From Chryseobacterium salipaludis (lineage in GTDB: Bacteria; Bacteroidota; Bacteroidia; Flavobacteriales; Weeksellaceae): DNA of 64,000 nucleotides. The notes under the pieces are model-generated. The model did not search any database. It saw nothing but the letters and a program-made list of their open reading frames with translations, and had not been told where the DNA came from. The stretch spans positions 248,001-312,000 of the forward strand of contig NZ_JALHKS010000002.1 in assembly GCF_022968825.1 (NCBI RefSeq). The letters are read 5' to 3'. The translations under genes and the position numbers were made by a program. Shown here piece after piece: positions 1-64,000 of the stretch; within the stretch, counting starts at the first letter, position 1; the number at the start of each line of letters is the position of its first letter.

Positions 1-124
1 GAAAAGCGAACGCCATATTCACGAGGTAATTCTGCCATGTCTTCACCGGCGTGAAAAACACGAAGCTGGCATTCCCGATAAAAAAGGTAATCCAGGCAAT
101 GGTGATCAGGCTTTTGCGTTGCAT
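1..124 (-). CDS. N-terminal fragment of a membrane protein, cut by the window edge
   Basis: An ATG at 124 opens a minus-strand frame that runs off the left edge, giving about 41 residues that begin MQRKSLITIAWITFFIG. Two hydrophobic stretches separated by a short polar turn suggest an integral membrane protein starting near the membrane. It is followed on its upstream side by the terminator of the ctp gene, so it is transcribed separately. The fragment is too short to name a family; membrane-anchored sensor kinases and small 2TM proteins can begin like this, but that is only a guess. Confidence 0.5.
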   Translation of the reverse strand, partial: MQRKSLITIAWITFFIGNASFVFFTPVKTWQNYLVNMAFAF

Positions 125-213
125 CTTTTTTAATTATAAATCAAATGTAGTCCAGACGGAGCAAACCACAAATAACTTTTGACTGAACCGTCCTTTTCCG
201 GTGCTGAACGGTA

Positions 214-246
214 CAAAAAAAACCACCGGCAGATTCCGGTGGTTTG
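214..246 (-). terminator. Rho-independent terminator of the ctp gene
   Basis: A 10-bp perfect stem (220-229 paired with 236-245) with a 6-nt loop; read on the minus strand it ends in a run of eight T. It lies about 20 nt after the ctp stop codon. Confidence 0.9.
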
Positions 247-266
247 TGTGTAAGTGATATTGACAT

Positions 267-2387
267 CTATTTCATTTCTGCCATGGTATTGACAGCTTCC
301 TGCAAATAAAGGTCGCGCTGCAGGTTTTTCGTCCAGTTCTGCGTCTTCTTGCGGAAGGCTTCATCTTTCTTCTCGCGGATAACTTCATCCGGATTCAGGT
401 TAAAGCTGAGGCCGTTATTAAATTTCTGCAGAACTTTGTATTTCTTCAGCTGTTCCTTGCGGGTTTTCATGACTTCATTAAACTTCGCCTGATTCAGCGG
501 AATACTTTCTTCTTTATCCAGGTTTTCTTTCCATTGCGCAGATTCCTGAATCAGCTGGTAAGTACGGTTGTTTTCCAAACGCGCTTCGCTGCTCTTCTGC
601 AGGGCTTGCACCGCGAAGTAGTTCACCGGACGGTAGTCTGCAGCCGGAATCTTGTCCCAGGCTAGCGCATGGTCATCATACCGCTCACCGATTTCAGAGT
701 AGGTAAAGAAGTCCTTCATCCGGATATCCGACTGGATTCCCTTACGCTGCGTGGATTCCCCGCTCACACGGTAGAATTTCTGAATGGTTAGTTTCAAAGA
801 ACCGAAATCATCTGTAGTGTTCAGGAAACGGTTCAGGTCCACAAAGGTTTGCACAGTTCCCTTACCAAATGACTGCGGCGAGCCTAATACCAAGCCGCGT
901 CCGTAATCCTGCATCGCACCGGCTAAAATCTCGGAGGCGGAGGCGGACAGTTCATTCTGCATAATAATGACCGGGCCGGTCCAGATGGGTGTGCTGTTTT
1001 TATTGCGCAGCGTCTGGATCTTTCCGGTTCCTTCTTTTACCTGAACATAGGTACCGGTATCCATGAACAAGCCCATGATATCGCCTACTTCGGTTAAGCT
1101 GCCGCCGCCGTTATTACGCAGGTCCAGGATAATTCCCCGTACGTTCTGCGTTTTCAGTTTTACGATTTCATTTTTAATGTCATCTGAAGCGTTACGTCCC
1201 TTGGCGTCTTCAAAATCAGCATTAAAGCTCGGCAGGTGAATGAAACCGTATTTCTTGCCGTCCGGCGCATTCACCACCAGGCTGCGGGCAAAGGTATCTT
1301 CAATCGCCACCTCTTCACGTGTCATCGTAACTTCGCGCACGGTTTTGTCTTTCTTTTCAACGGTCAGCGTCACTTTCGTGCCTTCCTTTCCGCGGATCAG
1401 GCGTACGGCTTCATCCACGAGCATGCCCACCACGTTCACGGCATCTTCTCCCGGCTTGGATTTTACTTTCAAAATCTTGTCGCCTTCCGACAGTTGCTTG
1501 GATTTCCAGGCAGGCGCACCGATCGTCAGCGGCCCTAAATACAAATAACCTTTTTTCTCCTGAATAACGGCACCAATCCCGATGATTTTTCCTTTAAACT
1601 GACTGTCGAATTCTTCCTTATTTTTAGGAGAATAGTAATTGGTATGCGGATCAAACACCTCGGTATAAGCGTTCATGTACACAGTGAACCAGTCTTTTTT
1701 GCTGCGTTTCTTGAAACGGCGGAAGGTATCGGTAATGAGTTCTTTTACTTCCTGAGTTGCCTTTGTGCGTTTTTCATCCGCTGTCAGCACTTCCAGTTTA
1801 ATGGTATCCTGTAATTTATGACGCTGTACAGAATCCTTCTTTTCACGCTGGGCTTCTTCCTTGGCTGTGAGTGATTCCATTTCCTGCAGAATGTTGTATT
1901 TAATATACTTTTTCCATTCTTTCGCCATTTCTGCTGTGTTGGCAGGATGTTGTTTCGCTTTGGGTTCCAGAATCAGCGTTTCATCTTCATTTAAATCGAT
2001 GGGTTTGGCCAGGATATCCTGGGTTATTTTATCGAGTTCGTCCACGCGCTGGTACAAACGGTCAACCGTCAGTTTATAAAAACGCAAATCGCCCTGATTC
2101 AGATAATCATCCAGCTTGGTTTCGTGCTGCGCAAATTCCGCCATATCTGATTTCAGGAAATACCTTTTGGCAGGATCCACCATTTCAAAATAATGTTTGT
2201 ACACTTCCTTTGAATAGGCATCATTAATCGGTTTTGGGGCATAATGCAGATAACTGAGCGTGTTTTTAACGCTGATCATAATAGTCGACATCTTTTCGTC
2301 GTCATTCTTCGGCGCATTAAAACAGAAAACCAGACAGGTAAACGGGATTAACAGCAGTAAAATATTCAGTTTAAAATTTTTGAACAT
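267..2387 (-). CDS. prc: C-terminal processing (tail-specific) protease, S41 family
   Basis: A periplasmic serine protease of 706 residues, close to the length of E. coli Prc, which trims or degrades envelope proteins from their C-termini. The order is an N-terminal signal segment (MFKNFKLNILLLLIPF), a long helical N-domain, a PDZ domain near residues 265-340, then the S41 catalytic domain. The Ser motif (NELSASASEI) lies near residue 480 and the Lys motif (SFGKGTVQ) near 507, the known Ser/Lys dyad pattern, followed by a C-terminal helical DUF3340-like region. I chose the ATG at 2387 because a good signal peptide starts there; an upstream start at 2453 would add 22 unrelated residues. A TAnnTTTG box lies 68 nt upstream and a strong terminator follows. 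Confidence 0.93.
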   Translation of the reverse strand: MFKNFKLNILLLLIPFTCLVFCFNAPKNDDEKMSTIMISVKNTLSYLHYAPKPINDAYSKEVYKHYFEMVDPAKRYFLKSDMAEFAQHETKLDDYLNQGDLRFYKLTVDRLYQRVDELDKITQDILAKPIDLNEDETLILEPKAKQHPANTAEMAKEWKKYIKYNILQEMESLTAKEEAQREKKDSVQRHKLQDTIKLEVLTADEKRTKATQEVKELITDTFRRFKKRSKKDWFTVYMNAYTEVFDPHTNYYSPKNKEEFDSQFKGKIIGIGAVIQEKKGYLYLGPLTIGAPAWKSKQLSEGDKILKVKSKPGEDAVNVVGMLVDEAVRLIRGKEGTKVTLTVEKKDKTVREVTMTREEVAIEDTFARSLVVNAPDGKKYGFIHLPSFNADFEDAKGRNASDDIKNEIVKLKTQNVRGIILDLRNNGGGSLTEVGDIMGLFMDTGTYVQVKEGTGKIQTLRNKNSTPIWTGPVIIMQNELSASASEILAGAMQDYGRGLVLGSPQSFGKGTVQTFVDLNRFLNTTDDFGSLKLTIQKFYRVSGESTQRKGIQSDIRMKDFFTYSEIGERYDDHALAWDKIPAADYRPVNYFAVQALQKSSEARLENNRTYQLIQESAQWKENLDKEESIPLNQAKFNEVMKTRKEQLKKYKVLQKFNNGLSFNLNPDEVIREKKDEAFRKKTQNWTKNLQRDLYLQEAVNTMAEMK

Positions 2388-2454
2388 ATGGGTATAATGA
2401 TATTGAATAATTAGTTGCGAATTTCTGCAAATGTTACAGCGGGGTATAAACAAT

Positions 2455-2462
2455 CAAAATTA
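2455..2462 (-). promoter_or_regulatory. TAnnTTTG box, probable prc promoter
   Basis: Minus strand reads TAATTTTG, a match to the Bacteroidota -7 consensus, 68 nt before the prc ATG and back to back with the surE promoter. No clear -33 TTTG was seen. Confidence 0.5.
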
Positions 2463-2496
2463 GTACCTTCTCTCCTACCGCGCACTATAATTTAAG

Positions 2497-2504
2497 TAAA
2501 TTTG
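2497..2504 (+). promoter_or_regulatory. TAnnTTTG box, probable surE promoter
   Basis: TAAATTTG, 18 nt before the surE ATG. This spacing recurs at rpiB, lepA, prs and rplY in this window. It rules out the TTG at 2502, which lies inside the box, as the start. Confidence 0.7.
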
Positions 2505-2522
2505 TGGAAAACTCCGATTTAT

Positions 2523-3290
2523 ATGAAAAAACCGCTGATATTGGTTACCAATGATGATGGAATTACCGCTCCCGGAATTCGCCACCTGGTGGAATTTATG
2601 AACGAAATTGGCGACGTGGTGGTCGTGGCGCCCAACAGCCCGCAGTCCGGAAAGGGACACGCCATTACAATTAACTCAACGCTGACCTTTGAGGAAATTA
2701 CACTAGACGGGCCGCAATCCGATTATTCCCTGAGCGGCACGCCGGTAGATTGCGTGAAGTTTGCCCTGAATCAGATCTTGACGCGCAAGCCGGACCTGGT
2801 GGTTTCAGGAATTAACCATGGTGCGAATTCTTCTATCAACGTGATTTACTCGGGAACCATGAGTGCCGCTGTGGAAGCGGGCGTGGAAGGTTTACAGTCG
2901 ATTGGTTTTTCACTGCTCGATTTTTCTTGGGACGCCGATTTTACACAGGCCAAAGAGTACATTCAGGATATCGTCCGGAAAGTGCTGGACAACCCGCTGC
3001 CCAAAGGTGTGGTGCTCAACGTGAATATCCCGAAACTGACGAAAGAAGAAATTAAAGGTGTGAAAGTTTGTCGCCAAGCAGATGCCAAATGGGAAGAAAA
3101 CTTCGATGAGCGGATTAATCCGCACGGTAAAAAATACTACTGGCTCACCGGCTATTTCAACAATATGGATTCCGGCCACGATGCGGATGAAACCGCTTTA
3201 TCTGATGGCTATATTTCCATCGTTCCGGTTAAGTTTGATCTGACGGCGCATGAACATCTCGCGCAGCTGCGCGGCGTGTTGGAATGCTGA
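2523..3290 (+). CDS. surE: 5'/3'-nucleotidase SurE
   Basis: A metal-dependent nucleoside monophosphate phosphatase of the SurE family, 255 residues as usual for the family. The N-terminal VTNDDG motif supplies the metal-binding Asp pair; SGTPVDCV and SGINHGAN are the other family signatures lining the active site. I start it at the ATG of 2523 (MKKPLILVTNDDG) because the TAnnTTTG promoter box lies just upstream and a longer TTG-initiated frame would overlap it. It is transcribed alone, divergently from prc, and a large hairpin follows its stop codon. Confidence 0.95.
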   Translation: MKKPLILVTNDDGITAPGIRHLVEFMNEIGDVVVVAPNSPQSGKGHAITINSTLTFEEITLDGPQSDYSLSGTPVDCVKFALNQILTRKPDLVVSGINHGANSSINVIYSGTMSAAVEAGVEGLQSIGFSLLDFSWDADFTQAKEYIQDIVRKVLDNPLPKGVVLNVNIPKLTKEEIKGVKVCRQADAKWEENFDERINPHGKKYYWLTGYFNNMDSGHDADETALSDGYISIVPVKFDLTAHEHLAQLRGVLEC

Positions 3291-3312
3291 TTTATTTTAA
3301 AGAAAAAATGTG

Positions 3313-3343
3313 AACCCGCCGCAAGCTGAGCTTGCGGCGGGTT
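3313..3343. terminator. Strong hairpin between surE and the photolyase cassette
   Basis: A 14-bp perfect stem (3313-3326 with 3330-3343) and a 3-nt loop. On the minus strand it is followed by a T-rich tail (cacattttttcttt), so it probably stops transcription converging from the cassette as well as that from surE. Confidence 0.75.
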
Positions 3344-3600
3344 AATGTTGGGACAGATATGTAGTATAGTCCTTGTGCATTGTTTTTATTCGATTTAGCG
3401 AATTGTTACGCATTTCAGAGAGGAAGCCCCGAGACCTCACATTATTCTAGCATCAATATTATTTAATCACGAAAACCTCGAAAGGATAATATCATTAGGT
3501 AAATTTTTAAAGACAGCTGCAGATTCTCTGCACGACCTAGAAAAACAATCGAATAGCTATACCGAAATCAGCATGTGTACAAATCTCTAGTTAAATTTAA
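3344..3600. other. Non-coding spacer without recognisable content
   Basis: About 260 nt of AT-rich sequence between the surE hairpin and the parS-like site. I see no convincing frame, no promoter box in a useful place and no tRNA-like fold. It may be eroded sequence belonging to the decayed cassette next to it, but nothing in it is recognisable. Confidence 0.4.
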
Positions 3601-3616
3601 TGTTTCACGTGCCACC
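3601..3616. other. parS-like site (13/16)
   Basis: TGTTTCACGTGCCACC matches the left half and centre of the ParB site TGTTTCACGTGAAACA and keeps the outer AC, giving 13 of 16 positions. It is the weakest by match count of four such sites at 3.6-16.7 kb and lies at the 3' end of the DUF2256 remnant. Confidence 0.4.
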
Positions 3617-3747
3617 TACCTTTTGCATTTCTTACTGCAATATTGCACCTCCTCCTAAACCTTTTTCCATTTCTTGCGCCAGCTGAACGGGCGGCCGCAG
3701 GTTTTGCAGACCTTGGTGGGAAGGTGTTGTTTCTTTATTCCTTTCAT
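3616..3747 (-). pseudogene. DUF2256 zinc-ribbon-like small protein with an in-frame TAG
   Basis: Starting at the ATG of 3747, the frame gives a DUF2256 protein: LPTKVCKTCGRPFSWRKKW, then KKV, a TAG at 3655-3657, then EEVQYCSKKCKR and a second TAG at 3616-3618. In DUF2256 proteins a Trp stands where the first TAG lies (KVW followed by acidic residues and YCS..C), so one G-to-A change (TGG to TAG) explains it. Both Cys pairs are intact on either side. The ATG overlaps the flavin reductase stop (ATGA), as in a translationally coupled operon. It is most likely a recent pseudogene; readthrough or a sequence error cannot be excluded. Confidence 0.8.
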
Positions 3748-4373
3748 AACGGTTCGGGTAGGCGGTCTTTTTTGGCGTAGGACAGCCGTTCAATTTTTTG
3801 AGTGGTATGGTAGCTGTCCAGGCCACTGCAGGTTACCGTTTCAGCCTGTTCCAGATCGATGAAACCATCGCTGCCGATGAATTCCTCCGCTACCAGCACG
3901 TGCGTGATTTTCCTGATCAACAAGGTAGTGTCGTTGATTTCGATATCCGTCTTTTGGACCAGTTCACAAGCGAACTTGATATGGCTTTCCCGGACGAAAG
4001 GTGCGTCAAAATCAAACCGGTATTCCGGATGCAAGCCGGTCGCGCTAAATTCGCTGTCACCCTGAGGGTATTTAGCACTGCACTGGTGTGCCTGCCGTAC
4101 TATACCCGGATGCACGTGGTTGAGTGTGTACTTCCCCATAGCCATTATATTTCCCAGCGTATTAAAGCCAGGTTCTGCCGGACGGACGATCAGGCCGCAT
4201 AAAGCAGGATTCGCGCCCAGGTGAAACAGGCTGCTGAAGACTGCGAGGTTTTCTTTCCCGTCCGTACTGGCAGTTCCTACCAAAACCAGGCTTTTAAATC
4301 CGCCTAAAGAATTGATCAGATTACCGCGAAAGCGGGTTTCCAGTGATTCGAGATCCGCACTGTGATAAACCAT
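3744..4373 (-). CDS. Flavin reductase-like FMN-binding protein
   Basis: 209 residues of the DIM6/NTAB flavin reductase-like family (split-barrel FMN-binding fold), with typical stretches GFKSLVLVGT, FSSLFHLGANPALCG and, near the C-terminus, SGLDSYHTTQKIERLSYAK. In many bacteria this subfamily sits beside a photolyase or cryptochrome and DUF2256, where a role in supplying reduced flavin is plausible but, as far as I know, unproven. Here it is the only unbroken member of the cassette. Its stop overlaps the DUF2256 start by 4 nt, and the photolyase remnant ends 21 nt upstream. Confidence 0.85.
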   Translation of the reverse strand: MVYHSADLESLETRFRGNLINSLGGFKSLVLVGTASTDGKENLAVFSSLFHLGANPALCGLIVRPAEPGFNTLGNIMAMGKYTLNHVHPGIVRQAHQCSAKYPQGDSEFSATGLHPEYRFDFDAPFVRESHIKFACELVQKTDIEINDTTLLIRKITHVLVAEEFIGSDGFIDLEQAETVTCSGLDSYHTTQKIERLSYAKKDRLPEPL

Positions 4374-4394
4374 AAAACTTTGTATTGAATTAAA

Positions 4395-5022
4395 TTATGT
4401 TAGGTGTTTCAAACACTGTTTCCAATATTTTGAAAAGGAGGGAAAATAACCGGTCACTTGCGGGAATAGCCAGTCGCGCGGAACTTCTGTTCCCTGATAG
4501 TGCACGTTGCTTGAATGTTCTTTATAATAGAAAATAGTTTTCGCTCCTGTTAATTTCCACTGCGCCGGAATTTTCCAATGACAGCGCGCAATATTGCATA
4601 CTACAGGAAGCCACATACATACGTACATGGTTATGCATATAGCCGGTCGCATATAATTCCTTAATAGCGGAATCGAGCGCCTGAATTCCGGTTTGGTGTT
4701 GCAATACCACAGCCGGAAGGCCGTACTCACAAACTCCTTCCTGCGGACTTTTTAAATCAAAATCAATTTCGGCGCCGCGTGCCTGCCAGACGCGCTGGTT
4801 GTATTCGCGCCAGCTGAGCTCACGAAGCAGCGTCATCATTTCTGGCAGCTGAAAACCGCGCTGCTTCAAGCTGGAAATAATTTGCCTGCCACTAATGACA
4901 CCACGGGAAATATAGGGCGATAAGCGCTTAACAGCACCGTCCGTGAAGTTGCGGGTTTTATCGTAAGCAACCGGATCGATGGCTTCAACTTGCGTCAGAA
5001 TATCGGGATAGTTGGTGGTCAT
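4395..5022 (-). pseudogene. Deoxyribodipyrimidine photolyase/cryptochrome remnant, frameshifted and internally deleted
   Basis: The frame from the ATG at 5022 carries photolyase motifs: TRNFTDGAVKRLSPYISRG, LRELSWREYNQRVW and the FAD-pocket motif GYMHNHVRMYVAS. Near 4600-4608 the reading switches frame: the expected continuation (CNIARCHWKIPAQW) lies in the neighbouring frame, which continues to the stop at 4395. Between KIPAQW and the C-terminal block (IFYYKEH, DWLFPQVTGYFPSF) only about 9 residues remain, where relatives carry a long stretch of the FAD-binding core including the W-x-N-x-L-S-W-Q-W region. That implies a deletion of a few hundred bases. The protein cannot fold as a working photolyase. 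Its ATG overlaps the ancestral stop of the upstream TIGR03643 gene. Confidence 0.85.
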
Positions 5023-5302
5023 CTTTTGGAGATATGATTCCGGCTGATGGTCCGCTGTCGGGAACATTTGAAGCGTTTTATTTCTTCGGAGCGAAGCTGC
5101 TGATGTTTACTGCTCACTTGCTGTTCACACGTTGCCGCCACCGCCGGAAAGACGCGGGTTTAAGCTCGGCACGCATCAGCCGGATGACACCGCTTTCGGG
5201 CAGCCCGAACTGATATTCAATCGCTTCAAAGGGCGTACGGTCTTCCCACGCCATTTCAATAATACGGTTCGTTTCCGCCGGAGTAAAAGAAAGGTTTGCC
5301 AT
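5019..5302 (-). pseudogene. TIGR03643 family small protein, frameshifted
   Basis: The start (MANLSFTPAETNRIIEMAWE) is a typical TIGR03643 protein, found beside photolyase, flavin reductase and DUF2256 genes in many bacteria; its function is unknown. The open frame ends early after RRWRQRVNSK at 5114. The expected conserved tail (KHQQLRSEEIKRFKCSRQ, then RTISRNHISKR) follows at once in another frame and stops at 5019, where its TGA overlaps the photolyase ATG by 4 nt. This shows a single frameshift near 5117-5125 in a formerly coupled operon. The truncated 62-residue product might still be made. Confidence 0.82.
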
Positions 5303-5375
5303 TCTTTGTTTTTGGAAAGCTTCGCGGCAAAGAAAAAGCCATTTACAGGAAATGGCAAATGATTTATATTTCTTT

Positions 5376-5383
5376 CAAAAATA
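5376..5383 (-). promoter_or_regulatory. TAnnTTTG box upstream of the photolyase cassette
   Basis: Minus strand reads TATTTTTG, 73 nt before the TIGR03643 ATG. It is the only box of this type in the 190-nt gap after fabG, so it may drive the decayed cassette, but the match alone is weak evidence. Confidence 0.35.
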
Positions 5384-5492
5384 GCCCCGACGGAAACGGC
5401 ATCCTCCCGGGCAGGCGACAGCCGGACTGGGAGATACAGTGGACGGCGGGACGCAGCTTCAGATAAAGCCGGACCTTTCTGCTCCTAAAAAA

Positions 5493-6236
5493 TTAAGTGA
5501 GCATTCCGCCGTCCACGTTCAGCACCTGGCCGGTGATGTATGCCGCCATATCGCTCGCCAGGAACAGGCAGGCATTTGCCACATCCTGCGGTTGCCCGCC
5601 ACGCTTCAGGGGAATTGCTTCGCGCCAGCCCTGTACTGTTTTCTCATCCAGTGCACCGGTCATTTCGGTTTCGATGAAGCCCGGTGCCACGGCGTTGCAA
5701 CGGATATTTCGGGATCCCAACTCGAGTGCGATGGATTTGGTGAAGCCAATTACGCCTGCTTTGGACGCCGCGTAATTCGCCTGGCCTGCGTTTCCTTTCA
5801 CACCGACCACGGAGGTCATGTTGATGATGGAGCCGGAACGCGCCTTCATCATCGGCTTAATCACTGCTTTGGTCAGGTTAAACACAGAATCCAGATTTAC
5901 TTTGATGATAGTATCCCAGTCGTCTTTGGACATGCGCAGCATCAGATTATCGCGGGTGATCCCGGCATTATTAATCAGAATATCCACTTTCCCGAAATCT
6001 TCGATGACCTGTGCCACCAGTTGCTGCGCCGCCTCGAAATCGGACGCGTCGGACTGATAGGATTTCACCTTCGCTGTTGCGCCCAGTTCTTTTTCCAGCG
6101 CCTGTGCTTTATCCACCGAACCGGCGTAGGTGAAGGCAACATCCGCTCCTTCTTTGGCAAATACTTCCGCAATGCCCTTCCCGATTCCCCGTGTAGCGCC
6201 GGTAATTAATACTACTTTACCTGATAATAATCCCAT
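5493..6236 (-). CDS. fabG: 3-oxoacyl-[acyl-carrier-protein] reductase
   Basis: A 247-residue short-chain dehydrogenase that performs the NADPH-dependent keto reduction of fatty-acid elongation. The cofactor motif GATRGIG covers residues 13-19, NNAG is at 89-92, and the catalytic Ser142, Tyr155 and Lys159 are in place (NMTSVVG; YAASK). The C-terminus (CLFLASDMAAYITGQVLNVDGG) is the FabG signature. It follows rsmI by 11 nt, so the two are probably cotranscribed. The strong match across the whole length makes FabG likelier than another SDR. Confidence 0.93.
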   Translation of the reverse strand: MGLLSGKVVLITGATRGIGKGIAEVFAKEGADVAFTYAGSVDKAQALEKELGATAKVKSYQSDASDFEAAQQLVAQVIEDFGKVDILINNAGITRDNLMLRMSKDDWDTIIKVNLDSVFNLTKAVIKPMMKARSGSIINMTSVVGVKGNAGQANYAASKAGVIGFTKSIALELGSRNIRCNAVAPGFIETEMTGALDEKTVQGWREAIPLKRGGQPQDVANACLFLASDMAAYITGQVLNVDGGMLT

Positions 6237-6247
6237 ATTTCTTTTCT

Positions 6248-6922
6248 TTAAATTACGTTGTTAATGATGAGCACCATTTCGCCTTTCAATGTTTTTGTTT
6301 TGGAAAAGGCAATAAGCTCTTCGATGGTGCCGCGCTTGGTTTCTTCAAACTTCTTGGAGATTTCACGGCTCAGGCTCGCTTTGGTGCCCGGCCCGAAAAA
6401 TTCCAGGATCTGCTCTAGCGTCGTATTAATCTTGTGTGGGCTTTCGTAGAGCACCACTGTTTTATTTTCCGAGGCCAGCTGTTTTAGTTTGGTTTGCCGC
6501 CCTTTTTTAGGAGGCAGAAAGCCGGCAAAGATAAACTCATTATTTGGTAAACCGGAAACTACCAGCGCCGGCACAAATGCCACTGCACCCGGCAAACACT
6601 GCATTTCCAGCTCAGCTTCAGCGACAGCGCGAGCCAGCAGATAACCCGGGTCGGAAATTCCGGGGGTGCCGGCATCGGTAATCAAAGCGATATTTTGGCC
6701 GGCAGCCAGATCTTCAATGACTTTGGCCGTAGCCTGATGTTCATTGTGGAGATGATACGCGCGCAGCGGTTTGGAAATTTCATAATGCTTAAGCAGAATG
6801 CCCGAAGTGCGGGTATCCTCGCACAGGATATAATCCACTTCTTTCATCGTGCGGATGGCGCGGAACGTCATGTCCTCCAGGTTGCCAATCGGCGTTGGTA
6901 CAAAATATAAGATTCCGCTCAT
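6248..6922 (-). CDS. rsmI: 16S rRNA (cytidine(1402)-2'-O)-methyltransferase
   Basis: 224 residues of the tetrapyrrole-methylase-fold family RsmI, which methylates C1402 in the ribosomal decoding centre. Signatures visible are VPTPIGNLEDMTFRA at the N-terminus, CEDTRTSG, and ITDAGTPGISDPGYLL, the SAM-binding segment, followed by LPGAVAFVPALVVSGLP. It is shorter than the E. coli protein because the C-terminal extension is missing, which I believe is usual in flavobacteria. It is the upstream partner of fabG. Confidence 0.93.
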   Translation of the reverse strand: MSGILYFVPTPIGNLEDMTFRAIRTMKEVDYILCEDTRTSGILLKHYEISKPLRAYHLHNEHQATAKVIEDLAAGQNIALITDAGTPGISDPGYLLARAVAEAELEMQCLPGAVAFVPALVVSGLPNNEFIFAGFLPPKKGRQTKLKQLASENKTVVLYESPHKINTTLEQILEFFGPGTKASLSREISKKFEETKRGTIEELIAFSKTKTLKGEMVLIINNVI

Positions 6923-6994
6923 AATCGGTTTTTAAAAAAGAAGTTTCCTTTACTGAATTTTAAAGTTAGAGTGCTGATTTAATATACTTTACAT

Positions 6995-8368
6995 TTATAA
7001 ATCTGCATATACCGCTCGCACGAAATCTTCCAGCCCCGGATCGCGGGCACCCATCAGCAGGAAAACGGTATTTTCTTTCAGGTGCGGACGAATCTGGCTT
7101 AATAATTCTTCGCGGTTTTCCACAAAGAACGCCTTTTTGCCAGTTTCGCGAATGCCTTCGGTTAGTTCCTGTGCAGAAATGTCCTTGGTGGCAGTGCCGC
7201 CGGCGTAATAGATTTCGCTCATCCAGATTTCATCTTCCGCCCGCAGTACTTTGGCAATTTCAGAAATAAAATCCGGTTTCAGAAATCGTGTCGGCTTATA
7301 ACCGTGTGGCTGAAACCAAGCGACTACTTTCGGTGCCAGTGGCTGACAGGCCTGGATTGAAGCGGCGCACTTGGCAGGATTGTGGGCATAATCATCGATC
7401 ACGGTAACGCCATTCTTGCTGCCGAGAATCTGATGGCGGCGGTAAATTCCTTCATACTGCGCTAAACTCTGCGCACAGGTTTCCAGTGAAATCCCAATCT
7501 GATGGGCGACGGCCACAGCAGCTGCCGCATTTTCAGCCGAATGGCGACCCAAAGAGGTCATCGTGAAATTTTGGTTTTTAAGGGTAAAGCTTACTATAAA
7601 ACCAATTTGCCTGAAGTTTTCAACGCTGTATCCTGCCTCGGTTTCAAAGCCGAAATCGTATTGTTTGTCAACAGACAGTTGTTTTGCTAAGCTGTTCGAC
7701 TGATTTGTAATAAACAACCCTTTTGTGTGGGAACGGAAAGTAGTAAACAGTTCTATCAGTTCCTCAATCTCCTGATGATCTTTATCAATATTAAGCAGCA
7801 AGCCGATTTCAGGCTTGTATTGTACCACGGAGCCATCGCTTTCGTCTGCTTCGATAATCAGCCAGTGACCGGTGCCAACGGCTGCATTTCCTATCTTATC
7901 TTGTTTAATTAAAGTCGTGAGGCCCGCTCCTGAGATAATGCTTGGGTGGTAATCGGCGTCCAGAAGAATCTGATACAGCATCGCCGCCGTTGTTGATTTT
8001 CCGGAAGTTCCGGCAACCGCGATGGTTTTTTTGCTGCGTGAAATAAGGGCCAGCAATTCGCTGCGGCGCAACACCGGAATGCCAAGCTCTTTAGCTTTCT
8101 TCACATCCGGAATATGGTCTTCAATCGCAGTGGACACAATAACCAGATCCGTTTCAGGTGTAACACCAATGCCGTCCTGCGGATAACAGGAAATATTTTG
8201 AGCTTCGAGCTGGCGGCGGATTTTTGCAGAAGCAGGATTTTCAAAATAACGGTCGCTGCCGGCCACAGTTTTTCCGGTTCCGCTCAGGTATTGTGCCAAG
8301 GCACTCATGCCGGAGCCGGCGACACCGATGAAGAAGACGCGGTGAAAATCGTTGATATCGTTGATCAT
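6995..8368 (-). CDS. Mur ligase family protein, MurC/Mpl-like
   Basis: 457 residues with the three-domain Mur ligase layout: an N-terminal Rossmann-like domain (VFFIGVAGSGMSALAQYL), the ATP-binding domain with P-loop GTSGKST at residues 120-126 and EADESDGS, and a C-terminal domain with YRRHQILGS and DDYAHNPAK. These are signatures of UDP-N-acetylmuramate:L-alanine ligases (MurC) and of the recycling ligase Mpl. It is not in a division/cell-wall cluster, so it is probably a paralogue; its exact substrate cannot be read from the sequence. The start is the ATG at 8368; one codon upstream is TTG. The preceding gene ends 9 nt upstream. Confidence 0.8.
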   Translation of the reverse strand: MINDINDFHRVFFIGVAGSGMSALAQYLSGTGKTVAGSDRYFENPASAKIRRQLEAQNISCYPQDGIGVTPETDLVIVSTAIEDHIPDVKKAKELGIPVLRRSELLALISRSKKTIAVAGTSGKSTTAAMLYQILLDADYHPSIISGAGLTTLIKQDKIGNAAVGTGHWLIIEADESDGSVVQYKPEIGLLLNIDKDHQEIEELIELFTTFRSHTKGLFITNQSNSLAKQLSVDKQYDFGFETEAGYSVENFRQIGFIVSFTLKNQNFTMTSLGRHSAENAAAAVAVAHQIGISLETCAQSLAQYEGIYRRHQILGSKNGVTVIDDYAHNPAKCAASIQACQPLAPKVVAWFQPHGYKPTRFLKPDFISEIAKVLRAEDEIWMSEIYYAGGTATKDISAQELTEGIRETGKKAFFVENREELLSQIRPHLKENTVFLLMGARDPGLEDFVRAVYADL

Positions 8369-8377
8369 CAAAGGAAT

Positions 8378-9127
8378 TTACATGAATTTATTTTCGACCA
8401 GGCTCCAGAGCCGCTGGGCGTACTCATCCGCTTTTTTCCAGTTTCTGTCGTGGTAAAGGTCGCTTAAGTATTGTTTGGCTTCCTGCATGGTATCGAAACT
8501 GTTCAACTGCGCAATGGTGTTTCTCAGCTCTTCTTCATTTCCCTGAAAAAGACTTTTGGTGAAAGCTACTTTATCATTCAGATCCAGGCGGAACTCAGGT
8601 TTTTTTCTGGTCTCCGGTACCGGATGTTCTGCTGGTTGCTGAACAGGAAGATCGGCAACTGATTCGGGAAGCGGTGTTGTTTTTAAAGCTTTAATAGAAG
8701 GTAAGCGGAATTTTTTCTCACCAGCCGGAGCTGTTTCATAATGAATATCTGCTGTGTTGGTCTCTTCAGATGCAGTTGATTGAAAACTGACCGGCTGTAA
8801 ATCAGTTTCGGACTGCATTTCTACTTCTTCGTGAGAAGGAACCAAGGTTTCTGGTTCAGGCTGGTCCAAGGTAACCTCTACGCGCGGAAGGGGAACCCGC
8901 TGTGGCTCATCCGGCAACGGAGCTGCTTCCTGCGCCGGTGCTTCGGGTTGCGTAAAGTATTCCGGATAGGCAGCATTGAACTTGAGAAAAGCAATATTTT
9001 CAGTCGCTTTATCGAGGAGATTTTGCAGCGCCATCAGCTCATCTGCATTTTGTGTTTCGCCCAGTTTCACAAAGATATTCCGGGTCTGGAAAAATAATTT
9101 TTCCTGCAGCTGCCGTAGGTCTTGCAT
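8378..9127 (-). CDS. Hypothetical protein with acidic/proline-rich linker
   Basis: 249 residues that I do not recognise. A helical N-terminal part (residues 1-60, QLQEKLFFQTRNIFVKLGETQ) is followed by a long low-complexity stretch rich in Pro, Glu and Gln, and then a compact C-terminal helical part (about 180-249) with KVAFTKSLFQGNEEELRNTI, AKQYLSDLYHDRNW and YAQRLWSLVENKF. No signal peptide or membrane segment is visible, so it is probably cytoplasmic. It ends just before the Mur ligase gene, with which it is probably cotranscribed, and it is divergent from tdk. The C-terminal part reads like a domain shared with other flavobacterial hypotheticals, but I cannot name it. Confidence 0.75.
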   Translation of the reverse strand: MQDLRQLQEKLFFQTRNIFVKLGETQNADELMALQNLLDKATENIAFLKFNAAYPEYFTQPEAPAQEAAPLPDEPQRVPLPRVEVTLDQPEPETLVPSHEEVEMQSETDLQPVSFQSTASEETNTADIHYETAPAGEKKFRLPSIKALKTTPLPESVADLPVQQPAEHPVPETRKKPEFRLDLNDKVAFTKSLFQGNEEELRNTIAQLNSFDTMQEAKQYLSDLYHDRNWKKADEYAQRLWSLVENKFM

Positions 9128-9150
9128 ATCAACTTCTTATTAAAATTACG

Positions 9151-9158
9151 TAATTTTG
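9151..9158 (+). promoter_or_regulatory. TAnnTTTG box, probable promoter of the tdk operon
   Basis: TAATTTTG, 29 nt before the tdk ATG, in the 60-nt gap between divergent genes. Confidence 0.6.
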
Positions 9159-9187
9159 CCCTTCAAAACTTACGGCTAAATTAACAA

Positions 9188-9778
9188 ATGTTTTTAGAAA
9201 ATACAATTAACCACGCGAAACAGAGTGGCTGGATGGAGGTGATTTGTGGTTCCATGTTTTCAGGAAAAACGGAAGAGCTGATCCGCCGTTTGCGACGCGC
9301 GGAAATGGCCGGACAGCATGTGGAAATCTTTAAACCCAAACTCGATAACCGCTATGCCGATGAAGAAGTGGTTTCCCACAATCAAAACAAGATTCGCAGC
9401 ACCCCGGTAGATTCCCCGAGTGAAATTTTATTGCTGGGCTCTACCTGCGATGTGGTGGGGATTGATGAGGCCCAGTTTTTCGATGAAAGTATTGTGGAGG
9501 TAGCCAACCAACTGGCGAATAACGGCATCCGTGTGGTGATTGCAGGCTTAGACATGGATTTTATGGGAAGACCCTTTGGCCCGATGCCCTACCTGATGGC
9601 TACAGCGGAATATGTCACCAAAGTGCATGCAATCTGTAAGCGGACCGGTAACCTGGCCAACCATTCGATGCGCACCACCACCAATAAAGATCTGGTGCAG
9701 ATTGGCGAAACAGAAAGTTATGAAGCCGTGAGCCGCAAGGTCTTCAATGATGAATTCCTCAGCAAACAACCTTTATGA
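9188..9778 (+). CDS. tdk: Thymidine kinase (type II)
   Basis: A 196-residue type II thymidine kinase that phosphorylates thymidine in the salvage pathway. The P-loop is GSMFSGKT, the Walker B-like segment is VVGIDEAQFFD, and the substrate loop contains AGLDMDFMGRPFGPMP. The lasso region normally carries a zinc site of paired Cys; here only one Cys remains (HAICKRTGNLANHS) and the second CxxC is absent, which I believe is usual in flavobacterial relatives. The last 4 nt overlap murF-alr (ATGA), so translation is probably coupled. Confidence 0.93.
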   Translation: MFLENTINHAKQSGWMEVICGSMFSGKTEELIRRLRRAEMAGQHVEIFKPKLDNRYADEEVVSHNQNKIRSTPVDSPSEILLLGSTCDVVGIDEAQFFDESIVEVANQLANNGIRVVIAGLDMDFMGRPFGPMPYLMATAEYVTKVHAICKRTGNLANHSMRTTTNKDLVQIGETESYEAVSRKVFNDEFLSKQPL

Positions 9779-12219
9779 ATTATACGGCAGGAGAAATCGC
9801 AAAAATAACCGGCGCTGAACTAATCGGTAAGCCTCATGTTCCGGTGCGCCACATTGCTTTCGACAGCCGGAATATCTATGCCGTTAAAAAAGCTGCCTTC
9901 GCGGCCCTGAGTACAGATAAGAATTCAGGTGAAAAATATATAGGTTCGGTTATCGAAAAAGGCGTGCAGGTCATCATCAGTACGAAAGTGATCGAACAAT
10001 ATCACGATGTTACGTGGATTATTACCGATAATGTTCTGAATCTCTTGCAGATGCTCGCGCATTTTCACGTGAAACATTCCCAGATAAAAACAATTGGGAT
10101 TACAGGCAGTAATGGCAAAACAATCCTGAAGGAATGGTTGTATCAATGTCTTTCTCCGTTGTTTCACACGGTTAAAAGTCCGAAGAGTTTTAATTCACAA
10201 TTGGGCCTGCCCTTGTCTTTGCTTAATATCAATGAAGATCATCAGCTCGGAATTTTTGAAGCCGGAATTTCCAAGCCAGGTGAAATGGATATTTTAAGTT
10301 CCATTTTTTCACCTGAGATTGGGGTATTTACGCATATCGGCACCGCGCATGAAGTGAATTTTAAAGATACGCAGCAACTCATCAGCGAAAAGCTGAAATT
10401 GTTTCGCGATTCGGAAGTGATTATTTACAATGCAAGTCATCCGGAAGTCCGCTCGCAGATTCAAAACACGTATCCGGACAAAAGACGTATTGGTTTTGGC
10501 CTGGAAGCGGGACAGGATATTTATATTAAAAATAACTGGCGCGACCGGTCGCAGGAAGTGACTGTTGTTTATAAAGAAGAGGAAATTTCCGTACCGGTGC
10601 ATCAGCGCGATGAAGCGACGCTTTCCAATATGTTGTGCCTGATCGCTGTGCTGAAGGAATTTCAACTGACCAACGAGGAAATTGTTGCTAAAATCAATGC
10701 CCTGCGCGCAGTGGAAATGCGGCTGGAAAGTGTGGTGGGCGTGCGCAATAATCTTATCATCAATGATTCCTACAACCTAGATCTCGACTCGCTGAAAATC
10801 GCTTTTCAAAATGTCCAGGAATATAACCGTGATAAGAAGACTTTAATCGTGACCGACTTTATTGAAGGCCGCGATGAGGAGGAGCTGTACCGCGAAGTAG
10901 CGGAACTGACCAACGAGCAGCAGTTTGATTCGGTATTCCTCGTGGGAGAAAATATTACGAAACTGGAAAAACTGTTTAATGCGGATGTTTTTACGTTCAC
11001 GGATACAGAAGCCCTGCTGACCAGTGGAGAGATACAGCAGCTGGAAAACCGGCTTATTTTGCTGAAGGGCGCACGCCGTTTCGGGATAGACCGCGTGAAA
11101 ACACAGCTGGAATTACAAAAGCATGATACGGTGCTGGAAGTGAATCTCAATGCGATTCTTCATAACATCAATATTCATAAAAGCCTGCTGAAACCGGAAA
11201 CCAAAATGATGGCGATGGTAAAAGCTTTTTCATACGGCCTGGGCGGTTATGAGATTGCAGAATTCCTGCAGCATCATCACATTGATTATCTTGGCGTTGC
11301 CTTTGCCGATGAGGGCGTGGATTTACGCAAAAACGGCGTTACGGTACCGGTGATTGTGATGAACCCTGAGCAGCACAGTTACCAGACGATTATTGACTAC
11401 AATCTGGAGCCGGAAATTTACAGTTTCCGTGTGCTCGAGTTCTTTTATGAAAAACTGCAGCAAAACGGATTTTCGGAGCCCTACCCGATCCATCTGAAAC
11501 TGGAAACGGGCATGAACCGGTTGGGTTTCAAACCGGAGGAATTACCGGAATTGCTGCAATTGCTTGCTACTATGAATGTGCGCGTGAAATCGGTTTTCAG
11601 CCATCTTTCTTCGGCAGATGATCCTGCAGAAAAAGAATACTCGCGTGAGCAGATTTCTATCTTTAAAAACAGTGCAGAAACGGTTGCAAAAGGGTTGGGA
11701 TATCAGCCGCTGCGACATATCCTGAATTCTGCAGGAATTGTGCATTTTCCCGGAGCGCAGTTTGAAATGGTGAGGATCGGCATCGGGATGATTGGTATTT
11801 CCCCGGAAGCAGCACTGCAGAAAAAATTGAAAGGTGCCGTTCGTTTTAAAACCGTTATCTCCCAGATTTCTACTGTGAAAGCAGGCGAATCGATTGGATA
11901 TAACCGGCGTTTCCGTGCAGAAAAAAATACGCGTATTGCCACGATTCCCGTTGGCTACGCCGATGGTATTCCAAGGCTGCTCAGTAACGGTGTGGGAAAA
12001 GTAGGCATCGGCGGTCAGCTCTTTCCTATCGTAGGGAATGTGTGCATGGATATGCTGATGGTCGATATTCAAAATGCACCGGCCAAGGAAGGAGATGAAG
12101 TAATCCTATTCAACAGTTCCCCTACCCTGCAGGAATTTGCAGTATATTGCAATACAATTCCTTATGAGGTGCTGACCTCAGTTTCGCGCCGCGTGAAACG
12201 GATTTACATTAAAGATTAA
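9775..12219 (+). CDS. murF-alr: Bifunctional UDP-MurNAc-tripeptide:D-Ala-D-Ala ligase / alanine racemase
   Basis: An 814-residue fusion of two consecutive cell-wall enzymes. Residues 1 to about 445 are a MurF ligase with P-loop GSNGKT at 111-116, the family EAGISKPGEM motif and a C-terminal domain containing NDSYNLDLDS. From about 452 an alanine racemase begins (LEVNLNAILHNI), with the PLP-binding Lys near 483 (MAMVKAFSYG) and the catalytic Tyr near 708 (SIGYNRRF), then TIPVGYADG. The fusion is known in Bacteroidota: one part makes the D-alanine chemistry used by the other. The gene overlaps tdk by 4 nt and abuts the next gene with no gap. A parS-like sequence is embedded in codons 96-101. 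Confidence 0.95.
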   Translation: MNYTAGEIAKITGAELIGKPHVPVRHIAFDSRNIYAVKKAAFAALSTDKNSGEKYIGSVIEKGVQVIISTKVIEQYHDVTWIITDNVLNLLQMLAHFHVKHSQIKTIGITGSNGKTILKEWLYQCLSPLFHTVKSPKSFNSQLGLPLSLLNINEDHQLGIFEAGISKPGEMDILSSIFSPEIGVFTHIGTAHEVNFKDTQQLISEKLKLFRDSEVIIYNASHPEVRSQIQNTYPDKRRIGFGLEAGQDIYIKNNWRDRSQEVTVVYKEEEISVPVHQRDEATLSNMLCLIAVLKEFQLTNEEIVAKINALRAVEMRLESVVGVRNNLIINDSYNLDLDSLKIAFQNVQEYNRDKKTLIVTDFIEGRDEEELYREVAELTNEQQFDSVFLVGENITKLEKLFNADVFTFTDTEALLTSGEIQQLENRLILLKGARRFGIDRVKTQLELQKHDTVLEVNLNAILHNINIHKSLLKPETKMMAMVKAFSYGLGGYEIAEFLQHHHIDYLGVAFADEGVDLRKNGVTVPVIVMNPEQHSYQTIIDYNLEPEIYSFRVLEFFYEKLQQNGFSEPYPIHLKLETGMNRLGFKPEELPELLQLLATMNVRVKSVFSHLSSADDPAEKEYSREQISIFKNSAETVAKGLGYQPLRHILNSAGIVHFPGAQFEMVRIGIGMIGISPEAALQKKLKGAVRFKTVISQISTVKAGESIGYNRRFRAEKNTRIATIPVGYADGIPRLLSNGVGKVGIGGQLFPIVGNVCMDMLMVDIQNAPAKEGDEVILFNSSPTLQEFAVYCNTIPYEVLTSVSRRVKRIYIKD
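10061..10076. other. parS-like site inside murF-alr (14/16)
   Basis: ATTTTCACGTGAAACA differs from TGTTTCACGTGAAACA only at the first two positions. In the protein it encodes part of AHFHVKH. Confidence 0.5.
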
Positions 12220-14382
12220 ATGAAAAAAAATATTCTGCTCTTTCTGCTGTTACTTTCTCTGAGTACTACTGCTCAGGTTCGCGAGGGCTTCCGAATTCCG
12301 CCGAATCCGAAAATTGGTTTATCACTTTCCGGCGGTGGTGCCAAGGGTTTTGCACACGTAGGAGCGCTGAAAGTACTGGATTCCCTGGGTGTAAAAATAG
12401 ACTACATTTCAGGTACCAGCATGGGCGCCATCGTAGGTGGATTGTATGCTTCCGGCTACACGGCGAAAGAGATCGAGCAGATCGTGATGGATACTGACTT
12501 CTACTCGATTATCGCCAATGAAAAGACACGTCAGGAAGCTTCCTTTTTTAATAAATCGGTGGATAAATATATCCTGACCATTCCGGTGAAAAACGGAAAA
12601 GTAAATGTGCTGCCGAAAGCGATTTCCACGGGGCAAAAGAATATCTATCTGCTCAAGGAATTATTTAAAAATGTTTCTACGGTTACCGATTTTTCCAGGC
12701 TGCCGATTCCTTTTATGTGTATTGCCACCAATCTCGAGAGTGGTGAAATGAAAATTTTTGAAGAAGGCGATCTCGTGAGTTCAATTATGGCGAGTTCTGC
12801 CTTTCCATCCTTAATGGATCCGGTTAAAATTGGTGATTCATTGTACATTGACGGTGCGATGACGATCAATTATCCGTCTAAACCACTGAAAGATAAAGGA
12901 ATTGATGTGGTGATTGGAATAGATCTGAGCCAGGGATTGGCGGACCGCAAAAACCTGCAGTCAGCGATTTCAATTTTAAACCAGGTAATCGATTTCGGGA
13001 TTCAGAGGGAAACTAAAAATCAATATCAATACACCGATATCAATATTCATCCGGAGCTGACGGGCAGCAGCGCCACGAGCTACGATTCGAAACGCGCCAT
13101 TCTGGATTCCGGCTACAGCGAAACAAAGAAATATGCTGATGTGCTTTCCCGCTTTCCCAAAAGAAAGATCAGCGAACTGCGCGCGCCGGTGAATAATGTG
13201 TATTCAAATGTATATAAGATTGACAGTCTGTCGGTTATCAATAATAATATCTTCAGTAAAAATTATATTCAAGGGAAGATTAACCTCACCATTCCGTCCC
13301 TTCAAACGTACACGGCCGTCAATACAATGATTGATAAACTGTACGCTACGAATAATTACCGGCTGATTACCTACGATATTATTCAGGAAAAAGGTCACAA
13401 CATTTTGCAGCTGGATGTTACCGAAGATGATACCCGGTTGTTTTTGAAATTTGGCTTGCATTACGATGAAATTTTTAAAACGGGTCTGTTATTCAATGCC
13501 ACGGCCCGTCGGCTGCTCTTTCAAAACAGTACCGTCTCGCTGGATTTGGTAGTGGGTGACAAGCCGCGGTATTACTTTAATTATTTTATTGATAATGGTT
13601 TTATCCCTGGTTTCGGTTTATACAGTTCCGGTATGTCGCTGGACCTGAAAGACACCTTTGGGAATACGGCAGACACCTGGCACTGGCTGCGGAACGAAGC
13701 TTTCCTGCAGTCTACCTGGCGCGAGAAGTTCGCCATTGGAGGTGGTGTAAGCCATGATTATTTTGAACACAGAATTGCGGGTGAAAGTTCCTACACGGAT
13801 CCGGTTAATTTCTTTAACCCCTACTTGTTTATTAAAACGGATACCCAGAATGACCGCGGATTTCCGACCAGAGGTTTCCTTTTGAACGCGGAAGGAAAAT
13901 ATATTGATGTAGCGAGCCATCATGAGGAAGGAAAGGTCCTTCAGCTTAAATTAAATGCGCAGGCAAATTTTCTGGTGAACAGCTGGCTTACGTATCGGTT
14001 AGGAATGTTTGGCGGTATTACCTTAGGCGATGATCTGCCTTTGTACTACGCCTATAGACTGGGCGGTATTTTCGAGCAGAATCTGGGAAATTTTGTAAAG
14101 TTTCCGGGATATGAGTTTGGGGAAAGCAGTGCGGCCAATCTGCTGGTGACGAGCAGTACAGCGCAGTTCTATGTATATAAAAATTACTTCGCCGATGCCG
14201 GCGTGCACATTGCGAACCTTTTTGATGATATTAAAGTGGATAACGTGCTGCATATCTCGCATTCTTCTGTTTCGGCAGGTGCAGGGTACAAGTCACCATT
14301 TGGTCAGATTAAATTAAATTACAGTCATTCCCTGCGCCATCACAAAGGAATTTTCAGCGTGGTGATGGGTCATTGGTTTTAA
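12220..14382 (+). CDS. Patatin-like phospholipase with C-terminal outer-membrane barrel
   Basis: 720 residues with a signal peptide (MKKNILLFLLLLSLSTTAQ). The patatin domain has the oxyanion motif GGGAKGFAHVG (about 38-48), the nucleophile Ser67 in GTSMG and the catalytic Asp near 211 in DGAM. After about residue 310 comes a POTRA-like segment and then a long beta-rich region ending in VVMGHWF, with the terminal aromatic residue of outer-membrane barrels. This is the layout of PlpD-type (type Vd) autotransporters, common in Bacteroidota. It may be a surface-exposed or periplasmic lipase; the substrate is unknown. It starts directly after murF-alr. Confidence 0.88.
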   Translation: MKKNILLFLLLLSLSTTAQVREGFRIPPNPKIGLSLSGGGAKGFAHVGALKVLDSLGVKIDYISGTSMGAIVGGLYASGYTAKEIEQIVMDTDFYSIIANEKTRQEASFFNKSVDKYILTIPVKNGKVNVLPKAISTGQKNIYLLKELFKNVSTVTDFSRLPIPFMCIATNLESGEMKIFEEGDLVSSIMASSAFPSLMDPVKIGDSLYIDGAMTINYPSKPLKDKGIDVVIGIDLSQGLADRKNLQSAISILNQVIDFGIQRETKNQYQYTDINIHPELTGSSATSYDSKRAILDSGYSETKKYADVLSRFPKRKISELRAPVNNVYSNVYKIDSLSVINNNIFSKNYIQGKINLTIPSLQTYTAVNTMIDKLYATNNYRLITYDIIQEKGHNILQLDVTEDDTRLFLKFGLHYDEIFKTGLLFNATARRLLFQNSTVSLDLVVGDKPRYYFNYFIDNGFIPGFGLYSSGMSLDLKDTFGNTADTWHWLRNEAFLQSTWREKFAIGGGVSHDYFEHRIAGESSYTDPVNFFNPYLFIKTDTQNDRGFPTRGFLLNAEGKYIDVASHHEEGKVLQLKLNAQANFLVNSWLTYRLGMFGGITLGDDLPLYYAYRLGGIFEQNLGNFVKFPGYEFGESSAANLLVTSSTAQFYVYKNYFADAGVHIANLFDDIKVDNVLHISHSSVSAGAGYKSPFGQIKLNYSHSLRHHKGIFSVVMGHWF

Positions 14383-14385
14383 AAT

Positions 14386-14799
14386 ATGAGTATAGAATTT
14401 CATTTTGAAGATGTTGCTGAGTTTCCAGTTACTACTGAAACGATTTCCTGGCTGGAAAATCTTCTGCGAAACGAAGAAAAGAAAACAGGAAAGATTGTGT
14501 ATATCTTTTGTTCTGATGAGTATTTACTGGAGGTGAACCGCCAATACTTAAATCATGATTACTACACAGACATTATCACTTTCGACTATGTGAAGGGCAA
14601 AACTGTTTCAGGTGATATTTTCGTATCTTTGCCGCGCATTTTTGATAATGCAGAAATGCATAATACGTCAACTGATAAGGAGTTACATCGCGTTCTGGCA
14701 CACGGACTTTTGCATCTTTCGGGATATAGAGATAAAAGCGAAGAGGAGCAGATTATCATGCGAGGTAAGGAGGATTTTTATCTTGCGAAGCGAACCTGA
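14386..14799 (+). CDS. ybeY: Endoribonuclease YbeY, rRNA maturation
   Basis: 137 residues of the UPF0054/YbeY family of metal-dependent endoribonucleases acting in 16S rRNA 3'-end maturation and ribosome quality control. The zinc motif is HGLLHLSGYRD: His106 and His110 are present, while the third ligand position (116) is Asp, where E. coli has His. I believe this Asp is usual in Bacteroidota, so it need not mean loss of function. TDIITFDY upstream is the other family signature. It follows the patatin gene by 3 nt. Confidence 0.92.
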   Translation: MSIEFHFEDVAEFPVTTETISWLENLLRNEEKKTGKIVYIFCSDEYLLEVNRQYLNHDYYTDIITFDYVKGKTVSGDIFVSLPRIFDNAEMHNTSTDKELHRVLAHGLLHLSGYRDKSEEEQIIMRGKEDFYLAKRT

Positions 14800-14817
14800 G
14801 GGTTTTCTTTACCTTAC

Positions 14818-14833
14818 AGTTTCACGTGAAACA
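14818..14833. other. parS site (15/16) just upstream of mnmG
   Basis: AGTTTCACGTGAAACA, matching the ParB consensus except for the first base; the inner 14-mer (14819-14832) is a perfect palindrome. It lies 12 nt before the mnmG ATG in the 46-nt gap after ybeY. Confidence 0.8.
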
Positions 14834-14845
14834 AATTAGATTTTT

Positions 14846-16705
14846 ATGATTAACGAAATATACGATGTTATTGTAGTAGGTGGTGGACATGCCGGATGTG
14901 AAGCAGCTGCGGCTACGGCAAATCTTGGTTCCAAAACATTACTTATTACAATGAACATGCAAACGATCGGGCAAATGTCCTGTAATCCGGCCATGGGCGG
15001 AATTGCAAAAGGACAAATTGTTCGTGAGATTGATGCGATGGGTGGCTATTCTGGGATCGTCGCCGATAAATCTGCGATCCAATTCAAAATGCTGAACCTT
15101 TCCAAAGGTCCGGCAATGTGGTCACCGCGTACGCAGAATGACCGAATGCTGTTCGCGGAAGAGTGGCGTCACATGCTCGAGCAGACAGAGAACCTGGACT
15201 TTTTCCAGGATATGGTGAAAGGATTGACGGTGGAGAATAACAAGGTAACCGGCGTTTTAACTTCATTGGGAATAACCATTAAAGGAAAGAGTGTCATTTT
15301 AACCAACGGCACTTTCTTGAACGGCCTTATTCACGTTGGCGATAAACAACTGGGTGGAGGCCGCATGGGCGAACCGAAAGCCTATGGTATTACGGAGCAA
15401 CTCACGGACCTGGGATTTGTAGCCGGCAGAATGAAGACCGGAACCCCTGCCAGAGTAGATGGCCGCACCCTCGATTATTCCAAAATGGAAGAACAAAAAG
15501 GTGACGAAAATCCGCAGAAGTTTTCTTATACCAATACTCCGAAACTAACGAAACAGCTCAGCTGCCACATTACGTATACAAATGATACGGTACACGATAT
15601 TCTTCGCGAAGGTTTCGATCGCAGCCCAATGTTTAACGGGACTATTCAAAGTACCGGACCAAGATATTGCCCCAGTATTGAAGATAAAATCAATCGTTTT
15701 GCTGAGCGCAACCGGCACCAGTTGTTTGTGGAGCCCGAAGGATGGCGTACGGTGGAGATCTATGTGAACGGTTTTAGCTCATCACTGCCGGAAGAAATTC
15801 AATTGCGGGCCATGCGCGAAATTCCGGGTTTTGAGAAGGTGAAAGTTTTCCGTCCGGGCTATGCGATTGAATACGATTACTTCCCTCCTACTCAACTGAA
15901 ACATACGCTTGAAACAAAACTGATCGAAAACTTATACTTTGCCGGTCAGATCAATGGAACCACTGGCTACGAGGAAGCGGCCGGACAAGGCTTACTGGCG
16001 GGCATCAATGCGCATCTTAAAAATAATGAAAAAGAACCATTTATTTTAAGCAGAGATGAAGCCTACATTGGTGTTTTGATCGACGATTTAATTACAAAAG
16101 GTACTGATGAACCTTACCGTATGTTTACCTCACGCGCGGAGTACCGCTTACTGCTGCGTCAGGACAATGCGGATATTCGTTTAACGGAAAAGTCTTATCA
16201 GATCGGTCTTGCCTCGGCGGAACGTTTAGCCCGTGTAGAACATAAAATTAAGGAAAGTCGGGAACTCGAGGACATCCTGCGCTCCACTTCCCTGAAACCT
16301 GGGCAGGTGAATCCTGTACTGGAAAGCATTGCTTCTGCACCGGTAGACCAGGCGTATCGTGCAGCTCAGATTCTCACGCGTCCTAATATGACACTTGAAA
16401 AACTGGAAGAAATAGATGCGGTCAAATTACAGACAGCGCATTTCGAAACCGAAGTTCGTGAGCAGGCTGAGATCAATATTAAGTACAAGGGTTACATTGA
16501 AAAGGAAAAAGAAAACGTAGCAAAAGTATCACGACTGGAAACCATCCGTATTCCCGAACAGTTCGATTACCAGCAATTGAAATCACTCTCTGCAGAGGCG
16601 CGACAAAAGCTGTCTGATGTACGTCCGGTTAATATTGCACAGGCTTCCAGAATTAGCGGCGTTTCACCGGCTGACATTAATATCCTTCTTGTTTATTTAA
16701 ATTAA
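14846..16705 (+). CDS. mnmG: tRNA uridine-5-carboxymethylaminomethyl modification enzyme MnmG (GidA)
   Basis: 619 residues, the usual MnmG length. With MnmE it installs the cmnm5 group on wobble U34 of certain tRNAs. The FAD-binding motif GGGHAGCEAA is near residues 12-21, followed by SCNPAMGGIAKG and the second signature GQINGTTGYEEAAGQG; the C-terminal helical domain ends with SRISGVSPADINILLVYL. Its stop codon shares one base with the next start (TAATG). parS-like sites lie immediately before and after the gene, and gidA is a frequent neighbour of bacterial replication origins. Confidence 0.97.
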   Translation: MINEIYDVIVVGGGHAGCEAAAATANLGSKTLLITMNMQTIGQMSCNPAMGGIAKGQIVREIDAMGGYSGIVADKSAIQFKMLNLSKGPAMWSPRTQNDRMLFAEEWRHMLEQTENLDFFQDMVKGLTVENNKVTGVLTSLGITIKGKSVILTNGTFLNGLIHVGDKQLGGGRMGEPKAYGITEQLTDLGFVAGRMKTGTPARVDGRTLDYSKMEEQKGDENPQKFSYTNTPKLTKQLSCHITYTNDTVHDILREGFDRSPMFNGTIQSTGPRYCPSIEDKINRFAERNRHQLFVEPEGWRTVEIYVNGFSSSLPEEIQLRAMREIPGFEKVKVFRPGYAIEYDYFPPTQLKHTLETKLIENLYFAGQINGTTGYEEAAGQGLLAGINAHLKNNEKEPFILSRDEAYIGVLIDDLITKGTDEPYRMFTSRAEYRLLLRQDNADIRLTEKSYQIGLASAERLARVEHKIKESRELEDILRSTSLKPGQVNPVLESIASAPVDQAYRAAQILTRPNMTLEKLEEIDAVKLQTAHFETEVREQAEINIKYKGYIEKEKENVAKVSRLETIRIPEQFDYQQLKSLSAEARQKLSDVRPVNIAQASRISGVSPADINILLVYLN

Positions 16706-17547
16706 TGTTTCACGTGGAACAAAACAAATTGAAAGTTAGAGATCATTTTTTAACGCAGGAAGAATTTAAATTAGAGCCCACAGAGATTCCAGACGTATGG
16801 AAGACCGCTCCCCTACCTGATGATCTGGCGCCGTATTATGAAAGTACCGAGTATATCTCCCATCATCAGGATTCCGGCACCGTAAAGGAAAAGGTCTACA
16901 AATTTTTTCAGAGCTTTAACCTTCTTTATAAAAAAAATATTCTGCTGGATTTTTTTGATAAAGGAGTTACGGTGCTGGATTATGGCTGCGGAGCGGGAGA
17001 ATTTCTGGTACAGGCTGAAAAAGATTTCAGCACCATTGGCTGCGAACTGAATGCTACCGCCCGCACGGCTGCACAAAAAAAAGCAGTTAAAACAAAGTTT
17101 GTTTCTTCGCTCGATGAAATTGCCGATGATTCGCTGGATGTCATTACACTCTGGCATGTTTTCGAGCATATCGGTAATCAACAGGAAATGCTGGAATTGT
17201 TTCAGCGAAAATTAAAAGCTAATGGTAAACTGATCATCGCAGTACCTAATCCCACTTCTTATGACGCGAGAAAATATAAAGAATTCTGGGCCGCGTATGA
17301 TGTTCCCCGGCACGTTTTTCATTTCGGAAAAAATGGGTTTAAGAAATTAATGTCAAAAAATAACTGGCGGGTTATTTCCGAACGGCCTTTGTTGCTGGAT
17401 GCCGTTTATATTTCCATTTTAAGTGAACAATATAAAAAATCCACCTTTGCATGGCTAAAAGGAGCAGTTTACGGAGTCATTTCTAATTTTAAAGCGATTT
17501 CAGACGGTCAATACTCCAGCCTGATATATATACTAGAAAAAAAATAG
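16705..17547 (+). CDS. Class I SAM-dependent methyltransferase
   Basis: 280 residues. The SAM-binding motif I is VLDYGCGAGEFL near residue 90, motif II-like DVITLWHVFEHI follows, and the later AVPNPTSYDARKY and WAAYDVPRHVFHF resemble methyltransferases acting on small lipid or sugar substrates (Methyltransf_23 type). The substrate cannot be told. The first codons (MFHVEQ) are encoded by a parS-like sequence, so the true start could lie a few codons downstream; no better ATG is near. It probably ends the tdk operon, with a bidirectional terminator after it. Confidence 0.82.
   Translation: MFHVEQNKLKVRDHFLTQEEFKLEPTEIPDVWKTAPLPDDLAPYYESTEYISHHQDSGTVKEKVYKFFQSFNLLYKKNILLDFFDKGVTVLDYGCGAGEFLVQAEKDFSTIGCELNATARTAAQKKAVKTKFVSSLDEIADDSLDVITLWHVFEHIGNQQEMLELFQRKLKANGKLIIAVPNPTSYDARKYKEFWAAYDVPRHVFHFGKNGFKKLMSKNNWRVISERPLLLDAVYISILSEQYKKSTFAWLKGAVYGVISNFKAISDGQYSSLIYILEKK
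16706..16721. other. parS site (15/16) over the methyltransferase start codon
   Basis: TGTTTCACGTGGAACA, one mismatch to the ParB consensus. It includes the last two bases of the ATG at 16705 and the next codons. Confidence 0.78.
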
Positions 17548-17596
17548 TTATTCGATTTTAGCGATGTTTCTGAAAGCCAATTTTCGGTTAAAAATA

Positions 17597-17629
17597 AAAG
17601 TTTCCGCATTGAACGGAAACTTTTTTAGT
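17597..17629. terminator. Bidirectional terminator between the methyltransferase and pgk
   Basis: A 10-bp perfect stem (17597-17606 with 17614-17623), T-run on the plus side and a T-rich tail on the minus side. It serves the converging tdk operon and pgk. Confidence 0.9.
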
Positions 17630-17632
17630 TTT

Positions 17633-18823
17633 TTATGCATTGATTGCTTTCACACCCGGAAGCTCTTTTCCTTCCAGGCTTTCAAGCATGGCACCTCCGC
17701 CGGTGGAAACATAGGACACTTTATCATCGTAGCCGAACTTTTTAACAAAGGCTACACTATCCCCTCCGCCAACGAGCGAGAAGGCACCCTCTGCAGTAGC
17801 CGCCGCAATACTGTCGCCAAGCGCCACGGTTCCGGCTGCGAAATTTGGCATTTCAAAAACACCCATCGGTCCGTTCCACAAAATAGTGCGTGAATTACGG
17901 ATTACCTCATCCACATCCCGGCGCGTGCGTTCTCCCACATCCAGACCCATCCAGCCTTCCGGGATATCGTAGATATCAGCTTCCTGAGTTTCTGCGTCAT
18001 TACTGAAATCATCTGCAATAATCGCATCAGACGGCAACAGAATTTCCACGTTCATTGACTTTGCTTTTTCCAATATGTCCAGCGCGAGCTTTAATTTATC
18101 TTCTTCTACCAGTGATTTACCAACATGGCCGCCTAGTGCTTTTATAAAGGTAAATGCCATACCGCCACCGATAATCAAATGATCTACCGCCGGCAAAATA
18201 TTTTCGATGATGGTAATCTTGCTGGAAACCTTAGAACCACCCAGCACCGCTGTTACAGGTTTTTCACCCGTTTTCAGAACTTTATCAATAGCTTCCAGCT
18301 CTTTAGCCATCAGTAATCCAAAGAAACGTGTCTCCGGGAAAAACTGCGCGATCACCGCGGTGGAGGCATGCTCTCTGTGCGCTGTACCAAAGGCATCGTT
18401 CACATAGGCATCAGCATACGCGGCCAGTTTCTTTGCAAAATCCAGATCACCATTTTCTTCCTCTTCATAGAAACGAACATTTTCCAGCAGCAGAATTTCA
18501 CCGTCCTTTAAATTGCCGGTCATGTTTTCCGCATCTTCTCCCATACAATCCGGGCAGAATTTTACCGGTCTGCCTAATACTTTTTCAATTTCAGGTACCA
18601 GATTTTTCAGTGAAAACTCTTCAGATGCTTTTCCTTTCGGACGTCCCAGGTGGGTAAGCAAAATCACAGCACCGCCATCATTCAGAATTTTATCAATAGT
18701 TGGCTTGGCTGCCTGAATCCGCGTGTTATCCGTGACCTGCAGATCGGCACTTTGCGGAACATTGAAGTCCACACGAACCAGCGCCTTCTTGCCTTTGAAG
18801 TTAAAGTCATTCACTGTTTTCAT
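17633..18823 (-). CDS. pgk: Phosphoglycerate kinase
   Basis: 396 residues, standard for bacterial PGK, which transfers phosphate from 1,3-bisphosphoglycerate to ADP in glycolysis. Signatures are RVDFNVP near the N-terminus, LLTHLGRPKG, ENVRFYEEE, GGSKVSSKI, NGPMGVFEMPNF and the C-terminal STGGGAMLESLEGKELPG. It is transcribed alone from a TAnnTTTG box 24 nt upstream of its ATG and points away from the predicted origin. Confidence 0.97.
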   Translation of the reverse strand: MKTVNDFNFKGKKALVRVDFNVPQSADLQVTDNTRIQAAKPTIDKILNDGGAVILLTHLGRPKGKASEEFSLKNLVPEIEKVLGRPVKFCPDCMGEDAENMTGNLKDGEILLLENVRFYEEEENGDLDFAKKLAAYADAYVNDAFGTAHREHASTAVIAQFFPETRFFGLLMAKELEAIDKVLKTGEKPVTAVLGGSKVSSKITIIENILPAVDHLIIGGGMAFTFIKALGGHVGKSLVEEDKLKLALDILEKAKSMNVEILLPSDAIIADDFSNDAETQEADIYDIPEGWMGLDVGERTRRDVDEVIRNSRTILWNGPMGVFEMPNFAAGTVALGDSIAAATAEGAFSLVGGGDSVAFVKKFGYDDKVSYVSTGGGAMLESLEGKELPGVKAINA

Positions 18824-18847
18824 AATAAATACCTGTTTAGTTTTTTA

Positions 18848-18855
18848 CAAATTTA
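18848..18855 (-). promoter_or_regulatory. TAnnTTTG box, probable pgk promoter
   Basis: Minus strand reads TAAATTTG, 24 nt before the pgk ATG. Confidence 0.7.
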
Positions 18856-18985
18856 GGATTAATTCCGCTGTGGCGAAACTATTTCCCGCTTTTAAAATCC
18901 ACAATTCCCCGGCCTTTCAATTATCACCATTATCTTCTTTTTTTTAAAATAAATAAATGAGTACTGTTGTTGTAGATGTGAGTTT

Positions 18986-18994
18986 TGTGGAAAA
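18986..18994 (-). other. DnaA box, 8/9
   Basis: Minus strand TTTTCCACA, one change from TTATCCACA, close to the AT-rich tract at 18928-18960. Confidence 0.5.
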
Positions 18995-19085
18995 GAAAAC
19001 CTGATAAATTTGTTGTGATGATCCTCCGCAGCTTTTAAGAGATTACTCACATTTTGAGCAGATGATTAACAGCCGTTTAGATGCT

Positions 19086-19105
19086 TTTTCCACAATTGTG
19101 GATAA
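19086..19105. other. Inverted pair of DnaA boxes
   Basis: TTTTCCACA on plus (19086-19094) and a perfect TTATCCACA on minus (19097-19105), two bases apart, face to face. Confidence 0.75.
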
Positions 19106-19243
19106 CCTTTGTTTTAATAAAACGTTAACAGTTTTAGTCGGGATAAAACCACAGCGGATTCGTGGAAAGATTTAAAAACATTTTTCGCTTTTGTGAAATA
19201 CCCTTCAGCCATAATGAAAAGAGATAAGCCTGGCAAGGGAAAG

Positions 19244-19262
19244 TTGTTCACAGTTATCCACA
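19244..19262 (+). other. Tandem pair of DnaA boxes
   Basis: TTGTTCACA (19244-19252) and a perfect TTATCCACA (19254-19262) in direct orientation, one base apart. Confidence 0.75.
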
Positions 19263-19366
19263 CGCTGTACCCCATCCGTCCGCACGATAGGGTTAGTAAA
19301 CCTGTTTTTGTTTTTTTAATTATCAAGAACCTTCTTCACCGGCAACGGATTTCTTATTTAATATCT

Positions 19367-19374
19367 TAAATTTG
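19367..19374 (+). promoter_or_regulatory. TAnnTTTG box, probable rpiB-rnr promoter
   Basis: TAAATTTG, 24 nt before the chosen rpiB ATG. Confidence 0.65.
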
Positions 19375-19398
19375 TTGAGCACTATATACTTTATATAT

Positions 19399-19833
19399 AT
19401 GAAAAAGATTGCGATTGCCTGTGACCATGCAGGTTTTGAATACAAAGAATACATTAAGGCACAGCTGGATGGGCAGTACGAGATTGAAGACTTCGGTACT
19501 TATTCCGAAGCTTCGGTCGATTATCCGGATTTTGTACATCCTGCGGCCACTTCCGTTTCGGAAGGCAAAAACGAATTGGGAATTTTAATCTGTGGCAGTG
19601 GAAACGGGGTACAGATGACCGCAAACAAGCATCAGGATATCCGCTGCGCTCTGTGCTGGATGCCGGAACTTGCTGCTCTGGCGCGTCAGCATAATAATGC
19701 CAATATGATTGCCATGCCGTCCCGCTTTATTGCCAAAGAACTGGCGCTGGAAATTGTGGACCGATTTCTGAATACCGACTTCGAAGGAGGACGCCACAAT
19801 GAGCGGGTGCGCAAAATAGGTTGCGGCCTTTAA
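19399..19833 (+). CDS. rpiB: Ribose-5-phosphate isomerase B
   Basis: 144 residues of the RpiB/LacAB family, which interconverts ribose-5-phosphate and ribulose-5-phosphate in the pentose phosphate pathway. MKKIAIACDHAGFEYKEY at the N-terminus, ASVDYPDFVH, and LICGSGNGVQMTANKH are the substrate-binding and catalytic signatures. I start it at the ATG of 19399; an upstream in-frame start at 19372 overlaps the promoter box. rnr follows after 15 nt, probably in the same transcript. Confidence 0.94.
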   Translation: MKKIAIACDHAGFEYKEYIKAQLDGQYEIEDFGTYSEASVDYPDFVHPAATSVSEGKNELGILICGSGNGVQMTANKHQDIRCALCWMPELAALARQHNNANMIAMPSRFIAKELALEIVDRFLNTDFEGGRHNERVRKIGCGL

Positions 19834-19848
19834 TTAAATACTACTTTT

Positions 19849-22005
19849 ATGGCCAGAAAAAGAAAATATATTTCCGAAAAGAATAACCATAAGCTGCGCG
19901 AAATCGGACGCCTGATTCTTAAATTTATGAATCAGAAAACCAGTAAGTTATATAATTACAAACAAATTGCAGACGGCATTGATTACCGGAATCCGCGCCA
20001 GCGTGAGCAGGTGATTCAGGCGCTGCACCAGTTGCTGGCAGAACAGCGCATCAAAGAAACCGAAAAAGGAAAGTTCAGCATTAACCTTAATATAGAAGGT
20101 ACGCTTACCGGGATCATTGATTTTAATCAGACCGGCAATGCGTATGTAAATGTGGAAAACCTGGATGATGACATTTTTATCCATTCCAAGAATGTGAAGG
20201 ATGCTTTGCAGGGCGATAAAGTGCTGATAGTCACCTACAATTTCAAAGGACGCAAAATGGAAGGTGCTGTGGTGAAAGTGCTCGAGCGCAGCCGTACCGA
20301 ATTTGTGGGAACCTTTCAGTTTATTAAGCACAAAGATTTTGGTTTCGTTGTTGGGGATAAAAAGAAGATAAACACCGATATCTTCGTGCCGAAAGGAAAA
20401 ATCGGCGGTGCCGAAGATGGGGATAAAGTAGTCGTGCGCATGCTCGACTGGAAAACCGGTGAGAAAAACCCGGAAGGCGAAATTATTCAGGTGCTGGGTG
20501 CGCCCGGTGCCCACGAAACAGAAATCCATTCCATCCTGGCTGAATATGGTTTACCGTACACCTTTCCTGAAGAAGTGGAACGGGACGCTTCCGGCCTGGA
20601 TCGTGAAATCCGTGATGAAGAAGTAGCTAAGCGGCGTGACATGCGCGATATCTGTACCTTCACCATCGACCCGAAAGATGCCAAGGATTTTGATGATGCC
20701 TTATCCATCCAAAAACTGAAGAACGGCAACTGGGAAATCGGCGTTCACATTGCCGATGTTTCGCATTATGTGGTGCCCGGTACAAAGCTGGATGATGAGG
20801 CTTATAACCGCGCCACTTCAGTCTATCTGGTTGATCGTGTGGTTCCTATGTTGCCTGAAGTGCTGAGTAACGATGTCTGCTCACTGCGTCCCAATGAGGA
20901 TAAATATACCTTTTCGGTTGTCTTTGAAATGACCGAAGATGCGGAAATAAAAAAAGAATGGTTCGGACGTACTGTCATTCATTCGGACCGGAAGTTTGCG
21001 TATGAAGAAGCACAGGAACGCATCGAAACCGGACAGGGCGAACTGGCCGAAGAAATACTGGCACTGGATGCTTTGGCTAAAATCCTGCGCCGCCGCCGTA
21101 TTGATAACGGAGCCATTACCTTTGATCGCAGTGAAGTTCGTTTTAACCTGGACGAAAATAATGAACCCATTGGCGTTTACTTTAAAGTAAGCAAGGATTC
21201 CAACCACCTGATTGAAGAATTTATGCTGCTGGCCAACCGCAAAGTTTCCGAGTTTATCTCCCTGAACCGCCGCGGCACGCCTACCGATAATACCTTTATT
21301 TACCGTGTACATGATGATCCGGATCCCGCCAAACTGGAAGCCTTGCGCGAATTTGTGGGAACGTTTGGATATAAAATGAATCTGGCCAATACCAAAAAAG
21401 TAGCGGAATCACTGAACCGTTTGTTGCAGGATGTAAAAGGTAAAGGCGAAGAAAATATGATTGAAACGCTGGCCATGCGCTCGATGAGCAAGGCCTTCTA
21501 CTCCACCATTCCTATCGGGCATTACGGGTTGGGCTTTGAATATTATTCCCACTTTACTTCCCCGATCCGCAGATATCCCGATTTAATTGCACACCGTTTA
21601 CTACAGCACTATCTGGATGGTGGCAAATCTCCCGCTAAACCCGAATACGAAGAGAAATGCAAACACTGCAGCAACATGGAAAGGCTGGCTTCCGATGCCG
21701 AGCGCGATTCCATTAAGTTTATGCAGGTGAAGTTCATGGAAAAACATGTGGGCGAGCAGTTCACCGGTGTGATTTCCGGTGTAGCAGATTTTGGGTTTTG
21801 GGTACAGATTCCGGAAAATGGTGCCGAAGGGCTCATCAAACTGCGTGACCTGATGGACGATTCCTATTCGTATGACGCTAAAAATCATTTGGTTCAGGGA
21901 AGCCGCACCGGAAATACCTACCAGCTCGGCGATGAGGTCAAGATAGAAGTCGTGAAAGCCAACCTGCTGCAGAAGCAGTTGGATTTCCGTATCATTGCCT
22001 CATAA
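19849..22005 (+). CDS. rnr: Ribonuclease R
   Basis: 718 residues of the RNase II/RNB family, a processive 3'-to-5' exoribonuclease that degrades structured RNA. The order is an N-terminal helix-turn-helix-like region (about 10-75), cold-shock domains, the RNB catalytic domain with DPKDAKDFDDALS near residue 280 holding the metal-binding Asp residues, then a C-terminal S1 domain (EQFTGVISGVADFGFWVQI). The length and presence of both cold-shock regions and S1 fit RNase R (VacB). Downstream of rpiB in one unit. Confidence 0.96.
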   Translation: MARKRKYISEKNNHKLREIGRLILKFMNQKTSKLYNYKQIADGIDYRNPRQREQVIQALHQLLAEQRIKETEKGKFSINLNIEGTLTGIIDFNQTGNAYVNVENLDDDIFIHSKNVKDALQGDKVLIVTYNFKGRKMEGAVVKVLERSRTEFVGTFQFIKHKDFGFVVGDKKKINTDIFVPKGKIGGAEDGDKVVVRMLDWKTGEKNPEGEIIQVLGAPGAHETEIHSILAEYGLPYTFPEEVERDASGLDREIRDEEVAKRRDMRDICTFTIDPKDAKDFDDALSIQKLKNGNWEIGVHIADVSHYVVPGTKLDDEAYNRATSVYLVDRVVPMLPEVLSNDVCSLRPNEDKYTFSVVFEMTEDAEIKKEWFGRTVIHSDRKFAYEEAQERIETGQGELAEEILALDALAKILRRRRIDNGAITFDRSEVRFNLDENNEPIGVYFKVSKDSNHLIEEFMLLANRKVSEFISLNRRGTPTDNTFIYRVHDDPDPAKLEALREFVGTFGYKMNLANTKKVAESLNRLLQDVKGKGEENMIETLAMRSMSKAFYSTIPIGHYGLGFEYYSHFTSPIRRYPDLIAHRLLQHYLDGGKSPAKPEYEEKCKHCSNMERLASDAERDSIKFMQVKFMEKHVGEQFTGVISGVADFGFWVQIPENGAEGLIKLRDLMDDSYSYDAKNHLVQGSRTGNTYQLGDEVKIEVVKANLLQKQLDFRIIAS

Positions 22006-22009
22006 AACG

Positions 22010-22017
22010 TACATTTG
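22010..22017 (+). promoter_or_regulatory. TAnnTTTG box before the LysE-family gene
   Basis: TACATTTG directly after the rnr stop, 55 nt before the next ATG. Confidence 0.55.
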
Positions 22018-22072
22018 CCCGCAGCCGGATTCCGGTTGTGGTTACTAAACTGTTATTCAGATTTCCGAACGA

Positions 22073-22759
22073 ATGGTAGAACTTATCCTTTCTGCGGTAG
22101 GATTAGGCATCATGCTCAGTCTGGTCTTTATCGGGCCTATTTTTTTCCTGCTGATAGAAACCAGTTTTTCACGCGGTCCGCGTCATGCCTTTGCGCTTGA
22201 TGTGGGCGTGGTGGTCGCTGATATTCTTTGTATCGTCGCTTCTTATTTCGCCAGTGGCGATTTGGTAAAAATTATTGATAAGCATCCGGAATTTTATCGG
22301 ATTACAGCCTTCATTGTTTTTATTTATGCGTTGTACATGATTGTTTCGCGTACCAAAATGCACCTTCGCGGCGAGGAAAAAATGATTAACCAGAATTATT
22401 TTAAAACCATGCTGAACGGATTTTTCTTTAATATCCTGAATATTGGCGTGGTTCTGTTCTGGCTCGTCACGGTGATTTCAGTCCGGAATGCCTACCCCGA
22501 AACCAGTGATTTCCTGTTATATATGGCGCTGGTCGTCGGGACCTATTTAGCAATTGATTTCTGCAAGATTTACTTAGCCAAAGCGTTTCATGATAAACTG
22601 ACACAGAAGGTGGCCAACACCATCCGCAAAACAGTAGGATTTGTCCTCGTAGCGTTTAGTATTTTTATATTTCTGCAGAGTTTTAAGAAGTTTAATCAGT
22701 TCGATAAAAAGCTTGAAGAAGCTGAAAAAACCGAACAGAAACACGGTCATCGCTCATGA
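22073..22759 (+). CDS. LysE/RhtB family transporter
   Basis: 228 residues of very hydrophobic sequence with about six membrane segments and the LysE-family start (LSAVGLGIMLSLVFIGPIFFLLIETSFSRG is the recognisable region, residues 5-34). The family exports amino acids and related small molecules; the substrate here is not readable. The C-terminus is a charged cytoplasmic tail (KKLEEAEKTEQKHGHRS). It overlaps the LD-carboxypeptidase gene by 4 nt. Confidence 0.82.
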   Translation: MVELILSAVGLGIMLSLVFIGPIFFLLIETSFSRGPRHAFALDVGVVVADILCIVASYFASGDLVKIIDKHPEFYRITAFIVFIYALYMIVSRTKMHLRGEEKMINQNYFKTMLNGFFFNILNIGVVLFWLVTVISVRNAYPETSDFLLYMALVVGTYLAIDFCKIYLAKAFHDKLTQKVANTIRKTVGFVLVAFSIFIFLQSFKKFNQFDKKLEEAEKTEQKHGHRS

Positions 22760-23688
22760 AGCCTGTCTTTCCGCCTATCACTAAAAAAGACGCTGCCATT
22801 TCGGTCATCTCACCGGCCGGCCGCGTGCAACCTGAGCAACTGGAAGCCGGTCTGGCATATGTGCGGGAACAAGGCTTTAAACCTGTCTTGGGAAAGCATG
22901 TGTACACCGATTTTGAGTGCGGCTATCCTTACGCCGGCACCGAAGAAGAACGGTTGCAGGATGTACAGCATGCTTTTGACACAAAAGAAACCAGTGCCAT
23001 CTGGGCCTCGCGTGGCGGATACGGCTGTATGCATTTACTGCAGAAATTAAACCCGGAAAAAATTCTGGAAAATCCAAAATGGTTTATAGGTTATTCCGAT
23101 AATACGGCTTTGCAAAGCTGGCTGTTGAAGAACGGCATCGTATCTGTTCAGGGGCAGACGTTGAAAACAGCAGACTTCGGTGTTTCTCCGGAAAGCTATG
23201 ATCTGATTGTGGAGATCATGCAGGGAAAATTGCCTCGCTATACGGTAGAAAGTCATCACCTGAATCGTCAAGGCGACGCCACCGGAATTTTGGTTGGGGG
23301 CAATCTTGCTTTAATTTATGCCTTGCTCGGCACGCCTTATTCTTTTGATTTTAAAGGAAATATTTTATTCATTGAAGAAATCGGTGAACGTTTTTATGCC
23401 TTGGATCGTATGCTGATGGCGCTCGAACTGGCGGGCGTTTTCGCCCAAATTTCAGGATTGATTATTGGCGGGCTCACGGAAATGGGCAAAGCCGGTGAAA
23501 ATGCTGCTTATGAGGAAAGCTTTGACCCTTTTGCAAACCAGCTGATTGCCAGCCGGATCGCACAGTATGACTTCCCGGTAGCTTTTGGCTTTCCGAATGG
23601 GCATATTTATGACAACCGGCCGTTGATCATCGGTGGCGAAGTGGAACTGCATGTTCAATCGTCCGTTCATTTAAATTTTATAAAATAA
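22756..23688 (+). CDS. LD-carboxypeptidase (S66 family)
   Basis: 310 residues of the S66 family, cytoplasmic enzymes that remove the terminal D-Ala from murein tetrapeptides during cell-wall recycling. Visible signatures are ISPAGRVQPEQLEAG, the nucleophile-elbow region IWASRGGYGCMHLL near residue 80-90, WFIGYSDNTALQSWL, GGNLALIYALLGTPY and FIEEIGERFYALDRML. No signal peptide is seen. Translationally coupled to the LysE-family gene, and 2 nt upstream of yraN. Confidence 0.87.
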   Translation: MKPVFPPITKKDAAISVISPAGRVQPEQLEAGLAYVREQGFKPVLGKHVYTDFECGYPYAGTEEERLQDVQHAFDTKETSAIWASRGGYGCMHLLQKLNPEKILENPKWFIGYSDNTALQSWLLKNGIVSVQGQTLKTADFGVSPESYDLIVEIMQGKLPRYTVESHHLNRQGDATGILVGGNLALIYALLGTPYSFDFKGNILFIEEIGERFYALDRMLMALELAGVFAQISGLIIGGLTEMGKAGENAAYEESFDPFANQLIASRIAQYDFPVAFGFPNGHIYDNRPLIIGGEVELHVQSSVHLNFIK

Positions 23689-23690
23689 AG

Positions 23691-24062
23691 ATGGCGGAGC
23701 ACACGGATTTTGGGAATATGGCTGAGCAATTGGCAGAAAAACATCTCGTCAGTCAAGGCTATGAAATCCTGGCGCGTAATTATCGTTTTCAAAAGGCCGA
23801 AATTGACCTGATTGCTTTATACGATGAATGCATCATCATCGTGGAAGTAAAAGCCCGCAGCACGGATATCTTCCTGGAGCCGCATGAAGCCGTGACGAAA
23901 GGAAAAATTAAACTGCTCGTGAAAGCGGCAGACCATTACCTGAATATCAACCAGATAGATCGTGAAGTTCGCTTCGATATTATCTCCGTTCTGCGTGAAA
24001 AGAACGGCAGCCTTACGCTAACCCATCTCGAAGACGCTTTTCAGAGTTTTGATGCCAACTAA
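23691..24062 (+). CDS. yraN: YraN family (UPF0102) putative endonuclease
   Basis: 123 residues with the Holliday-junction-resolvase-like fold signature: GNMAEQLAEKHLVSQGYEIL, then NYRFQKAEIDLIALYD and IIIVEVKARS, which together give the E..D..ExK arrangement of PD-(D/E)xK nucleases. The physiological role is unknown. It is in the run LysE-LdcA-YraN-SDR with gaps of 2 and 13 nt. Confidence 0.9.
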   Translation: MAEHTDFGNMAEQLAEKHLVSQGYEILARNYRFQKAEIDLIALYDECIIIVEVKARSTDIFLEPHEAVTKGKIKLLVKAADHYLNINQIDREVRFDIISVLREKNGSLTLTHLEDAFQSFDAN

Positions 24063-24075
24063 AAACCCATTGCAC

Positions 24076-24825
24076 ATGAAAACAGCTTTTATCACCGGCG
24101 CTACTTCCGGAATCGGCGAAGCCATCGCCCGCCGCCTGGCCAAAGAAAAAATAAGATTAATCCTGTGCGGACGGCGTATGGAAGTATTAAATACCCTCGG
24201 TGAAGAATTAGCTGCACACACCCGGGTGATGACCCTTGCCTTCGACCAGCGCGACGCGAAAGCTGTGAAAGACGCAATCGCTTCCCTTCGGGAAGAATTT
24301 GCCCAAATCGATATTCTGATTAATAACGCCGGAAATGCACACGGTCTCGATCCCTTGGCCAGTGGCGATATTGAAGACTGGGATGCCATGATGGACAGCA
24401 ATGTGAAAGGACTCCTGTACGTTTCGCGCAATATTATTCCGGCCATGCAGGCACAGCGCAGCGGACATATTGTGAATATCTCTTCGGTCGCAGCACGGCA
24501 AACCTATGCCAACGGCGTTGTGTACTGTGCCAGCAAGAAAGCAGTAGATGTTATTTCAGAAGGCATGCGGCTGGAGCTTACAGAGTTTGGCATTAAGGTA
24601 ACCAATATCCAGCCCGGCGCCGTGGAAACCAATTTCTCTTCCGTCCGGTTCAAAGGCGATGACGTCCGCGCGGCCACGGTATATCAGGGATATCAGGCCC
24701 TTACTGCAGATGATGTCGCCGATGCTGTTTTATACTGCCTGCAGGTTCCGGCACACGTGACGATTTCTGATCTGACCATTTATCCGGCTGCGCAAAGTGA
24801 GCCGCGGACCATTCACCGCAAATAG
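24076..24825 (+). CDS. SDR family NAD(P)-dependent oxidoreductase
   Basis: 249 residues from the ATG at 24076 (MKTAFITGATSGIGEA). The dinucleotide motif TGATSGIG, NNAG, the Ser in NISSVA and the YCASKK catalytic pair are intact. The YdfG-like subgroup (3-hydroxy acid/serine dehydrogenases) is suggested by IQPGAVETNFSSVRFKGD, but the substrate is uncertain. A longer frame from 24049 would overlap yraN by 14 nt without adding conserved residues. Confidence 0.85.
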   Translation: MKTAFITGATSGIGEAIARRLAKEKIRLILCGRRMEVLNTLGEELAAHTRVMTLAFDQRDAKAVKDAIASLREEFAQIDILINNAGNAHGLDPLASGDIEDWDAMMDSNVKGLLYVSRNIIPAMQAQRSGHIVNISSVAARQTYANGVVYCASKKAVDVISEGMRLELTEFGIKVTNIQPGAVETNFSSVRFKGDDVRAATVYQGYQALTADDVADAVLYCLQVPAHVTISDLTIYPAAQSEPRTIHRK

Positions 24826-24845
24826 CATATTTTCTGCTCAATCCT

Positions 24846-24853
24846 TACCTTTG
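24846..24853 (+). promoter_or_regulatory. TAnnTTTG box directly before tsaB
   Basis: TACCTTTG ends only 4 nt before the tsaB ATG, so the transcript may begin at or next to the start codon. Confidence 0.65.
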
Positions 24854-24857
24854 CCGT

Positions 24858-25538
24858 ATGAAAATCCTGCATATTGAAAGCTCCTCGCGTAACTGTTCCG
24901 TAGCTGTTTCTGATGGTGCTGAACTGCTGTGCCTTTGTGAAGAAGTATCTGACGGATACAAACAATCCGAAAAGCTGCACACGTTCGTGAAATGGGCCCT
25001 GGAAGGCGCAGAAATGATATTGAAAGAGTTGGATGCCATTTCACTGGGCAGCGGGCCTGGTTCATATACAGGTTTACGAATAGGCGCGGCATCAGCAAAA
25101 GGTTTCTGCTTTGCGCTGGATATACCGCTTATTGCAGTAAGTTCGCTGGAATCGCTTGTAATTCCTTTTTTAAGCCGGGATTATGACTTGGTGATACCGA
25201 TGATAGATGCGCGCAGAAATGAAGTCTATATGGCTGTTTATGACGGTCTCACCGGCGAAGAATTGCAGCAGGCGGTCCCCCATATCCTGAGCGAAGATTC
25301 TTTGAAGGAATTTGCCGGTAAAAAGATACTCATTGTAGGCGATGGTGCCGAAAAAGCTTCTGCAGTCATTTCGTTGTCCGGTATTGATTATAAGCATGAT
25401 ATTTTCCCTTCCGCGCAGTATCTTATTCGGGGTGCAGTTAAGAATTTTAACCAAAAGAAATTTGAAGATATCGCCTATTACGAACCGGACTACCTGAAGG
25501 AATTTCAGGGCGTGAAAATGAAAAAGGACATTCCGTAA
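24858..25538 (+). CDS. tsaB: tRNA threonylcarbamoyladenosine biosynthesis protein TsaB
   Basis: 226 residues of the TsaB branch of the ASKHA family. TsaB is a scaffold partner of TsaD in making t6A37 of tRNAs. The N-terminus MKILHIESSSRNCSVAV and the region LGSGPGSYTGLRIGAASAKG are the family signatures; the divergent C-terminal half lacks the metal ligands of TsaD, as expected. It has its own promoter and a terminator hairpin overlapping its stop codon. Confidence 0.93.
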   Translation: MKILHIESSSRNCSVAVSDGAELLCLCEEVSDGYKQSEKLHTFVKWALEGAEMILKELDAISLGSGPGSYTGLRIGAASAKGFCFALDIPLIAVSSLESLVIPFLSRDYDLVIPMIDARRNEVYMAVYDGLTGEELQQAVPHILSEDSLKEFAGKKILIVGDGAEKASAVISLSGIDYKHDIFPSAQYLIRGAVKNFNQKKFEDIAYYEPDYLKEFQGVKMKKDIP

Positions 25539-25550
25539 GAATGTCCTTTT
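25522..25550. terminator. Bidirectional terminator overlapping the tsaB stop
   Basis: A 12-bp perfect stem (25522-25533 with 25539-25550) whose loop contains part of the TAA stop codon of tsaB. It ends in T-runs on both strands and also serves the converging TPR lipoprotein gene. Confidence 0.88.
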
Positions 25551-25558
25551 GTATTTGG

Positions 25559-28123
25559 TTAGCGCTTTTGTGGTGCCGGTGCGGTTCGCTGACCGGGCGT
25601 TACGTTTAGCAAACGAGGATCGCGTCGCTCAGCCGGCGTATTATCAGGCATTTGGCCAGGCACGGCAGAACTCCCGGGTCTGGTTACGGGCCTCCGCGGG
25701 TCTCGCGGACGTACAGGTACACCCGGATCCTCCTCACCCACCTGTAACACTTGGTGAACGCCTGGTTCGGGCTTCACCGGCTGCGTAAGACTGTTTCCCT
25801 GCGCATCGCGTTCTTCCAGCTCCAGATCGCTTTGCAGGTATTTCAGCATTTCGGCAGCTTTTTGCCCTTCTGCTGTATTCGGATAATTGAGCACCAGCTG
25901 TTCCAGTTGCAGGATCATGATTTCCTTGCCTGCTGTTTTGCCGGTGTTAAAGGCATTAAGCAATGTAAATTTAGGTACTAAACCATCTTTCGGATACTGC
26001 TGCAGCGCTTGGTCCACCAGTTCGTGGCTTTTTTCATACTCACCTGCTTCATACGATGCAAATGCCTGCTGATACAGCTTCTCCACCTCTTCCGCTGATT
26101 GTGAAAAAGTATTGTTTTTTGGGTTTCGTACAAACTCTGCGTAGGAAGTGTAGGGGAATTCCTGAAGAATGGTTTGCTTGGCGCGCTCTGCTTCTACTGC
26201 ATTTTTTTCGTAATTATAGACGAAAAGGTGATACAGCGCCTGAAGTTTTACCTCTTCTTCCGGATTGTTTTCCACGAGTTCCGTCAGCGTTTTGGTTGCC
26301 AGTGGCGTGTCGGAAAAATAGTTTTCATACATGGTTCCCAAACCCAGCGCTGCCGTATCCCGTGCTTTTTTCAGGGCAAGAATTTCCTCGGCACGTGTGG
26401 GTATTTTCTCCATATAAAATTCGGGTTCCAGCCGGCGAGGATCCGGTGCGGTGGCCAAGCCCATCGCTTCGTTTTTCAGGTCTTCAATCGAATTGCTGCG
26501 GGCAGAGGTGCGCCAGTTATCGCTGAGGGCGCGGTTTCCCCAGATTTGTTTAAAACTGCTTTCTCCTTTGTTTACCGTGCTGGTATTAGCGAAATAAAAA
26601 CTTCCTTTACCACTGCCGCCAAATTCCTGAAAGCCGCCGCTATTTCCCGCGAAAACAGAATTCGCCGAATAATCGCCGGTATCGAAACCACGGCTTCTTT
26701 CGGCACGTCTTTCTTCCTGTTCGCGAATTGCTTCTTTGGCCTTCAGTTCATCAATGTATTTGGTAAAGTAGGCAATACGCTCACTTTCCGGCATACGGGT
26801 TAGCGCCAGGATACTGTCGTTTCTAAGGATGAGGTAATAATTGTTAGAAACTTTTTTAATGTTTTCCGTTCTTTCCTGCAGCAGATTTTTCGCCGGTGCG
26901 TAGGTCATAACGGCAAGTGCAGAATCATAATAAGCACCCGCCGACAGGTAATCACTTTTATCAAAAAACGATTTACCGATTTCATAATACGTCAGACCAC
27001 GCAATTGCGGATCTGAAACTTTTTCCTGCAGGGCACGGGTAAAATAGGCCTTTGCTTCTTCCGGTTTTCCGGCTTGTGTGGCCAATAGTCCCAAGGCATA
27101 ATAAAATTCGTTTTTGCGTGAACTGTAGGTTCCCTTGCGGCTCATCTTTTCAAGATAGTCCTGCGCACCGGCATAATCATCTTCACCGGCACTGTAGGTT
27201 TTGGCAATTTCTACCTGAGTTTTAACTTCAAACTCAAAATCATTTGCGTATTTGTAAGCCGTCACGAAACTCTCGCGCGCTTCTTCTTTTTCTCCTAGTT
27301 CAGAAAGTAACTGACCGCGCAGAAAAGCAATGCGGCTGCGCAGTTTCCGGTCTTTATTCTGTACAAAGGCTTCGCTTAATGCTTCCGCAGCTTCTTCTTT
27401 TTTGCCCGCCTGCAACAGAGTTTCAGCGTAGTAAGCGCTCAGTAAACCGCGATCGTCTTTCTTTAATTTACCGGGATCCAGGGCAGCAAATAAATCCAGC
27501 GCGCGCGGGTAATCCTGCATTTTGCTGTAGGCTACCGCTTCATAAATCCGCGCCTTGCCGAGCCGCTTATCTTTCGGCATATGCACAAAAACGTAATTCA
27601 GCGCATCAAGTGCGTCCAGTGGCCTGCCCTGGTACAACCTCGACTTTGCTAAGAGAATATGCGCATCAAATATTTTCGGATTTTGCTCCTCACCATTTTT
27701 GAGCACAGAATATTTTTTAATAGCTTTCAGTGCTTTGGCTTCAGAAATTTCCAGAATGCTGGCACCCTTCCGCCCGCCTGCGGTTGCATTACGGTTCTGG
27801 CTCATGGGTGTTCCCATACTCAGCGCGCGTGCATTTCCGGGACCGGCCGGCGCAACAATATCATCGCCAAACATGCCCGGATCCTGCATGGTACCATCAG
27901 CCACGGCTTCTTCGGTAAACAATGGAATATACGGTGCATAAAAATTTTCTTTATATCCACGCTCGCGGTTGCGAAGCTCCGTTTCCAGGGCATCCTTACT
28001 GTTGAAAAGTGTATTGTAATATGAAAAGAAACCTTTCATAAAAGCAGAATCGTTCGTTTTCTTTCGGGAGGAACAGGAACCGAGCGCAGCTACTGCCAGC
28101 AGGAGTAAAGTTATATTTTTCAT
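25559..28123 (-). CDS. TPR lipoprotein, SprE/PorW-like (type IX secretion, gliding)
   Basis: 854 residues with a lipoprotein signal (MKNITLLLLAVAALGSCSS, lipobox ending at Cys17). The body is a series of helical TPR-like repeats (for example YEAVAYSKMQDYPRALDLF and YYAETLLQAGKKEEAAEAL), followed by a Pro/Arg-rich tail of about 70 residues. Size, lipobox and TPR layout match SprE of Flavobacterium and PorW of Porphyromonas, which are type IX secretion components. The assignment rests on layout plus the start region (FFSYYNTLFNSKDALE) and is not certain; a general TPR lipoprotein remains possible. GldH lies elsewhere in this window. Confidence 0.62.
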   Translation of the reverse strand: MKNITLLLLAVAALGSCSSRKKTNDSAFMKGFFSYYNTLFNSKDALETELRNRERGYKENFYAPYIPLFTEEAVADGTMQDPGMFGDDIVAPAGPGNARALSMGTPMSQNRNATAGGRKGASILEISEAKALKAIKKYSVLKNGEEQNPKIFDAHILLAKSRLYQGRPLDALDALNYVFVHMPKDKRLGKARIYEAVAYSKMQDYPRALDLFAALDPGKLKKDDRGLLSAYYAETLLQAGKKEEAAEALSEAFVQNKDRKLRSRIAFLRGQLLSELGEKEEARESFVTAYKYANDFEFEVKTQVEIAKTYSAGEDDYAGAQDYLEKMSRKGTYSSRKNEFYYALGLLATQAGKPEEAKAYFTRALQEKVSDPQLRGLTYYEIGKSFFDKSDYLSAGAYYDSALAVMTYAPAKNLLQERTENIKKVSNNYYLILRNDSILALTRMPESERIAYFTKYIDELKAKEAIREQEERRAERSRGFDTGDYSANSVFAGNSGGFQEFGGSGKGSFYFANTSTVNKGESSFKQIWGNRALSDNWRTSARSNSIEDLKNEAMGLATAPDPRRLEPEFYMEKIPTRAEEILALKKARDTAALGLGTMYENYFSDTPLATKTLTELVENNPEEEVKLQALYHLFVYNYEKNAVEAERAKQTILQEFPYTSYAEFVRNPKNNTFSQSAEEVEKLYQQAFASYEAGEYEKSHELVDQALQQYPKDGLVPKFTLLNAFNTGKTAGKEIMILQLEQLVLNYPNTAEGQKAAEMLKYLQSDLELEERDAQGNSLTQPVKPEPGVHQVLQVGEEDPGVPVRPRDPRRPVTRPGSSAVPGQMPDNTPAERRDPRLLNVTPGQRTAPAPQKR

Positions 28124-28197
28124 TAAATCATTAACTTATAAACGTCGGGTTTAGTATATAAGGGCACCCGCAATTGTAAAAATACACTTTTCAGCAA

Positions 28198-28767
28198 TTA
28201 CAGCAGGCCGGCACCCGACTTTTTCAGCAACGCGTACAAAAGGTGGGTCGGCAATCCCATCACAGTATAAAAACTGCCCGTAATTCCGGTTATTTTGGCC
28301 ATACCTATCCACTCCTGGATTCCATAGGCTCCTGCTTTATCAAACGGCCGACAGGTTTCGATGTAATACTCGATTTCCTCCAAAGACAATTCAGCAAAAG
28401 TAACGTTCGCCACATCACTTTCTGTGAAACTATCTTTTACTGTGCGAACGGTAATGCCGGTCCAGACTTCATGCGTACGGCCGGATAGCTGTTGCAGCAT
28501 CGACGTGGCTTCCGCTTTATCTTTTGGTTTTCCCAAAATTTTTCCCTCGCAAACCACTACGGTATCAGCGGTAATCAGAATTTCATCATCCGTGAGATCA
28601 GTGTAGGCATTGGATTTAAGTCCCGAAAGCCAGCCCGCCACAGAGGCTGCCGGCAAATCTGGCGGGAAAGTTTCATCACAATCCAGCGATAAAGTTGTAA
28701 AAGAATACCCCAGTGACTGAAGCAGTTCGCGGCGGCGGGGAGAGCCGGAAGCAAGAATTAATTTCAT
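28198..28767 (-). CDS. maf: Maf family nucleotide pyrophosphatase
   Basis: 189 residues of the Maf/YhdE family, house-cleaning pyrophosphatases acting on dTTP, UTP or modified nucleotides. KLILASGSPRRRELL is the signature N-terminal motif; DETFPPD, ITADTVVV and GKPKDKAEA follow in the usual order. Two adjacent ATGs (28770, 28767) are possible starts; I take the inner one because the upstream gene ends at 28771. It belongs to a run with kdsC and the DUF2520 gene. Confidence 0.92.
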   Translation of the reverse strand: MKLILASGSPRRRELLQSLGYSFTTLSLDCDETFPPDLPAASVAGWLSGLKSNAYTDLTDDEILITADTVVVCEGKILGKPKDKAEATSMLQQLSGRTHEVWTGITVRTVKDSFTESDVANVTFAELSLEEIEYYIETCRPFDKAGAYGIQEWIGMAKITGITGSFYTVMGLPTHLLYALLKKSGAGLL

Positions 28768-28770
28768 CAT

Positions 28771-29292
28771 TTAAACGCTGCGTGTATGGTCGTCTTCCTG
28801 CCAGGTTCCGTGTATTTTCATCACCTGCTCTATCACATCACGCACAGCACCTTTTCCGCCCAGCACCGGTGAGATATACTCGGCGACGGCTTTCACTTCC
28901 GGTACCGCATTCTGTGGGCAGGTCGCTAACCCGGAGTTTTGCATCATAACACAATCCGGAATATCATCGCCCATGGTCAGGATTTCTTCTTTTCTTAAAT
29001 TATATTTTTCGCGGAATTCTTCAAACTTTTCCAGCTTGTCCGAAATCTTCGCGTAATAATCTGTGATCCCCAGGTAGTTAATCCGGTGCCGCACGGAAGG
29101 ATCGTCTCCGCCCGTAATCACACAAATCGGATAGTTGTGTTTTCGTGCTTTCACCACGGCGTACCCGTCCAGCACATTCATCGTACGGCACATACTCATG
29201 TCCGGCATCAGGTACACGCTGCCATCGGTGAATACACCATCCACATCAAATACAAAAGCTTTAATATTCTTTAATTTCTCTTTATAACTCAT
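28771..29292 (-). CDS. kdsC: KdsC-type HAD phosphatase (3-deoxy-D-manno-octulosonate 8-phosphate phosphatase)
   Basis: 173 residues of the small, cap-less HAD subfamily C. The catalytic motif I is FVFDVDGVFTDG, motif II is VITGG and motif IV is MGDDIPD, all in place. The family removes phosphate from KDO-8-phosphate in lipopolysaccharide inner-core synthesis; NeuNAc-9-phosphate phosphatases look alike, so the substrate is inferred. The start overlaps the end of the DUF2520 gene by 11 nt. Confidence 0.88.
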   Translation of the reverse strand: MSYKEKLKNIKAFVFDVDGVFTDGSVYLMPDMSMCRTMNVLDGYAVVKARKHNYPICVITGGDDPSVRHRINYLGITDYYAKISDKLEKFEEFREKYNLRKEEILTMGDDIPDCVMMQNSGLATCPQNAVPEVKAVAEYISPVLGGKGAVRDVIEQVMKIHGTWQEDDHTRSV

Positions 29293-30034
29293 ACATTTTC
29301 TTTATAGATTCATTCATCACCTGATAGATCTGCCGGGTTTCCGGATTGCTGATCAGCTGCTCATGCAGTTCCAGCACGCGGGTGTCATTGCGCACGGCCG
29401 GCCCGGTTTGGGCATCAACCGGTTCCATGGTTTTCAGTTTTTCAAATGTTTCCGCAATCAAGGGCCGGAAATAATCAAAGGGAATTTCCTTTGCGTCGGC
29501 AATCTCCTTCGCCCGCGCAAACAAATGATTCACAAAATTACAGCTGAACACCGCGGTAAGATGAATGTATTTCCGCTTTTCATAATCTGCTTTCAGCACA
29601 CGGTTTGAAATTTGGCTGGCCATCCCGAAGAGTGTTTTCTCATCTTCCGGATTTTCCGCTTCGATAAAAAAAGGAATTTCCTGATAAGTGAGAGGTTTAT
29701 TGCGGGAAAAAGTCTGCATGGGGTAGAAACAGGCTTTGCGGTAGGCACCCTGCAAGATTTCCTTTGGCAGTGAACCAGAAGTGTGCGCCACCAGGCAGTT
29801 TGTATTTGTAATTAAGGCAGAAACTTCGGCAATGGCATTATCAGAAACACAAATCAGGTAGAGGTCTGCTGCCGCAAGTTCTTCACAAGAATAAGGAATT
29901 GCCAGCTCCGAAGATATTTCCCGGAGTGCGGTGCAGTTGCGCCCGAATATCTGATTGATTTCCAATCCGTTTTGCCTGAAAGCTCTGGCCAGATGGCCGG
30001 CCACGTTGCCTGAACCAATAAGGACAGTCTTCAT
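29282..30034 (-). CDS. Rossmann-like and DUF2520 domain-containing protein
   Basis: 250 residues from the ATG at 30034. The N-terminus MKTVLIGSGNVAGHLARAF is a Rossmann NAD(P)-binding motif (GxGxxA-like), followed by LICVSDNAIAEVSALI. From about residue 120 the DUF2520 region begins (YPMQTFSRNKPLTYQEIPFF). Family members resemble F420-dependent or ketopantoate-type reductases, but no function is known to me. It has a TAnnTTTG box 15 nt upstream and leads the run kdsC-maf. Confidence 0.85.
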   Translation of the reverse strand: MKTVLIGSGNVAGHLARAFRQNGLEINQIFGRNCTALREISSELAIPYSCEELAAADLYLICVSDNAIAEVSALITNTNCLVAHTSGSLPKEILQGAYRKACFYPMQTFSRNKPLTYQEIPFFIEAENPEDEKTLFGMASQISNRVLKADYEKRKYIHLTAVFSCNFVNHLFARAKEIADAKEIPFDYFRPLIAETFEKLKTMEPVDAQTGPAVRNDTRVLELHEQLISNPETRQIYQVMNESIKKMYEL

Positions 30035-30049
30035 AAAAAAGGATAATAA

Positions 30050-30057
30050 CAAAGATA
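30050..30057 (-). promoter_or_regulatory. TAnnTTTG box, promoter of the DUF2520-kdsC-maf run
   Basis: Minus strand TATCTTTG, 15 nt before the ATG at 30034. Confidence 0.65.
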
Positions 30058-30136
30058 CAGTTTTGGTTTGGACTAAAAATTGGACGTACATTTAACTTTC
30101 CAATAAAACCAGTATCCAAAAACCGAACGCATCTTA

Positions 30137-30688
30137 ATGAAGAGTCAGGAGGCAGAAATTATCAAGTTGATGTCCAGCGGAAAAACCCGTGAACAGGGAG
30201 TCCGCCAGATGATGGATGCCTACCAGAGCCGCCTCTATTGGCATATTCGCCGGTTTATTGTGGACGATGACCTGAGTAAGGATGTGTTGCAGGATACCTT
30301 CATCAAAGCGTATCAGAATTTTCATCAGTTCCGCCAGGACAGCCAGCTCTACACTTGGCTTTACCGAATCGCGACCAACGAGTCACTGCAGCAGCTGAAC
30401 AAAATGAAAAGAATGCGCCGCAGCGATGAGGAAACAACCCAGCATTTGCAGAATCTGGTGGCAGAGAACGCCCAACCCAATGCGGATGAAATTCAGCTTC
30501 TGTTGCAAAAGGCCATCCAGACCCTGCCCGATAAGCAGAAACTGGTGTTCAATATGCGGTACTATGAAGACCTGCCGTACGAAGAAATGTCGCAGATACT
30601 GGATATGTCCGTCGGTACCCTGAAAACCAACTACCATTATGCCAAACAGAAGGTAGAAGAATACATAAAACAGAATTTTACAGAATAA
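30137..30688 (+). CDS. ECF-type RNA polymerase sigma factor
   Basis: 183 residues with the two ECF domains. Sigma-2 contains DDDLSKDVLQDTFIKAYQNF and the aromatic WLYRIATNES of region 2.4; sigma-4 has TLPDKQKLVFNMRYYEDLPY and the helix-turn-helix EEMSQILDMSVGTLKTNYHYA. It is followed by a membrane protein and a Spy-like periplasmic protein, an arrangement typical of a sigma, anti-sigma and effector group responding to envelope or metal stress. Confidence 0.93.
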   Translation: MKSQEAEIIKLMSSGKTREQGVRQMMDAYQSRLYWHIRRFIVDDDLSKDVLQDTFIKAYQNFHQFRQDSQLYTWLYRIATNESLQQLNKMKRMRRSDEETTQHLQNLVAENAQPNADEIQLLLQKAIQTLPDKQKLVFNMRYYEDLPYEEMSQILDMSVGTLKTNYHYAKQKVEEYIKQNFTE

Positions 30689-30699
30689 AATTCAGCACC

Positions 30700-31239
30700 A
30701 TGAACCCATTTGATATTGAAAAATTAGAGCGCAAAAATATTTTCCGGGACCAGGAACCGGACTTCAGTGCCATGCAGCAGCAGGTGCTGCAGCAAGTGCA
30801 GGCGCCCATTCCGCTGAAATCTCGCCCAAAAGTCTGGCTGTACAGTGCGGCAGCCGCTATTGTACTGCTCTTTGGTTTAGGTTTCCTGATCACGATGCCG
30901 GCCGACAGCAGTGCACCACAGCTCGCGCAGCAGCAGCCGGAAACAGCAGCGCCGGTGCGCACCGCTGCGATCGCCACAGTAGAATCCCCCGAGGCTCAGG
31001 CGCTCGAATTGCTGGAAGACGATTTAACCCAGGTTCAGAATACGCATCCAACCCACAGTTCCGTGAGCCACGCCAACTATACCCCGGCGAAACATAAGGA
31101 ACAGCCACAGGCCGCACAACCCGCTGTTCGCAAAACAGAACAGCAGGTGGATCAGATTCTGGCCGGTTTTACCAGAGCAGATCTGGCAGACCTCGCTAAT
31201 AATGCCGAGCAGGACGTGTACCTGGATTTGTATAATTAA
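30700..31239 (+). CDS. Single-pass membrane protein, putative anti-sigma factor
   Basis: 179 residues: a cytoplasmic N-terminal part (1-45), one strong membrane segment (VWLYSAAAAIVLLFGLGFLI) and a periplasmic Gln/Pro/Ala-rich region ending in a short conserved-looking block (VDQILAGFTRADLADLANNA). No zinc motif of the ZAS type is seen. The position 11 nt after the sigma gene and the topology support an anti-sigma role, but there is no direct sequence signature. Confidence 0.72.
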   Translation: MNPFDIEKLERKNIFRDQEPDFSAMQQQVLQQVQAPIPLKSRPKVWLYSAAAAIVLLFGLGFLITMPADSSAPQLAQQQPETAAPVRTAAIATVESPEAQALELLEDDLTQVQNTHPTHSSVSHANYTPAKHKEQPQAAQPAVRKTEQQVDQILAGFTRADLADLANNAEQDVYLDLYN

Positions 31240-31246
31240 ACACCGC

Positions 31247-31759
31247 ATGAAAAAGATTTTTACCACCCTCAGCCTCACCTTCGCGGTAACCCTCGCCTCT
31301 GCGCAGCAGCACAGCCTGGACTGGAAAAGCATGAAGCCGGAACAGCGCAAAGAAATGATCAAAAATATGAAACCCGATGAGCGGATGGCTTTACTGCAGG
31401 AGTTTCGCGAGAAGATGATGATTGCCGAACTGCAGGTACCTGAGTCACAGCAACCGGAATTCCGCACGCTGTACAACGAATATCAGAACCGCCAAAACGA
31501 AATCAAAAGCAGGTTCACACCCAGCGAGAACTTCCGCACGATGAGCAACGAGGAAGCCACACGGCAACTGAACGAAAGTTTTGAAATCGGCCAGCAACTG
31601 CTGGATAATCGCAAGGAATACGCACAGAAATTCATGAAGGTTCTTTCTGCCCAGCAGGTTCTGCAGATGTACCATACCGAGGGAAAAATGAGGACCAAAA
31701 TTCTGGATAAAAAACAAGACGGCACCGGAAATTCCGGCCCGCAGCGCAGGCGACCATAA
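31247..31759 (+). CDS. Periplasmic Spy/CpxP-like protein
   Basis: 170 residues with a cleavable signal peptide (MKKIFTTLSLTFAVTLASAQQ). The mature part is wholly helical and charged, with the LTxxQ-like pattern of the Spy/CpxP group weakly visible (MKPEQRKEMIKNMKPDERMA, KEYAQKFMKVLSAQQVLQMY) and a basic tail (QRRRP). Such proteins act as periplasmic stress chaperones or sensors. It starts 7 nt after the anti-sigma-like gene, so the three form one operon, closed by a strong terminator. Confidence 0.75.
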   Translation: MKKIFTTLSLTFAVTLASAQQHSLDWKSMKPEQRKEMIKNMKPDERMALLQEFREKMMIAELQVPESQQPEFRTLYNEYQNRQNEIKSRFTPSENFRTMSNEEATRQLNESFEIGQQLLDNRKEYAQKFMKVLSAQQVLQMYHTEGKMRTKILDKKQDGTGNSGPQRRRP

Positions 31760-31784
31760 TAGTTTATTTTTTTTTAATGTTTGG

Positions 31785-31823
31785 CGACCTCTGCAGTTTC
31801 GTACTGTAGAGGTCGTTTTTTTT
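31785..31823 (+). terminator. Terminator of the sigma operon
   Basis: A 12-bp stem (31785-31796 with 31804-31815, one G-U pair) followed by eight T. Confidence 0.92.
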
Positions 31824-31941
31824 GGGCGAGTCCCGTAACAACGCCTGCCAGCCTTGCGCCGGGACCGCGCTCTTCGCTCCTACTCCTCGCCCCGCCTTAC
31901 CAGGCGTGGCTGTGGGGTAACCGCTGCGATCCCTCTCGCAA
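31824..31941. repeat. GC-rich, hairpin-forming intergenic element, possibly a dispersed repeat
   Basis: About 118 nt of GC-rich sequence that stands out from its AT-rich surroundings. It has nested inverted segments: gggcgag (31824-31830) with ctcgccc (31886-31892), and gtcccg near 31830 with cgggac near 31860, plus gcc/ggc pairs around 31895-31905. The only open frame across it, on minus, has odd composition and overlaps the lepA start, so I take it as non-coding. I recall similar GC-rich intergenic segments repeated in flavobacterial genomes, but only one copy is visible here. Confidence 0.45.
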
Positions 31942-31983
31942 TTCATGCCGCTGAAAAGCAGGTATTTTTCCCGCAAAAAAGAG

Positions 31984-31991
31984 TAAATTTG
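31984..31991 (+). promoter_or_regulatory. TAnnTTTG box, probable lepA promoter
   Basis: TAAATTTG, 19 nt before the lepA ATG. Confidence 0.75.
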
Positions 31992-32010
31992 CAGCTTACG
32001 ATAAATATAG

Positions 32011-33807
32011 ATGAAAAACATACGCAATTTTTGCATTATCGCGCATATTGACCATGGCAAATCCACCCTGGCCGACCGCCTTTTGGAATATACCAATACG
32101 GTGACCCAGCGGGAATTGCAGTCGCAGACTCTGGATGATATGGACCTGGAAAAAGAGCGCGGTATTACCATAAAATCCCACGCCATCCAGATGGATTACG
32201 AACTGAATGGCGAAAAATATGTGCTGAACCTGATCGATACGCCCGGGCACGTGGATTTCTCCTACGAGGTTTCCCGCTCCATCGCGGCGTGCGAAGGTGC
32301 TTTATTGATTGTAGATGCCGCCCAAAGTATTCAGGCGCAAACCATCAGTAACCTGTATCTGGCTTTGGAGAATGACCTGACGATTATTCCCATCCTGAAT
32401 AAAATCGATTTGCCGTCCGCCAACCCGGAGGAAGTAACCGACGAGATCATGGGCCTGCTCGGCTGTGATTATGAAGACGTACTGCGCGTCTCCGGCAAAA
32501 CCGGTGAAGGTGTGCATGAACTGCTGGAACAAATTGTGAACCGCATCCCGGCGCCGCAGGGCGACCCGGAGGCACCATTGCAGGCACTTATTTTCGACTC
32601 GGTGTACAACCCGTTCCGCGGGATTGAAGCTTACTTTAAAGTAGTAAATGGCAGCATTAAAAAAGGCCAGCGCATTAAATTCATGGCAACCAATAAAATG
32701 TACGAAGCCGATGAAGTGGGAACCTTAAAATTAAAACAAACACCAAAACCGGAAATTAAAACCGGTGATGTTGGTTATATCATTTCCGGGATTAAAGATG
32801 CCCGCGAAGTTAAAGTAGGTGACACCATTACCACTTTCGAAAACGGAGCACCCAAAGCGATTGAAGGATTTGAGGAAGTAAAACCGATGGTATTTGCCGG
32901 GATCTATCCGATTGAAGCAGAAGATTTTGAAGAACTTCGTTTCTCTTTAGAAAAACTGAGACTGAATGATGCGTCGCTGGTCTTCGAGCCGGAAAGTTCT
33001 GCCGCACTTGGCTTCGGCTTCCGCTGCGGTTTCCTGGGGATGCTGCACATGGAAATTGTGCAGGAAAGACTGGACCGTGAGTTTAATATGGACGTGATCA
33101 CCACGGTACCCAACGTAAGCTACCACGGCTATTCTAAGAAGGATCCGGACACACCGATCTTGATCAACAACCCTTCTGAAATGATGGATCCGCTCACCAT
33201 GGACCGTGTGGAGGAGCCGTATATCAAGGCATCTATCATTACCAAGTCTGATTTTGTGGGCCCTGTGATGACGCTTTGTATTGAAAAGCGCGGCGAAATT
33301 GTGAACCAGTCCTATCTGACAGCAGATCGTGTGGAACTGATTTTCAACATGCCGCTGGCAGAGGTGGTTTTCGACTTCTATGACCGCCTGAAATCTATTT
33401 CAAAAGGATATGCGTCCTTCGACTACCATCCGATTGGCTTCCGTGCTTCCAAGCTGGTAAAGATGGACATTCTGATCAATGGTGATATGGTGGATGCGCT
33501 TTCCTCTTTGATCCACGACAGCAATGCCTACTATATCGGAAAAAGAATGTGTGAGAAACTGCGTGAACTGATTCCGCGCCAGCAGTTTGATATTGCCGTG
33601 CAGGCCGCTTTGGGTGCAAAAGTAATTGCAAGAGAAACCATTAAAGCCCTGCGAAAAGACGTTACCGCGAAATGTTACGGTGGTGATATTTCCCGTAAGC
33701 GTAAACTCCTGGAGAAGCAAAAAGAGGGAAAGAAAAAAATGAAGCAGATCGGTCGCGTGGAAGTACCGCAATCCGCATTTATGGCGGTATTGAAGCTGAA
33801 CGATTAG
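32011..33807 (+). CDS. lepA: Elongation factor 4 (LepA)
   Basis: 598 residues, the standard LepA length. It is a ribosome-associated GTPase linked to translation fidelity and 30S assembly. G1 is [10 protein letters not shown]3 is [16 protein letters not shown]4 NKIDLP; domains II-IV follow, and the C-terminal LepA-specific domain holds [20 protein letters not shown]. Short leader from its own TAnnTTTG promoter; a terminator-like hairpin follows 25 nt after the stop. Confidence 0.98.
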
Positions 33808-33832
33808 CAGATGAATTTAAATTAAAAATAGA

Positions 33833-33860
33833 GGCTGTTCCGGTGGGAGCGGTCTTTTTT
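33833..33860 (+). terminator. lepA terminator (first copy)
   Basis: A 9-bp stem with G-U pairs (33833-33841 with 33846-33854), loop ggtg, then six T. Confidence 0.75.
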
Positions 33861-33990
33861 GTTTTTAAAATCATTTAGGAGCAAGAATCTCAATTGAAAT
33901 GCGCAGGGTGCAGTATGAAATGACAGATCTGTTGAAAGTTAATATTGAACGTCTAGAACCGCTCAAAGTCGGGAGACTTTGCGCAGCGAG

Positions 33991-34016
33991 GGCTGTTCCG
34001 GTGGGAGCGGTCTTTT
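33991..34016 (+). repeat. Second copy of the lepA terminator sequence
   Basis: A 26-nt exact direct repeat of 33833-33858, including the stem and four T. The 132 nt in between differ, so a duplication or insertion separated the copies. Confidence 0.75.
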
Positions 34017-34210
34017 ATATTGTTACATTTGAGCATTAATAGCAATAACTTTCTATTAAAACCACAATACAGGAAGAAAGAGCTGTAGTTGTACCATCAG
34101 CTTGCCGATGTTTCCATCGAAGCTATCTTAATATAACTCAAAACCAAACTTTTAGCAAAATTATTTTCAGCAGCCTGAGCGCACACGCACGTTCAATACA
34201 GAAGAAATCG

Positions 34211-34780
34211 TTAGAAATAAATATCTACATAATCGGTTAAGCCAAAACAATGTTCCATATTCTGCAACCGCCAATATTTTCGGTTCTTTGTTGAAAGGAA
34301 AGTCTGTGGCCCTTTTCGCACGCACAAGCCTCCGTTGCTTGTTACAAAACTTTCTATGGTGCCTTCAAAGGCCAGCTCGCGATCAGAAATCAAAGTAGCC
34401 CTACCGTCGATGGTTACGTAATCACCGTCTATATTTTGCGAACCTTGAATATGATATTTATTCTCCCCGATTTTTTTAAAAGTAATGGTGCCGGGCCGAT
34501 CCCAGCTGAGCCATTGGAGTGTCAAACTGTGCCTTCCGCTAAGATCTTTAAGCGGAGTTATAGCTGGCATTTCGGTATCAGCGATATAATCATTTTTAGG
34601 CGGCGTTTGCTGATCGGTAATGATTGACTTTAAGCTGTCGATTTCACGCTGATTACGATCCACTTGATTCTGCAGATTCCTGCTGTTTTCGGTGGTTACA
34701 GGTGTGGATACCCTCTCTCCGGTCTTCTTTGAGCAGGCAGTTACGCACAACGATATAATTACAATCCATAGATGTTTCAT
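34211..34780 (-). CDS. Hypothetical lipoprotein
   Basis: 189 residues from the ATG at 34780: MKHLWIVIISLCVTACS is a lipoprotein signal with Cys16 as the likely lipidated residue. A Ser/Asn-rich stretch and a short coiled coil (LQNQVDRNQREIDSLKSI) precede a C-terminal beta-rich domain of about 110 residues with LTLQWLSWDRPGTITFKK and the end KYWRLQNMEHCFGLTDYVD. Two Cys in this domain (GGLCVRKG and EHCFG) could form a disulfide. Similar C-terminal domains occur in other flavobacterial hypotheticals; no function is known. Confidence 0.78.
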   Translation of the reverse strand: MKHLWIVIISLCVTACSKKTGERVSTPVTTENSRNLQNQVDRNQREIDSLKSIITDQQTPPKNDYIADTEMPAITPLKDLSGRHSLTLQWLSWDRPGTITFKKIGENKYHIQGSQNIDGDYVTIDGRATLISDRELAFEGTIESFVTSNGGLCVRKGPQTFLSTKNRKYWRLQNMEHCFGLTDYVDIYF

Positions 34781-35032
34781 AAAAATAGTTTTCCAAGGGT
34801 GTGCAAATACTGTGCGAACTGCCGCGCATGCATACCTGTTCACAATGCGCAGGTTACACAGAAAATGGTAATGCCAGACTCGAGATAAGACCTTATAACA
34901 AGGGAGTTTTTATGCTTTGCTTTCCATACTGATGCTACATAGTAAGGAAGCATAGTTATCGGTAGGATCGTCGATTCAATAGATCAGGGTACGGCTTATC
35001 CAGGTTAAACTTACACTTTCATTTCACCAATT

Positions 35033-35464
35033 CTAACAGTCATTCATCTCATAGTGCAGTACCTCATATCGTTCTTCGTAAGCTTTCATCATTTTGTTTG
35101 TGGTGGGAACTTCCTTTAAACTTACGTTCAGTTTCCGGTCGCCTTCAGGTGAAATCCAATAGCCTTTTAAAGTTTCGCCGGCTGATTTCAGACTTAAAAT
35201 TCCGGTAATTTCACCTTCTACCATCACCAGTTTGTTTCGCTCGTCATCGGAAATGGCGAGGTAAAGCCATTTACTTACGTTGTCGTATTTATACATTCCG
35301 TAGTAAAACGTCGGACCGCAGCCCGAGGTGTCTTGTTTCAGAAACAGCGTCACCGGATACTTGCCAACAGTTCCTTTGTACAGAAAATTTTTAACGCCTT
35401 CCTGCGCGGACAGGAAACCATAGAAAAGCAGAAACAGAAATGAGAGTACAACTAATTTTTTCAT
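35033..35464 (-). CDS. Hypothetical secreted protein
   Basis: 143 residues with a signal peptide (MKKLVVLSFLFLLFYGFLSA). The mature part is beta-rich: FLYKGTVGKYPVTLFLKQ, YYGMYKYDNVSKWLYLAI and LKSAGETLKGYWISPEGDRK, a pattern of repeated strands with Tyr/Gly turns. Two Cys are present, one at the penultimate... end of the chain (MNDC) and one at SGCGP. I do not recognise the family. It has about 250 nt of gene-free sequence on its downstream side. Confidence 0.75.
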   Translation of the reverse strand: MKKLVVLSFLFLLFYGFLSAQEGVKNFLYKGTVGKYPVTLFLKQDTSGCGPTFYYGMYKYDNVSKWLYLAISDDERNKLVMVEGEITGILSLKSAGETLKGYWISPEGDRKLNVSLKEVPTTNKMMKAYEERYEVLHYEMNDC

Positions 35465-35617
35465 AGTAATTATTTTTTGGTGGAAAAAGATTTCCTTTTA
35501 AAATTACAACTATCCGGCGGATAAGTTCCCAACATCTTTTGCAAAGTTTCCGAATTATATTGTTAATATTTCGCACCGGCCATGGTGAAATGTATTCATC
35601 ATATACGTTCAAACAAT

Positions 35618-35625
35618 TACCTTTG
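35618..35625 (+). promoter_or_regulatory. TAnnTTTG box, probable promoter of the M14 peptidase gene
   Basis: TACCTTTG, 42 nt before the ATG at 35668. Confidence 0.55.
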
Positions 35626-35667
35626 GCAATACAAACAGTACCTCATTACGCCACACATCCGTATTCA

Positions 35668-37365
35668 ATGAAAAAACTTCCTGCCCTCCTGCTCTTTTTC
35701 TCTTCTTTTCTGCCTGCCCAAACAGCCTATCCCACAGCGTTCGAAAAGGGCAACGGGAACCAGACCACGACCTATGCTGAAATGGTGCAATACTATGATC
35801 AGTTGGCGGAGAAGTTCCCTGCCATCACCGTGGAGAAATTCGGCCAGGACGATAATGGAGAGCCGATTCGCGTGGTCGTGTTCAGTAACAGTCCGGACGA
35901 AGATGCGCCGGTCATTCTGATTAACAACGGTATTCACCCCGGCGAACCCGATGGGATTGATGCCACCATGATGCTGATGCGTGACCTGGCCACCGGTAAA
36001 GTGAAACCAGCCAAAATAAAGGTGGCCGTCATCCAGGCGTATAACATTTCCGGGATGCTCCGACGCGGCAGTTACAGCCGTGCCAACCAAAACGGACCGG
36101 AGCAATATGGCTTCCGTGGAAATGCACGCAACTATGACCTGAACCGTGATTTCATTAAAACCGATACCGAAAATGCCAAAGCTTTTCAGCAGATTTTCCG
36201 GCATTACCAGCCGATTTATTTTATAGACAACCATGTGAGCAACGGTGCGGATTATCAGTATCTCTTCAGTTATATTTCTACCAACCGCGAACGGCTCGGC
36301 ACCGCGCTTGCCGGTTATTTCAATGAAACCATGCAGCCGGCGCTGCTGAAACAACTGGAAAAACAGAAGATTCTGACCGTTCCCTATATCAACGTGCACG
36401 GCGACACACCCGAAAGTGGTTTTGCCGCTTTCATGGACAGTCCGCGGTATGCCACCGGCTACACCACCCTCTTCAATACGCCCGGCACCGTTGTGGAAAC
36501 CCACATGCTGAAGCCGTATGCCGACCGCGTGCGTGCCACCTATCAGTATAATCTCCACAGTGTGCTTTACACTGCTGCCCACGCGCAGGAAATCAGGAAC
36601 AGCATAGCAAAGAATTCAGCACAATACCTGCCCGGTAAGAAATACACACTGCAGTGGAAAACCGATAGTACCCATACGCAGCAAATCGATTTCAAAGGAT
36701 TTGAGGCCGGCCGAAAGCCGAGCAAGGTTTCGGGTGAACCGCGGCTGTATTATGACCGCACAAAACCTTTTACGCGCAAGGTTACCTTTTTCGACCGCTA
36801 TCTGCCAGCCCGGGAAGTGGTTATTCCGGAATATTATGTGGTGCCGCAATCCGAACGCAAGGTACTGGAGCATCTGCGCCGCAACCGGATCCAGCTGAAA
36901 ACGCTTTCCCGCGATTCGCTTATTCAGGTACAGGAATACCGCATTGCCGGCTACAATACCGTGAAACAGCCCTATGAAGGACATTATCTGCATTATGATA
37001 CGCGCACGTCCGCTGCCATGCGGGAGGTTCTTTTTCGCCAGGGTGATGTGCTGGTTTCTACGCGCCAGCCCGGCGTTAAGTATCTGCTCGAAACACTGGA
37101 GCCGGAAGCCACGGATTCTTTCTTTAACTGGAATTTTTTCGATGCGGTTCTCGGTCAGAAAGAATATTTTTCTCCTTATGTTTTCGAAGATACTGCGGCA
37201 GATTTACTACAACATGATGCGAACTTGCGAAAACAGTTTGAAGCTGCAAAAGCCGCCGATGCCGAACTGGCAAAAAGTGGCAGCGCACAACTGGAATGGC
37301 TCTATCGACATTCTCCCTACTACGAAGGAACCGTGGGCCTTTATCCCGTGTACAGAGTGCTCTAA
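35668..37365 (+). CDS. M14 family metallopeptidase (secreted zinc carboxypeptidase-like)
   Basis: 565 residues with a signal peptide (MKKLPALLLFFSSFLPAQ), so periplasmic or exported. The zinc ligands of M14 are visible: HPGEPDG (HxxE) near residue 90 and the later His in YFIDNHVSNGADY; the region NYDLNRDFIKTDTENAK carries the Arg and Asn used for substrate binding; the general-base Glu is in GTVVETHMLKPY. The C-terminal 230 residues form a further domain of unknown function. I start it at 35668 because the signal peptide begins there. Confidence 0.87.
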   Translation: MKKLPALLLFFSSFLPAQTAYPTAFEKGNGNQTTTYAEMVQYYDQLAEKFPAITVEKFGQDDNGEPIRVVVFSNSPDEDAPVILINNGIHPGEPDGIDATMMLMRDLATGKVKPAKIKVAVIQAYNISGMLRRGSYSRANQNGPEQYGFRGNARNYDLNRDFIKTDTENAKAFQQIFRHYQPIYFIDNHVSNGADYQYLFSYISTNRERLGTALAGYFNETMQPALLKQLEKQKILTVPYINVHGDTPESGFAAFMDSPRYATGYTTLFNTPGTVVETHMLKPYADRVRATYQYNLHSVLYTAAHAQEIRNSIAKNSAQYLPGKKYTLQWKTDSTHTQQIDFKGFEAGRKPSKVSGEPRLYYDRTKPFTRKVTFFDRYLPAREVVIPEYYVVPQSERKVLEHLRRNRIQLKTLSRDSLIQVQEYRIAGYNTVKQPYEGHYLHYDTRTSAAMREVLFRQGDVLVSTRQPGVKYLLETLEPEATDSFFNWNFFDAVLGQKEYFSPYVFEDTAADLLQHDANLRKQFEAAKAADAELAKSGSAQLEWLYRHSPYYEGTVGLYPVYRVL

Positions 37366-37603
37366 GACTTTTATTAAAATAAATTAAATAGCCCTCGTGT
37401 TTCAGCTGGCAAGCGCGGAATCAGGGTGTATCCACCGTGGGATCAGCCGGCCAGCAAACAGGCAGAGAAAACACAACGCTGGCAAATATCCTATTTCGTG
37501 GAGATTGAAAGAAACGGCTCTACAAGAAGTGATTTGGTGCGGCGTTTATTTCACCTTGCCAGATAAAGTAAAAGGCCTCTGTTTAAAGACAAGGTACATG
37601 CAA

Positions 37604-37628
37604 AAAGCTTCCGGATTGCGGAAGCTTT
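37604..37628 (-). terminator. Terminator of the JmjC/cupin gene
   Basis: A 10-bp perfect stem (37604-37613 with 37619-37628), ending in five T on the minus strand. It touches the stop codon of the gene. Confidence 0.8.
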
Positions 37629-38509
37629 CATTTTGGTAACCCTTTTCTCAGTGCGTAGTTAGCCCGCTCAATGGCTTTCTTTTCTTTCCAGGCCATGTAC
37701 TTTCCTTTGAAGCGCGCTTTCATAAAGTTATCGAAATTACGCTGCACGGTCAGGTTCCAAAGGGAATGTGCTTTCACGCCCCAGGATTTATCCCACGCCC
37801 GCAGCGAGATGGAGAAACTGCCGTCCAGGTATTTCATCCAGTGCCACCAGCCGGTGGGCATAAATAAAGTATCACCGTGCTCCAGAAAGCATTCCACACC
37901 TTCTACCCCATCCAGTGCCGGAAACTTTTCGAAATCAGGGTTGGAGATATCGTAGTCTTCCAGGGAATAGGTTGCATACGGTATTTTATACAGCCGGTCT
38001 TTCCATTTATAATCAAAAAGCAGGATGTGTTTGCGCCCGTTAAAATGCGTGTGAAAGATATGCGCCATATCAATATCATAATGCAGAAAGGTCACCGAAC
38101 CTTTCCCGCCGAAGAACATATTGGGGTATTTATCCAGGAAGCCGCCCATCAGTTCTTTGGGAGCAATATAATCCTTCAGCAGCTTCGGCGCAGATTTAAT
38201 CGGGTCAAACAAAAAGATCCGCAGGTCGGTTTCTTTTTTTTTAATTAAATCAATATAATCACCGAACTTCATTTTGGCCGCAGAAGCGTTTATTGGTGCA
38301 GACGGGTCTGCTTTGGAAGAATCGTACAGCGGAACTTCCACATCACCCACCATTTCTTTCATGTACTCCAGAGTCCACTTTTCGTATGCCGGCCACTGCC
38401 TCGCCATGTTTTTGATGACCAGGGGTTTACGCGGAATCAGATAATTTTTAATAAAATCTTCCTGTGTGATGCTGTCTACTACGTCTATTGGCTGCAAATG
38501 AAGTCCCAT
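37628..38509 (-). CDS. Cupin-like (JmjC-type) domain protein
   Basis: 293 residues. The cupin_8/JmjC core has the metal motif HYDIDMAHIFHTH (HxD), GRKHILLFDYKW for 2-oxoglutarate contact, and the distal His in PTGWWHWMKYLDG. This is the pattern of Fe(II)/2-oxoglutarate-dependent hydroxylases, some of which modify ribosomal proteins or tRNA; the substrate here is unknown. No signal peptide, so cytoplasmic. It is transcribed alone. Confidence 0.88.
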   Translation of the reverse strand: MGLHLQPIDVVDSITQEDFIKNYLIPRKPLVIKNMARQWPAYEKWTLEYMKEMVGDVEVPLYDSSKADPSAPINASAAKMKFGDYIDLIKKKETDLRIFLFDPIKSAPKLLKDYIAPKELMGGFLDKYPNMFFGGKGSVTFLHYDIDMAHIFHTHFNGRKHILLFDYKWKDRLYKIPYATYSLEDYDISNPDFEKFPALDGVEGVECFLEHGDTLFMPTGWWHWMKYLDGSFSISLRAWDKSWGVKAHSLWNLTVQRNFDNFMKARFKGKYMAWKEKKAIERANYALRKGLPK

Positions 38510-38665
38510 GGCCGGTTAATTTAAAGGGGTAAAAGTACTAAAAAATCAAATCGGTCGGCTTATCTTATGTCAATTAGGACTTTGACGATACCGCTGCACC
38601 TGCAATAATGACCGCCGGATTGTAACAATGCAATGAAAATGCCTACTTATCGGGAAAATTTAAGC

Positions 38666-41362
38666 ATGAAGCATTTCGTTTCTTTTTTTATGGTTCTTTT
38701 TTCAGTGATGGCTGCTGCCCAAACCACCGTGAGCGGCAAGGTGAATGACGAGGAAGGAAAACCGGTCAGCAGCGCCAGCGTCACCGTGGAGGAAGCCGGC
38801 CGTGATGCCATTATTGCCTACGGTATCACCAATGCGAAAGGGGAATATAAAATCACCTTTACCTCCGCCGAATCTCAGGTAAACATCAAAGCAAAAGCCT
38901 TTAATCATAAGGCGCAGCTGAAAATCATTAAGAACGAAAATCAGTCGACGAACTTCACACTGCAGACGGATGCAACCGAAATTGCCGAAGTTAAAATTAA
39001 AACCAAAATCATCACCAAGCGTGGCGACACCATTTCGTACGATCTCAAAGCGTTTGAAAGCCAGGCAGACCGCACACTGGCCGATGTACTGAAGAAAATG
39101 CCCGGTATTGATGTGAATGCAGATGGAACCATTTTGTATCAGGGTGAACCGCTGCAGAAGTTTTATGTAAACGGAAAAGACCTGATGGAGGGCGGCTACG
39201 GAACCATCAATAATTCGCTGCCCAAAGATGCCGTGGCCAAAGTGGAAATTATGGAAAACCACCAGCCGCTGAAAATCTTGGAGGGAAAAGTTCCGTCGGA
39301 CAAGGCAGCTATTAATATTAAGCTGAAAAAATCAGTCACCATGACCGGCCGTGGGGAAGTGGGCGCCGGCCTGGAACCTTTCCTCTGGAATGTGAAACTC
39401 ACGCCGATGTTTTTCGGGCAGAAAAATCAGTGGGTTTTAAATTACAAAACCAATAATAATGGCGACAGGGTAGAGCGCGAAGGAATGCTGCTCGGCGGCT
39501 TTAACCGCTGGGAAGGGCGCCGCACCCAGGCCTCACAGCGTCGCTGGATCAGCTTGGATGAAGCGGGCACGCCGTCGCTACCGGAAAAGCGCTACCTATT
39601 CAACAACGTACATTACCTTTCTGCTAACCTGCTCACCAGCCCGTTTGAAAATAAAGAATGGGAACTGAAACTGAATGCCAACTATACCAATAACACGGTG
39701 GACCGCAGCTCTTTCAGCTCACAGGTGTTTGAACCATCTGATTTGTATCCGAATGGTTTGGTGACCTCTAACCGCATTACCAACCGCTTCTTCACCGATG
39801 CGGCAAAAGGGGAAATTATTTTCACGAAGAATGCCAAGAAAGGTTTCTTTAAAAACACCACCACCTGGAACGGTTTCTGGAATGCCGACCGCGGTTTGCT
39901 TGCCAATAACAATTCCGCAACAGGAAATTATGATTTAAATGAAAGCCTGACGGCACCCACCGGAATGATACAGAACTCACTGAGCACGATTATCCCATGG
40001 AAGGAAAAAATGGTGAATTTCATGAGTTATATCGGCTATCAGAAAGACCGGCAAACCTCCACCACGTTCTACAATAACTTTAATGAACTGAATGATTCCC
40101 TGGGCACGGCCAGCCTGTCGCGTCTGGACCAAAGCATTTCGCTGAATACTTTCCAGGCAGATCACTCAGCGTCCGTTGGCTTTTCTTACAAGCGCTGGAC
40201 CTTCACTCCGGAAATCGGATTGAATATTTCTACCAATGAAATGACATCGCAACTGTTTCAGGAACAGAGTCCGCTGGGCCTGAAATTCCGCAATGATTTC
40301 TCCTGGAACCAGATCAATTCCTACACACAGGTAGGCATTAATTACAAAGGAAATGCACTGAGCCTGAACCTGAATCTGCCGGTGAACTTTTATGCGATTG
40401 ATTACAAAGACCGTTTGCGTACCGCAGACCGCGAAATCAACAGAACTGTTCTGGAACCGTTTTTCTGGGGAACGTATCACTTCGCTTCTTTCTTTAAATT
40501 TTCCGTTTTCGGGAACGTGAATCACAGCTTTGGCAACTTCGGGGATTTGTATGAAGGACAGCTGCTTTCCAGTCCGAGAACATTGGTTATCCGCAACAGC
40601 CGACTGCCGGAAAACCGCAATGCAAGCAGTTCTGCACGCCTGGAGTATCGCAATCCGCTGAATAATTTATTCTTCAATGTGCGGTACACGTATGGGCAGA
40701 ACCGCCGTAACCTGATTTCACGCCAAAAGCTTACCGAGTCGGGTCTGGTGATTTCGGAACTGGCAGATTATACCAATTCTACTTTTTCAGAAAGCCAGGG
40801 AGCGGAAATTGGTAAATATTTCCCGAAATTTAAAACCAATGCCTCCGTATCATTCAGCAACCGCGATTCCAACAGCTATACGCTGTTGCTGGCAGAAGAT
40901 CTGACTTCTTTTATTTTAAATGAAACCAGATTCAATGGCCAGACGCTGGGGGTGAAATTTAATAACACTTATTTTTCCTGGCTGAGTGTGGATTACAACT
41001 TATCGATGAACTGGAACGAAAATAAAAACCTGTACACCAAAACCGGCGCGCGAACGTCCGGCTGGAATCACAACCTGGCGACGTACATTTATCCTTCCAA
41101 GAATCATACATTCGGTTTCTTCTGGGATGATATGTCCACTCAGAAAGCGGGCGATACCTACCGGAATTCCTTTTTTGATGTGCTGTACCAGTACACCTGG
41201 AATAAGAAGAAAATTGATTTCGAACTGCGCTGGTTAAATATTGCCAATAAGAAAGTGTACGAAACAATTTCCTATAGCCCAACGTATTTGCAGACCACGG
41301 TGAACAGTATTGACATCCGTCCGAGCCAGTTTATGTTTACGGTGAAATTTAACTTTAAATAA
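38666..41362 (+). CDS. Outer-membrane TonB-receptor-like beta-barrel protein
   Basis: 898 residues with a signal peptide (MKHFVSFFMVLFSVMAAAQ). Residues about 20-110 are a carboxypeptidase-regulatory-like beta-sandwich (TTVSGKVNDEEGKPVSSASV), followed by a plug-like region (LADVLKKMPGIDVNADGTIL, FYVNGKDLMEGGYG) and a long barrel ending in QFMFTVKFNFK. The plug is shorter and there is no obvious TonB box, as in the receptor-like proteins that accompany GLPGLI-family genes. The next gene is GLPGLI, 84 nt downstream. Ligand unknown. Confidence 0.85.
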   Translation: MKHFVSFFMVLFSVMAAAQTTVSGKVNDEEGKPVSSASVTVEEAGRDAIIAYGITNAKGEYKITFTSAESQVNIKAKAFNHKAQLKIIKNENQSTNFTLQTDATEIAEVKIKTKIITKRGDTISYDLKAFESQADRTLADVLKKMPGIDVNADGTILYQGEPLQKFYVNGKDLMEGGYGTINNSLPKDAVAKVEIMENHQPLKILEGKVPSDKAAINIKLKKSVTMTGRGEVGAGLEPFLWNVKLTPMFFGQKNQWVLNYKTNNNGDRVEREGMLLGGFNRWEGRRTQASQRRWISLDEAGTPSLPEKRYLFNNVHYLSANLLTSPFENKEWELKLNANYTNNTVDRSSFSSQVFEPSDLYPNGLVTSNRITNRFFTDAAKGEIIFTKNAKKGFFKNTTTWNGFWNADRGLLANNNSATGNYDLNESLTAPTGMIQNSLSTIIPWKEKMVNFMSYIGYQKDRQTSTTFYNNFNELNDSLGTASLSRLDQSISLNTFQADHSASVGFSYKRWTFTPEIGLNISTNEMTSQLFQEQSPLGLKFRNDFSWNQINSYTQVGINYKGNALSLNLNLPVNFYAIDYKDRLRTADREINRTVLEPFFWGTYHFASFFKFSVFGNVNHSFGNFGDLYEGQLLSSPRTLVIRNSRLPENRNASSSARLEYRNPLNNLFFNVRYTYGQNRRNLISRQKLTESGLVISELADYTNSTFSESQGAEIGKYFPKFKTNASVSFSNRDSNSYTLLLAEDLTSFILNETRFNGQTLGVKFNNTYFSWLSVDYNLSMNWNENKNLYTKTGARTSGWNHNLATYIYPSKNHTFGFFWDDMSTQKAGDTYRNSFFDVLYQYTWNKKKIDFELRWLNIANKKVYETISYSPTYLQTTVNSIDIRPSQFMFTVKFNFK

Positions 41363-41393
41363 ATACATGATCTGTACAATATTCATTTTTAAG

Positions 41394-41401
41394 TACATTT
41401 G
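41394..41401 (+). promoter_or_regulatory. TAnnTTTG box before the GLPGLI gene
   Basis: TACATTTG, 45 nt before the ATG at 41447. Confidence 0.6.
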
Positions 41402-41446
41402 TTAAAACAATATTTTTCTTTTACATTTAATTATAAAACATAGATT

Positions 41447-42337
41447 ATGAAAAAAATAGTAGCCCTTTTAGCCATTTCCGGCAGTATCCTGCTGAGCGCT
41501 CAGGAAACTGCCAACCGCTTCTTTTATGAACTTACTTTTAAGCCCAAAAAAGAACAGGCAGACACGGATAAGGTGATGACCATCCTGGATATTACCAAAG
41601 ACAAATCCCTCTATCGCGATTACACCATGGTTGCCCAGGATTCACTTCTTAAAGCTGAAGTGGAAGCCATGCAAAAGACAGGCATGTACAAAGACATGAG
41701 CAAGACCATCAAGATGCCGAAATTCAGCGGGCAGGTATATAAGTTTTATCCGTCCATGAAGGTGCAGTATGTGGATATGGTAGCGAATGGATTTACACCG
41801 ATGAAAATCGGATATAACGATGATACCAAATTCAACTGGAAGATTGAAAATGCCAAAGAAAAAATAGGCGAGTACAACGCACAGAAGGCAACAACTGATT
41901 TCGGCGGCCGCAAATGGACTGCCTGGTTCTCCACAGATCTGCCGTTCCAGGACGGGCCTTATAAATTCCACGGATTGCCCGGGCTGATTGTGAAGATTGC
42001 CGACAGTGATAACAATTACAGCTGGGTGCTGAAAGGGAATAAGCAGGTACCGAACTACAGCGAAAAAACGTTTGCCGAAACAGTAATGCCGGGCGGCGAT
42101 GGCGGGAAAGTGATGGAAGTGTCCCGTGAAAAATTCGAGAAAACCTACAACGATTACAAGAAAGACCCGCTGGCAACTGCAAGACCGTACATGACAGCAG
42201 AAGTGATGTCCCAGAAAATGCCAGGTTCAGATCTGACGATTGGTGAAATGGTGAAGCAACAGGAGAAACAAATGAACGAATTCTTCAATGCGAATAATAA
42301 CCCGATCGAAATTACAGAGGGAGCCAAGAAAAAATAA
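41447..42337 (+). CDS. GLPGLI family protein
   Basis: 296 residues with a signal peptide (MKKIVALLAISGSILLSAQ). The namesake motif is exact: KFHGLPGLIVKIAD near residue 175-188, preceded by WTAWFSTDLPFQDGPY. The family is restricted to Bacteroidota, is secreted and has no known function; it is often beside a TonB-receptor-like barrel, as here. The C-terminus is Lys-rich. Confidence 0.93.
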   Translation: MKKIVALLAISGSILLSAQETANRFFYELTFKPKKEQADTDKVMTILDITKDKSLYRDYTMVAQDSLLKAEVEAMQKTGMYKDMSKTIKMPKFSGQVYKFYPSMKVQYVDMVANGFTPMKIGYNDDTKFNWKIENAKEKIGEYNAQKATTDFGGRKWTAWFSTDLPFQDGPYKFHGLPGLIVKIADSDNNYSWVLKGNKQVPNYSEKTFAETVMPGGDGGKVMEVSREKFEKTYNDYKKDPLATARPYMTAEVMSQKMPGSDLTIGEMVKQQEKQMNEFFNANNNPIEITEGAKKK

Positions 42338-42363
42338 GGACTCACTGGCATCAATAAACCATA

Positions 42364-42394
42364 AAACCTGTTTCCGCACGGAAGCAGGTTTTTT
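42364..42394 (+). terminator. Terminator of the GLPGLI gene
   Basis: A 13-bp stem with one G-U pair (42364-42376 with 42379-42391) ending in a run of T. Confidence 0.9.
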
Positions 42395-42442
42395 AGTAAT
42401 TATTTAAACCCGGTATCTTATTTAGATTAAATTCAAATAGCG

Positions 42443-42450
42443 TATCTTTG
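42443..42450 (+). promoter_or_regulatory. TAnnTTTG box, probable feo operon promoter
   Basis: TATCTTTG, 18 nt before the TTG start chosen for feoA. No Fur-box-like palindrome was seen. Confidence 0.7.
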
Positions 42451-42468
42451 CCACTCAAAACTGTTGAT

Positions 42469-42723
42469 TTGAAAAGAGATATTTCCGATAAGCTGTGTTG
42501 CTTCCCGCGTCAGAAACCAGGCAGAATCCTGGGCTATGCCAATGAGAACCTGACCATGCCTAATAAGATTATTGAAATGGGCCTGTTGCCGGAAACGCAG
42601 TTTAAGATTTTATACCAGGCACCTTTCAAAGGTCCGTTGTACATTGAGTTTGGCGACGAAAAAAGCCGCATTGCCCTTCGCGAAGAAGAAGCACGCTTTA
42701 TCATCGTTGATTCCCTAACCTAA
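42469..42723 (+). CDS. feoA: Ferrous iron transport protein A (FeoA), TTG start
   Basis: 84 residues with the SH3-like FeoA fold: PGRILGYANENLTMPNKIIEMG, then FKILYQAPFKGPLYIEFG and SRIALREEEARFIIV. FeoA is a small cytoplasmic partner that supports the FeoB permease. No ATG lies near the N-terminus. I choose the TTG at 42469 (KRDISDK) because it gives the usual 18-nt spacing from the TAnnTTTG box; the TTG at 42448 lies inside that box. feoB follows after 42 nt. Confidence 0.88.
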   Translation: MKRDISDKLCCFPRQKPGRILGYANENLTMPNKIIEMGLLPETQFKILYQAPFKGPLYIEFGDEKSRIALREEEARFIIVDSLT

Positions 42724-42765
42724 ATTTTCTCCTGAAACTTGCAAGAGTTGCTGCAGGAGCGCAAA

Positions 42766-44796
42766 ATGAACCATCCCAGCAAACAAATCCTATTGGTCGG
42801 AAATCCCAATGTAGGGAAATCCACCATTTTTAATTTACTGTGTAACAAGAAACAAAAGACCGGAAATTATGCTGGTGTTACCGTGGCGAGCCATTCCGGC
42901 GACTACGAATACCGCGGTGAGCATGTGGAAGTAGTGGATCTGCCGGGGTCTTACAGTATTTATCCCGGCTCCGAAGACGAAGCTATTTTTTCCAAATTCC
43001 TGATAGATGAGCAGTACAAATACAGCGGCGTTGTCTATATCCTCGAAACACTGAGCATCAAGCGCGGCCTGCTTCTATTTCAGCAGATTCAGGATTTAGG
43101 GATTCCGGCCTTGCTTGTGGTCAATCAGATCGACCAGGCGGAGCGGCGTGGCATCACCATCGATACGGATAAATTAGCCGAAGAACTGAATGTAACTGTG
43201 CTGCGGGCCAATGCCAAAGAAAATCAGGGCATCGACCAGCTGCGCGAAGAAATTTTCAATAATAATTTTGCAGTTTCTTCCACGGTTTCTTTTGATATTC
43301 CCACCGAACAGAAAGGTTTGGTTTTTAAAATACTGCAGGAAACCACCGAGCAGAATCAATATAAAATCTGGACCCTGCTGGCTTCCGAAACCTATATGGG
43401 CAAACTGGAAAGCGTGCAGGAGCTGATGAACAATGACGAGGTCAAATGCCTTGTGCCGAAACGCCTGCAAACCCAGGAAACCATTCGCCGATACCAGCAG
43501 ATTGACCGGATTATGTCGGCCGTGGTAGCTAAAAAACCACAATTCAAGGAACTGCTGACTGAGAAGCTGGACCGCATCCTGGTACATAAATTCTGGGGCT
43601 ATGTGGTTTTTGCCGGAATATTATTGTTTATTTTCCAGAGTGTGTTTTTCCTGGCCGAATATCCAATGGACTGGATTTCCGAGTTTTTCCTCTGGCTGTC
43701 TTCGTTCGTAGGAGCCCATTTACCGGAAGGACCGATTAGTTCGCTGCTGGCCAACGGGATTATTCCGGGTGTAGGTGGAATTATGGTCTTTGCGCCCCAG
43801 ATCGGGATTTTGCTGTACTTTCTTTACCTGCTGGAAGACTCGGGCTACATGGCACGTGTGATCTTCCTGATGGATCGTTTTTTGCGGCCGTTTGGACTGA
43901 ATGGGAAGAGTATTGTGCCGCTGGTATCGGGTACAGCCTGTGCCATTCCTGCCGTCATGTCGACCCGGAATATCGAGAATGTCAAAGAAAGACTCATCAC
44001 CATTCTGGTAACGCCGTTTATGACCTGTTCGGCACGGCTGCCGGTGTACAGTATCATCATCGGGTTGATTGTGCCGGATAAGTTTATCCTAGGCGTCAGC
44101 TACAAAGCTTTGGCACTGATGGCGATGTATTTTCTGGGCTTTTTTACTTCACTGGTTTCTGCTTTTATCTTAAAAAAAATTATTCCGAGCAAAGGAAAAT
44201 CTTTCCTGGTGATGGATTTGCCGTCGTATAAAATGCCACTGTTTGGTTATGATTTTAAGATTGTTCTAGGCAAAGTATGGGAGTTCGTGACCGGCGCCGG
44301 AAAAATCATTTTCTTCTTCAGTATTGTGATTTGGTTCTTCAGTTATATCGGACCAAAGCAGCAGCCTGATGAAATGGTCGCTACTGATGTGAAGCTGGAA
44401 AATTCCTATCTGGCTAAAATGGGCAAAACCATTGAGCCGGCCATCGCACCGCTTGGCTACGACTGGAAAATGGGCGTAGGAATCCTGACCAGTTTTGTGG
44501 CGCGCGAAGTTTTTGTGGGAACCATGGCCACCTTGTACAGCCTGGACGAAGAAGCACCGGAAGGCACCATTAGCGAGAAAATGCGCAGTGACGTGAAACC
44601 CAATGGCGAAAAGATGTTCAATCTGGCCACTGGGGTATCTATTTTGCTGTTCTATGCCTTTGCGATGCAATGTATTTCCACTGTGGCGGTGGTGTACCGC
44701 GAAACCAAGTCCTGGAAATGGACGGTGGCACAGCTCGTGGGAATGTCGGGACTGGCGTACATAGCGTCGCTCATCGCTTATCAGATTTTAAAGTAA
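42766..44796 (+). CDS. feoB: Ferrous iron transport protein B (FeoB)
   Basis: 676 residues. The N-terminal G domain has G1 GNPNVGKST, G3 DLPGSYSIYPGSED and G4 NQID; then come a helical GDI-like domain and a C-terminal membrane part with two Gate motifs (LEDSGYMARVIFLMDR; GILTSFVAREVFVGTM) and SGTACAIPAVMSTR. It is the inner-membrane Fe2+ permease. I start at the ATG of 42766; a TTG at 42739 would add nine unrelated residues. The stop shares one base with the next start (TAATG). Confidence 0.95.
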   Translation: MNHPSKQILLVGNPNVGKSTIFNLLCNKKQKTGNYAGVTVASHSGDYEYRGEHVEVVDLPGSYSIYPGSEDEAIFSKFLIDEQYKYSGVVYILETLSIKRGLLLFQQIQDLGIPALLVVNQIDQAERRGITIDTDKLAEELNVTVLRANAKENQGIDQLREEIFNNNFAVSSTVSFDIPTEQKGLVFKILQETTEQNQYKIWTLLASETYMGKLESVQELMNNDEVKCLVPKRLQTQETIRRYQQIDRIMSAVVAKKPQFKELLTEKLDRILVHKFWGYVVFAGILLFIFQSVFFLAEYPMDWISEFFLWLSSFVGAHLPEGPISSLLANGIIPGVGGIMVFAPQIGILLYFLYLLEDSGYMARVIFLMDRFLRPFGLNGKSIVPLVSGTACAIPAVMSTRNIENVKERLITILVTPFMTCSARLPVYSIIIGLIVPDKFILGVSYKALALMAMYFLGFFTSLVSAFILKKIIPSKGKSFLVMDLPSYKMPLFGYDFKIVLGKVWEFVTGAGKIIFFFSIVIWFFSYIGPKQQPDEMVATDVKLENSYLAKMGKTIEPAIAPLGYDWKMGVGILTSFVAREVFVGTMATLYSLDEEAPEGTISEKMRSDVKPNGEKMFNLATGVSILLFYAFAMQCISTVAVVYRETKSWKWTVAQLVGMSGLAYIASLIAYQILK

Positions 44797-44948
44797 TGGA
44801 CACCTCACTTCTTATTCAGTATATTCTTATTGCGGCTGTGGTCTTGTTTGCAGGTTACAAACTGTATCAGATTATTGCCAAAAACTTTGCGCCTAAAAAA
44901 TTCAAAAAAGGAAAACCTGGCTGCGATTCGGATTGTGGCTGCTCATAA
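44796..44948 (+). CDS. FeoB-associated Cys-rich membrane protein
   Basis: 50 residues: a membrane segment (LIQYILIAAVVLFAGYKLYQII) and a basic linker ending in PGCDSDCGCS. The Cys cluster next to the membrane is the hallmark of the small proteins encoded after feoB in Bacteroidota and Firmicutes, proposed to hand over or sense iron. It is translationally coupled to feoB. A longer in-frame reading from 44670 is only a shadow of feoB. Confidence 0.9.
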   Translation: MDTSLLIQYILIAAVVLFAGYKLYQIIAKNFAPKKFKKGKPGCDSDCGCS

Positions 44949-44975
44949 GCCATTGATTCCGAGATGAATTTTGGT

Positions 44976-44983
44976 TAACTTTG
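44976..44983 (+). promoter_or_regulatory. TAnnTTTG box before the Uma2 gene
   Basis: TAACTTTG, 14 nt before the ATG at 44998. Confidence 0.6.
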
Positions 44984-44997
44984 ATGAAAATTGCGTT

Positions 44998-45579
44998 ATG
45001 GAAATAACAAGTTTGAGCCAGGTTGATTTAAATAAGTCCTACACGTATGCAGATTATCTGCTGTGGAAGTTTAAGGAAAGGGTAGAGCTGTTCAGGGGAA
45101 AAATATTCAAAATGAGTCCTGCGCCGGCAAGGGTACATCAGGATATTCTGCGAAACATGACGCTTACTTTCGCCCCATACTTCAGAACAAATGCTTGCAG
45201 GCTGTATTTCGCACCTTTTGATGTTCGGCTTCCCAGTAAAAATGGGGAGATTGAAACGGTGGTGCAGCCGGATTTATGTGTAGTTTGTGATCTTTCCAAA
45301 CTCGATGATAAAGGGTGCCTGGGCGCGCCTGACCTGATTGTGGAAATCCTTTCGCCGGGGAATACAAAAAAGGAAATGGATCTTAAGTACAGTATTTATG
45401 AGGAAGCCGGCGTTCTGGAATATTGGTTGGTGCATCCTACCGATAAAAACATTCAGGTTTTTGTGCTGGAGAATGGGATCTATATTGGTTTAAAACCGGT
45501 AACCGAGGGGCAGATCATGACTTCCCGCACCTTTCCTGAACTGAGTTTCAGCACGGATGAAATTTTTCAGAATCTGTAA
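44998..45579 (+). CDS. Uma2 family (PD-(D/E)xK) protein
   Basis: 193 residues. The nuclease fold motifs are VELFRGKIFKMSPAP, VVQPDLCVVCD (catalytic Asp) and APDLIVEILSPG (Glu), followed by EAGVLEYWLVHPTDKNIQV. Uma2 proteins are abundant in cyanobacteria and scattered elsewhere; some are transposon-related, most have no known role. No mobile element borders were seen next to it. The start at 44998 is set by the TAnnTTTG box lying between it and a TTG at 44971. Confidence 0.87.
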   Translation: MEITSLSQVDLNKSYTYADYLLWKFKERVELFRGKIFKMSPAPARVHQDILRNMTLTFAPYFRTNACRLYFAPFDVRLPSKNGEIETVVQPDLCVVCDLSKLDDKGCLGAPDLIVEILSPGNTKKEMDLKYSIYEEAGVLEYWLVHPTDKNIQVFVLENGIYIGLKPVTEGQIMTSRTFPELSFSTDEIFQNL

Positions 45580-45685
45580 AACAATATATCACTGCTTGTT
45601 GTTTTTCATACAATTTTATAAAAAGGTCTTATAATACGATTCATATACATATGAAGGCATACCTGCAGATACGCAGGATATTTCG

Positions 45686-45693
45686 TACTTTTG
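45686..45693 (+). promoter_or_regulatory. TAnnTTTG box, probable glmM promoter
   Basis: TACTTTTG, about 70 nt before the glmM ATG, next to a small cctgc/gcagg hairpin. Confidence 0.55.
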
Positions 45694-45762
45694 TACTACT
45701 GAAAATTGCTGGCTGATTCGTTGAGATTTTTCACAAGACAGCAGCATAAATCCTACACTTTT

Positions 45763-47148
45763 ATGTCCCTAATCAAATCAATATCAGGTATCCGCGGAAC
45801 CATCGGCGGGCGTGTCAACGAAAACCTGACACCGCTGGATGTGGTGAAATTTACCTCCGCTTTTGGAACCTGGCTGCAGCAGAACAATAATAAAAAAGAC
45901 CTCACGCTGGTAATTGGTCGTGATGCCCGTATTTCCGGTGCCATGATTAATTCCCTGGTGACCGCAACTTTGCAGGGACTGGGTATCCATGTGATTGATT
46001 TAGGACTTTCCACCACACCGACGGTGGAAGTAATGGTGCCCGAGCTGAAGGCAGACGGCGGCATTATCCTGACGGCTTCGCACAATCCGAAACAATGGAA
46101 CGCACTGAAACTGTTGAACCATAAAGGCGAATTCATCACCGGTGAAAATGGGGCAGAAGTACTGGCACTGGCAGAAAGTGAAGATTTTGATTATGCGGAA
46201 GTAGATGAACTCGGTTCTTATGAAACCCGAAAGGATGGCATCGATATCCACATTGAAAAAATATTAAATCTGCCGGCCGTGGATGCAGAAGCGATCCGGC
46301 CTAAAAAATATAAAGTAGTCGTGGATGCCGTAAATTCCACCGGCGGTATTGCCATTCCGCAATTGCTCGAGGAACTGGGCTGCGAAGTGGTTAAGCTATA
46401 CTGCGAACCGAACGGTCATTTCCCGCACAACCCGGAACCTTTGAAAGAACATTTGGGAGATATCTGCGAACTCGTGAAACGCGAAAAGGCAGATCTGGGT
46501 ATCGTGGTCGATCCGGATGTAGACCGCCTCGCACTGGTCGATGAAAACGGAGAGCTCTTCGGAGAAGAATATACCTTGGTGGCTGTAGCGGATTACCTGC
46601 TGAAAAGAACGCCCGGAACTGCTGTTTCCAATCTTTCTTCCAGCCGTGCGTTGCGCGATGTAGCAAATGGGTTGAATTCAGAATATTTTGCGAGTGCCGT
46701 GGGAGAGGTGAATGTGGTTACCTTGATGAAAGAAAAAAATGCCGTTATCGGTGGTGAAGGAAATGGCGGAATTATTTATCCGGAACTTCATTACGGCAGA
46801 GATTCACTGGTGGGTGTGGCGTTATTCCTGACACATCTGGCTAAGGAAAACAAAACCGTATCAGAACTGCGTGCAGGTTATCCCGCTTACTTTATGGGTA
46901 AAAAGAAACTGGAACTTACACCTGATATCGACGTAGATGCCCTTTTAACAAAAGTTAAAAATTATTATCAAAACGAAAAGATTTCGACGGTCGATGGTGT
47001 GAAGATTGATTTCGAGAAAAATTGGGTACATTTAAGGAAGTCAAACACGGAACCGATTATCAGGATTTATACGGAAGCATTCTCTCAGGAAGAGGCTGAC
47101 GAATTAGGAGAACAGATGATCATAAAAATACGTGAGCTGCTTGATTGA
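45763..47148 (+). CDS. glmM: Phosphoglucosamine mutase
   Basis: 461 residues of the alpha-D-phosphohexomutase family. The phosphoserine loop is LTASHNPKQWNALK; the metal loop is VVDPDVDRLALVDENG; the sugar loop is GGEGNGGIIYPE; and the C-terminal phosphate-binding RKSNTEPIIRIYTEA completes the set. GlmM makes glucosamine-1-phosphate for UDP-GlcNAc; phosphomannomutase/phosphoglucomutase activity is possible for this branch. I start at 45763 (MSLIKSISGIRGTIGG), the conserved N-terminus, not at 45706. Confidence 0.9.
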   Translation: MSLIKSISGIRGTIGGRVNENLTPLDVVKFTSAFGTWLQQNNNKKDLTLVIGRDARISGAMINSLVTATLQGLGIHVIDLGLSTTPTVEVMVPELKADGGIILTASHNPKQWNALKLLNHKGEFITGENGAEVLALAESEDFDYAEVDELGSYETRKDGIDIHIEKILNLPAVDAEAIRPKKYKVVVDAVNSTGGIAIPQLLEELGCEVVKLYCEPNGHFPHNPEPLKEHLGDICELVKREKADLGIVVDPDVDRLALVDENGELFGEEYTLVAVADYLLKRTPGTAVSNLSSSRALRDVANGLNSEYFASAVGEVNVVTLMKEKNAVIGGEGNGGIIYPELHYGRDSLVGVALFLTHLAKENKTVSELRAGYPAYFMGKKKLELTPDIDVDALLTKVKNYYQNEKISTVDGVKIDFEKNWVHLRKSNTEPIIRIYTEAFSQEEADELGEQMIIKIRELLD

Positions 47149-47182
47149 ATTATAATAAGATATTCATCAGAAATTAAATGAA

Positions 47183-47413
47183 ATGAGTGCAGATATTACA
47201 CTTCAAAGTAAAAAACTGGAATTGATTCGGTGGCTTGCTGAACTGCAGGATTCCGCGGTCATTAATGAAATTTTTGAGCTTAAGAAAAAAGATAAAGAGT
47301 GGTGGAACGAAATATCCACAGCTGAGCGTGAATCCATTAAGTCGGGTATGAAAGATATAGATGAAGGGCGACTTATCCCACACGAAGAGATAGTACGATA
47401 TTTTAAAAAATGA
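47183..47413 (+). CDS. Putative antitoxin of a RelE/ParE-type module
   Basis: 76 residues: a mainly helical small acidic-basic protein with LIRWLAELQDSAVINEIFEL and a C-terminal segment ESIKSGMKDIDEGRLIPHEE. This matches the short addiction-module components that precede ParE-like toxins. The stop overlaps the toxin start by 4 nt. No upstream TAnnTTTG box in a suitable place was seen; glmM ends 34 nt upstream. Confidence 0.82.
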   Translation: MSADITLQSKKLELIRWLAELQDSAVINEIFELKKKDKEWWNEISTAERESIKSGMKDIDEGRLIPHEEIVRYFKK

Positions 47414-47703
47414 AAAAAATTGAGTGGACGTATCGGGCAAAGAATGAATTAGAACAGACGTATAATTTCTGGCTTGAGCATAATTTGTCGGTAACCTACT
47501 CGGAAAAAGTTTTGGATGAAACGCTGAAAGCAGTTAATTTAATTGCTAAAAATCCTGAAATCGGTCGCGAGGATAAGAATCTTAGGTTAAGAAGATTTCT
47601 GTTATTGGAATATTTCTCACAGGTATATCGCGTTGAAAAGGATAAAATAAGAATTGTATCATTTTTTGATAACAGAAGAAGGCCTCAGTCCAAAGAATTA
47701 TAA
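47410..47703 (+). CDS. RelE/ParE family toxin
   Basis: 97 residues with the ParE/RelE superfamily pattern: IEWTYRAKNELEQTYNFWLE at the N-terminus, IAKNPEIGRED in the middle and LEYFSQVYRVEKDKIRIVSFFD followed by NRRRP at the C-terminus. ParE members act on gyrase and RelE members on mRNA; the sequence does not tell which. The C-terminal catalytic-type Arg residues are present, so it seems intact. Confidence 0.87.
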   Translation: MKKIEWTYRAKNELEQTYNFWLEHNLSVTYSEKVLDETLKAVNLIAKNPEIGREDKNLRLRRFLLLEYFSQVYRVEKDKIRIVSFFDNRRRPQSKEL

Positions 47704-47764
47704 TTAAATAAAAATGCTGGGGGTAGTAAGATGATGGTCTGATACCGTTGGTACTGTAAATACA

Positions 47765-49135
47765 TTGGAAGAATTTTTTGAAAACGAACTGGTTCAGCGA
47801 TTTGAAACCATGATTGAAAATAATGAGGAACTCTACTTTGAAACAGAGGAGTATGAGGAAATCATTATTCATTACCTGGAACTGGGCGATATTTCTTTTG
47901 CAGAAATGGCGGTGAAATACGGCCTGAAAATACACCCGGGTTCCGTGGACCTGAAGATTAAAAAGTTCGAGGTTTTCCTCGAACTCGAAAAATACACGGA
48001 GGCGAAAGAACTGATGTCTGAACTGTATGAAACCGCGCAGGAAAACACGGATTTCCTTGTGTGCTGCGCTAAATATTACAGCAATCTGGGCAACCCGCGC
48101 CGTGCGATTTCCTATTGTGAAAAAGCCTTGGAGTTGAAAGAAGAGGAAAATTTCCTGAACAATTTCATTGCAGATGAATATGTGAATCTGGAAGATCCCT
48201 TCAAAGCTCTGAAGCATTACAAACAGGCCATGCAGCATGATCCGCAGGATGAGTATGCGCTTGAGAATGTGATGTTCTGCTACAACCAGCTGCAGCGCGG
48301 CGATGAAGCCATTAAATTCCTGAACGGATATCTGGATACCTACTCGTATTCCGAAACCGCCTGGTATGAATACGGACAGTTCTATTTCAACCGGAAGAAT
48401 TACGAAGAAGCCATTCGGGGCTTTGATTATCTGCTGGCAATTAACTCACAGTCGATCGGCGTGTATGCCAATAAAGCGGCCTGTTATGAAGCCATGGAAG
48501 CCTGGGAGGAAGCCATTAAGGTATATGAAGAAATGCTGGCACTGGAGTACACAAAATCATTTACCTATTACAAAATAGGGTTGTGCTACAAAGAGAACAA
48601 GCAGCTTGTACTGGCACTGAACGCATTTCAGAAGTCGTTGCGCGATGATCCGCAATTCTATCTCTCCATGATGGAACAATCCTATCTGTACGAAGAAATG
48701 GGCAGCATGCGGGAAGCACTTCACTTCGCGAAGGAAGCCGTTTCTCTGAACGACAGCAGCCTGGATTATCAGAAGCGTTTGGCGTTTTTATACATTGATT
48801 CCGGCAAATTCGAGGAAAGCCTGGAATGTCTGAAAAAACTGGTGTATTACGAGCCCAACCGTTTTTATAACTGGTATGCGCATTCGGAAGTACTGATGTT
48901 GCTCGGTGAATATGAGGAGGCAGTCACAATTTTACTGCAGGCACTGAAACAGCACCACCGGGCAGAATTATATTATCAGCTCAGTAACTGTTATTTCCAT
49001 TTGAACAGTCAGAAAAAAGGCAGGGCTGCTTTGGCCAAAGCGCTGGAGCTGGACCCGAAACTGCTGGAAGATATGCAACAGAAATATCCCTTTATCCGGG
49101 AAGAAATTGACCGCGTGAAAGCAAAGAAGAAATAA
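47765..49135 (+). CDS. Tetratricopeptide repeat protein, TTG start
   Basis: 456 residues made almost wholly of TPR-like helical pairs (for example AKYYSNLGNPRRAISYCEKALEL is one repeat near residues 98-120; YEYGQFYFNRKNYEEAIRGF another). No signal peptide. No ATG precedes the conserved N-terminus; TTG at 47765 (EEFFENELVQRF) is the likely start, with a near-miss box TACCGTTG 14 nt upstream. It probably acts as a cytoplasmic interaction scaffold; no partner can be named. Confidence 0.82.
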   Translation: MEEFFENELVQRFETMIENNEELYFETEEYEEIIIHYLELGDISFAEMAVKYGLKIHPGSVDLKIKKFEVFLELEKYTEAKELMSELYETAQENTDFLVCCAKYYSNLGNPRRAISYCEKALELKEEENFLNNFIADEYVNLEDPFKALKHYKQAMQHDPQDEYALENVMFCYNQLQRGDEAIKFLNGYLDTYSYSETAWYEYGQFYFNRKNYEEAIRGFDYLLAINSQSIGVYANKAACYEAMEAWEEAIKVYEEMLALEYTKSFTYYKIGLCYKENKQLVLALNAFQKSLRDDPQFYLSMMEQSYLYEEMGSMREALHFAKEAVSLNDSSLDYQKRLAFLYIDSGKFEESLECLKKLVYYEPNRFYNWYAHSEVLMLLGEYEEAVTILLQALKQHHRAELYYQLSNCYFHLNSQKKGRAALAKALELDPKLLEDMQQKYPFIREEIDRVKAKKK

Positions 49136-49146
49136 TTTCCACACAT

Positions 49147-49171
49147 AAAGCAGGTTAACGCCTGCTTTTTT
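49147..49171. terminator. Bidirectional terminator between TPR and membrane-protein genes
   Basis: An 8-bp stem (49147-49154 with 49161-49168) and a T-run on plus; the minus side has a shorter T-tail. The genes on both sides converge here. Confidence 0.8.
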
Positions 49172-50439
49172 TATATATAATACCGGTTCAGAAATTCGAA
49201 GAACTCTGCCATCCTGTATATGTTATTCACCGCAAGGTAGAGCAGCAGGACACTCACCGTTGCAAACAAACCTGAAAGTACGGACGGCTTGTTCCTGTAG
49301 GAATAAAACAACCAGCCCAGCAGCAGCGGAAACAAAAAAACGAAATGGCCACCATAAATATAACTCGTGTGCAAGCCAAACTTCAGCACTGCGTGGATGA
49401 TGACATCGATTAAAAATGACAGCATTAGTATTTGCGCAAGTTTATTTTTAAAATTAACAACATACGACCACAACAGCAGCACCAGCACAATTACCACGAA
49501 AGCGTAGGCGAGGTAACTGCTGTAAACATCCATAAACAAAGCCTTGTACGCGAAGCCGTGCTTAGTTTTATAGTCCCTGACCACATAACTGCTCAGCAAC
49601 ATATTTCCGCCCAAAAACCAGGAGCTGACCATGTCCCAGACAGGCGTTACTTTCGGATTGGAAAACTTGTCATACTGCTGCCCTGATTTGTTTAAAAACT
49701 GCATCCATTTAAAATCAATCCGGTACAAAAACAAGAACATGAACAAAACCGCCGAAATAAAAATACGCAGAGCCGTTCTGCCAAAGGCTTTAGGTTTTTT
49801 AAATACCGTCTTTTGAAACAATGCCGGAATGTACACCTTAACAATATTTGTAATGGTAAGTCCACCAATGCTCACCGCGGCAAGTGTGAAAGCAGTCCAG
49901 GGAATTTCATGTTCCTTCCTTAATTTTAATGCTGCATAATAATTAAACAAAATCAGCAATAAGAGCGTATAGGTATAGGTTTCCGGTGTAAAGGAAAGTA
50001 GGATCGTGGTGCTGAAAAAAGCCATGAACGCAACCAGCAGTAAATTAATCTTATCCGGCAGGCGGATGATATTCCGCAGATATTTATAAACCTGCAGCAA
50101 ACTAAAACTTACCGCAATGCTGCTGCACAAGCCCAGAACCAAACGAAAGACTTCATTCTTCTGTCCACCTGAAATAAGTAACGCCAGTTCACGCAGCCAG
50201 TTGAAAAAATAATTAGCGAGCGGATGCCGTTCGTATCCCCCGCCGGTCATCACAATGGCGCGGTTATCGAAACTGAAATAGGCATCCCAGGGGATGCGGT
50301 CGTCAAAAATAATCCGGTAGTTCCAGGCGATATAGGAAGCCAGCGTTCCGTATATCATCAGGAAAATAAGCAGCAAAAAGGTTTCAGTACGATTCTGCGG
50401 AAAAACAGTCTGCAGCAGGTAACGGAACTTCTGTTTCAA
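49171..50439 (-). CDS. Polytopic membrane protein, DUF6080-like, TTG start
   Basis: 422 residues with about ten or more membrane segments and conserved loops such as YRIIFDDRIPWDAYFSFDN and GGGYERHPLANYFFNWLREL, which look like the first periplasmic loop of GT-C glycosyltransferase-like membrane proteins. I think it belongs to DUF6080, but this is from memory. The longest frame begins at 50514 inside selO; I prefer the TTG at 50439 (KQKFRYLL), because a TAnnTTTG box lies 16 nt upstream, just after the selO stop. Confidence 0.78.
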   Translation of the reverse strand: MKQKFRYLLQTVFPQNRTETFLLLIFLMIYGTLASYIAWNYRIIFDDRIPWDAYFSFDNRAIVMTGGGYERHPLANYFFNWLRELALLISGGQKNEVFRLVLGLCSSIAVSFSLLQVYKYLRNIIRLPDKINLLLVAFMAFFSTTILLSFTPETYTYTLLLLILFNYYAALKLRKEHEIPWTAFTLAAVSIGGLTITNIVKVYIPALFQKTVFKKPKAFGRTALRIFISAVLFMFLFLYRIDFKWMQFLNKSGQQYDKFSNPKVTPVWDMVSSWFLGGNMLLSSYVVRDYKTKHGFAYKALFMDVYSSYLAYAFVVIVLVLLLWSYVVNFKNKLAQILMLSFLIDVIIHAVLKFGLHTSYIYGGHFVFLFPLLLGWLFYSYRNKPSVLSGLFATVSVLLLYLAVNNIYRMAEFFEFLNRYYI

Positions 50440-50455
50440 AGGGTGCGTATTTGCG

Positions 50456-50463
50456 CAAAAGTA
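50456..50463 (-). promoter_or_regulatory. TAnnTTTG box deciding the TTG start of the membrane protein
   Basis: Minus strand TACTTTTG, 16 nt before the TTG at 50439 and 7 nt after the selO stop. Confidence 0.65.
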
Positions 50464-50470
50464 CGCTTTT

Positions 50471-52015
50471 TCAGGAACTGCAGGACAGGGCAGAGCAACC
50501 CGGCTTGTCATCATATTTAGACGGCCGTTTCACCAACAATTCCGGGTACCTGTTTTCATAGGGATGCTTAATAGCGTCAGCCAGCTGTGTCAGCATTTCC
50601 TTATTCCCCTCGTTCACCTGTTCGATGCATTCAAACAACAGATAATTCCGCAGCACAAACTTCGGGTTCGCCGCGGCCATCTTCGCTTTTGATTCTGCCG
50701 CTGTACACGTGTTTTGTTGTAATCGTCTCAGATATTTGGTCGCAAATTGATGAAGCTGGTCTTTTGCCACAGAATCTGGAGCGTGGTAAAATGTATCTTT
50801 AAAGTGCACTGAAGCATTCGTTTCCTCTGTTAGTGTTTCCAGCAGCGTAAAGAAAAGCGTGTAATCCATTTTCTGGTCCTGCATGAGTTGTTGCGCCTCA
50901 GTAAATAAGTCTTCATCACCTTCGCGCAGTTCATCAAAACCGAATTTGCGGCTCATCATTTCATCATGTTTTTGCCAGAAATCACCATTAAAATCATCCA
51001 GCAATTGTTCCAGCAGTTTTTCATCTTTAATTAAAGGGAACAAGGCATTAGCTAACTGCCAGAGGTTCCACTGCGCGACTTTTGCCTGGTTTCCGAATGC
51101 ATAGCGCCGGCCGGGCAGGTCGGTTGTGTTGGACGTAAAATTCAGGTCGAACTCATCCAGAAAGGAGAAAGGTCCATAATCAATGGTAAGTCCAAGCGCA
51201 GACATATTATCGGTATTCATCACGCCGTGCACAAAGCCCACGCGGTACCATTCCACGATTAAAGAAGATGTACGTTTTGAAATAGCGCGAAACAATTCCG
51301 CATATCGTTGTTCCCCCGTTTCCTGAACTTCAGGATAATAGTGTTCAATCACAAAATCTGCGAGTTGCTGCAGGAGTGTGTAATTTCGCTGGGCAGATGC
51401 CAGCTCGAAATGCCCGAAACGCAGAAAGCTGGGCGCTGTCCGCATCATAACTGCTCCTTTTTCATAGGTGGCATTTCCATTATATAAAATATCGCGCTCC
51501 ACCTGCTCGCCGCTTAAGGACATGGACAGGCTTCGCGTGGTTGGAATACCGAGGTGATGCATGGCTTCGCTCATTAGATATTCGCGCACGGTGGAGCGCA
51601 AAACCGCGCGGCCATCGGCATGCCGCGAGTAGGGTGTAGCGCCGGCTCCTTTCCATTGCAGTTCGGTTGTTTCCCCTGCCTCATTGCGGATTTCTCCGGC
51701 AAAAATGGCACGGCCGTCACCGAGCTGGCCCGCCCAGTTTCCAAACTGATGTCCCGCATATGCTGTAGCGAAGGTTTTCACGGTATCGGGTACGGCAGCT
51801 GCGTTCAGAAAATCCAGGTCTGCCTGATTTTCAATAGTGCCGAGGCCAATTTCCTGTGATAGTGCTTCATTAAAAATAAGCAGTTCCGGTTCGCTGAATT
51901 TCATCAGTTCCACCGTGGAAAATAAAACATCGGGTGTCTGGCGCTGGCGCGTGTTTCCTGAAAAGTCCCCCGGAAAGAGCTCCAGGTATCGTTGGGTGAT
52001 GTGATCCAAATTCAT
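50471..52015 (-). CDS. selO: Protein adenylyltransferase SelO (YdiU)
   Basis: 514 residues of the pseudokinase-fold SelO family, which transfers AMP from ATP to protein Ser/Thr/Tyr residues, in bacteria linked to redox stress. Family signatures are AYAGHQFGNWAGQLGDGRA, ELQWKGAGATPYSRHADGRA, VLRSTVREYLMSEAMHHLG, VHGVMNTDNMS and ALGLTIDYGPFSFLD. It ends in CSALSCSS, so Cys stands at the C-terminal position that is selenocysteine in animals. Transcribed alone; the next gene starts downstream from its own box. Confidence 0.95.
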   Translation of the reverse strand: MNLDHITQRYLELFPGDFSGNTRQRQTPDVLFSTVELMKFSEPELLIFNEALSQEIGLGTIENQADLDFLNAAAVPDTVKTFATAYAGHQFGNWAGQLGDGRAIFAGEIRNEAGETTELQWKGAGATPYSRHADGRAVLRSTVREYLMSEAMHHLGIPTTRSLSMSLSGEQVERDILYNGNATYEKGAVMMRTAPSFLRFGHFELASAQRNYTLLQQLADFVIEHYYPEVQETGEQRYAELFRAISKRTSSLIVEWYRVGFVHGVMNTDNMSALGLTIDYGPFSFLDEFDLNFTSNTTDLPGRRYAFGNQAKVAQWNLWQLANALFPLIKDEKLLEQLLDDFNGDFWQKHDEMMSRKFGFDELREGDEDLFTEAQQLMQDQKMDYTLFFTLLETLTEETNASVHFKDTFYHAPDSVAKDQLHQFATKYLRRLQQNTCTAAESKAKMAAANPKFVLRNYLLFECIEQVNEGNKEMLTQLADAIKHPYENRYPELLVKRPSKYDDKPGCSALSCSS

Positions 52016-52093
52016 ACTTCAAAGTTCGGTAAAAATTTGGCAAAGTAATTACAAAGGCATTATCGCACTGGTGTTAAAGTATTATAAATGAAA

Positions 52094-52123
52094 AAATCTC
52101 ATGAAGCACGCTTCATGAGATTT
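52094..52123 (-). terminator. Terminator of the ricT-gldH-pbp1A operon
   Basis: A 13-bp perfect stem (52094-52106 with 52111-52123), 4-nt loop, six T on the minus strand. Confidence 0.9.
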
Positions 52124-52145
52124 AATTGTAAAAAGAGAATTTCTC

Positions 52146-54521
52146 TTATTTATTGAAATCAATTTCCTCGCCTGAATTCAGGTTTTCATTGATGTTGTCG
52201 TCACGTTTTGGTTGAGTTTTCGGACGTTCAACCGGTTGCGGCCGTGGATTTTTAATCTCATCAATGGTTTGCAAACCGCCGTCGTCTCCATAGCCGCCCA
52301 GGCCTTGCAGATCGGAGCAGCTGCCGGTCCAGTTGGAAGGTTTCACGAATTTATCTTCGATGGTAATGCCCAGGCTTTTATCAGCCCAAACCTTTTTCAT
52401 ATAGATGGCCCAGATCGGCAGAGCCATTTTCGCACCCTGGCCTTCTCCAGTACCGCGGAAGTGGGTAGCACGGTCTTCCCAACCTACCCAGACGCCGGTT
52501 GCCAGATACGGCGTAATGCCCATAAACCAACCGTCGGAGTTATTCTGTGTGGTTCCGGTTTTCCCGGCGATTTCCACGCCTTTCGGCACGCCCCGGCGGC
52601 CTAGCTCCCCGGAGGCCGTACCATATTCCGTTACGCCCTTCATCAGGTCAACCATCGTGTAGGCATACAGCTCATTCATAACCTCTTTCATCACCGGTTT
52701 TATTTCGGTGATGATGCGTCCGTTGGCATCCTCAATACGCCAGATCATTTCCGGTTTAATATAGTTTCCGTAATTGGCGAAGGTACTGTACGCTCCCAGC
52801 ATTTCATAAATGGTGATATCGGATGAACCCAGTGCCACGGCATATTCATTCGGGATTTCTTCCGTCACTCCCAGGTCGCGCGCCGTCTGGATAACGCTTT
52901 TCACGCCGGTCATTTCAATCAGACGTACGGCCACAGGGTTTTTCGAGTGTGCCAGGGCGTCTTTCAGGGTGAGGTGCCCGCCTGAACCTAATACTCTCCA
53001 GGAACCTTTGGTGTAGGTGGCATTGGAAACGGTGGAGCATGGGGTCATTCCCAGCTTCATAATTGCCGTTGCGTACACAAAAGGTTTAAAGGTAGAACCT
53101 ACCTGTCTTTTTCCTTGCTTAATATGATCGTACTGGAAGTGTTGCCAGTCAATACCACCCACCCAGGCTTTGATTTCACCAGTACCGGGAACCATAGACA
53201 TTAAGCCGGCCTGCGCAATCTGCTTGTGATAACGGATGGAATCCCATGGGGACATTTCCACTTCTTCCTCACCATTCCAGGTGAAGCGCGTGGTTTTAAT
53301 GGGTTTCTTAAATTCAATTAAAATAGAATCCTCCGGAACGCCTGCATTTTTCAGTTGCTTGTAGCGGCCGGTACGGCGCATGGCGTTCGTCATAATGGTG
53401 TTGATCTGCTTATCGTTGATCAGGTAGAACGGGCGTTGCTTTCGGCCGCGCTGCTCTGCATCAAAACGTTTCTGCAGATCGGTAAGGTGTTCTTTGATTG
53501 CTTCTTCCGCATACTTCTGCATTTTGGAATCAAGCGTTGTATAAATTTTCAACCCGTCTTTAAAAAGGTTCAGACTCTTGCCGGTCTTCTTTTCAAAGTC
53601 TTTCAGATACTGATCAATTTCTTTTCTTAAATAAAATTTATAGTATGCAGAATACCCGTCATCAATTGTTTTTATCGGGTGGAAATCTGTTTTAATCGGC
53701 GTTGCAATTGCCTGTTCATAGGTTTGCTGATCCAAATAGCCGGTTTTCAGCATCTGATCCAGTACCACATCCCGGCGACGCTTGGCGCGTTCAGGATTAC
53801 GGAGCGGATTATTGGCTACCGGAGCTTCGAGCATAGAAACAAAAGTCGCGGCTTCCGGCAGCGTAAGCTGGCTGGTTTTTTTATTAAAATAAATGCGCGA
53901 CGCCATCTCAATCCCGTTGGCATTGTTCACGAAATCGAATTTATTGAAATACAGCGTAATGATTTCTTCCTTGGTGTACCGCTTCTCCAGACTCACGGCC
54001 ACTACCCACTCTTTCAGTTTCTGGAACGAGCGCTGAATTTTGTTCTGGGATGCTGTGCCGGTGAAAAGCAGTTTTGCCAGCTGCTGGGTAATGGTAGAAC
54101 CACCACCACGCTGCCCCCGGAAGGCAACCGCACGCGCCACTGACTGCAAATCGATTCCGGAGTGTTCCTTAAACCGCTCATCTTCTTTTGCCTGCAAGGC
54201 ATAAATCAGATAAGGCGGGAGCTCCTTGTACGTAATCGGCTGTGTTTTTTCTTTTTCGAATTTTCCAAGCAGGACACCGTCTGAGGAATAAATTTCAGAG
54301 GCCACATAAATATCGGGGTTTTCCAGTTCCTTCACATCGGGCATATCACCGAGGAAGCCTTGTGAAACTGCAAAGAACAAAGCAGAAATGCCCAGCACAA
54401 TGGCCAGCAATCCTACCCAGATTATTTTAACCCATTTTTTCCAGCCGGTATTTCGCTTTTTCTTTGGCGGCAGCGGAAACTGAGGTTTCGTTTTTTTAGT
54501 TGTCGTTGGTTTGTTTTCCAT
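52146..54521 (-). CDS. pbp1A: Penicillin-binding protein 1A (bifunctional transglycosylase/transpeptidase)
   Basis: 791 residues. A basic cytoplasmic N-terminus (PLPPKKKRNTGWKKWV) precedes one membrane anchor (IIWVGLLAIVLGISALFFAV). The GT51 domain has ALQAKEDERFKEHSGID and GGSTITQQLAK; the transpeptidase domain has the SxxK motif in GSTFKPFVYA, SKNPVAVRLIE and KTGTTQNNSDGWF. It ends in a Pro/Asn-rich tail. It builds peptidoglycan at the inner membrane. It is 8 nt downstream of gldH. Confidence 0.95.
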   Translation of the reverse strand: MENKPTTTKKTKPQFPLPPKKKRNTGWKKWVKIIWVGLLAIVLGISALFFAVSQGFLGDMPDVKELENPDIYVASEIYSSDGVLLGKFEKEKTQPITYKELPPYLIYALQAKEDERFKEHSGIDLQSVARAVAFRGQRGGGSTITQQLAKLLFTGTASQNKIQRSFQKLKEWVVAVSLEKRYTKEEIITLYFNKFDFVNNANGIEMASRIYFNKKTSQLTLPEAATFVSMLEAPVANNPLRNPERAKRRRDVVLDQMLKTGYLDQQTYEQAIATPIKTDFHPIKTIDDGYSAYYKFYLRKEIDQYLKDFEKKTGKSLNLFKDGLKIYTTLDSKMQKYAEEAIKEHLTDLQKRFDAEQRGRKQRPFYLINDKQINTIMTNAMRRTGRYKQLKNAGVPEDSILIEFKKPIKTTRFTWNGEEEVEMSPWDSIRYHKQIAQAGLMSMVPGTGEIKAWVGGIDWQHFQYDHIKQGKRQVGSTFKPFVYATAIMKLGMTPCSTVSNATYTKGSWRVLGSGGHLTLKDALAHSKNPVAVRLIEMTGVKSVIQTARDLGVTEEIPNEYAVALGSSDITIYEMLGAYSTFANYGNYIKPEMIWRIEDANGRIITEIKPVMKEVMNELYAYTMVDLMKGVTEYGTASGELGRRGVPKGVEIAGKTGTTQNNSDGWFMGITPYLATGVWVGWEDRATHFRGTGEGQGAKMALPIWAIYMKKVWADKSLGITIEDKFVKPSNWTGSCSDLQGLGGYGDDGGLQTIDEIKNPRPQPVERPKTQPKRDDNINENLNSGEEIDFNK

Positions 54522-54529
54522 AAAAAATT

Positions 54530-54994
54530 TTACGGCGCGGCCGTTTCTATTTTAATACCAATATCTTCAATCCCCGGCAAAGAATCCATGCGCATGGCCT
54601 GCTGAACCTGAAAACTGTATCTGCCATCTGCCGGAAAACGCTGGTTGAGTTTATACTGAAACAGCGTTTCTTTGGTTTCGCCAAATCCGGCTCCCAGCCA
54701 GCGGCCATTAGGTTCTGCCAGGATATAGTTCAGCGTATCGGTTGCAGCAAACTTGTTCGGGCCCATCGCCTTGACAATCAGCCGGATGTTACTGTAGGGA
54801 TAATCGTTATTATTGCGCACCACAAATATAATATTTTTGGGCTGCTGCGCTTTGGTGATATTGAATTCAAATTTCTGCCAGGAATTTTTCGGCCAGGTTT
54901 TACCGACCGATGCCATCTGCACCTGCTCATCAGTGCCGCCGCAGCTCAGCAAGAGCATCAGCACGGCGGTGAGTAAAAAGCTATGCTTTATCAT
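54530..54994 (-). CDS. gldH: Gliding motility lipoprotein GldH
   Basis: 154 residues from the ATG at 54994. MIKHSFLLTAVLMLLLSCGG is a lipoprotein signal with Cys18. The mature part matches GldH: KFEFNITKAQQPKNIIFVVRNNNDYPYSNIRLIV has the recognisable core, and the end has GIEDIGIKIE. GldH is needed for gliding in Flavobacterium, but many non-gliding flavobacteria keep it. Its start overlaps ricT by 14 nt and pbp1A follows in the same transcript. Confidence 0.9.
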   Translation of the reverse strand: MIKHSFLLTAVLMLLLSCGGTDEQVQMASVGKTWPKNSWQKFEFNITKAQQPKNIIFVVRNNNDYPYSNIRLIVKAMGPNKFAATDTLNYILAEPNGRWLGAGFGETKETLFQYKLNQRFPADGRYSFQVQQAMRMDSLPGIEDIGIKIETAAP

Positions 54995-56297
54995 CTTTCT
55001 TGGGCGGAAATTTCTTTTTCTGTTTCTTTTGTGGCGGCCGGTTATCCGGAGTGCTGTTTCGGTTGTCTGCCTGGTTTCGGTTTTCACCTTTATTCCGGTT
55101 ATCCGGTTTACGGCGACGTTCTCCGGCAGGCGCCTCAGCGTGGGCCTTTTGTTCACCGCGCGGGCCATTGCTGCCTTTTCTTTTCTGCTGATTTTTATTG
55201 GAAGGCCGGCGCTTGCGCTCAAAGCGGTCCAGCGTATTTTCCTGAATGAGATCCACGGTTTTCTGCGGCGCATCATTCACTTTAAAGTCTTCCAGCGGCG
55301 GTGCTTTTTCCCCCTTCTTGTTCAGGGCAATCAGCTTCTTCACATCCTGCACATCCATATCATACCAGGACATGGACTGGTCCACATAGGCGAACCACAT
55401 TCTCTTTTTAAATACATCGATTTTAATGCAGAACGCTTTTCCTTTTTCGGTATCTAAAGTGGTATTCGAGGACGGGAAATCGCTCAGCGCATCCAGGTAA
55501 CTGTCCAGTTCATAATTCAGGCAGCACTTCAGTTTACCGCACTGGCCGGCCAGTTTCTGCGGATTGATGCTCAGTTGCTGATACCTTGCTGCGTTGGTAT
55601 TGACTGAACGGAAATCCGTCAGCCAAGTGGAACAGCATAACTCGCGTCCACAGGAACCAATTCCGCCCACTTTCGCTGCTTCCTGCCGGAAACCGATCTG
55701 TTTCATATCGATTTTGGTGCGGAACAGCGAGGCGTATTCCTTAATCAGCTGGCGGAAATCCACCCGGTTATCTGCCGTGTAGTAGAAGGTAACCTTCCCG
55801 CCGTCGCCCTGGTATTCCACATCGGTAATCTTCATTTCCAGCTGCAGTGCGTAGGCGATTTTGCGTGCCTGGATTTTCACGTTTTCTTCTTTGGCGCGGG
55901 CTTCCTGCCAAACTTCTATATCGCGCTGGTTGGCCAGGCGGTATATTTTCAGCGCGTGGTCTTCCGCAACGCGCTTTTTCTTCATCTGGATTTTCACCAG
56001 TTCTCCTGTGAGGCTTACGACCCCTATATCATGACCCGGGCTGGATTCAACTGTGACAATGCTCCCTATATGAAGCGGTAATTTATGGACGTTTTTATAA
56101 AAAAATTTACGGTCGTTTTTAAATCGTACTTCCACATACCCCATTTCCGACGTCGCCGGATTATCAAGGTGGGAAAGCCAGTCAAAAACACTTAATTTAT
56201 AACTGTTGCCGCATGTATCTACACTTGCACAGCCATTCGCGGATTTCGTACCGCAGGAATGGGATGAATCGCCGGATGTTTTGCATCCACAACTCAT
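54981..56297 (-). CDS. ricT: PSP1-domain regulatory protein RicT
   Basis: 438 residues. The N-terminus is Cys-rich (MSCGCKTSGDSSHSCGTK). The PSP1 domain follows, with EVRFKNDRKFFYKN, GSIVTVESSPGHDIGVVSLTG, and the Cys motif GGIGSCGRELCCSTWL near residue 215-230 with KLAGQCGKLKCCLNYE, ligands of an iron-sulfur cluster in RicT. A basic, Asn/Lys/Pro-rich disordered tail of about 100 residues ends the protein. RicT acts with RicA/RicF in B. subtilis RNA processing; the role in Bacteroidota is not known to me. Confidence 0.9.
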   Translation of the reverse strand: MSCGCKTSGDSSHSCGTKSANGCASVDTCGNSYKLSVFDWLSHLDNPATSEMGYVEVRFKNDRKFFYKNVHKLPLHIGSIVTVESSPGHDIGVVSLTGELVKIQMKKKRVAEDHALKIYRLANQRDIEVWQEARAKEENVKIQARKIAYALQLEMKITDVEYQGDGGKVTFYYTADNRVDFRQLIKEYASLFRTKIDMKQIGFRQEAAKVGGIGSCGRELCCSTWLTDFRSVNTNAARYQQLSINPQKLAGQCGKLKCCLNYELDSYLDALSDFPSSNTTLDTEKGKAFCIKIDVFKKRMWFAYVDQSMSWYDMDVQDVKKLIALNKKGEKAPPLEDFKVNDAPQKTVDLIQENTLDRFERKRRPSNKNQQKRKGSNGPRGEQKAHAEAPAGERRRKPDNRNKGENRNQADNRNSTPDNRPPQKKQKKKFPPKKDDKA

Positions 56298-56320
56298 AAT
56301 TAAATTTTTGTAATCAGCTG

Positions 56321-56328
56321 CAAATTTA
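56321..56328 (-). promoter_or_regulatory. TAnnTTTG box, promoter of ricT-gldH-pbp1A
   Basis: Minus strand TAAATTTG, 23 nt before the ricT ATG. Confidence 0.7.
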
Positions 56329-56658
56329 ATATAATTTTCTTTGCAGAGACTTCACTCCCGATTCGCGCACGTATATTTTTACATTTATATTTAAATATCT
56401 AAAAAATTAAATAATTATTATAATTATAAATATTATTATGCGAATCATATAATTGAATTTTGATGAAAAAGCAGGTCTGCATCAGAAAGAATTTAATTTA
56501 AACGGAGAAAGATTTTAGTCTGCGAAAAGGCATTAAATCGTTTTGCCACAAAGGAATTTAAACGGATTATCAGGAATTGAGCTATTAAACAAAAAGGGTG
56601 GAAGACCGTGTGTTTAAAATTTACTTAGCATTATTTAACATTTGTTAGAAAATAATTT
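56329..56658. other. AT-rich spacer between divergent genes
   Basis: About 330 nt of strongly AT-rich sequence, most extreme at 56380-56445 (short runs of A and T only). I see no gene longer than a dozen codons, no hairpin with T-run and no DnaA box. It separates ricT from the FadL-type gene and may carry upstream promoter elements. Confidence 0.5.
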
Positions 56659-56666
56659 TATATTTG
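56659..56666 (+). promoter_or_regulatory. TAnnTTTG box of the FadL-type gene
   Basis: TATATTTG, 22 nt before the ATG at 56689; a TTTG at 56641-56644 may be the distal box, though the spacing (14 nt) is shorter than usual. Confidence 0.6.
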
Positions 56667-56688
56667 GGTCATTAATAAACGTAAGTCT

Positions 56689-57924
56689 ATGAAAAAAATA
56701 GTTGTTACCGCCGCAATCCTGGCAGGCGTAGTAGCCCAGGCAGGAGGCTTCCGGGTTTCGCTGCAGGGGGTAAAACAGTTGGCAATGGCGCATACCAGTG
56801 CCCATGCGGAAGATGCGAGTATCACCTTCTTCAACCCGGCAGGGATGTCCTTTATCCCGAACAGGCTGAGTGTGGCGGCAGGTGGTTTTGCGATTGGTAC
56901 CGAGATTACCTACCAAAATCAGAATACGCTGGAATCCTACAGCACAGATAACCCGATGGGAACACCAATCTATGCAGCAGTTGCATATAAAGTGGTGGAT
57001 GAGGTGTCGGTTGGTTTCAACTTTTCCACGCCGTATGGAAGTACCATAAAATGGGCGGACGACTGGGCAGGCCGCGAAATCGTGCAGAATATTGAGCTGA
57101 AAGCGTTTTTCTTCCAGCCGATGGTCTCATTTAAACTGGCAGACTGGGCTTCCGTAGGAGGTAGCTTTATTTATGCGAAAGGTTCGGTGGACTGGACCAA
57201 GACCGTTACTCAGTTGGGCGGCACACTGAATATTCAGGATAAAAAAGCTTCCGGCACCGGGTTTGGCGTTGGTTTCTATCTGCGCCCGACCGATAAGCTG
57301 GATTTAAGCTTAGCGTATCGTTCACCAGTGGATATGAATGCTGATGCAGGTGTGGCAACATTTAATGTCTCGCCTTCTTTATATCCGGCGATTGGCGTAA
57401 ATGCTGCAGGTCAGGATAACTTCAAAGCGATGCTGCCGCTTGTAGACGAATATACGCTCGGACTTACGTATCGTATTACACCGAAATGGCAGGTGTCCGG
57501 AGATTTCAATTATTCCGGTTGGGATCAGTACAATCAGCTCACGCTTGATTTCGAAAATGCCGCAGTGGGAAATCAGCCAAACGATCCGACCGTTCTGGTA
57601 AGCCCGAAAAACTTTAAGAGCACCCAAACCTGGAGAATCGGAACGCAGTATATGTTCAATGAAAATTTTGCGGGAAGACTGGGGTATTACTATGATCAGT
57701 CACCGTATGCAGATGAAGACTTCATTCCGGAAACGCCGTCTTTCAATGCCAATGTAATCACAGGAGGTATTGGATATAAGTGGCGCGGGTTGGGCATCGA
57801 TGTTTCCGGCGCGTATAACTTCCAGACACCACGTGATGTGAAGAACAGTTATTACGATTTCTACGGCCAGGCGAAAGCCAAAGCCTACTATTTCGGATTG
57901 GGCCTGTCGTATAACGCATTTTAA
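56689..57924 (+). CDS. OmpP1/FadL family outer-membrane transporter
   Basis: 411 residues with a signal peptide (MKKIVVTAAILAGVVAQAGG). The N-terminal hatch region AMAHTSAHAEDASITFFNPAGMSF contains the NPA motif typical of FadL channels. The rest is an outer-membrane barrel ending in YYFGLGLSYNAF. FadL-type proteins take up long-chain fatty acids and other hydrophobic compounds. The SGNH hydrolase gene follows after 13 nt and probably works with it on lipids or esters. Confidence 0.92.
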   Translation: MKKIVVTAAILAGVVAQAGGFRVSLQGVKQLAMAHTSAHAEDASITFFNPAGMSFIPNRLSVAAGGFAIGTEITYQNQNTLESYSTDNPMGTPIYAAVAYKVVDEVSVGFNFSTPYGSTIKWADDWAGREIVQNIELKAFFFQPMVSFKLADWASVGGSFIYAKGSVDWTKTVTQLGGTLNIQDKKASGTGFGVGFYLRPTDKLDLSLAYRSPVDMNADAGVATFNVSPSLYPAIGVNAAGQDNFKAMLPLVDEYTLGLTYRITPKWQVSGDFNYSGWDQYNQLTLDFENAAVGNQPNDPTVLVSPKNFKSTQTWRIGTQYMFNENFAGRLGYYYDQSPYADEDFIPETPSFNANVITGGIGYKWRGLGIDVSGAYNFQTPRDVKNSYYDFYGQAKAKAYYFGLGLSYNAF

Positions 57925-57937
57925 GATTTAAAAAATT

Positions 57938-59470
57938 ATGAAAAAGATACTATTATCAGGTGCAGCGGTCTTTGCCTTATTTTGTGTGGCCAGCTGTGAT
58001 ACAGATTTCGATACGGATGTTAACAGCATTGCGGTCACCAGTGGTGAAGCCGATTTCTCCAACTATGTAGCGCTGGGGAATTCACTTACTTCCGGCTACC
58101 GCGATAACGCCTTGTATATTGACGGGCAGGTAGAATCGTACCCCAATATTCTGGCACAGCAAATGAACCGGGCCAGCGGGGGAGAGTTTAAGCAGCCTTT
58201 GATGGCAGATAACAACGGTGGTTTGCTCCTTGGCGGAACAGCAATTGCGGCAACAAAACTGTATATTAAATCTTTTGCGAACGGATCTCCTGTTCTTGCA
58301 AATGTGGAGGCTGCTCCGACTACTGATATTATGACCAAAGTTACAGGCAAACTGAACAATATGGGAGTCCCCGGCGCGAAGTCCTTTCACCTGATCGCTC
58401 CAGGATACGGAAATGTAGCTGGTGTTGCTGCTGGAAAAGCAAATCCTTACTACGTGCGTTTCGCTACTTCAGCAACCTCCACGGTTTTGGGTGATGCGAT
58501 TGCGCAAAAGCCTACTTTCTATTCACTATGGATTGGAAATAATGACGTATTGAGCTACGCGACCAGTGGCGGTATGGGCGTTGACAGAACCGGAAATACA
58601 GATCCTACAACCTACGGAGGTAATGATATCTCGGATCCAAATGTGGTAGCGGGCGCTATCCAAACTGTGCTGGAAAGCATGAAAAATGCGGGAGCCACCA
58701 AGGGTGTCATTGCTAATATCCCTTACGTAACCTCTATTCCATATTTTACTACAGTACCTTACAATCCGGTTTCACCTACAGCACTGGGTGATAAGATTGG
58801 CGCCCTGAACGAAAGCGTGTACGGGCCGCTCAAGCAGGTTCTTACCGCATATGGCCAGGGAGATCGTCTTAATCTTCTTTCGGCTACTGCGGCAAATCCT
58901 GTTTTAATTAAGGATGAGTCATTAACGAATTATGGTGCTCAGATTACGGCAGCTTTAACTCCTAAAATCGGACTTGCAGCTGCAACGCTGTATGGTCAGC
59001 TGTATGGTCAGGCGCGCCAGACTACTGCGGAAGATTATGTTCTTTTAACAACAAGTAGCGTAATCGGAACAGAAACAACCAGTGCTCCGGCTCCGCTGAA
59101 TGTGTATGGCATTTCCTACCCGTTGCAAAATCAGCACGTGCTGACAAAAACAGAAGCTGCAAATGTGAAAACAGCTGTGGATGCGTATAATGCTAAAATC
59201 AAAGCATTGGCAGCAACCTATAAACTTGCTTTTGTGGATGCCAATGCGAAAATGGTGGAACTAAACAAATCATCAGGAATCCAGTTTGATGGCGTGAAGT
59301 ACACAGCTAAATTCGTAACCGGCGGAACCTTCTCCCTGGATGGTGTTCACCTGACGGGCCGCGGATATGCAGTGGTTGCCAATGAATTTATTCAGGCAAT
59401 CAACAAGCAATATAAATCCACCTTGCCTGTGGTAAATGTGAACAATTATTCCGGCGTGAAATTCCCGTAG
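57938..59470 (+). CDS. SGNH/GDSL-type hydrolase lipoprotein
   Basis: 510 residues with a lipobox (MKKILLSGAAVFALFCVASC, Cys20). The block I serine region is YVALGNSLTSGYRDN, where Asn replaces the Asp of GDSL. Block III-like WIGNNDVLSYA (GxND) and block V SLDGVHLTGRGYAVVANEF (DxxH) are present, so the catalytic Ser, Asn, Asp and His all seem to be there. It is probably an esterase or lipase on the envelope, cotranscribed with the FadL-type porin. Confidence 0.88.
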   Translation: MKKILLSGAAVFALFCVASCDTDFDTDVNSIAVTSGEADFSNYVALGNSLTSGYRDNALYIDGQVESYPNILAQQMNRASGGEFKQPLMADNNGGLLLGGTAIAATKLYIKSFANGSPVLANVEAAPTTDIMTKVTGKLNNMGVPGAKSFHLIAPGYGNVAGVAAGKANPYYVRFATSATSTVLGDAIAQKPTFYSLWIGNNDVLSYATSGGMGVDRTGNTDPTTYGGNDISDPNVVAGAIQTVLESMKNAGATKGVIANIPYVTSIPYFTTVPYNPVSPTALGDKIGALNESVYGPLKQVLTAYGQGDRLNLLSATAANPVLIKDESLTNYGAQITAALTPKIGLAAATLYGQLYGQARQTTAEDYVLLTTSSVIGTETTSAPAPLNVYGISYPLQNQHVLTKTEAANVKTAVDAYNAKIKALAATYKLAFVDANAKMVELNKSSGIQFDGVKYTAKFVTGGTFSLDGVHLTGRGYAVVANEFIQAINKQYKSTLPVVNVNNYSGVKFP

Positions 59471-59497
59471 TCATTGAAAGCATCAATATGCCTTATT

Positions 59498-59535
59498 AAA
59501 ACCACTCGGACAATCCGGGTGGTTTTATTTTTTTT
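59498..59535 (+). terminator. Terminator of the FadL-SGNH operon
   Basis: A 12-bp stem with one G-U pair (59498-59509 with 59515-59526) and a T-run that runs straight into the prs promoter box. Confidence 0.9.
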
Positions 59536-59542
59536 AAATTTG
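59535..59542 (+). promoter_or_regulatory. TAnnTTTG box, probable prs promoter
   Basis: TAAATTTG, 19 nt before the prs ATG; its first T is the last base of the terminator T-run. Confidence 0.75.
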
Positions 59543-59561
59543 CACATCTAAAAAAGTAAAA

Positions 59562-60500
59562 ATGGCTGAGCAGGCAAGTTATTTATTTTCCACGCGGACC
59601 AGTAAGGTTTTGGCGGAGAAAATCGCCCAGTTTTACGGGCAGGAAATGGGTAAAATTAATTTTCAGGAATTCAGCGATGGCGAATTTGAGCCGGTGCTGG
59701 ATGAATCGGTACGCGGTGGCCGGGTTTTCCTGATTGGTTCTACCTTTCCGCCGGCAGATAATCTGCTGGAATTACTCTTAATGATTGATGCCTCCAAACG
59801 AGCATCGGCAAAAAGCATTACAGTGGTGCTTCCTTACTACGGACTGGCGCGCCAGGATCGTAAGGATCAGCCGCGGGCGCCGATCGGAGCGAAACTTGTG
59901 GCCAATCTGCTCACCGCTGCCGGTGCCACGCGGATCATGACCATGGACCTGCACGCAGACCAGATTCAGGGATTCTTTGAAATTCCGGTGGACCACCTGT
60001 ACGCATCTACCATCTTCATTGATTATATTCAAAAATTAAATCTTGATAATTTAACCATAGCTTCTCCAGATATGGGCGGTGCCAAGCGGGCCAAGAATTA
60101 CGCGAGCCACCTGGGGGCGGAAGTTGTGATCGCTTATAAGGAAAGAAAGAAAGCCAACGTAGTGGAAGAAATGTTCCTGATTGGTGATGTGGAAGGCCGA
60201 AACGTGGTTTTGATCGATGATATGATCGATACGGCCGGTACCCTTTGCAAAGCGGCTGAAATCCTGATGGCCAATGGTGCAAAAAGCGTACGTGCCATGG
60301 CAACCCACGGAGTTCTTTCCGGCAATGCTTATAAAAACATCGAGAATTCCCAACTGGCCGAAGTGATCGTGACGGATACCATTCCGGTAAAAACCGAACT
60401 GACGAATAAAATCCAGGTTCTCTCTTGTGCTCAGCTCTTTGCAGACGTCATGAAAAGTGTACACGAGCATAAATCCATCAGTGATAAATTTATAATCTGA
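59562..60500 (+). CDS. prs: Ribose-phosphate pyrophosphokinase (PRPP synthase)
   Basis: 312 residues, the usual class I PRPP synthase length. It makes PRPP for nucleotide, His and Trp synthesis. Signatures are INFQEFSDGEFEPVLDESVRG, PYYGLARQDRK, the metal-binding MDLHADQIQGFF and the PRPP loop VLIDDMIDTAGTLCKAA. Single-gene unit between two TAnnTTTG boxes. Confidence 0.97.
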   Translation: MAEQASYLFSTRTSKVLAEKIAQFYGQEMGKINFQEFSDGEFEPVLDESVRGGRVFLIGSTFPPADNLLELLLMIDASKRASAKSITVVLPYYGLARQDRKDQPRAPIGAKLVANLLTAAGATRIMTMDLHADQIQGFFEIPVDHLYASTIFIDYIQKLNLDNLTIASPDMGGAKRAKNYASHLGAEVVIAYKERKKANVVEEMFLIGDVEGRNVVLIDDMIDTAGTLCKAAEILMANGAKSVRAMATHGVLSGNAYKNIENSQLAEVIVTDTIPVKTELTNKIQVLSCAQLFADVMKSVHEHKSISDKFII

Positions 60501-60511
60501 TAAAATTACTG

Positions 60512-60519
60512 TATATTTG
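60512..60519 (+). promoter_or_regulatory. TAnnTTTG box, probable rplY promoter
   Basis: TATATTTG, 20 nt before the rplY ATG. Confidence 0.75.
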
Positions 60520-60539
60520 CAGCCTTAAAATTTTTATAA

Positions 60540-61172
60540 ATGAAATCAATTACAATTCAAGGTACAAAAAGAGAAAGCGTGGGCAAAAAGTCTACTAAAG
60601 CTTTACGTGATGCTGAATTAGTTCCTTGTGTTGTTTACGGAGGTACTGAAACTCTGAACTTCTCCGCTGAAGAGCGCGCGTTCAAGAATTTGGTATATAC
60701 TCCTGAGGCACACACGGTATCTATTGAGGTTGACGGACAAACAATCCCTGCCGTGCTTCAGGACATCCAGTTCCACCCGATTACAGATAAAATTCTGCAC
60801 GCAGATTTTTATTTCCTGTCTCATGACAAACCGGTTGTTATGGAAGTTCCGGTAAGACTTACAGGTCGTGCCCGCGGTGTTGTGGCCGGTGGTGCCCTGC
60901 GTCAGTCTTTCCGTAAGCTGAAAGTAAAAGCAATTCCTGCAAACCTGCCGGATGAAATCGTGGTAGATGTGACTCCTCTTAGAATTGGTAACAAACTGTA
61001 CGTTGGTGATATAAAGACTGAAGGATTCAGCTTTATGCACCCGGATAACGCAGTAGTTGTAGCTGTTAAGATGTCCAGAACCGCAATGAAAGGTGGCGGT
61101 GCTGACGAAGATGAGGACGAAGAAACACCAGAAGGTGAAGTTCCTGCAACTGAAGCTGCAAGCGAAGAATAA
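60540..61172 (+). CDS. rplY: 50S ribosomal protein L25/general stress protein Ctc
   Basis: 210 residues. The N-terminal L25 domain ([30 protein letters not shown]) binds 5S rRNA; the C-terminal TL5 domain follows ([22 protein letters not shown]), and the tail is very acidic ([20 protein letters not shown]). This is the Ctc-type long form usual in Bacteroidota. Confidence 0.96.
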
Positions 61173-61194
61173 ACAAAATTTTCGCATTCGATAC

Positions 61195-61221
61195 AAAGTC
61201 CGCTCACAAGGCGGGCTTTTT
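61195..61221 (+). terminator. Terminator of rplY
   Basis: A 9-bp stem with one G-U pair (61195-61203 with 61211-61219), 7-nt loop, then T-run. Confidence 0.85.
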
Positions 61222-61260
61222 GCTTTACGTATCATTGTTAATGCCTACATTTACTTGATC

Positions 61261-61899
61261 ATGAAATTATTCCGGAATATTGTTGTCCTATCAGCGCTGG
61301 CTTGTGGCAGTATTCTGCAGGCGCAGCAGGCGCCGGAGTTTCGTGAAGTGGTCGATTTTTATGACAGGCAACGCGCGCAGCTGACAAAAGAGTTCCGAAA
61401 GCATGAGCAATTGCTTACCTCACCGCAGGAGCGGCAAATGCTGCGAAATGACTTTCTGGAATTTATGCTGAAAATGGACAGCATTCAGAATGTTGCTTTT
61501 GTGAATGCTTTGGTAAGAGTACGCATTCGCGAAGATTTGCAGCGGGCCAAACTGCTTGAAGCAGTTCCGGCTGAAGGTCAACCGGTGATGATAACAGCCA
61601 AAAAAAATGGCGATGCCGCTTATCCGGGAGGTTTTAGTGCATTGCGGAAACACGTAGCGGAAGGCTTCTATTCTTCTGCCATTTTATCTCATGAGAACAT
61701 GATCCAGGCACGCGTTAATTTTGTAGTAGAGCCAGACGGCTCTGTTTCGTCCGTAAGAGCGGATGGCACAAATCCGATATTTAACCGCCAGGCAGAAATT
61801 GCGGTCTATATGTTACCCGAAAAGTTCTCGCCGGCCCTCGTCAATGGGAAACCCGTGCGCTATAACTTCAGTATACCGCTGGCGATGAAGTTTGAGTAA
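61261..61899 (+). CDS. Secreted protein with TonB C-terminal-like domain
   Basis: 212 residues from the ATG at 61261, with a signal peptide (MKLFRNIVVLSALACGSILQAQ). The N-terminal half is helical and charged (REVVDFYDRQRAQLTKEFRK); the last 90 residues look like a TonB C-terminal domain (GGFSALRKHVAEGFY, RVNFVVEPDGSVSSVRADG, RYNFSIPLAMKFE). Because it lacks an N-terminal membrane anchor and Pro-rich linker, it is not a classic energy transducer. Function unknown. Confidence 0.8.
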   Translation: MKLFRNIVVLSALACGSILQAQQAPEFREVVDFYDRQRAQLTKEFRKHEQLLTSPQERQMLRNDFLEFMLKMDSIQNVAFVNALVRVRIREDLQRAKLLEAVPAEGQPVMITAKKNGDAAYPGGFSALRKHVAEGFYSSAILSHENMIQARVNFVVEPDGSVSSVRADGTNPIFNRQAEIAVYMLPEKFSPALVNGKPVRYNFSIPLAMKFE

Positions 61900-61943
61900 G
61901 AATACACGTTGTAACAATTCTATTTCAGATATTTGTCAATATC

Positions 61944-61951
61944 TATCTTTG
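61944..61951 (+). promoter_or_regulatory. TAnnTTTG box touching the tadA start
   Basis: TATCTTTG ends immediately before an ATG at 61952. If used, the transcript would begin inside the tadA frame, which favours the ATG at 61973. Confidence 0.45.
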
Positions 61952-62383
61952 ATGCTTACAAACGAATATTTTATGAACCTGGCCTTGCAACAGGCGCAAA
62001 TGGCGGCCGAACGCGGAGAAGTGCCGGTGGGCTGCATAGTCGTGGCCAATAACACCATTATCGCCAAATCGCACAACCTCACCGAAGCTTTAAACGATGT
62101 AACGGCACACGCAGAAATGCAGGCTATTACGTCGGCGGCAGCTTATCTGGGCGGAAAATATTTGGTTAACTGTACGATGTATATCACGCTGGAACCCTGC
62201 GTAATGTGTGCTGGTGCCCTGGCGTGGTCGCAGATTTCCAAAGTTGTAATCGGTGCACGTGACGAACAGCGGGGGTACATTAACAAGGGATTACAGCTCC
62301 ATCCCAAAACAGAAGTAGTTACCGGTGTCCTGCCGGAGAAATGTTCACAGCTGGTGAAGGACTTCTTCCGTTCGCGGAGATAG
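61952..62383 (+). CDS. tadA: tRNA-specific adenosine deaminase TadA
   Basis: 143 residues of the cytidine/deoxycytidylate deaminase fold; TadA converts A34 to inosine in tRNA-Arg. The zinc site is in THAEMQA (HAE) and LEPCVMCAGALAWS (PCxxC). The start is uncertain: the conserved beginning (NEYFMNLALQQAQMAAE) favours the ATG at 61952, while the TAnnTTTG box ending at 61951 would favour 61973 (MNLALQQ). I keep 61952 on homology. coaX converges on it with a 17-nt gap. Confidence 0.93.
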   Translation: MLTNEYFMNLALQQAQMAAERGEVPVGCIVVANNTIIAKSHNLTEALNDVTAHAEMQAITSAAAYLGGKYLVNCTMYITLEPCVMCAGALAWSQISKVVIGARDEQRGYINKGLQLHPKTEVVTGVLPEKCSQLVKDFFRSRR

Positions 62384-62400
62384 AAACTGCAAACAAATTA

Positions 62401-63165
62401 TTATTCTGCAGTTTCCTGTCCAAGAAAATATAAGCCCTTCAAAGTATGCAGGCGGTCCGCTACATCGATTTTATCGGTTAAAGGTTTATAGATATGGGAA
62501 ACGCCACCGGTTGCGATCACAAAGCATTCCTCATTCACTTCTTTATTAATCCGGTCAATAAAGCCTTCCACCATACCAAGATAGCCGTACACCATGCCGC
62601 TCTGCATGCAGCTCACCGTATCCAGTCCTAACACGGATTTTGGTTTGATCAGTTCAATTTCCGGTAACTGTGCCGTGTCATGAATAAGTGAGTTAAGTGC
62701 CGTAATAATGCCCGGCGCGATAATCACACCAATGGTTTCACCCTCCTTACTAAGGCAGCTCGCCGTAAGTGCAGTTCCGAAATCAAATATAATTTTGCTG
62801 CGGCCGGGATACAGGTGATGCGCGGCTACGAGGTTCGCGTAAATATCAGTACCCATTTGTTTGGACTTGGGTTGAACAGCAGAAACTGTATTCCGGTCAA
62901 CCAGCACCGGCTTTTTTCCATGCAGTTTCTGGACGGCCCGGGAAATATCAAAAGTGAGCTGAGGAACCACCGAGCCGATAATAATTCGGTTCACTGCCGC
63001 CGCATCGATGTGATAGGTCTGGTACATCAGTGAAAACTGCATCTGCATTTCATCACTCGTGCGATAAGGTTTAGTATTAAAAATCCAGGATTGCACGCAT
63101 TCCCCATCCTGAAACAAACCGAAGCGGATATTGGTGTTTCCTATATTAATTACGATCGTCTTCAT
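62401..63165 (-). CDS. coaX: Type III pantothenate kinase
   Basis: 254 residues of the CoaX (Baf) family, which phosphorylates pantothenate in the first step of CoA synthesis and needs a monovalent cation. The phosphate-1 motif is INIGNTNIRFG, where Asn replaces the usual Asp of DxGNT; I recall the same in other flavobacteria. GTDIYANLVAAHHLYPG and FDFGTALTASCL are intact, and VIATGGVSH lies near the end. Start chosen at 63165 (MKTIVINIG); an ATG five codons upstream is possible. Confidence 0.92.
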   Translation of the reverse strand: MKTIVINIGNTNIRFGLFQDGECVQSWIFNTKPYRTSDEMQMQFSLMYQTYHIDAAAVNRIIIGSVVPQLTFDISRAVQKLHGKKPVLVDRNTVSAVQPKSKQMGTDIYANLVAAHHLYPGRSKIIFDFGTALTASCLSKEGETIGVIIAPGIITALNSLIHDTAQLPEIELIKPKSVLGLDTVSCMQSGMVYGYLGMVEGFIDRINKEVNEECFVIATGGVSHIYKPLTDKIDVADRLHTLKGLYFLGQETAE

Positions 63166-63181
63166 TTTCTTAAAAGGCAAA

Positions 63182-63204
63182 AGCCTCTACGCTGGGCAGA
63201 GGCT
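63182..63204 (-). terminator. Hairpin between the M1 peptidase gene and coaX
   Basis: A 7-bp stem (63182-63188 with 63198-63204) followed on minus by TTTTGCCTTTT; a moderate terminator. Confidence 0.6.
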
Positions 63205-63211
63205 ATGTTAT

Positions 63212-64000
63212 TTATTTTACCTGAGTGATATTGTCCTCAGGGTTGATGTCAGCCAGGCGGCCGGAGAAATCAATTCCCAGCGCGGCAATCTGTTCTTTGG
63301 TGTACGGAATAGTAAGCGTGTATTCCTTCTGCGTCCACGGCCAGTATTTCGCTGTGGTGAAATTACCATAAATATCACTGGATTTCCAGCTCCGGGTCAT
63401 GTTCATGGGAATCTGCCAGGTTCTTACTTGTTTGTCCGTTGTTAAAATAGAAAAATCAATAGGCATCGGGATACCGCCTTTGTTTTCAAGTGTAATCACG
63501 GTTGCGCCGTCCAGATAGTTTACATCCTTAATCGCATAGTCAATGGTTTTGGTGGTATTAATCCAGTAATGGTGGAACCACTGGAGATCCATACCGGAAA
63601 TTCGCTGCGCGATATGCATAAAATCACGATCGGTAGGATGCTTCAGATGCCATTGGTTATAAAACTCTTTCATCACGAGCGCCAGTTTTTCTTCACCGAT
63701 GATATAGCCCAGCTGTACCAGGAACAAATCTCCTTTCACATAGGTCGCATAAGAATAAGCAGTTCCGTTATCGTGATGATCACCGAGCCAAACGGCAGGC
63801 TCTTCGATTCCTTTTTTCACAAAATTGCGGTAGCGGTCAATCGTTCCGCTAAACGGATTCGGTTGTGGATTTGCCGGTGGGAAAAGCTGGTACATGATGT
63901 AGTCATCATAATAGCTCGTAAACCCTTCATCCATCCACGGGCGCACACTCTCGTTGTATGCCATCATTTGCTGGTTGTAGGAATGTCCTCCTTCGTGAAC
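63212..64000 (-). CDS. M1 family metallopeptidase, C-terminal part (cut by the window edge)
   Basis: The last 262 residues of a zinc aminopeptidase-like protein. Reading in from the edge gives VHEGGHSYNQQMMAYNES, then RPWMDEGFTSYYDDY: the HExxH zinc motif and, exactly 18 residues later, the Glu ligand of M1 peptidases. After the catalytic domain (DLFLVQLGYIIGEEKLA, WFHHYWINTT) comes a beta-rich C-terminal segment. Flavobacterial relatives are secreted and about 600-700 residues long, so more than half lies outside the window. coaX follows downstream, separated by a hairpin. Confidence 0.93.
   Translation of the reverse strand, partial: VHEGGHSYNQQMMAYNESVRPWMDEGFTSYYDDYIMYQLFPPANPQPNPFSGTIDRYRNFVKKGIEEPAVWLGDHHDNGTAYSYATYVKGDLFLVQLGYIIGEEKLALVMKEFYNQWHLKHPTDRDFMHIAQRISGMDLQWFHHYWINTTKTIDYAIKDVNYLDGATVITLENKGGIPMPIDFSILTTDKQVRTWQIPMNMTRSWKSSDIYGNFTTAKYWPWTQKEYTLTIPYTKEQIAALGIDFSGRLADINPEDNITQVK

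Follow-up and report, generated by a model that had tools for sequence, protein, structure and literature searches.

A photolyase-like pseudogene within an apparently decaying four-gene cassette of Chryseobacterium salipaludis

Photolyases in which the FAD domain comes first and another domain follows have been described as NewPHL/SPL and as the picocyanobacterial Phr4-5, Phr6 and Phr7, as set out in two reports (PMC9426592, PMC13274461). Modelling predicts a similar layout for L023, an intact relative of the gene studied here, with the FAD domain N-terminal and a second domain C-terminal as in NewPHL, SPL and Phr6; the likeness is one of domain order in L023 only, and the copy described here is broken. 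In the AlphaFold2 model of L023 (mean pLDDT 96.1), a photolyase FAD domain occupies residues 1-217 and further strands and helices lie at residues 247-364. In Foldseek and VIA comparisons, some 210 residues of this model matched 1qnf and 1dnp (VIA with 1dnp: Z 15.9, rmsd 2.3, 213 aligned), the VIA rows mainly covering residues 1-223. Like class I photolyases and DASH cryptochromes, this group has the PF03441 FAD domain, and both L023 and part of our gene gave weak matches to TIGR02765 and NF007955. In contrast to those enzymes, the N-terminal PF00875 domain of classical photolyases had no match in the frames of the window or in L023, L152 or L058 (E up to 1), and all NCBIfam photolyase matches fell far under their curated cut-offs.

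The window, that is, the whole stretch of 64,000 nucleotides that was analysed, carries the photolyase-like gene as the second of a set of four genes: DUF2805/TIGR03643, photolyase-like, flavin reductase and DUF2256. The features discussed below are as follows.

5022-5302, minus strand: DUF2805/TIGR03643 gene in two pieces, each in a frame of its own (5302-5120, 5117-5022), from PF10985 and two tblastn pieces
4395-5022, minus strand: photolyase-like pseudogene, FAD domain first and C-terminal domain after, from PF03441 (34.2 bits), tblastn and an alignment with 47 relatives
4522-5067, minus strand: longest remaining open frame of the photolyase-like gene, 181 amino acids, a mechanical entry in the ORF listing
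4600-4608, about 4604-4606, minus strand: site of the frame change in the photolyase-like gene, from homology pieces and translations
4539-4557, minus strand: joint of an in-frame deletion that removed about 153 codons (some 459 bp), from the W-to-K spacing compared with relatives
3744-4373, minus strand: flavin reductase-like gene, intact, 209 amino acids, from PF01613 (68 bits)
3619-3738, minus strand: DUF2256 gene with an internal TAG, from PF10013 (63.7 bits)

We put at roughly 93% the probability that these features represent a recently inactivated photolyase-like gene within a four-gene cassette that is decaying as a unit. The photolyase-like gene probably started at an ATG (5022) that overlaps with the 3' end of the DUF2805 frame. 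A profile search with PF03441 scored above the curated cut-off of 27 bits on the left piece of the gene, over profile positions 3-90 of 203 only. Between 5022 and 4606 the homology with intact relatives stays in a single minus-strand frame, after which it moves to another: tblastn returned the pieces 4606-5022 and 4407-4538 in different frames, and VVCNIARCHWKIPAQW, which begins near 4604, sits in the second frame. An earlier sequence-only reading had placed a frame change near 4600-4608, and these pieces bear it out. The 181-amino-acid open frame would yield a truncated product.

The second lesion is much larger. In the window the W of IPAQW (codon 4559-4557) and the K of YKEH stand at a spacing of 12 residues, compared with 163-182 in all 47 aligned relatives, a net loss of about 153 codons, and both sides of the joint share one frame. 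This spacing and its coordinates fit the deletion joint that the sequence-only reading had proposed near 4530-4558; the two conserved blocks indeed nearly adjoin, as that reading had it, but IPAQW and IFYYKEH lie 7 residues apart rather than about 9. In the alignment of photolyase-like relatives (47 rows), 37 columns are invariant; 12 of these positions went with the deletion, and the 25 still present are all unaltered. Among 50 near-invariant positions, 22 are present in the window and 21 of those are unaltered. The PF03441 score together with the unaltered state of every invariant position still present rules out chance similarity. That same state suggests that the decay is recent.

The lost stretch corresponds to about residues 157-309 of L023 and, because the model of L023 places the FAD domain at residues 1-217, the window copy has lost about the last quarter of that domain together with the greater part of the C-terminal region. 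The 12 lost invariant positions include the block LLDxDxxSN...WQW, which aligned to the same block of the solved photolyases 4u63 and 2j4d and which holds FAD contacts and an electron-transfer tryptophan. A complete FAD-site block is thus missing from the window copy, in agreement with the loss of the FAD core claimed from the letters alone, and any product would keep only the first part of the FAD domain and should not bind FAD. Two lesions, the frame change and the large internal deletion that leaves the frame intact, support the view that the gene is inactive and not simply frameshifted. Short direct repeats at the joint, which the sequence-only reading had suggested looking for, did not appear in the sequence that is left: within 4500-4620 the sole repeated word of at least 6 bases was TGGAAA, at 4577 and 4559, which we take as chance; the lost side would be readable only with a close intact copy.

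A known short family with this architecture would have spoken against an inactive gene, and none was present among 77 photolyase-like relatives (counted after removing copies from the window's own genome and duplicated stretches), every one of which has a frame of 258-378 residues; this and the other counts of relatives and loci are partly dependent, as some loci overlap or share one genome. The three shortest relatives do not make up a short family either: L068 and L064 run off the end of the available sequence, and the match of L079 is itself in two pieces. The WxW core is kept in 76 of the 77, the exception being a diverged relative of 355 residues (L067). Searches for a closer intact copy found none on plasmids (54 records, all below 60% identity) and none in 395 genomes of the class, where 22 had a match at 1e-60 or better, own genome included, and the best other copy was 60% identical. 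The photolyase of the genus, which the sequence-only reading had proposed as a yardstick, proved not to be the orthologue: a match was found in 5 congeners, at only 46-51% identity and located elsewhere. Similarly, the flavin reductases nearest to the window copy are only 60-63% identical to it.

Both small genes of the cassette are also broken, an addition to the sequence-only reading, which covered one gene. PF10985 matched the first part of the DUF2805 gene at 93.2 bits (cut-off 22.5), and its conserved tail, RFKCxxQ...ISKR, lies in another frame in the window, so that no single open frame runs through it; the tail is reached in one frame in 73 of 75 relatives. The DUF2256 gene, at 3619-3735, matched PF10013 well above the cut-off of 25 bits and along profile positions 1-39 of 40, but a TAG interrupts the match, which is hence not in an open frame, compared with 45 of 45 relatives that have no stop. 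The flavin reductase gene alone is intact, and it retains all 21 of the columns whose conservation across 54 rows reaches 95%. The correct scope is a decaying operon and not a single broken gene, and annotation pipelines could record what is left of the operon as small proteins.

The cassette itself has an intact counterpart. In L058, from an uncultured Bacteroidetes MAG, the same four genes stand in the same order, on the same strand and with the same close spacing, all four frames being open, versus one of four in the window. The order DUF2805, photolyase, reductase is found in L023, L024 and L152. Neighbours could be scored at 53 photolyase-like loci, after 27 with too little flanking sequence had been excluded. 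DUF2805 is the immediate upstream, same-strand neighbour at 26 of the 53, the reductase is the immediate downstream neighbour at 6, and both flank the gene at 3, so that the full gene order is a minority arrangement. The 26 loci in which DUF2805 adjoins the photolyase-like gene link two unnamed small families to a photolyase family, and the joint decay of DUF2805, DUF2256 and the photolyase-like gene fits a shared task. Judging from its family, the intact photolyase-like protein would bind FAD and use light to repair UV-damaged DNA, and the flavin reductase would perhaps supply reduced flavin. For the two small families, DUF2805/TIGR03643 and DUF2256, we know of no role. A literature search of limited coverage on the two small families and photolyase returned no description that we recognised as this cassette.

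Two side observations concern these clusters. DUF2805/TIGR03643 and DUF2256 recur beside photolyase-like genes, for example in L027, L043, L053, L058 and L062. In six loci (L046, L047, L054, L057, L062 and L070) a second, longer frame near the photolyase-like gene is weakly FAD-domain-like (about 24-27% identity), so that clusters with two or more photolyase-type genes exist in several relatives.

Could a minimal or split photolyase-like protein still be made and work, as a truncated N-terminal part of 166 amino acids from 5022, with or without frameshifted translation? The retained invariant and near-invariant positions, unaltered in 25 of 25 and 21 of 22 cases, and the frame kept across the deletion joint are what such a protein would show. 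However, its architecture is shared by none of the 77 relatives, the FAD-site block is gone, both small neighbour genes are broken too, and no slippery run was seen by eye at the frame change; we regard this explanation as very improbable. We reject a programmed frameshift in the photolyase-like gene because of the lost core and the broken neighbours. The evidence comes from one strain and a single assembly of 22 contigs, which leaves some room for a sequencing or assembly error behind which the living genome has an intact cassette. Such an error would be possible at a single site for each lesion, but is unlikely in all four lesions, of three kinds within 1.7 kb: a spurious loss of 459 bp, two spurious frame changes and a spurious TAG would all be needed. 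A general sequence error is unlikely because long ORFs cover 87.5% of the window. In addition, the genome is rated 99.99% complete, MurC, RsmI, FabG and SurE next door align near full length to congeners, and among eight neighbouring ORFs checked as possible split genes no family was divided between adjacent ORFs (2 of the 8 had no family match). An intact cassette in the living genome is, on these grounds, scarcely credible.

A different reading grants that three genes are dead and holds that selection maintains the flavin reductase for a different function, the locus being a remodelled single-gene unit and not a dying operon. The reductase is indeed open over its 209 amino acids with every strongly conserved column retained, but it makes up only about 29% of the cassette codons and, by hand arithmetic, four random lesions would miss it about one quarter of the time; its survival alone is therefore no evidence of selection. 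We consider selective retention unlikely, if clearly conceivable, and it is compatible with our preferred explanation as regards the photolyase-like gene. Much the same doubt attaches to the wider scenario, tentatively put, of a foreign photorepair cassette dismantled gene by gene, with the flavin reductase alone kept for a new use and the set shrinking to one survivor.

Under the preferred explanation, a cassette decaying as a unit, horizontal transfer would have brought the cassette into the lineage, where selection would have ceased to maintain it and a deletion, indels and a nonsense change would then have built up; this would be a known, ordinary kind of gene decay. The genome carries an ordinary class I photolyase intact elsewhere (L001, 433 amino acids, with PF00875 and PF03441), which may allow the cell to tolerate the loss. 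Searches of the genome gave no further copy of DUF2805 (E up to 1e-5) or of DUF2256 (E up to 1e-3).

The order MurC, RsmI, FabG, SurE is conserved in all 10 congener regions examined, which were drawn from 30 congeners searched, and FabG shows 79-91% identity to all 30. The cassette, which lies between FabG and SurE, had no match in that slot in any of the 10 regions; there the slot measures 2.5-4.3 kb and is otherwise filled. Matches to the flavin reductase occur in 16 of 35 congeners (39-48% identity) and to DUF2805 in 20 of 35. In a reductase tree of 52 rows, built with the careful setting, the window copy joined G341, from another family of the class, and Kapabacteria/Ignavibacteria rows at 100/98, and 12 of 14 genus rows formed their own clade at 100/95, the other 2 lying elsewhere. 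In a quick photolyase tree the window row formed a long, uncertainly placed branch that fell outside the clade of the genus and did not join Kapabacteria. These sequence comparisons suggest that the cassette is probably foreign to the genus and was gained by horizontal transfer, a reading that rests on one well-supported tree, that of the reductase. GC content, tried as a sign of transfer, gave no difference (0.489 for the cassette and 0.490 for surE; window 0.459). The slot, at 3290-5493 in the window, is variable in the genus (L120-L129), with a GMP reductase-like gene in L120 and other genes in L127, the two whose contents were read, with names assigned by eye. Just after surE, at 3315-3345, a GC-rich hairpin looks terminator-like by eye.

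What the first reader, a model, noticed from the sequence alone, without database searches (positions are those of the whole stretch)
18856..19366. Candidate oriC between pgk and rpiB
The longest gene-free stretch of the window lies between divergent genes and carries two perfect DnaA boxes (19097-19105 minus, 19254-19262 plus) and three near-perfect ones, arranged as an inverted pair and a tandem pair, next to AT-only tracts. By simple arithmetic about 0.5 perfect boxes are expected in 64 kb at random, so two within 166 nt is notable. mnmG, a frequent origin neighbour, is 2.2 kb away, and parS-like sites cluster nearby. There is no dnaA here, so an annotator relying on dnaA would miss it.
Basis: partly seen in the sequence, partly recalled or inferred. 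Interest (0 to 1): 0.82.

Follow-up and report, generated by a model that had tools for sequence, protein, structure and literature searches.

The report
Chromosome replication origin between pgk and rpiB
The 575-base gap between two sugar-metabolism genes in this Kaistella-like flavobacterium is almost certainly where chromosome copying starts; its layout is conserved across the bacterial family, and in the relatives where I measured it, it lies 0.5 to 1 million bases from the dnaA gene that many assemblies use as position 1.

Summary
The 575-bp gap between divergent pgk and rpiB (18824-19398) carries two perfect DnaA boxes, two with one mismatch, and further weaker ones. It is the densest cluster around any of the 30 perfect boxes fetched, of 36 in the genome.

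The oriC interpretation is well supported by independent evidence. (1) Across 42 distinct gaps from the family, about seven box sites stand out at fixed aligned positions. (2) All five parS-like sites of the genome lie within 64 kb; in 15 congeneric genomes every parS site lies within about 80 kb, one or two of them 3-7 kb away on the pgk side. (3) In 12 congeneric genomes all 36 16S genes point away from pgk-rpiB. (4) GC skew in a relative flips within tens of kb of this site. (5) In a sister genus that moved rpiB 54 kb away, the boxes and parS stay with pgk.

In this genome the skew is too weak to decide. A published Ori-Finder prediction for Elizabethkingia (649 bp, three boxes) matches a family member's pgk-rpiB gap in length and box count, so the location is not new in kind.

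One element is unexplained: the most conserved 11-mer, CTACAACAACA, sits where DnaA-trios are expected but lacks their middle adenine.

The parts
18824..19398 (.). Predicted oriC: intergenic region between the divergent pgk and rpiB genes
18921..18929 (+). DnaA box site (TTATCACCA here; TTATCTACA in many relatives), left edge of the AT tract
18930..18957 (.). Candidate DNA unwinding element: AT tract between inward-facing boxes
   Evidence: Second lowest duplex stability in 18400-19900; AT-rich at the same place in relatives
18965..18975 (-). Most conserved 11-mer of the gap, CTACAACAACA on the minus strand; possible derived DnaA-trio element
18977..18985 (-). Weak second box (AAACTCACA, 4 mismatches) abutting the box at 18986
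18986..18994 (-). DnaA box TTTTCCACA
19043..19051 (+). Weak conserved DnaA box (TTACTCACA)
19086..19094 (+). DnaA box TTTTCCACA, left half of the inverted pair
19097..19105 (-). Perfect DnaA box TTATCCACA, right half of the inverted pair
19138..19146 (-). Weak conserved DnaA box (TTATCCCGA)
19244..19252 (+). Near box TTGTTCACA, tandem partner; not conserved in relatives
19254..19262 (+). Perfect DnaA box TTATCCACA, the best conserved of the array (at most 1 mismatch in 86% of 42 sequences)
18848..18855 (-). Probable pgk promoter -7 element TAAATTTG (Bacteroidetes type, TAnnTTTG)
   Evidence: consensus from general knowledge
19368..19375 (+). Probable rpiB promoter -7 element TAAATTTG
   Evidence: consensus from general knowledge
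17633..18823 (-). pgk, phosphoglycerate kinase
19399..19833 (+). rpiB, ribose-5-phosphate isomerase B
16706..16721 (.). parS-like site TGTTTCACGTGGAACA, 1 mismatch
14818..14833 (.). parS-like site AGTTTCACGTGAAACA, 1 mismatch
10061..10076 (.). parS-like site ATTTTCACGTGAAACA, 2 mismatches

Best explanation
The pgk-rpiB gap is the chromosomal origin of replication, oriC, of this Kaistella-like Weeksellaceae bacterium. DnaA, encoded at a distant locus, binds an array of about seven conserved boxes between 18921 and 19262. From the inward-facing boxes at 18921(+) and 18986/18977(-) it opens the AT tract at about 18930-18957, helicase is loaded there, and forks leave in both directions. ParB on the parS sites 2-9 kb to the pgk side then moves the newly copied origins apart. 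Shown here: the boxes, their conservation, the parS placement, the strand and skew switch in relatives, and the retention of the array with pgk after rearrangement. Inferred: DnaA binding, the exact unwinding point and the start of replication itself.
For: Unique dense box cluster in the genome. Across 42 distinct gaps, 1102 aligned windows scanned without prior choice put 19254+, 18986-, 19097-, 19086+, 19043+, 18921+ and 19138- at the top (mean 0.6-2.4 mismatches, against 6.4 +/- 0.9 overall). Divergent pgk-rpiB arrangement in 24 of 29 representatives of 28 genera; two or more boxes upstream of pgk in 25 of 29. All parS-like sites of this genome within 64 kb of the gap; in 15 congeneric genomes all 35 sites lie within about 80 kb, with one or two at 3-7 kb on the pgk side. 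All 36 16S genes in 12 genomes are minus to the left and plus to the right of the locus. G032 raw GC skew -0.014 left and +0.019 right, p 7e-6, best break about 8 kb from the gap; right-minus-left skew is positive in all four relatives tested. In G036 rpiB sits at 103 kb and pgk at 155 kb: boxes and parS are with pgk, none upstream of rpiB. The contig of G032 begins at the pgk start codon. Published Ori-Finder oriC of Elizabethkingia meningoseptica is 649 bp with three boxes (PMC8994065), and a family member's gap is 649 bp with three boxes.
Against: In this genome GC skew on contig C2 is near zero and does not place an origin. In G028 the best-fit skew origin is 270-460 kb away, although that sample is noisy. 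Boxes in several relatives are imperfect, and one genus representative (G086) has none upstream of pgk. No binding or replication data exist here.
Confidence: 0.93

Rival explanations
1. The boxes are a DnaA-regulated promoter or a DnaA-titration site (datA-like) controlling pgk and rpiB, and the origin is elsewhere.
For: Both flanking promoters lie in the gap, and DnaA is known in general to regulate genes and to be titrated by box clusters. TTATCCACA is over-represented across the genome, 36 against 8 for the reversed control.
Against: The promoters sit at the two edges and the conserved array in between does not overlap them. parS, rRNA orientation and skew centre on the same place. When pgk and rpiB were separated the array stayed with pgk and parS.
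Confidence: 0.04
2. The origin lies at dnaA, as in many bacteria and as many assemblies assume by starting at dnaA.
For: Six of the relatives searched begin their contig at dnaA, a common convention.
Against: There is no box cluster next to dnaA in this genome. dnaA is 0.5-1 Mb from the pgk-rpiB gap in relatives. With dnaA as the origin, skew ranks at the middle of all rotations and most 16S genes would face the forks.
Confidence: 0.01
3. The origin lies near parAB, where another inverted pair of perfect boxes occurs (C3:436363 and 436385).
For: Two perfect boxes 13 bp apart upstream of parA.
Against: The pair forms a simple hairpin just past the end of a tonB-like gene, as a terminator would. 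There is no further box array, and no parS on that contig.
Confidence: 0.02

Closest known systems
Predicted oriC of Elizabethkingia meningoseptica G4076 (Ori-Finder, PMC8994065)
   Same: 649-bp region with three DnaA boxes (at most one mismatch), far from dnaA; a family genome held here has a 649-bp pgk-rpiB gap with three such boxes.
   Different: The passages read do not name the flanking genes, and I could not name the genome held here, so identity of locus is inferred from length and box count.
Bacillus subtilis oriC with its basal unwinding system (DnaA boxes plus DnaA-trios; PMC8287927, PMC10721633)
   Same: Adjacent boxes, a short spacer, a trinucleotide motif, then an AT tract, in the same order.
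   Different: Here the trinucleotide element is CTA-CAA-CAA on the box strand (3'-GAT-GTT-GTT-5' on the other), without the middle adenine after the first trio; the origin is not next to dnaA.
Escherichia coli oriC
   Same: Intergenic array of TTATCCACA boxes beside an AT-rich unwinding region, with mnmG (gidA) close by (general knowledge).
   Different: Different flanking genes; no Dam/SeqA features were examined; a parS cluster lies near the origin here.

Membership tests
Bacterial chromosomal origin (oriC) | Cluster of DnaA boxes in an intergenic region | tested here: met
Bacterial chromosomal origin (oriC) | AT-rich, easily melted element beside the boxes | tested here: met
   18919-18958 is the second least stable 40-bp stretch in 18400-19900, bracketed by inward-facing boxes
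Bacterial chromosomal origin (oriC) | GC skew minimum at the site | tested here: inconclusive
   Met in G032 and roughly in G006 and G021; noisy in G028; no usable skew in this genome
Bacterial chromosomal origin (oriC) | rRNA genes transcribed away from the site on both arms | tested here: met
   36 of 36 16S genes in 12 congeneric genomes; none assembled in this genome
Bacterial chromosomal origin (oriC) | parS sites clustered nearby | tested here: met
Bacterial chromosomal origin (oriC) | Replication starts here (depth peak), DnaA binds, supports autonomous replication | not testable with these tools
   Needs reads or bench work
Basal unwinding system (BUS) | DnaA box pair next to the unwinding region | tested here: met
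   18986- box with an abutting 4-mismatch box; many family members have clearer tandem pairs
Basal unwinding system (BUS) | At least three trinucleotides with middle adenine within 16 nt of the conserved box at 18986 | tested here: not met
   None for 18986-; a formal match exists from the weaker box at 18921+

The most novel reading that the evidence does not exclude
In the Kaistella-Chryseobacterium clade the DnaA-trio element of the origin has been replaced by a CAA-repeat element (CTACAACAACA, i.e. 3'-GAT-GTT-GTT-5' on the other strand), read by a DnaA whose single-strand-binding helix has also changed. This would be a natural example of the deviant trio, without middle adenine, that PMC8287927 suspected might exist.
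Probability: 0.3. Interest if true: 0.6.

Novelty: new member of a known kind. Interest (0 to 1): 0.4.

Why it matters
It fixes the origin for most of a family that includes Chryseobacterium, Epilithonimonas and Cloacibacterium, where dnaA is a misleading landmark: dnaA lies 0.5-1 Mb from the origin in the genomes measured (G006, G028, G032), and several assemblies start at dnaA. Growth-rate estimates from read depth, gene-dosage arguments and strand-bias studies depend on getting this right. The conserved CAA element gives a direct test of how far the DnaA-trio rule can vary.

Tried and rejected
GC skew on the window's own contig gave no decision. dnaA and parAB were considered as origin sites and rejected. 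Rfam has no RNA family in the gap. Box-like sites upstream of rpiB in Flavobacterium and some Bacteroidales loci were seen but not pursued; most other Bacteroidota loci have none. A simple NAN-trio search does not explain the most conserved element.

Full report
What was claimed.

The observation. The gap between the pgk start codon (18823, minus strand) and the rpiB start codon (19399, plus strand) is 575 bp. It holds the only two perfect TTATCCACA boxes in the 64 kb, plus TTTTCCACA at 18986(-) and 19086(+) and several weaker boxes. Two perfect boxes in 64 kb is not rare by itself (7 of 100 shuffles); the clustering is. The window is G000:C2:248001-312000 of a 2.53-Mb, 22-contig genome with 36 perfect boxes, and none of the other places fetched has as many boxes within 500 bp. 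The neighbours are as stated: a MurF/Alr fusion, a patatin-like protein, YbeY, MnmG, a methyltransferase-like protein, Pgk, RpiB and RNase R. By its relatives (Kaistella, Epilithonimonas and Chryseobacterium records; some genus loci have gaps that look identical to those of named Kaistella records) this is a Kaistella-like member of the Weeksellaceae.

Conservation of the array. In the genus, and in the named close relatives, pgk and rpiB are divergent across a 550-800 bp gap with boxes at nearly fixed distances from pgk. I aligned 46 gaps (42 distinct) and scored every aligned 9-mer on both strands against TTATCCACA, without choosing sites. Seven sites stood out: 19254+, 18986-, 19097-, 19086+, 19043+, 18921+ and 19138-, with mean mismatches 0.57 to 2.38 against 6.39 +/- 0.89 over 1102 windows. 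Individual boxes change between TTATCCACA, TTATCAACA, TTTTCCACA and TTATCTACA but stay boxes. Over 29 family representatives from 28 genera, 24 keep the divergent gene pair and 25 have two or more boxes upstream of pgk. The conserved TAAATTTG promoter elements of pgk and rpiB lie at the edges, outside the array (the promoter consensus is general knowledge).

Chromosome-scale evidence. All five parS-like sites (up to 2 mismatches) of this genome lie on the same contig within 64 kb of the gap. In 15 genomes of the genus all 35 sites (up to 1 mismatch) lie within about 80 kb, with one or two always 3-7 kb away on the pgk side. In 12 congeneric genomes (11 in one contig, G008 in two) every one of 36 16S genes is on the minus strand to the left and the plus strand to the right of the locus, circularity considered (tally by hand). 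The nearest 16S genes lie about 0.3 Mb to either side, so this alone gives an interval of about 0.6 Mb. GC skew narrows it: in G032, sampled, raw skew averages -0.014 on the left arm and +0.019 on the right (Mann-Whitney p 7e-6; one 5-kb window was counted twice), with the best break about 8 kb from the gap and a broad optimum of some 50 kb (the antipode was taken as terminus). In G006 third-position skew changes sign between -79 and +71 kb. Fits with free origin give -89 to -79 kb (G006), -9 to +20 kb (G032), -107 to -37 kb (G021) and, poorly, -459 to -269 kb (G028). This genome has no usable skew on its contig.

A natural experiment. In G036, of another genus, rpiB lies at 103 kb and pgk at 155 kb. 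The box array and both parS sites are beside pgk; upstream of rpiB there is none. The array is therefore not an rpiB control element.

Alternatives. dnaA is 0.5-1 Mb from the locus in G006, G028 and G032, has no box cluster beside it in this genome, and fits neither skew nor rRNA orientation. The second pair of perfect boxes, on C3 upstream of parA, is a short hairpin just past the end of a tonB-like gene, without an array or parS.

Mechanism. The likely order is: DnaA on the array; opening of the AT tract 18930-18957, which lies between inward-facing boxes at 18921(+) and 18986(-); helicase loading; bidirectional forks; ParB-parS segregation. Binding and opening are inferred, not shown.

The odd element. 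The most conserved 11-mer of the gap, ahead of both promoters, is CTACAACAACA on the minus strand, 10 nt past the box at 18986 and followed by the AT tract. In 45 of 46 gaps a box with at most 2 mismatches is followed within 27 nt by CAACA. With CTACAACAACANTANTCAT and up to one mismatch, this genome has a single hit, at this place. In G074, of another genus, the same position reads TTATCCACA-TATCAACAG-CC-CTATTATTACAACTATTATTATT, a textbook DnaA-trio run that includes one CAA. So the CAA element is probably the homologous, derived trio. But B. subtilis DnaA works with adenine or cytosine in the middle of each trio and less well with thymine (PMC10721633), and the element gives thymine there; the box at 18986 has no standard trio run. 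PMC8287927 explicitly suspects such deviant trios. DnaA of the clade reads EKFIQQF where the deeper-branching genera mostly read EKFTQQF, at the position corresponding to the trio-contacting helix (the B. subtilis alignment is from memory apart from the published Asn187). That difference follows the family tree and proves nothing by itself. A formal trio run also exists from the weaker box at 18921 on the other strand, so which strand is engaged is open.

What is known. Origins away from dnaA are known in general, and Ori-Finder predicted one in Elizabethkingia meningoseptica at 740,720-741,368, 649 bp with three boxes, with dnaA at 2.61 Mb (PMC8994065). A family genome of about 4.2 Mb (G103) has a 649-bp pgk-rpiB gap with exactly three boxes. 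I found no paper in the library that names pgk-rpiB as the origin (titles, abstracts and selected passages only), and the DoriC tables themselves could not be read.

Verdict.

Noticed in passing
window 18965-18975 (-): CTACAACAACA is the most conserved 11-mer of the gap and occupies the DnaA-trio position, but lacks the middle adenine.
   Followed up: partly
L031 and L256-L277 (DnaA genes): DnaA of the Kaistella-Chryseobacterium clade has KDHSTVMYA instead of RDHATVLHA in the DNA-binding domain and I instead of T before the trio-contacting position.
   Followed up: partly
G006, G012, G066, G079, G084, G089 contig starts: These contigs begin at dnaA, while pgk or rpiB maps at 1.0-2.9 Mb in contig coordinates, so position 1 is not at the predicted origin.
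   Followed up: partly
L022 1501-1531 (C3:436363-436393): Hairpin made of two inverted perfect DnaA boxes between a tonB-like gene and parA.
   Followed up: partly
window 5379-5457 (+): Flavo-1 RNA, above the Rfam gathering score.
   Followed up: no
L125, L134, L152, L153, L156, L158, L161 upstream of rpiB: TTATCAACA sites recur at similar distances upstream of rpiB in Flavobacterium and some Bacteroidales, without pgk; they might be origins or coding conservation.
   Followed up: no
whole genome G000: TTATCCACA is over-represented (36 against 8 for the reversed control), mostly as scattered single boxes.
   Followed up: no
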